Part shown: piece after piece, positions 1-20,178 of the stretch
Layout of the letters: each line of letters opens with the position of its first letter
Numbering within the stretch: the first letter of the stretch is position 1
Source of the DNA: a virus
Reading direction: 5' to 3' (one strand)
Length of the DNA: 20,178 nt
Virus record (IMG/VR): IMGVR_UViG_3300006924_000280
Span: 1-20,178 of that record
Program-made: the position numbers and the translations under genes
Notes under the pieces: model-generated
What the model was told of the DNA's origin: nothing
What the model saw: only the letters and a program-made list of their open reading frames with translations
Databases searched by the model: none

Positions 1-3000
1 TTAAAATCGTTTAGTAGCGGTCTTAACTCAACTTTAGGTTTTGCATTTAAAGCACTAGGATCAGTACTAGGTGCTACCACAGGACAACTAACAAATTTTG
101 CCGGCGCAGTACAAAATAGTAATAGTATTACTGAGTTTCTTGGTCAAGTACCTATATTAGGCTCAGCACTTGCAAAAGCAAGTGCTTACTTCGATAAAAG
201 TCTAGGAACTTTTCAACAGTTAAGTGAATCAGGTGCAGCCTTTGGTAACAATATGATGGCAATGCGAACAGCATCAGCAGAAGCAGGTCTTAGTTTAGAT
301 CAATTTGCAGATATGGTTTCAGCAAACTCAGCTAACATGACTTTGTTAGGTGGCACAGTTACAGGTGGTGCACAGCGTTTAGGTAAATTAACCAAATCAC
401 TTAGAAGTGTAGAAAACGGTATGTTTGGTTTAGGTTTCACACAAGAGTCATTAAATGAAGGCATGGCTGATTATATTGAAAACCAAGCAAGAGCAGGACA
501 ACTTAGAGGAAGAACAGATGCATCATTAACAGCTGGTGCTAAAAGTTATCTGTTAGAAATAGACAAACTTGCAAAAGTTACTGGTAAAAGTAGAAAACAA
601 TTACAAGAAGAAATAAACGGCAGAATGGAAGCGGCAAATATCAACGTGCTTGCTTCTAAATTAAGTGGCAAAGGATTAGAAAACTTCCAAAACAACTTAC
701 AATTTTCTTCTGATATTATGGGCAAGTCAGGACCAGCATTTAGTGATGCATTAGGTGATATGGCTGACGGTGTTTCTCAAACACCACTAGCACAATATTT
801 AGAAGCAAACGTATCCGGTCTAAAAGAACTACAAGTAGCAAACGCAACAGGAGCAATTAGTCAAGAAGAATATAAAGCTCGTCTAATGAAGATGCTTCCA
901 GAGATTACTAAATTAGCAGATACTATGGGTGCGGCAGGTACATCAGCATTGGCCCAAACTGAAGGCATGGGAGAGTTTGTACAAATGACTGCTGATGCTA
1001 GGACAGCAGGTCAACGTGAAATAGATATGAGAAAAGCCGCGGCTGAACAACAGAAAAAAGATTCTGTTACTGATGTGTTCGCTAAGTTTAAACAAACTAT
1101 ACAAACTATTAGAAGTAACATTGAAGAAGCATTACTTAAATCAGGCGTAATGGACACACTAGGTACTGCATTATCAGGTATAAGCAATACACTTATAGAA
1201 GTTACTAAAGGAATTACTGAAAATCTAGTAAGATATCTTAAGAGTGATCAGTTTAAAGCAGACGTTGAAAACTTTAAACAAAAAATAGTACAAATGGCCG
1301 TAAAAGCACAAAGCATGGTCAAATATTTAAGATCAGAAGAGTTTAAGAAAAAGTTTGATGACTTTATGGCAAAAATCGGCGAAGGTGTAACTTCAATTAA
1401 GGCGTTTGTTGCTGATGTTACAAACTTAGGATTGAACGAAGCTATTGCAAAAGCACTAGGTGGTGCTGAAGGTCAAACCATCGGTGATGTTGTTAAAGAT
1501 AAATTTAGCGAAATGATCGGCGGCATTGATTTTTCAGGCATTGCTGTAAAGTTAGGACTTGCTATTACTGGACTGTTCGTAGGTGCAAAAGTTATTGGCG
1601 CAATGAAAAGCGGTATTGGCAGTATGTTTGGCGGATTATTTGGTGGTACCAAAGGAGGTGCTGTTAAAGGTCCAGCAGGTGCAGGCAAAGCAGGTAAAGG
1701 TGTTGGAGACTTTGTTGGCAATGTAGGCGGTGGTGTTCTCAAAGGTGTTGCTAAAGGATTAGCGGCATTTGGCAATCCACAAGTAGCAATAGGTGGCGCA
1801 GTACTAGCAGGAGTTATTCTTGTTATTGGTGCGGCAGTTGCAGGTGCTACGTGGTTAGTAGGTAAATCATTACCAACGTTTGCAGACGGCATGAAGTCCT
1901 TTGAAGATATAGATGGTGCTAAACTTTCGGCGGCAGGAAAAGGTATGCTTGCAGTTGCAGGAGGCATGGCGGCATTTGGTGCAGGTACAGCAGTTGCAGG
2001 ATTAGGAAACTTAGTAGGCGGAATAGCAGATGGCATTGGTGCATTGTTTGGTGCTGAAAAAGCAAATCCATTAGAACAGTTATTAGAATTTCAAAAATAC
2101 ACAATCGACGAAGCAAAAGTCAAAGGCAATGCAAATGCACTAGTTGCATATTCAACTGCAATGGCCGCATATGGCGGTGGTACAGCGGCAAGTGGATTAG
2201 GTTCATTAGTAAGTGGAATAGCAACAGGTATTACATCGTTCTTTGGCGGTGAAACTGGCATACCATATGATGATATAATTAAATTCCAAGGTTATGCTTT
2301 TGATACAGAAAAAGTAAAAGCAAATGCGGCCGCAATGGTAGCATTTAACGAAGCATTAACTTCTAGCTCGGGTGCAGGCGCAAAAAGCGGTGTAGGAAAT
2401 GCAGTTGGAGCAATTGGCAATGCTATTGCAGGATTCTTTGGAGCTAAAACACCATTTGATAAAGTAAAAGATTTTGGAGCATTAGAATTAAATGCTGAAG
2501 GCGTTAAAACAAATGCTGAAGCAATGGTTCATATGGCAAATGCTCTAAACTCATTTACAAGTGGAGAAGCAGGCGAGATTGAAATCTCTAAAAAAACTGT
2601 TACATCATTAGAACGTTTAGCAGGAATGGATAGCACAGGTATTGCTACATTATCTACTAATTTACAAAGTATGGCCGCAATGACAGGCTTAGACGCGAAT
2701 ATTACTTCACTCAATTCGCTTGACACAGAGAGCATAACCAGTTATAATACAGCAATGAAAGAATTAGTTGAAGTATTAGGCGAATTAAATGATGAACTTG
2801 CCAAAGATAATAAACTTGGGTTTGGCTCAGGAACTAATGCAGGTGATGTTGTAGCTAAAATGGACACAATAGGCGGCGGCGGATCCGGCACTGGTAGCTC
2901 AGAACAACTAGATCGGTTAAATATGTTAGTTGCTTCGTTATCTGAAATAATGAGAGAAGTAAGTACAAATACCAAAGCGACTGCTACTAATACTAGTGGA

Positions 3001-3015
3001 AACATTTACGGTTAG
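1..3015 (+). CDS. Large tape-measure-like virion protein, 3' part (5' end outside window)
   Basis: The frame is open from base 1 to the TAG at 3013-3015, giving 1004 residues with no start in the window; the first ATG (253) is internal because the upstream codons read on in the same style. The protein is rich in Ala, Gly and Ser. It has an extended, probably helical N-terminal half, then hydrophobic stretches (around 1549-1620 and a 25-residue membrane-like segment at 1783-1863), then three internal repeats of about 65 residues (1936-2540), and a Gly/Ser/Thr-rich C-terminus. Length, hydrophobic segments and internal repeats resemble tail tape-measure proteins, which set tail length and pass into the host envelope. 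In T4 the gene before the portal is the tail tube gp19, and the T4 tape measure gp29 lies elsewhere, so this placement differs from T4. The family is inferred from composition and context; I recognise no diagnostic motif. It could be another large structural protein. Confidence 0.6.
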   Translation, partial: LKSFSSGLNSTLGFAFKALGSVLGATTGQLTNFAGAVQNSNSITEFLGQVPILGSALAKASAYFDKSLGTFQQLSESGAAFGNNMMAMRTASAEAGLSLDQFADMVSANSANMTLLGGTVTGGAQRLGKLTKSLRSVENGMFGLGFTQESLNEGMADYIENQARAGQLRGRTDASLTAGAKSYLLEIDKLAKVTGKSRKQLQEEINGRMEAANINVLASKLSGKGLENFQNNLQFSSDIMGKSGPAFSDALGDMADGVSQTPLAQYLEANVSGLKELQVANATGAISQEEYKARLMKMLPEITKLADTMGAAGTSALAQTEGMGEFVQMTADARTAGQREIDMRKAAAEQQKKDSVTDVFAKFKQTIQTIRSNIEEALLKSGVMDTLGTALSGISNTLIEVTKGITENLVRYLKSDQFKADVENFKQKIVQMAVKAQSMVKYLRSEEFKKKFDDFMAKIGEGVTSIKAFVADVTNLGLNEAIAKALGGAEGQTIGDVVKDKFSEMIGGIDFSGIAVKLGLAITGLFVGAKVIGAMKSGIGSMFGGLFGGTKGGAVKGPAGAGKAGKGVGDFVGNVGGGVLKGVAKGLAAFGNPQVAIGGAVLAGVILVIGAAVAGATWLVGKSLPTFADGMKSFEDIDGAKLSAAGKGMLAVAGGMAAFGAGTAVAGLGNLVGGIADGIGALFGAEKANPLEQLLEFQKYTIDEAKVKGNANALVAYSTAMAAYGGGTAASGLGSLVSGIATGITSFFGGETGIPYDDIIKFQGYAFDTEKVKANAAAMVAFNEALTSSSGAGAKSGVGNAVGAIGNAIAGFFGAKTPFDKVKDFGALELNAEGVKTNAEAMVHMANALNSFTSGEAGEIEISKKTVTSLERLAGMDSTGIATLSTNLQSMAAMTGLDANITSLNSLDTESITSYNTAMKELVEVLGELNDELAKDNKLGFGSGTNAGDVVAKMDTIGGGGSGTGSSEQLDRLNMLVASLSEIMREVSTNTKATATNTSGNIYG
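1936..2540 (+). repeat. Three tandem degenerate repeats of about 65 codons in the tape-measure-like gene
   Basis: Each unit has the plan 'A.MAAYGGGTA..GLG.LV.GIA.GI..FFG....P...I..FQ.Y..D..KVK.NA.AMVA'. The equivalent AAFGAG / AAYGGG / SSSGAG blocks start near 1970, 2164 and 2362, a spacing of about 195 bases. The third copy is the most diverged. Each copy has a hydrophobic glycine-rich helix followed by a charged amphipathic part. Confidence 0.75.
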
Positions 3016-3023
3016 GAAATTAT

Positions 3024-4778
3024 ATGAGTTGGAAAAAACATTTTACACCAGTTAAAACTGGTAATAACACAGAAGGAAGTTACAGTCCGTTTACTGCACG
3101 AAGTGCCGGTGGCGGTCAAGCTGGTCCTGCACGTTCTAACTACTCATCGTACTTACCAGATGTATACATAGGTAGTCCAAATCGTGTTGAACGTTATGGT
3201 CAATACAATACAATGGATATGGATAGTGAGGTAAATGCCGCACTTGATATTCTTGCAGAATTTACTACACAACAAAACAAACAAAATAAAACTCCGTTTT
3301 TAATTGACTTTAAAACTAAAGCAACAAATTCAGAAATTACAATTATATCGCAATACTTACAACAGTGGAGTAAATTACAAAACTTTGAAACACGTATGTT
3401 CCGTTTAATGCGTAACGTGTTTAAGTATGGTGATGCATTTTTTGTTAGAGATCCAGAAACTAAAAAATTGTTTCATGTTGATCCTGCAAAAGTTTCAAAA
3501 ATTATTGTTAACGAAAGTCAAGGTAAAACACCTGAACAATATCTAGTAAAAGACTTTAATTTAAACTTTGCTGAAATGGTAGCAACAACTCCATATCAAA
3601 CAACTGGTCAAGGATCAGGAGGCACAGGCGATGCAGGTTACTTAACTGGCGGCGTTCGTGGCATGGTTGGTAATTCAAGTACAAGTGCAGGCGGTGGACG
3701 TTTTCAACAAGGCGAAAATGAAATTGCAGTTGCATCAGAACACGTTATACATTTAAGTTTATCAGAAGGATTAGACTTAAATTATCCGTTTGGTAATTCA
3801 TTACTAGAAACAGTATTCAAAGTATTCAAACAAAAAGAATTGCTCGAAGATGCGATTATCATATATCGTGTACAAAGAGCTCCAGAAAGAAGAGTATTCT
3901 ACGTTGATGTGGGCAACATGCCATCACACCTTGCTATGCAATTTGTTGAGCGTGTTAAGACGGAAATTCATCAAAGACGAATCCCATCGCAAACGGGGGG
4001 TGGCCAAAACGTTATAGACTCAGCTTACAATCCCCTATCAATTAACGAAGACTACTTCTTCCCACAAACTGCTGAAGGTAGAGGATCTAAAGTTGAAACA
4101 TTGCCAGGCGGTACTAACCTCGGAGAGATAGATGACCTTAGATATTTTACTAATAAGCTCGTACGCGGTTTACGAATCCCTAGTTCATACTTACCGACCG
4201 GGCCTGATGATGGAAATTCTCAGTACACTGACGGACGAGTTGGAACAGCATACATACAAGAACTAAGATTTAATACATACTGTGAACGTTTACAGAATTT
4301 AGTAGTTGAAGAATTTAACCAAGAATTTAAACGTTACATTTTAGAAAAAGGTGTAAACATTGACACAGCAATGTTTGATCTTAAATTTCAACCTCCACAA
4401 AACTTTGCAAGTTATAGACAAAGTGAGATTGATAATGCAAGAGTACCTACGTATTCACAAATGAGTGCAATACCTTATATTTCAAATCGTTTTGCAATGT
4501 CACGTTTCTTAGGAATGAGCGATGAAGAGATTGCAGAAAACGAAAGACTATGGCGCGAAGAAAATGATGAAAATTTAGAAGCGCAAAATACCGATGCCGC
4601 AGGAGAGATGCGTGGTGCAGGAATAAGCGGAGCAGGTATAAGTTCAGACTTAGGGAACATTGAAGACGATGCAACAGAAGAACCAGATCCAACACTTGGT
4701 GGAGATGAAATGGCTGGCGCAACCCCTGAAGCAGGAGCAGAAGAAACCGCACCTCCGGCAACGGATCAAACGATATAA
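3024..4778 (+). CDS. 20: Portal vertex protein, T4 gp20 family
   Basis: A 584-residue protein matching the T4-like portal family in length (T4 gp20 is 524 aa) and in its central region: the 'MDMDSEVNAALDILAEF' block near residues 64-80, 'RNVFKYGDAFFVRDP' near 129-143, and 'GLRIPSSYLPTGPDDGN' in the second half. The portal forms the dodecameric ring at one capsid vertex, starts head assembly and is the channel for DNA packaging. The C-terminal 60 residues are acidic, Ala/Gly/Pro-rich and probably disordered. The ATG at 3024 has an AGGA ribosome site overlapping the TAG of the upstream gene, so the two are closely coupled. The TAA is part of a late-promoter box that serves the next gene. The call rests on several conserved blocks plus the following gp67-21-22-23 order. 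Confidence 0.95.
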   Translation: MSWKKHFTPVKTGNNTEGSYSPFTARSAGGGQAGPARSNYSSYLPDVYIGSPNRVERYGQYNTMDMDSEVNAALDILAEFTTQQNKQNKTPFLIDFKTKATNSEITIISQYLQQWSKLQNFETRMFRLMRNVFKYGDAFFVRDPETKKLFHVDPAKVSKIIVNESQGKTPEQYLVKDFNLNFAEMVATTPYQTTGQGSGGTGDAGYLTGGVRGMVGNSSTSAGGGRFQQGENEIAVASEHVIHLSLSEGLDLNYPFGNSLLETVFKVFKQKELLEDAIIIYRVQRAPERRVFYVDVGNMPSHLAMQFVERVKTEIHQRRIPSQTGGGQNVIDSAYNPLSINEDYFFPQTAEGRGSKVETLPGGTNLGEIDDLRYFTNKLVRGLRIPSSYLPTGPDDGNSQYTDGRVGTAYIQELRFNTYCERLQNLVVEEFNQEFKRYILEKGVNIDTAMFDLKFQPPQNFASYRQSEIDNARVPTYSQMSAIPYISNRFAMSRFLGMSDEEIAENERLWREENDENLEAQNTDAAGEMRGAGISGAGISSDLGNIEDDATEEPDPTLGGDEMAGATPEAGAEETAPPATDQTI

Positions 4779-4781
4779 ATA
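4774..4781 (+). promoter_or_regulatory. T4-type late promoter TATAAATA
   Basis: A perfect T4 late -10 box, read by sigma-gp55 / sliding-clamp-activated polymerase in T4-like phages. It overlaps the portal stop codon and lies only five bases before the next ATG. Initiation at the usual distance would fall at or next to that ATG, giving a leaderless or nearly leaderless transcript for the 81-aa gene; the downstream genes would have normal leaders. Confidence 0.6.
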
Positions 4782-4786
4782 CTAAC

Positions 4787-5032
4787 ATGATACTACGTGA
4801 ACTATTCTACTATGACAAAGAAACATTCGACAATGTCGAAGACGATCGCTATGAAGAACGCGATGACGAGTCCCCAATTGAATATAATGATACACGTAAG
4901 ACACGGTTAACACTTCGTCAAATCAATAAAGTCCGCAAGGCGTCTGAACTACATAGCAGTGAACAATCAGAAGAATTAAATTTTGTGCGTCAAATGTATG
5001 GAGTGGCAGCCAATGCCGAAGCGGGGGTTTAA
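4787..5032 (+). CDS. Conserved small charged protein between portal and core genes
   Basis: An 81-residue highly charged protein. The first half is acidic (YDKETFDNVEDDRYEERDDE) and is followed by a basic helix-like stretch 'DTRKTRLTLRQINKVRKASELH' (about residues 36-57), then 'LNFVRQMYG' and an Ala-rich end. It lies where T4 carries small prohead-core genes (67/68), and small proteins of this type are familiar after gp20 in marine T4-like phages, so a role in the prohead core or in scaffold-portal contact is plausible but unproven. The ATG at 4787 has no good ribosome site; the late-promoter box ends five bases upstream. The stop TAA (5030-5032) directly abuts the TTG start of the next gene, so translation is probably coupled. 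Confidence 0.8.
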   Translation: MILRELFYYDKETFDNVEDDRYEERDDESPIEYNDTRKTRLTLRQINKVRKASELHSSEQSEELNFVRQMYGVAANAEAGV

Positions 5033-5761
5033 TTGCCGAAGATAGACAAGTCGCAATACACCAAACAACAATGGAAAATAGTTAGAGAAGAAAGACGTAA
5101 CAAAAAACGTGAACGTCTTATTCGTGAAAACACTGTTCCATTAAACACGTTATTGCAAACAGCAAATAAAGGTAAAGTTGGCTTTGTGCTAGGTAATGGC
5201 ACAAGTAGAAGTAGTATTGATGTTGAAGAATTACAAAAGCATGGTAAAACATATGCATGTAATGCTGTATATAGAAACGGTATTACTCCAGACTATCTAG
5301 TTGCTGTTGATACAAAAATGATACTAGAGATTACAAGCACTGGTTATCACAACAATAATAAAGTTTACACAAATCCTAATAAATCATATTCAGGTATAAA
5401 AAACTTAAATTTTTTCAATCCTAGTAAAGGCTGGTCTAGCGGACCAACAGCATTATGGCTAGCTTCACAGCACGGATATGAAAAAATATACATTCTAGGC
5501 TTTGACTACAAAGGACTAGACGATGGCAAAAGATTAAACAATATATTTGCAAATACACGTAACTACAAAAAATCAACAGATGGTGCAACTTTTTTTGGTA
5601 ACTGGATGCGACAAACCATTGCTGTACTACGTGAAAACCCACATATTGAGTTTAACAGGATAATATTACCTGATAACTATATACCTGACGAACTAAATAC
5701 TTTTGACAATTTGAAGCACATTCTAGTAGATGATTTCAAGGAAATATACGATCTTTCCTAG
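5033..5761 (+). CDS. Rossmann-type glycosyltransferase-like protein (DUF115 / GT42-like)
   Basis: A 242-residue protein beginning with a TTG codon directly after the preceding stop. The first 35 residues are basic. A Rossmann-like core follows: 'VGFVLGNGTSRSSID' (residues 49-63), 'YACNAVYRNGITPDYLVAVD' (74-93) and 'WSSGPTALWLASQHGYEKIYILGFDY' (134-159). The order GNG-x-S...ID, CN..Y, (S/T)SG...A...GY..IY..G.D is the pattern I associate with DUF115/Maf-type proteins and with GT42 sialyltransferases such as CstII, where the GNG loop and the SSG segment bind the nucleotide sugar. Acceptor and donor are unknown, and enzyme activity is inferred. It sits inside the prohead cluster, so it may be co-expressed with capsid genes and could modify a virion or host glycan. 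A non-catalytic role is also possible. No terminator separates it from the gene before it. Confidence 0.7.
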   Translation: MPKIDKSQYTKQQWKIVREERRNKKRERLIRENTVPLNTLLQTANKGKVGFVLGNGTSRSSIDVEELQKHGKTYACNAVYRNGITPDYLVAVDTKMILEITSTGYHNNNKVYTNPNKSYSGIKNLNFFNPSKGWSSGPTALWLASQHGYEKIYILGFDYKGLDDGKRLNNIFANTRNYKKSTDGATFFGNWMRQTIAVLRENPHIEFNRIILPDNYIPDELNTFDNLKHILVDDFKEIYDLS

Positions 5762-5774
5762 CATCTAGTCAAAA

Positions 5775-5791
5775 AGGCGCAAAAATCGCCT
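5775..5791 (-). terminator. Small hairpin AGGCG/CGCCT with an A/T tract suited to the minus strand
   Basis: AGGCG and CGCCT pair across a 7-base loop just after the stop of the glycosyltransferase-like gene. The uniform tract next to it (AAAAA at 5771-5775) lies upstream on the + strand, so only minus-strand RNA would have a U run after the stem. No minus-strand gene is seen in the window, so this may be incidental or may limit antisense transcription. Confidence 0.3.
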
Positions 5792-5810
5792 ATATCTACG
5801 TAGTTTTCCG

Positions 5811-5870
5811 TATAAATAGTAAATACAAATGACAGCCTTACCATAGGTAACAATTTTATAGGAGAAAACA
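5811..5870 (+). promoter_or_regulatory. Late promoter TATAAATA (5811-5818) and leader of the gp67-like gene
   Basis: A perfect late box lies 52 bases before the ATG at 5871. The leader has a small hairpin, TTACC-ATA-GGTAA (5838-5850), and ends in a strong AGGAG ribosome site (5860-5864). This promoter would drive the core, protease, scaffold and capsid genes up to the terminator at 9833. Confidence 0.75.
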
Positions 5871-6842
5871 ATGGCAGATCGCAACAAGTTTGAAGAAATG
5901 CTTGAGCGCCTAATTGCAGAAGACAAAGCAGGTGCTGAAGAATTATTTCACGAAATCGTAGTTGAAAAATCAAGAGACATCTACGAAAATATTTTAGAAA
6001 ATGACTTAGAAGAAGTAGCCGACGAAGAAGTCGACGAAGCTACTGATGAGGAAGTTGATGAAACTACTGATGAAGAAGTAGACGAAGCAACTGACGAAGA
6101 AGTTGATGAAGACGAAGACAAAGTTGATGAAAACTTTGATCTTGATGAATTTGAAGTTGAAGGCGACGACGACATGGGCGGTGACCCAGCAGACGATATG
6201 ATGGGTGACATCGAGGATGCAGTTGACGGCGACGAAGGCGAAGAAGATGAAGGTGGAGAAGGCGATGTTGAAGATCGTGTTGAAGACCTAGAAGATGCAC
6301 TAGACGATCTTAAAGCTGAATTTGAAAAAATGATGGCTGGCGATGAAGGCGAAGAAGCTGGAGACGAAGAAGAAGCTGGTGACGAAGAAGCCCCTGAAGA
6401 AGAGGCTTATAACTTTGGCGAAGCTGAAGAAGATACTGACGAAGCAGTTGAAGAAGCAACAGACGAAGAAGTAGATGAAACTACAGACGAAGAAGTTGAC
6501 GAATCAAAAGAGCCTAAGTCAGACATTGATGTAATGAAAGAGTATGTGGAAAAAGTAACTGCTTCTATGGGCGACAACGGCGCAAACGCTAAGTCAACTG
6601 TAGCAGGTTCTAACGATATGGGCGGAAGTGCAAGTAACATAGTTGCTGGCGGAGAGTCTGATACAAAAGGAACTACTGGCGGATTAGCGGCAAACACTAC
6701 TAAAGATGAAACAGCAGGGAACGTTAACGTACCAGGCGGAAAAGCATCTAAGTCAATGAAAGCTGAACCAAAAGGCCACGGCGCAGAGAAAAAAGGCGCA
6801 GGCGAAACAGCTGACAATAAAAAATCTATAGTCGGCAAATAA
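5871..6842 (+). CDS. 67: Acidic prohead core protein, T4 gp67-like
   Basis: A 323-residue, extremely acidic protein. The first 45 residues resemble the N-terminus of T4 gp67 (an 'LIA.DK.GAEELFHEIV..KSRDIYENIL' helix followed at once by an acidic run), and the gene has the gp67 position between portal and protease. T4 gp67 is only 80 aa, so this version is about four times longer. The extra length is low complexity: an 8-residue repeat '(A/T)DEEVDE(A/T)' at residues 51-80 and again at 189-212, an acidic middle, and a Gly/Lys/Ser/Ala-rich C-terminal 90 residues. A short coiled-coil-like part lies at about 133-155 (VEDRVEDLEDALDDLKAEF). In T4 this protein is part of the scaffold core and is cut to internal peptides by gp21. 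IAE (15-17) and ILE (41-43) fit the relaxed (L/I)-X-E cleavage pattern. The call is by position and composition. Confidence 0.65.
   Translation: MADRNKFEEMLERLIAEDKAGAEELFHEIVVEKSRDIYENILENDLEEVADEEVDEATDEEVDETTDEEVDEATDEEVDEDEDKVDENFDLDEFEVEGDDDMGGDPADDMMGDIEDAVDGDEGEEDEGGEGDVEDRVEDLEDALDDLKAEFEKMMAGDEGEEAGDEEEAGDEEAPEEEAYNFGEAEEDTDEAVEEATDEEVDETTDEEVDESKEPKSDIDVMKEYVEKVTASMGDNGANAKSTVAGSNDMGGSASNIVAGGESDTKGTTGGLAANTTKDETAGNVNVPGGKASKSMKAEPKGHGAEKKGAGETADNKKSIVGK
6021..6110 (+). repeat. 24-base coding repeat (DEEVDEAT), about four copies
   Basis: Near-periodic GAAGAAGTnGAyGAA units encode the 8-residue acidic repeat of the gp67-like protein. Copies differ at synonymous third positions. Confidence 0.8.
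6435..6506 (+). repeat. Second block of the same 24-base acidic repeat, about three copies
   Basis: Encodes TDEAVEEA-TDEEVDET-TDEEVDES, matching the block at 6021-6110 in protein but with different synonymous codons. Confidence 0.75.
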
Positions 6843-6857
6843 TAAGGTTGAACTAGA

Positions 6858-7493
6858 ATGAACAACTTTTTAAGAGAGCACTTGACATTCGACCAGGCTA
6901 ATATAGTCGTTGAGTCTACCGATAACTCCAAAGGAGGCAAAGACCTTTATATGAAAGGTATTTGTATACAAGGCGGTGTGCGTAACGCAAACCAACGTGT
7001 GTATCCTGTAGAAGAAATTGGTAGGGCTGTCAAAACTCTCAATGATCAAATATCCGGAGGATATAGTGTACTCGGGGAAGTTGATCATCCAGAAGGCCTT
7101 AATATTAACTTAGACCGTGTAAGTCACATGATAACAGATTGTTGGATGGACGGCCCAAACGGTTATGGCAAGTTAAAAATTTTACCAACTCCTATGGGAA
7201 AACTAGTTGAAACAATGCTGGAAAGCGGCGTTAAATTAGGTGTTTCCAGTAGGGGCTCTGGTAACGTTTCAGAAGACGGAGGCAATCAAGTCTCCGATTT
7301 TGAAATTATAACAGTTGATGTCGTGGCGCAACCAAGTGCGCCAGGCGCTTACCCAACACCAATCTACGAGCATTTAATGAATGCACGTGGCGGAATGAAG
7401 GCATACGAAATGGCACAGGCAACAAAACAAGACCCAAAGGCACAAAAGTATCTAAAGGAATCGCTAGTGAATATCATTAGCAAACTCCAATAA
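6858..7493 (+). CDS. 21: Prohead core protease, T4 gp21 family
   Basis: A 211-residue protein (T4 gp21 is 212 aa). It has the serine-protease fold shared by T4-type and herpesvirus-type prohead proteases. Likely catalytic residues are His77 in 'GEVDHPEG', the serine in 'LGVSSRGSG' (Ser130 or 131) and possibly Asp154 in 'ITVDVVAQPSAPGAYPTPIYE', a well conserved tail segment. Early in the sequence, 'NANQRVYPVEEIGRAV' is also typical of the family. The enzyme sits in the prohead, and after assembly cleaves scaffold, core proteins and the N-terminus of the major capsid protein, then itself. The ATG at 6858 follows the upstream stop by 15 bases, with a TAAGG site about 10 bases ahead. Confidence 0.95.
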   Translation: MNNFLREHLTFDQANIVVESTDNSKGGKDLYMKGICIQGGVRNANQRVYPVEEIGRAVKTLNDQISGGYSVLGEVDHPEGLNINLDRVSHMITDCWMDGPNGYGKLKILPTPMGKLVETMLESGVKLGVSSRGSGNVSEDGGNQVSDFEIITVDVVAQPSAPGAYPTPIYEHLMNARGGMKAYEMAQATKQDPKAQKYLKESLVNIISKLQ

Positions 7494-7508
7494 CGAGGAG
7501 AAAATAAT

Positions 7509-8618
7509 ATGTTGGATGCACTAAAAACACTTTTCGAAAACGATGTAGTTACGGAAGAAGTGCGCAACGAAATTCAAGAAGCTTGGGACGCGAAGATCAA
7601 AGAGAATCGCCAGCAAGTAACATCAGAGCTACGTGAAGAATTTGCTAAGAAATATGAGCATGACAAAAGTACAATGGTTGAAGCCATTGATACACTTGTA
7701 TCTGAACGTTTAGCAGAAGAAATTGCTGAGTTTGCGGATGACCGCAAAGCATTAGCAGAAGCCCGTGCAAAATATGCAGTTGCTCAGCGTGAAAACGCAG
7801 AGAAACTAAAAGGATTTGTTATGGAGCAACTAACTAAAGAAGTTGGTGAGCTACATGAAGATCAAAAAGCAATGGCGGTTAACTTCGGCAAGCTAGAAGA
7901 ATTTGTTGTAGAAGCACTTGCAAAAGAACTTGCAGAGTTTAACGAAGACAAAAAAGATTTAGCAGAAACTAAAGTACGTTTAGTACGTGAAGCTAAATCA
8001 CACTTCGCTAAAGTTAAAACTAACTTTATCGAAAGAAGTGCTAAAGCAGTATCAGAAACAGTTGACAAAGCTCTTAAAGGAGAAATTGGTCAACTTAAAG
8101 AAGATATTGAAGAAGCACGTAGAAACGATTTTGGGCGTAAACTGTTTGAAGCATTTGCTTCAGAATACGCAGGAAGCTACCTAAATGAAGCGTCAGAAAC
8201 AGCTAAACTAATTAATGTTATCGCTATGAAAGATAAACAAATTAGTGAAGCAAAAACATTTGCTACTAAAGCTAAAGCATTAGCAGAATCTCAGGCAACT
8301 GAGAAGAAGCGTTTAGTAGAAGCGGCAGAAAGAAAAGACGTACTTAATGAACTTGTTGGACCTTTAAGCAAGGACCAAAAAGAGATTATGACAGACTTAC
8401 TGGAATCTGTACAAACTGCAAAACTACGTTCTGCGTTTGACAAGTACCTACCGGCAGTAATAGACGGGAATACTCCAGCCAAAAAGGCAATTTTATCAGA
8501 AGGCAAAGAAGTTACAGGCAACCGTGAACAAAGTTCACAAACTAACGTTAGTAGACAAGCAGACGCAGAACAATTCAACAGAAATGTTGTAGACATTGTG
8601 CGTTTAGCTGGAATATAA
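7509..8618 (+). CDS. 22: Prohead scaffolding core protein, T4 gp22 family
   Basis: A 369-residue protein, Lys/Glu/Ala-rich and nearly all predicted helix and coiled coil, placed exactly between protease and major capsid gene as in T4. T4 gp22 is 269 aa, so this one is longer. The middle (residues about 20-200) contains long heptad-like runs with repeated 'LAEEIAEF.DDRKALAEA', 'LTKEVGELHEDQKAMA' and 'LAKELAEFNEDKKDLAET' units, suggesting internal duplication. The C-terminal third ends 'NRNVVDIVRLAGI'. It forms the transient core around which the gp23 shell assembles and is then degraded by gp21. A GAGGAG ribosome site precedes the ATG, with a 15-base gap from gp21. Confidence 0.9.
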   Translation: MLDALKTLFENDVVTEEVRNEIQEAWDAKIKENRQQVTSELREEFAKKYEHDKSTMVEAIDTLVSERLAEEIAEFADDRKALAEARAKYAVAQRENAEKLKGFVMEQLTKEVGELHEDQKAMAVNFGKLEEFVVEALAKELAEFNEDKKDLAETKVRLVREAKSHFAKVKTNFIERSAKAVSETVDKALKGEIGQLKEDIEEARRNDFGRKLFEAFASEYAGSYLNEASETAKLINVIAMKDKQISEAKTFATKAKALAESQATEKKRLVEAAERKDVLNELVGPLSKDQKEIMTDLLESVQTAKLRSAFDKYLPAVIDGNTPAKKAILSEGKEVTGNREQSSQTNVSRQADAEQFNRNVVDIVRLAGI

Positions 8619-8634
8619 TTTAAGGAGATATGAA

Positions 8635-9807
8635 ATGTCAGAACTACTAGAAAGTCGCTGGCAGGAGACCAAAGGTGCACTAGTTGAAGGATTAACAGGA
8701 AATAAGAAATCTGTTATGGAAGCAACACTTGAGAATACTCGCAAGTATTTGTCAGAGAGTGCAACAGCAGGTGCAACTTCTGCAGGCAACGTAGCAACTC
8801 TAAATAGAGTTATTTTACCAGTTATTAGACGTGTAATGCCAACTGTGATCGCGAACGAGATCGTTGGTGTTCAGCCTATGACAGGACCAGTGGGTCAAAT
8901 CCACACATTACGAGTACGTTACGCTGATGCCTTTACAGGTACAGCAGGCGGATCAGCGGCAGCAGGCGAAGAGGCTTTAAGCCCATTCAAAATTGCTGAA
9001 GGCTATTCAGGTAATGCAAATGGTAAAGCAGACCCAACAGCATCAAAAGAAGGTGTTGCTGGTAACAGACTAAGCATTCAGATTTTAAAGCAAACAGTCG
9101 AAGCTAAGACACGTAAATTGTCAGCTCGCTGGACGTTTGAATCTGCACAAGATGCGCAGTCACAACATGGTATTGATGTTGAAGCAGAAATCATGGCAGC
9201 TCTTGCACAAGAGATCACTGCTGAGATTGATCAAGAAGTATTAACTTCATTAGCATCATTAGCAGGTACAGGTACTGATACTTACAACCAAGCTGGTGTA
9301 AGTGGTACTGCAACATTCGTCGGTGACGAACATGCGGCATTAGCTGTATTAATTAACAGAGCGGCAAACAGAATTGCACAAAGAACACGTAGAGGCGCAG
9401 GTAACTGGGCTGTTGTTTCTCCAGCAATTTTAACTGTCCTTCAATCAGCAACAACTTCAGCGTTTGCAAGAACAACTGAAGGTACGTTTGAAGCACCAAC
9501 TAACACTAAAATGGTTGGTACATTGAACAACGCTATGAAGATCTATGTTAATACATACGCGGCAGACGACGATGTACTAGTTGGCTACAAAGGCTCAAGT
9601 GAATCAGATGCGGCAGCATTCTATTGCCCATACATTCCACTAATGAGCTCAGGTGTTGTACTAGACCCAACTTCATTCGAACCAGTTGTATCATTTATGA
9701 CTAGATACGGATATGTTGAGTTAAACAACACAGCGTCATCTTTAGGTAACGCGGCTGATTACGTTGAAAAAGTTGAAGTGAATAGCGGCAACTTATCATT
9801 CTCGTAA
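8635..9807 (+). CDS. 23: Major capsid protein, T4 gp23 family
   Basis: A 390-residue HK97-fold major capsid protein of the T4 family. Recognisable blocks are 'ATLNRVILPVIRRVMPTVIANEIVGVQPMTGPVGQIHTLRVRY' near residues 53-96, 'VEAKTRKLSARWTFESAQDAQSQHGID' in the middle, 'VLVGYKGSSESDAAAFYCPYIPL' and 'FEPVVSFMTRYG' near the end; I match these to T4 'VRRAIPNLIAFDICGVQPM', 'YSIELAQDLRAVHGMD' and 'VMGFKTRYG'. T4 gp23 is 521 aa, so this form lacks much of the surface insertion and has a shorter N-terminal arm. A gp21-type site is likely at LSE (39-41), giving a mature protein of about 349 residues. A strong AAGGAG site precedes the ATG. An efficient terminator follows the stop. Confidence 0.97.
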   Translation: MSELLESRWQETKGALVEGLTGNKKSVMEATLENTRKYLSESATAGATSAGNVATLNRVILPVIRRVMPTVIANEIVGVQPMTGPVGQIHTLRVRYADAFTGTAGGSAAAGEEALSPFKIAEGYSGNANGKADPTASKEGVAGNRLSIQILKQTVEAKTRKLSARWTFESAQDAQSQHGIDVEAEIMAALAQEITAEIDQEVLTSLASLAGTGTDTYNQAGVSGTATFVGDEHAALAVLINRAANRIAQRTRRGAGNWAVVSPAILTVLQSATTSAFARTTEGTFEAPTNTKMVGTLNNAMKIYVNTYAADDDVLVGYKGSSESDAAAFYCPYIPLMSSGVVLDPTSFEPVVSFMTRYGYVELNNTASSLGNAADYVEKVEVNSGNLSFS

Positions 9808-9813
9808 GCAGAA

Positions 9814-9830
9814 TATAGTTTTTAACTATA
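9814..9830 (+). other. AT-rich inverted repeat after gp23
   Basis: TATAGTT-TTT-AACTATA is a perfect 7-bp stem just upstream of the main terminator. It may protect the 3' end of the capsid mRNA. Confidence 0.5.
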
Positions 9831-9832
9831 CT

Positions 9833-9860
9833 AAAGGGCGGCTTAGGTCGCCCTTTTTTT
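9833..9860 (+). terminator. Rho-independent terminator after gp23
   Basis: AAAGGGCG and CGCCCTTT form a perfect 8-bp stem (with a further G-U pair inside), followed at once by a T run to 9860. It closes the head operon and isolates the porin gene. Confidence 0.92.
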
Positions 9861-9882
9861 ACGGCTGAAGATTCGATGTACG

Positions 9883-9890
9883 GTTAAATA
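9883..9890 (+). promoter_or_regulatory. Weak late-promoter-like box GTTAAATA before the porin gene
   Basis: One base away from the NATAAATA consensus seen elsewhere in the window, and 43 bases before the porin ATG. A ribosome site AAAGGAAA lies at 9919-9926. Because a terminator lies upstream, some promoter is needed here, and this is the only late-type box visible. Confidence 0.45.
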
Positions 9891-9932
9891 CCGCAGTAAG
9901 AACCCCTAACTATTTTCGAAAGGAAAATAAAA

Positions 9933-10949
9933 ATGAAACGGACTATAGTTATTCTGTCTGCTCTTTTCGCTTTGATATCATTTCAAGCATTTGCAGACAC
10001 AAAGACCCTCGAAGAAAGAGTTGCTGATTTAGAAAAGTCAGCACCAACGTTACCAACAGGAATGTTTGTTAACGGAAACATTGAAGTATATTACGATTCA
10101 GATACTTATGATTCAGATTTTGATACACGAGCAGAAGTGTTTGTAGGACTACAATCTCAATTAGACGGCCCTATTGATTGGGCAGGCGCAAGTACTAGAT
10201 TTGACTCTCATTATTCTTTAGATACAACATTAAACAATAGCATTGTTGAAAAACAAATTGGCGTTGGTTTAGGAAATACTAGACTTTATGTAGGCGAAAC
10301 AGATGCACAAAGACTAGGATTTGCTAAAACAGCTAAAATTGGTTTACCACTTATCATTACAGAATCTAATAGTAGAATTGACCATAAAGAAAAACTTGTA
10401 CTAACATTTGGCGGATGGGAAAATAATAACGAATTTGATTTTGATGAGCATAGACTAAGCAGAGATTTACCAATTGGATTTACTGTAGGTTATGATGCAG
10501 AAGCAAGTACAGTATACTTAGGTGGTACTGTAAGTTTAGCAGGATTTGCAGAACTATCATATATGCAAATTGGTAATAAAAACAATATTACTGACAACGA
10601 ACTAAATCAACAAGGTGTTGCTGTAGGTTCACAAGTATTACGTAGATACGGCATTCCAGTAGGATTTGGTGTTGAAGTATGGGACGATAAGAATACAGGA
10701 TTAGCAAAAGATGATCGTGTTGACCTTGGTCTTATGTACAACTATTCTAAAGAAACAATGTTTACTGCACATAGAGTATTAAACGATGACTTAGGAACTG
10801 ACGGTACATATCTTGGTGTAGTACATACAGTAGGACCAGTAGAAACAGGTTTCTATTATCATACAGATGTTAAAAATACAAGTGTATGGACAGGTGCAAC
10901 AACTGAGCGTGACGATAGTATTAAAGCTACTCTTAAGTACAAGTTTTAA
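9933..10949 (+). CDS. Phage-encoded outer-membrane porin-like beta-barrel protein
   Basis: A 338-residue protein with a clear Sec signal peptide: MKR, then a hydrophobic core (about residues 5-17) and an AFA cleavage motif (19-21), with the mature chain starting at Asp22. A short coiled-coil segment 'LEERVADLEKS' follows, as at the mature N-terminus of many porins. The rest is alternating-strand sequence rich in Gly, Tyr, Asp and Asn without long helices. The protein ends 'KATLKYKF': terminal Phe with hydrophobic residues at -3, -5 and -7, the outer-membrane beta-barrel signal read by the BAM machinery. These features point to a (probably trimeric) general porin of the outer membrane. The gene is flanked by the gp23 terminator and by a late promoter at its own stop, so it is probably a single-gene late unit. 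Codon use resembles its neighbours, so transfer is not recent. Function is inferred; it could act in exclusion, uptake or envelope weakening. Confidence 0.85.
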   Translation: MKRTIVILSALFALISFQAFADTKTLEERVADLEKSAPTLPTGMFVNGNIEVYYDSDTYDSDFDTRAEVFVGLQSQLDGPIDWAGASTRFDSHYSLDTTLNNSIVEKQIGVGLGNTRLYVGETDAQRLGFAKTAKIGLPLIITESNSRIDHKEKLVLTFGGWENNNEFDFDEHRLSRDLPIGFTVGYDAEASTVYLGGTVSLAGFAELSYMQIGNKNNITDNELNQQGVAVGSQVLRRYGIPVGFGVEVWDDKNTGLAKDDRVDLGLMYNYSKETMFTAHRVLNDDLGTDGTYLGVVHTVGPVETGFYYHTDVKNTSVWTGATTERDDSIKATLKYKF

Positions 10950-10955
10950 TAAATA
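10948..10955 (+). promoter_or_regulatory. Late promoter AATAAATA at the porin stop codon
   Basis: The box overlaps the porin TAA, the same arrangement as at the portal stop. Its transcript would start near 10961 and run into the small ORF at 11030 and on into the RNA gene. The leader has only short possible hairpins (GCC-AATA-GGC at 10968-10977; GCG/CGC at 10992-11003). Confidence 0.6.
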
Positions 10956-11029
10956 ATATTACGTTCAGCCAATAGGCCGGGAGTAGCACAAGCGAAGGAA
11001 CGCACTTAACCTTTAACAAGGAGAGTGTT

Positions 11030-11128
11030 ATGGATAATTACACGCTTTGGTGCTTTCAACGAATCATTAAACAGCACCATATAAAAAAAGTTAACTTTTT
11101 ATTAAAAAAGAGGTTGACTTCTGCTTAA
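11030..11128 (+). CDS. Putative 32-residue basic microprotein
   Basis: ATG at 11030 is preceded by a strong AAGGAGAG site (11018-11025) at good spacing, and the frame runs to TAA at 11126-11128. The product begins MDNYTLWCFQRIIKQHH and continues with a Lys/Arg-rich, Leu-containing end (IKKVNFLLKKRLTSA). It is strongly basic with one acidic residue and could form an amphipathic helix. It follows a late promoter and a leader of about 70 bases. Its last codons overlap the -35 box of the downstream RNA promoter. No family is recognised. A nucleic-acid-binding or membrane-active role fits the composition, but the ORF may equally be part of a leader. Confidence 0.5.
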   Translation: MDNYTLWCFQRIIKQHHIKKVNFLLKKRLTSA

Positions 11129-11142
11129 TAGTTTGTTATATT
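11114..11142 (+). promoter_or_regulatory. Near-consensus sigma70 promoter
   Basis: TTGACT (11114-11119), a 17-base spacer, and TATATT (11137-11142): one mismatch in each hexamer and optimal spacing. It is unlike the NATAAATA late boxes of the neighbouring genes, so it should be read by unmodified host polymerase. Predicted start is about 11149-11151. Confidence 0.8.
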
Positions 11143-11148
11143 AAGTAC

Positions 11149-11391
11149 ATAAGTTAGACGACGGTGTAACTTAGATAGTGCAAGGAAGAGGAGTTACAGG
11201 CTCCGAACTTGACTAGTAGCTGTAGTGGCATTGCGTGACTGTGGAGACACAGAGACGTATTTCCGAACGTAACTGTTTGGTGCGAGGTTTGCGGGAACGA
11301 CAGACAGACTGTTAACCGCATTGTTGGTATTCTGAAGTCCAACCTATCACTTTTATTAAAAGCTCGATACTTAATTGTGTCGGGCTTTTTT
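11149..11391 (+). ncRNA. Structured non-coding RNA of about 240 nt, unknown family
   Basis: The stretch between a sigma70 promoter and a strong terminator has no credible ORF. By hand count it is about 47% GC over 11151-11350, higher than the AT-rich genes around it. Hand folding gives: a long-range helix CGGU(g)UAAC (11162-11170) with GUUAACCG (11311-11318), eight pairs with one bulged G; an outer helix GUUAGAC (11153-11159) with GUCCAAC (11337-11343), one A-C mismatch; a hairpin CUGUG-GAGA-CACAG (11239-11252) with a GNRA loop, extended by UGCGU/ACGUA; GGAG/CUCC near 11190-11204; and CGAAC/GUUUG near 11264-11279. Competing helices exist (UGUAACU with AGUUACA; UGCGG with CCGCA; GUUGG with CCAAC). 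I tested tRNA, tmRNA, RNase P and 6S signatures by eye and found no match. Confidence 0.75.
11359..11391 (+). terminator. Rho-independent terminator of the RNA gene
   Basis: AAAGCTCGATAC pairs with GTGTCGGGCTTT over 12 positions (two G-U pairs) around a TTAATT loop, followed by more Ts. A late promoter begins eight bases after it, so the RNA gene is insulated from the next unit. Confidence 0.93.
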
Positions 11392-11398
11392 CTTTTAT

Positions 11399-11406
11399 GA
11401 TAAATA
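11399..11406 (+). promoter_or_regulatory. Late promoter GATAAATA
   Basis: Matches the NATAAATA pattern and is placed directly after the RNA terminator. It should drive the 149-aa gene and the structural genes after it. Confidence 0.65.
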
Positions 11407-11504
11407 CATATGTCAAATAGTGTGCCGCAAGGCGGACTTATGCTGTTTAACCCACAGCGTAGCTCATAGAACGGGCATAGGACTACTTAAATAGGAGAAA
11501 ACAA
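11407..11504 (+). promoter_or_regulatory. Long structured 5' leader of the 149-aa gene
   Basis: About 95 transcribed non-coding bases. A GCC-GCAA-GGC tetraloop hairpin (11424-11433) is followed by a stronger 9-bp hairpin (11438-11462, TTATGCTGT with ACAGCGTAG, 7-base loop). An AGGAG site at about 11493-11497 serves the ATG at 11505. GTAG (11459-11462) could also pair with CTAC (11482-11485), which would compete with the second hairpin. The leader may tune translation or stability of an abundant late mRNA. Confidence 0.5.
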
Positions 11505-11954
11505 ATGGGAAGACCACTTAATAAAAGATTATTCGGAACACCAACAGCTAATGGTTCTGAAGTTAAAGTAAACTTTCATAACGGCACAGCAGTTAAAGAA
11601 GGTTACATTGTAAAGCAAAAAGGCTCAAAGAAATTTGTATGTGAAGAAATTGAAACAGCAGGCGAATTTACTTGTGTACTAACAACTGGTAAATTACCAG
11701 CGGCACTAGCGGCAGGCGAAATGTCAATTTCATTCAAAATGGATGATGCAGAAACATACACAGTAAGTAAAATTGCTGGACGTAAAGCAACATTATCAGC
11801 ACCAAGTGCAACAGGTACTAACTTATATGACGGCAACAGTGTTGCTTGGAACTTTAGTACATCTGTAGCAGATGGAGCGGCACAAGTTGAAGAAGCAGGT
11901 GATGATAACACATTAACTGGTACTGATGACGACGACTTTACAGAAGACGCATAA
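11505..11954 (+). CDS. Small virion structural protein of marine T4-like type (149 aa)
   Basis: A 149-residue protein starting 'MGRPLNKRLFG', a start I associate with a common small structural protein of marine T4-like phages. It is predicted beta-rich: 'EVKVNFHNGTAVKEGYIVKQKGSKKFVCEE', 'EMSISFKMDDAETYTVSKIAGRKATLS' and 'SVAWNFS', followed by a very acidic, likely disordered C-terminus (about residues 120-149). The next gene is a diverged paralogue. Expression is from a late promoter with a long leader and a strong AGGAG site, so it is probably abundant. The exact role (head decoration, neck or appendage) cannot be told from sequence. Confidence 0.75.
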   Translation: MGRPLNKRLFGTPTANGSEVKVNFHNGTAVKEGYIVKQKGSKKFVCEEIETAGEFTCVLTTGKLPAALAAGEMSISFKMDDAETYTVSKIAGRKATLSAPSATGTNLYDGNSVAWNFSTSVADGAAQVEEAGDDNTLTGTDDDDFTEDA

Positions 11955-11965
11955 GGACTAATTTA

Positions 11966-12331
11966 ATGGGACATCCAGTAAATGTTTTTTGGGAACTTTT
12001 AAAGAATCTAAAAGACTTGGTTGTTTCAGTAAAAATTGGAAGCTCTAAGGCAGTTCCACATGGTGCTGTTTTAGAGCAACTTAGCAATACAAAGTTTAAA
12101 GTTGAAGACGGAGAAGGAAATCAAGGCGTGTGCGAACTAGTTAATAAAAATACAGAACAATTATTAGACAACGAAATGTCTATTCTTGGGTTTGTGTTAA
12201 ACAGTTCAGCATTTGTATATATTGCTTCAATAGTTAACGACATTATGAATGACTTTACAAACAAAGAATATACTTGGCATTTAGATAATGATTCTACAAC
12301 CAATGTATTAATATTAACGGGAAAACTATAG
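11966..12331 (+). CDS. Diverged paralogue of the preceding structural protein (121 aa)
   Basis: A 121-residue protein sharing the plan of its upstream neighbour: MG.P.N at the start, 'SVKIGSSKAVPHGAVLEQLSNTKFKVEDGEGNQGVCELV' against 'VKVNFHNGTAVKEGYIVKQKGSKKFVCEEIETAGEFTCVL', then 'L.DNEMSI' against 'LAAGEMSI', and a final 'KEYTWHL' against 'NSVAWNF'. It lacks the acidic tail. An AAGGA site precedes the ATG, 11 bases after the upstream stop. Its stop directly abuts the ATG of the next gene. No known function; a partner or variant subunit of the 149-aa protein is the simplest reading. Confidence 0.75.
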   Translation: MGHPVNVFWELLKNLKDLVVSVKIGSSKAVPHGAVLEQLSNTKFKVEDGEGNQGVCELVNKNTEQLLDNEMSILGFVLNSSAFVYIASIVNDIMNDFTNKEYTWHLDNDSTTNVLILTGKL

Positions 12332-13384
12332 ATGTCAAAGTTTCTAAATATAGATGGCGACTATAAAATTTCAGTCACAGACGGTGGAGAGATTAGACTT
12401 GATCCAGGCACCGACGGTAAAGTAAAAATTATCGGTGACTTAGAAGTTGATGGTGACCAAACTATTATTAATAGTTCTACTCTTGTAGTAGATGATCCTT
12501 TTGTCACAGTAAACCAAGGTGGCGTGTCAGGCGGAGTAGTAAATAACTCCGAAGGCGATGTTGCAGGTATACAAATTGACAGAGGTGGAAGTGATGCATT
12601 TTGGGTATACGATGAGCAAGGACTTGCTGACGCAGTATTCATAGGTAGACTCGGTAGTCCATCAACAGGAACTATTGTTGATCTTAGAACATCAAGAATA
12701 CAAACAGGCGGTGCTGATCTTAAATTAATTAATGACGGTACTGGCATTGTTACTGTAGAAGGTTGTACAGATTATGAAAAACAAATATTCGAGTATGACG
12801 GATCATTAGTTGACTTTACTGTTAACCCAGTATTAAAAGCAAATCAACATGACACATTAATAAATGCAAAAGGTGTTGTTGATTATGTAGATGGCTTCTT
12901 TGTTGGTAAATTCCAAAACAAAATTGAATCATTAGACACATTTGTTGTTGTACATGATAGTGATGCATTTGCAATAGACGAAAGTGCTATTGAATTTACT
13001 ATTGATAATACACCAGCGGCAAAGTTCTTTAATAACAGAGCAGAGCTACAGCATTTAAGAATTCAAGACACAACAATCGAAACTACATCAAGTAATGCAG
13101 ATTTAGTTTTAAGCGCACCTGGAACAGGTAATGTACAAGTCAATGACGTTTTGTATATTACGCAAGGTCCATATCAAGATGATGATGGAACAGGCGGCGG
13201 AGGTATACCAAACTTTGGTGTAGATGCGGACACAGCCAATCCGGATGCTCCAACAGATGGTATTAAATTATACAGTAAAGCAGAAGGTGCGGCAGGCTCT
13301 AGCTTATATTTCATCAATGGTGGATCAGTACAAGATGAATTGGTAAGTAAAAAGAAAGCACTACTGTTTTCGATGATATTATAA
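12332..13384 (+). CDS. Fibre-like virion structural protein (350 aa)
   Basis: A 350-residue beta-rich protein. The N-terminus 'YKISVTDGGEIRLDPGTDGKVKIIGDLEVDGDQTIINSSTLVVDDPFVTVN' is typical of phage fibre and appendage proteins. Two copies of the module also seen in the 1706-aa protein occur: 'IQTGGADLKLINDGTGIVTVEG' (about residues 128-149) and 'IQDTTIETTSSNADLVLSAPGTGNVQVND' (about 244-272). The C-terminus 'GIKLYSKAEGAAGSSLYFINGGSVQDELVSKKKALLFSMIL' looks like a trimerising or capping end. The ATG touches the previous stop, with only a weak upstream GGGAAAA, so coupling is likely. A surface appendage or tail/neck fibre is inferred; the attachment site on the virion is unknown. Confidence 0.75.
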   Translation: MSKFLNIDGDYKISVTDGGEIRLDPGTDGKVKIIGDLEVDGDQTIINSSTLVVDDPFVTVNQGGVSGGVVNNSEGDVAGIQIDRGGSDAFWVYDEQGLADAVFIGRLGSPSTGTIVDLRTSRIQTGGADLKLINDGTGIVTVEGCTDYEKQIFEYDGSLVDFTVNPVLKANQHDTLINAKGVVDYVDGFFVGKFQNKIESLDTFVVVHDSDAFAIDESAIEFTIDNTPAAKFFNNRAELQHLRIQDTTIETTSSNADLVLSAPGTGNVQVNDVLYITQGPYQDDDGTGGGGIPNFGVDADTANPDAPTDGIKLYSKAEGAAGSSLYFINGGSVQDELVSKKKALLFSMIL

Positions 13385-13394
13385 AGGAACAAAA

Positions 13395-13763
13395 ATGGCA
13401 ATAGTTAATACACAAATTGGCGGTAGCTTTACAGACATACTAACAGTTCCTAGCTCATCTAGCGACCCTAACTACAATCTAGGTGGATTCGCTGTTACGA
13501 CTATTATGTTCTGTAATACAGCGCAAAACCCAGAGTTAGAACTCTACACAGACGGCGGAGACACATATTTAGATGTACATGTGTGTCCAGGCGGGATTGC
13601 CGCAGGAGACGGAAATATGATTTTAAATAATATTCCTATTCCAGCAGGCGAAACATTTTCAATGGACAGTGAGAAGTTGATTTTAGCACCAGGTGATATT
13701 GTAAGATGTTCAACTACATCTCCAACTAATATTACTGCAACAGTAAGTTACATACCGGTATAA
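13395..13763 (+). CDS. Small beta-sandwich-like structural protein (122 aa)
   Basis: A 122-residue protein without charged helices, with alternating strands ('FAVTTIMFCNTAQNPELELYTDGGDTYLDVHVCPGG', 'NNIPIPAGETFSMDSEKLILAPGDIVRCSTTSPTNITATVSYIPV'). This layout, a compact beta domain with 'AGETFS.....LIL.PGD.I', is common in small phage virion proteins such as decoration or fibre-cap proteins. An AAGGAA site precedes the ATG by about 6 bases. The TAA overlaps the ATG of the next reading frame by one base (TAATG). Specific role unknown. Confidence 0.7.
   Translation: MAIVNTQIGGSFTDILTVPSSSSDPNYNLGGFAVTTIMFCNTAQNPELELYTDGGDTYLDVHVCPGGIAAGDGNMILNNIPIPAGETFSMDSEKLILAPGDIVRCSTTSPTNITATVSYIPV

Positions 13764-20178: not shown

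Follow-up and report, generated by a model that had tools for sequence, protein, structure and literature searches.

The put RNA of phage HK022 is a structured phage RNA that opens an early transcript and acts in cis on polymerase, and RNAs C and D from the tRNA cluster of T4 are small stable RNAs of unknown function. The closest described system for the locus studied here is manA, an orphan family since 2010 that is typed as cis-regulatory and was already known in T4-like cyanophages (PMC2864571). In S-CREM1, manA was reported together with wcaG and abiF (PMC9964418). A 2020 survey of pelagimyophages found no riboswitches with its tool (PMC7029224), and Gln riboswitches were reported in Melnitz and Mosig (PMC9004378). 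Our literature search returned no statement of manA as a promoter-to-terminator unit, nor of a divergent subfamily such as the one we call “type II” (a name coined here).

We analyzed a window of 20,178 nt (the whole stretch of viral DNA under study), which covers part of the structural gene cluster of a marine T4-like phage. Like classical manA from P-SSM2, P-SSM4, P-HM1, and S-SSM5, the RNA in this window matches the model over its full length, has the same helices and the same P5-P6 loop pairing, follows a fixed 5′ promoter, and occurs once per record. A manA copy directly after gp23 is also found in P-HM1, P-RSM4, and S-SSM5. The window RNA scores 40.8 bits compared to 140-195 bits for classical manA. 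Unlike the classical copies, type II RNAs are almost always closed by their own terminator, and the capsid and portal of their carrier phages are nearest those of PA5oct, 121Q, and Atu_ph07. We found an unannotated manA in Mosig, a cultured Pelagibacter/SAR11 phage that also has a tmRNA (MT647606.1, 108164-108371, minus strand; 4014-4221 of our locus L119). The Mosig copy is intermediate in sequence (64.0 bits) and shares with the window RNA a promoter directly before the RNA. In contrast to the window RNA, it has no terminator and runs straight into a rubrerythrin gene, whose start codon follows shortly after. The window RNA differs from put in that a terminator follows at once. Some type I (classical) copies among the matches listed adjoin tRNA genes, which recalls RNAs C and D, although hosts and sizes differ. 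Both likenesses are by description only.

The window RNA and its neighborhood

The RNA lies behind the capsid gene, in a gap that runs from the stop codon at 10949 to the next start codon at 11505 and that also holds the other RNA elements. The features of the window are as follows (strand given for the RNA unit and the late-promoter-like motif).

3024-4778: portal (PHROGs assignment)
6858-7493: head maturation protease (PHROGs assignment)
7509-8618: scaffold (assigned here from gene order alone)
8635-9807: major head protein (PHROGs assignment)
10960-11006: glutamine riboswitch aptamer (RF01739, 42.3 bits, above cut-off)
11030-11128: 32-aa ORF MDNYTLWCFQRIIKQHHIKKVNFLLKKRLTSA, with a ribosome-binding site in front, overlapping the manA promoter
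11114-11389, + strand: promoter-RNA-terminator unit, the feature under study
11114-11142, + strand: sigma70-type promoter, TTGACT-17-TATATT with a TG-extended -10, predicted start near 11149
11150-11353, + strand: divergent manA RNA (RF01745, full-length match 11151-11353)
11358-11389, + strand: intrinsic terminator of 13 pairs, then TTCTTTT, a U-rich tail
11399-11407, + strand: late-promoter-like GATAAATAC before the next gene and outside the RNA unit, read from the sequence
11421-11507: freshwater-2 motif (RF02980, 67.9 bits), ending at the start codon of the 149-aa protein gene

The named phages nearest to the carriers by capsid and portal protein are large ones, and contigs of 184,930 and 200,843 bases are among the carriers of the same RNA. 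Behind the capsid gene, a 338-aa protein (9933-10949) has a signal-like N-terminus and the look of an outer-membrane porin; it had no match in PHROG or Pfam and is carried by only 19 loci in IMG/VR. The 32-aa ORF had no match in a Pfam search. Among the matches listed, the module of Gln riboswitch and small ORF stands upstream of manA at 24/70 type II loci and 0/95 type I loci. The freshwater-2 motif is kept before the 149-aa gene in relatives, including those where no manA was found.

Using cmscan, we aligned 11151-11353 with RF01745 (manA) over model positions 1-192 of 192 (E value of 1.4e-7 for the 20-kb window). The score is below the RF01745 gathering score of 55.2 bits. The copy nevertheless aligns with the full-length consensus sequence and structure, and the consensus helices are kept by compensatory changes. 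Copies in related phages reach 57.9-59.8 bits, above the gathering score. Across the 35 records searched (34 with the neighboring 149-aa gene, plus Melnitz), manA was found in 17, with 6 of these above the cut-off, and each of 28/28 carrier records, many of them fragments, held exactly one match. Since the window copy links to manA through these intermediates (relatives at up to 59.8 bits, then Mosig), we regard it as a divergent relative and not a curated member. Judged by these alignments, the window RNA is a divergent manA RNA rather than a new family. The preliminary description had stated that it matches no RNA family its author could recognize, but the family is a known one: it is RF01745, below the gathering score here and above it in some relatives. 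The Rfam label “cis-regulatory in 5′ UTR” is a functional label, not a sequence criterion, and it does not fit the window copy or most type II copies, given their own terminator and the late-promoter-like motif.

In a blastn search of the window against named phages, the sole matches were to the Gln riboswitch region in Melnitz and, weakly, to Bacillus phages; with a type II relative as the query, a match in Mosig appeared. Weak matches to VrrA and NsiR1 (E value of about 1) were mostly due to the terminator hairpin and were discarded. Protein coding on either strand was ruled out because indels between homologues are 1-2 nt, not multiples of 3. The sole ORF listed in the feature (62 aa, minus strand) is not credible, in agreement with the first reading of this stretch. 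That reading had also noted a higher GC content than in the flanks, and we measured 46.6% in the RNA feature versus 35-36%. The MFE z-score of the RNA stretch was -3.5.

Fold, covariation, and loop pairing

The predicted fold comprises the following elements, all on the + strand.

11150-11173: P1, the 5′-terminal hairpin of the RNA (11150-11159 with 11164-11173); double changes in 5/10 pairs, 85.5% of cells paired
11174-11178 with 11344-11348: P2 closing helix (GAUAG with CUAUC), the outer helix of the Rfam model
11181-11211: P3 and its apical part (11181-11184 CAAG with 11208-11211 CUUG); invariant in the 20-sequence set
11213-11286: P4 multibranch (11213-11218 with 11281-11286), enclosing P4b and P4c
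11231-11260: P4b, with a GAGA tetraloop hairpin at 11239-11252
11263-11280: P4c, within the P4 multibranch
11290-11320: P5 (11290-11293 with 11317-11320); double changes in 4/4 counted pairs
11300-11312: P5 apical hairpin, whose loop forms the kissing contact
11323-11343: P6 hairpin; its 11-nt loop (11328-11338) is the pairing partner of the P5 apical loop

In 20 window-type sequences, the 49 pairs of these nine helices were 94.4% paired, and double compensatory changes occurred in 26 of them. We counted 141 doubly changed cells compared to 46 ± 6 in shuffles, with 0/500 reaching the observed value; the covariation score was 0.456 versus 0.196 (0/500). Sliding the partners by 1-3 columns lowered pairing to 31-40%. 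P4, P4b, the apical part of P4b, and P4c together had double changes in 16/21 pairs. P2 and P3 are invariant in the 20 sequences, so this set provides no covariation evidence for P2 within type II and is no test of either helix. In the alignment, P3 is altered on both strands to CAUC/GAUG in two further loci (L083 and L327). The preliminary description had named a lack of both covariation and conservation in relatives as grounds against the RNA; covariation and conservation are both present. Its GNRA hairpin at 11239-11252 gained support from double changes in 4/4 counted pairs. Its 8-pair long-range helix (11162-11170 with 11311-11318) fared no better than shuffles (50% of cells paired versus 46.7%), conflicts with the covarying P1 and P5, and was rejected.

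For manA, Weinberg et al. (2010) noted a less well supported “pseudoknot?” (PMC2864571), which by our own reading is the P5-P6 loop contact. In the window, this contact is UCUG with CAGA. The loop helix averaged 4.3 pairs in type II versus 3.15 ± 0.20 (SD) when loops were swapped between phages (0/500) and 4.79 pairs in type I versus 3.95 ± 0.17 with swapped loops (0/500). Both values refer to the folded P5 apical loop, a restriction chosen after a first test over a broad P5 region, which was uninformative for type I. Taken together, these comparisons mean that the manA fold is well supported and that the two loops, P5 and P6, change in concert in the manner of a kissing contact.

Promoters and terminators at related loci

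The window is AT-rich, and scans found promoters and terminators about as often as shuffled sequence does (13 promoters found versus 14.2 expected; 3 terminators versus 2.0). Since neither is more frequent than chance here, we tested conservation, and it is conservation that makes both credible. The promoter was present in 11/11 first relatives. With two degenerate patterns, we then gathered two sets of relatives from IMG/VR, type II (window-like) and type I (classical cyanophage). All counts are among the matches listed, so that more such loci exist than are counted here, and describe pattern-selected loci close to the patterns, many on fragmentary contigs; these loci are related to each other, so the counts are not independent events.

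At type II loci, a sigma70-like promoter matching at least 10/12 consensus positions abuts the RNA 5′ end at a fixed distance in 84/94 matches listed, compared to 17/1800 random windows. A terminator within 110 nt was found in 71/90 matches listed versus 173/1800 random windows. A second detector found one in 61/70, leaving 9/70 with none detected, and in 60 of these 61 terminator-bearing loci the hairpin starts 14-21 nt past the conserved RNA 3′ end. The promoter and the strong, U-tailed terminator called in the preliminary description are therefore real features of the window that recur across type II. They are conserved with the RNA, as is characteristic of a stand-alone small RNA gene. The earlier proposal of a self-contained structured RNA gene held for promoter, fold, terminator, and covariation, but not for the unknown family or the long-range helix. 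Its suggestions of early expression and of an action on the host are tentative. A late-promoter motif stands ahead of the next gene in 74/94 type II matches listed versus 52/1900 random windows, with a pattern slightly broader on the loci than in the control. The gene downstream varies widely, and with a late-promoter-like motif behind the terminator it need not depend on the manA promoter. In one type II subgroup (L262, L273, L303, L309, L316, and L342), the promoter is weakened (TTGCTT or TTGATT) and the terminator is also absent, as if the two decay together.

Type I pattern matches score 140-195 bits against RF01745. Classical cyanophage manA has a fixed promoter and a single copy, as in type II, and often leads into unrelated genes. 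The promoter (at least 10/12) was present in 105/108 matches listed versus 59/2160 random windows, a coding start lies at most 60 nt downstream in 58/109, and a terminator was found in 32/109. Clustering the nearest ORFs up to 250 nt away by sequence gave about 34 groups among the matches listed, some of them perhaps short spurious reading frames. gp32 (28 loci) and transaldolase (10) make up the largest groups; these names rest on the sequence and on annotated relatives in P-HM2 and P-TIM68. Two pattern matches were dropped as chance: L242 and L246 score 8 and 7 for the promoter, and the sequence that follows in them is unrelated.

Possible roles of the RNA and minor observations

Our preferred reading, with a probability of about 0.6, is that 11150-11353 is a small RNA gene of the manA family whose product would be early and act in trans. 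Host RNA polymerase with the housekeeping sigma factor would start at the dedicated promoter directly before P1, and the intrinsic terminator immediately beyond P2 and P6 would end the transcript at about 240 nt. The RNA would fold into a closed multibranch structure locked by the P5-P6 kissing loop. With the next gene having its own late-promoter-like motif, the RNA would not be a leader of that gene; most likely it would serve in trans, its folded form binding a protein or a small molecule. Comparison among loci supports the homology, the fold, and the conserved promoter and terminator, and it showed no covariation of terminator and RNA. Early timing is suggested by the sigma70-type promoter, and action in trans is suggested by the architecture. 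Promoter and RNA are constant and what follows is variable, which favors the RNA as the product without proving it. Counting against an RNA gene are the classification of manA as cis-regulatory, the leader geometry in Mosig and about half of the type I matches listed, and the type II matches listed that lack a detected terminator.

That same leader geometry, together with 5′ UTR positions and the classification by Rfam and Weinberg et al. (PMC2864571), speaks for a cis-regulatory leader, probably a riboswitch, in which the terminator would be the expression platform controlling the downstream structural gene. The terminators themselves make this unlikely. Behind 65 distinct type II RNAs among the matches listed there are 53 distinct terminator hairpins, and unrelated terminators follow RNAs up to 98% alike. 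The pairing energy of a terminator arm is no more favorable with the RNA in front of it (-7.94 kcal/mol) than with RNAs from other loci (-7.86 ± 0.16 kcal/mol), and 298/1000 swaps were as good as the own RNA. We found neither the shared alternative pairings nor the coevolution of a riboswitch with a terminator platform. Terminators that turn over without tracking the RNA argue against a terminator-based riboswitch, and with no arm preference selection appears to maintain it for ending transcription, not for switching. The late-promoter-like motif of the next gene, the unrelatedness of the genes downstream, and four type I copies among the matches listed that lie 13-14 nt before tRNA genes also do not fit a leader. 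We favor regarding the leader-like manA cases as passengers or processed.

Unrelated downstream genes, tRNAs included, fit a promoter-proximal element that serves the transcript it belongs to, either by stabilizing its 5′ end or by modifying polymerase for processive antitermination in the manner of put. In line with this, a strong promoter always stands directly at the start of manA, and terminators or U-tailed hairpins follow part of type I. In type II, however, an efficient-looking terminator comes directly after the RNA and a promoter-like motif serves the next gene, which leaves read-through without a purpose, and we consider such an element improbable, more so than a leader. About equally improbable is an sRNA that base pairs with mRNAs of the host or the phage and uses its folded part as a scaffold. 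Its promoter-to-terminator organization would be typical of bacterial sRNAs, and the stretch AGUGCAAGGAA is invariant in the 20 window-type sequences, but that stretch differs in the type I consensus, and structure and loop-loop pairing dominate conservation.

Extending the trans-acting RNA gene to the whole family is more tentative, and we put it at somewhat less than even odds. manA would then be a single-copy, early-transcribed RNA gene of marine T4-like phages and not a riboswitch family, the downstream cyanophage genes would be passengers of its promoter, and the target would be a conserved host component (polymerase, RNase, ribosome, or metabolite pool). A large subfamily in which this fold stands between an early-type promoter of its own and a terminator that is swapped freely shifts the question from the metabolite sensed by a leader to the effect of a phage RNA on the cell. 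This is testable, since related copies are present in phages in culture: Mosig, which infects Pelagibacter, and the Prochlorococcus phages P-SSM2 (NC_006883, manA at 142837-143034), P-SSM4 (AY940168, 164829-165014), and P-HM2 (GU075905, 4771-4969).

Upstream of type I manA, e.g., in L143 and P-RSM4 (L447), the -35 box lies inside a terminator hairpin (GAGGGTGCTTGACACCCTCTTTTTTT), an arrangement found in 39/107 type I matches listed versus 12/269 other promoter-like sites. A single sequence may thereby stop transcription that arrives from upstream and initiate that of the manA RNA, and the hairpin would shield the unit from upstream transcription. Between type I manA and the next gene, a U-tailed hairpin with conserved internal sequence (AGACCTAAGATGCAACTC-loop-GAGTSGGGCAGATGGTCT) recurs, e.g., in L210, L221, L126, L143, and L168; an Rfam search with it gave no match. 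Annotated hypothetical proteins overlap manA in P-SSM4 (L443; PSSM4_169.1), P-HM1 (L445; PHM1_121), P-HM2 (L446; PHM2_011 and PHM2_012), and S-SSM5 (L449; SSSM5_127), and these ORFs are probably spurious. In a contig filed as Nonlabens xiamenensis (L243, NZ_RMVE01000006.1), manA (141.7 bits) occurs along with PhotoRC-II and is followed by a transaldolase-like ORF; this is possibly cyanophage sequence in the assembly.
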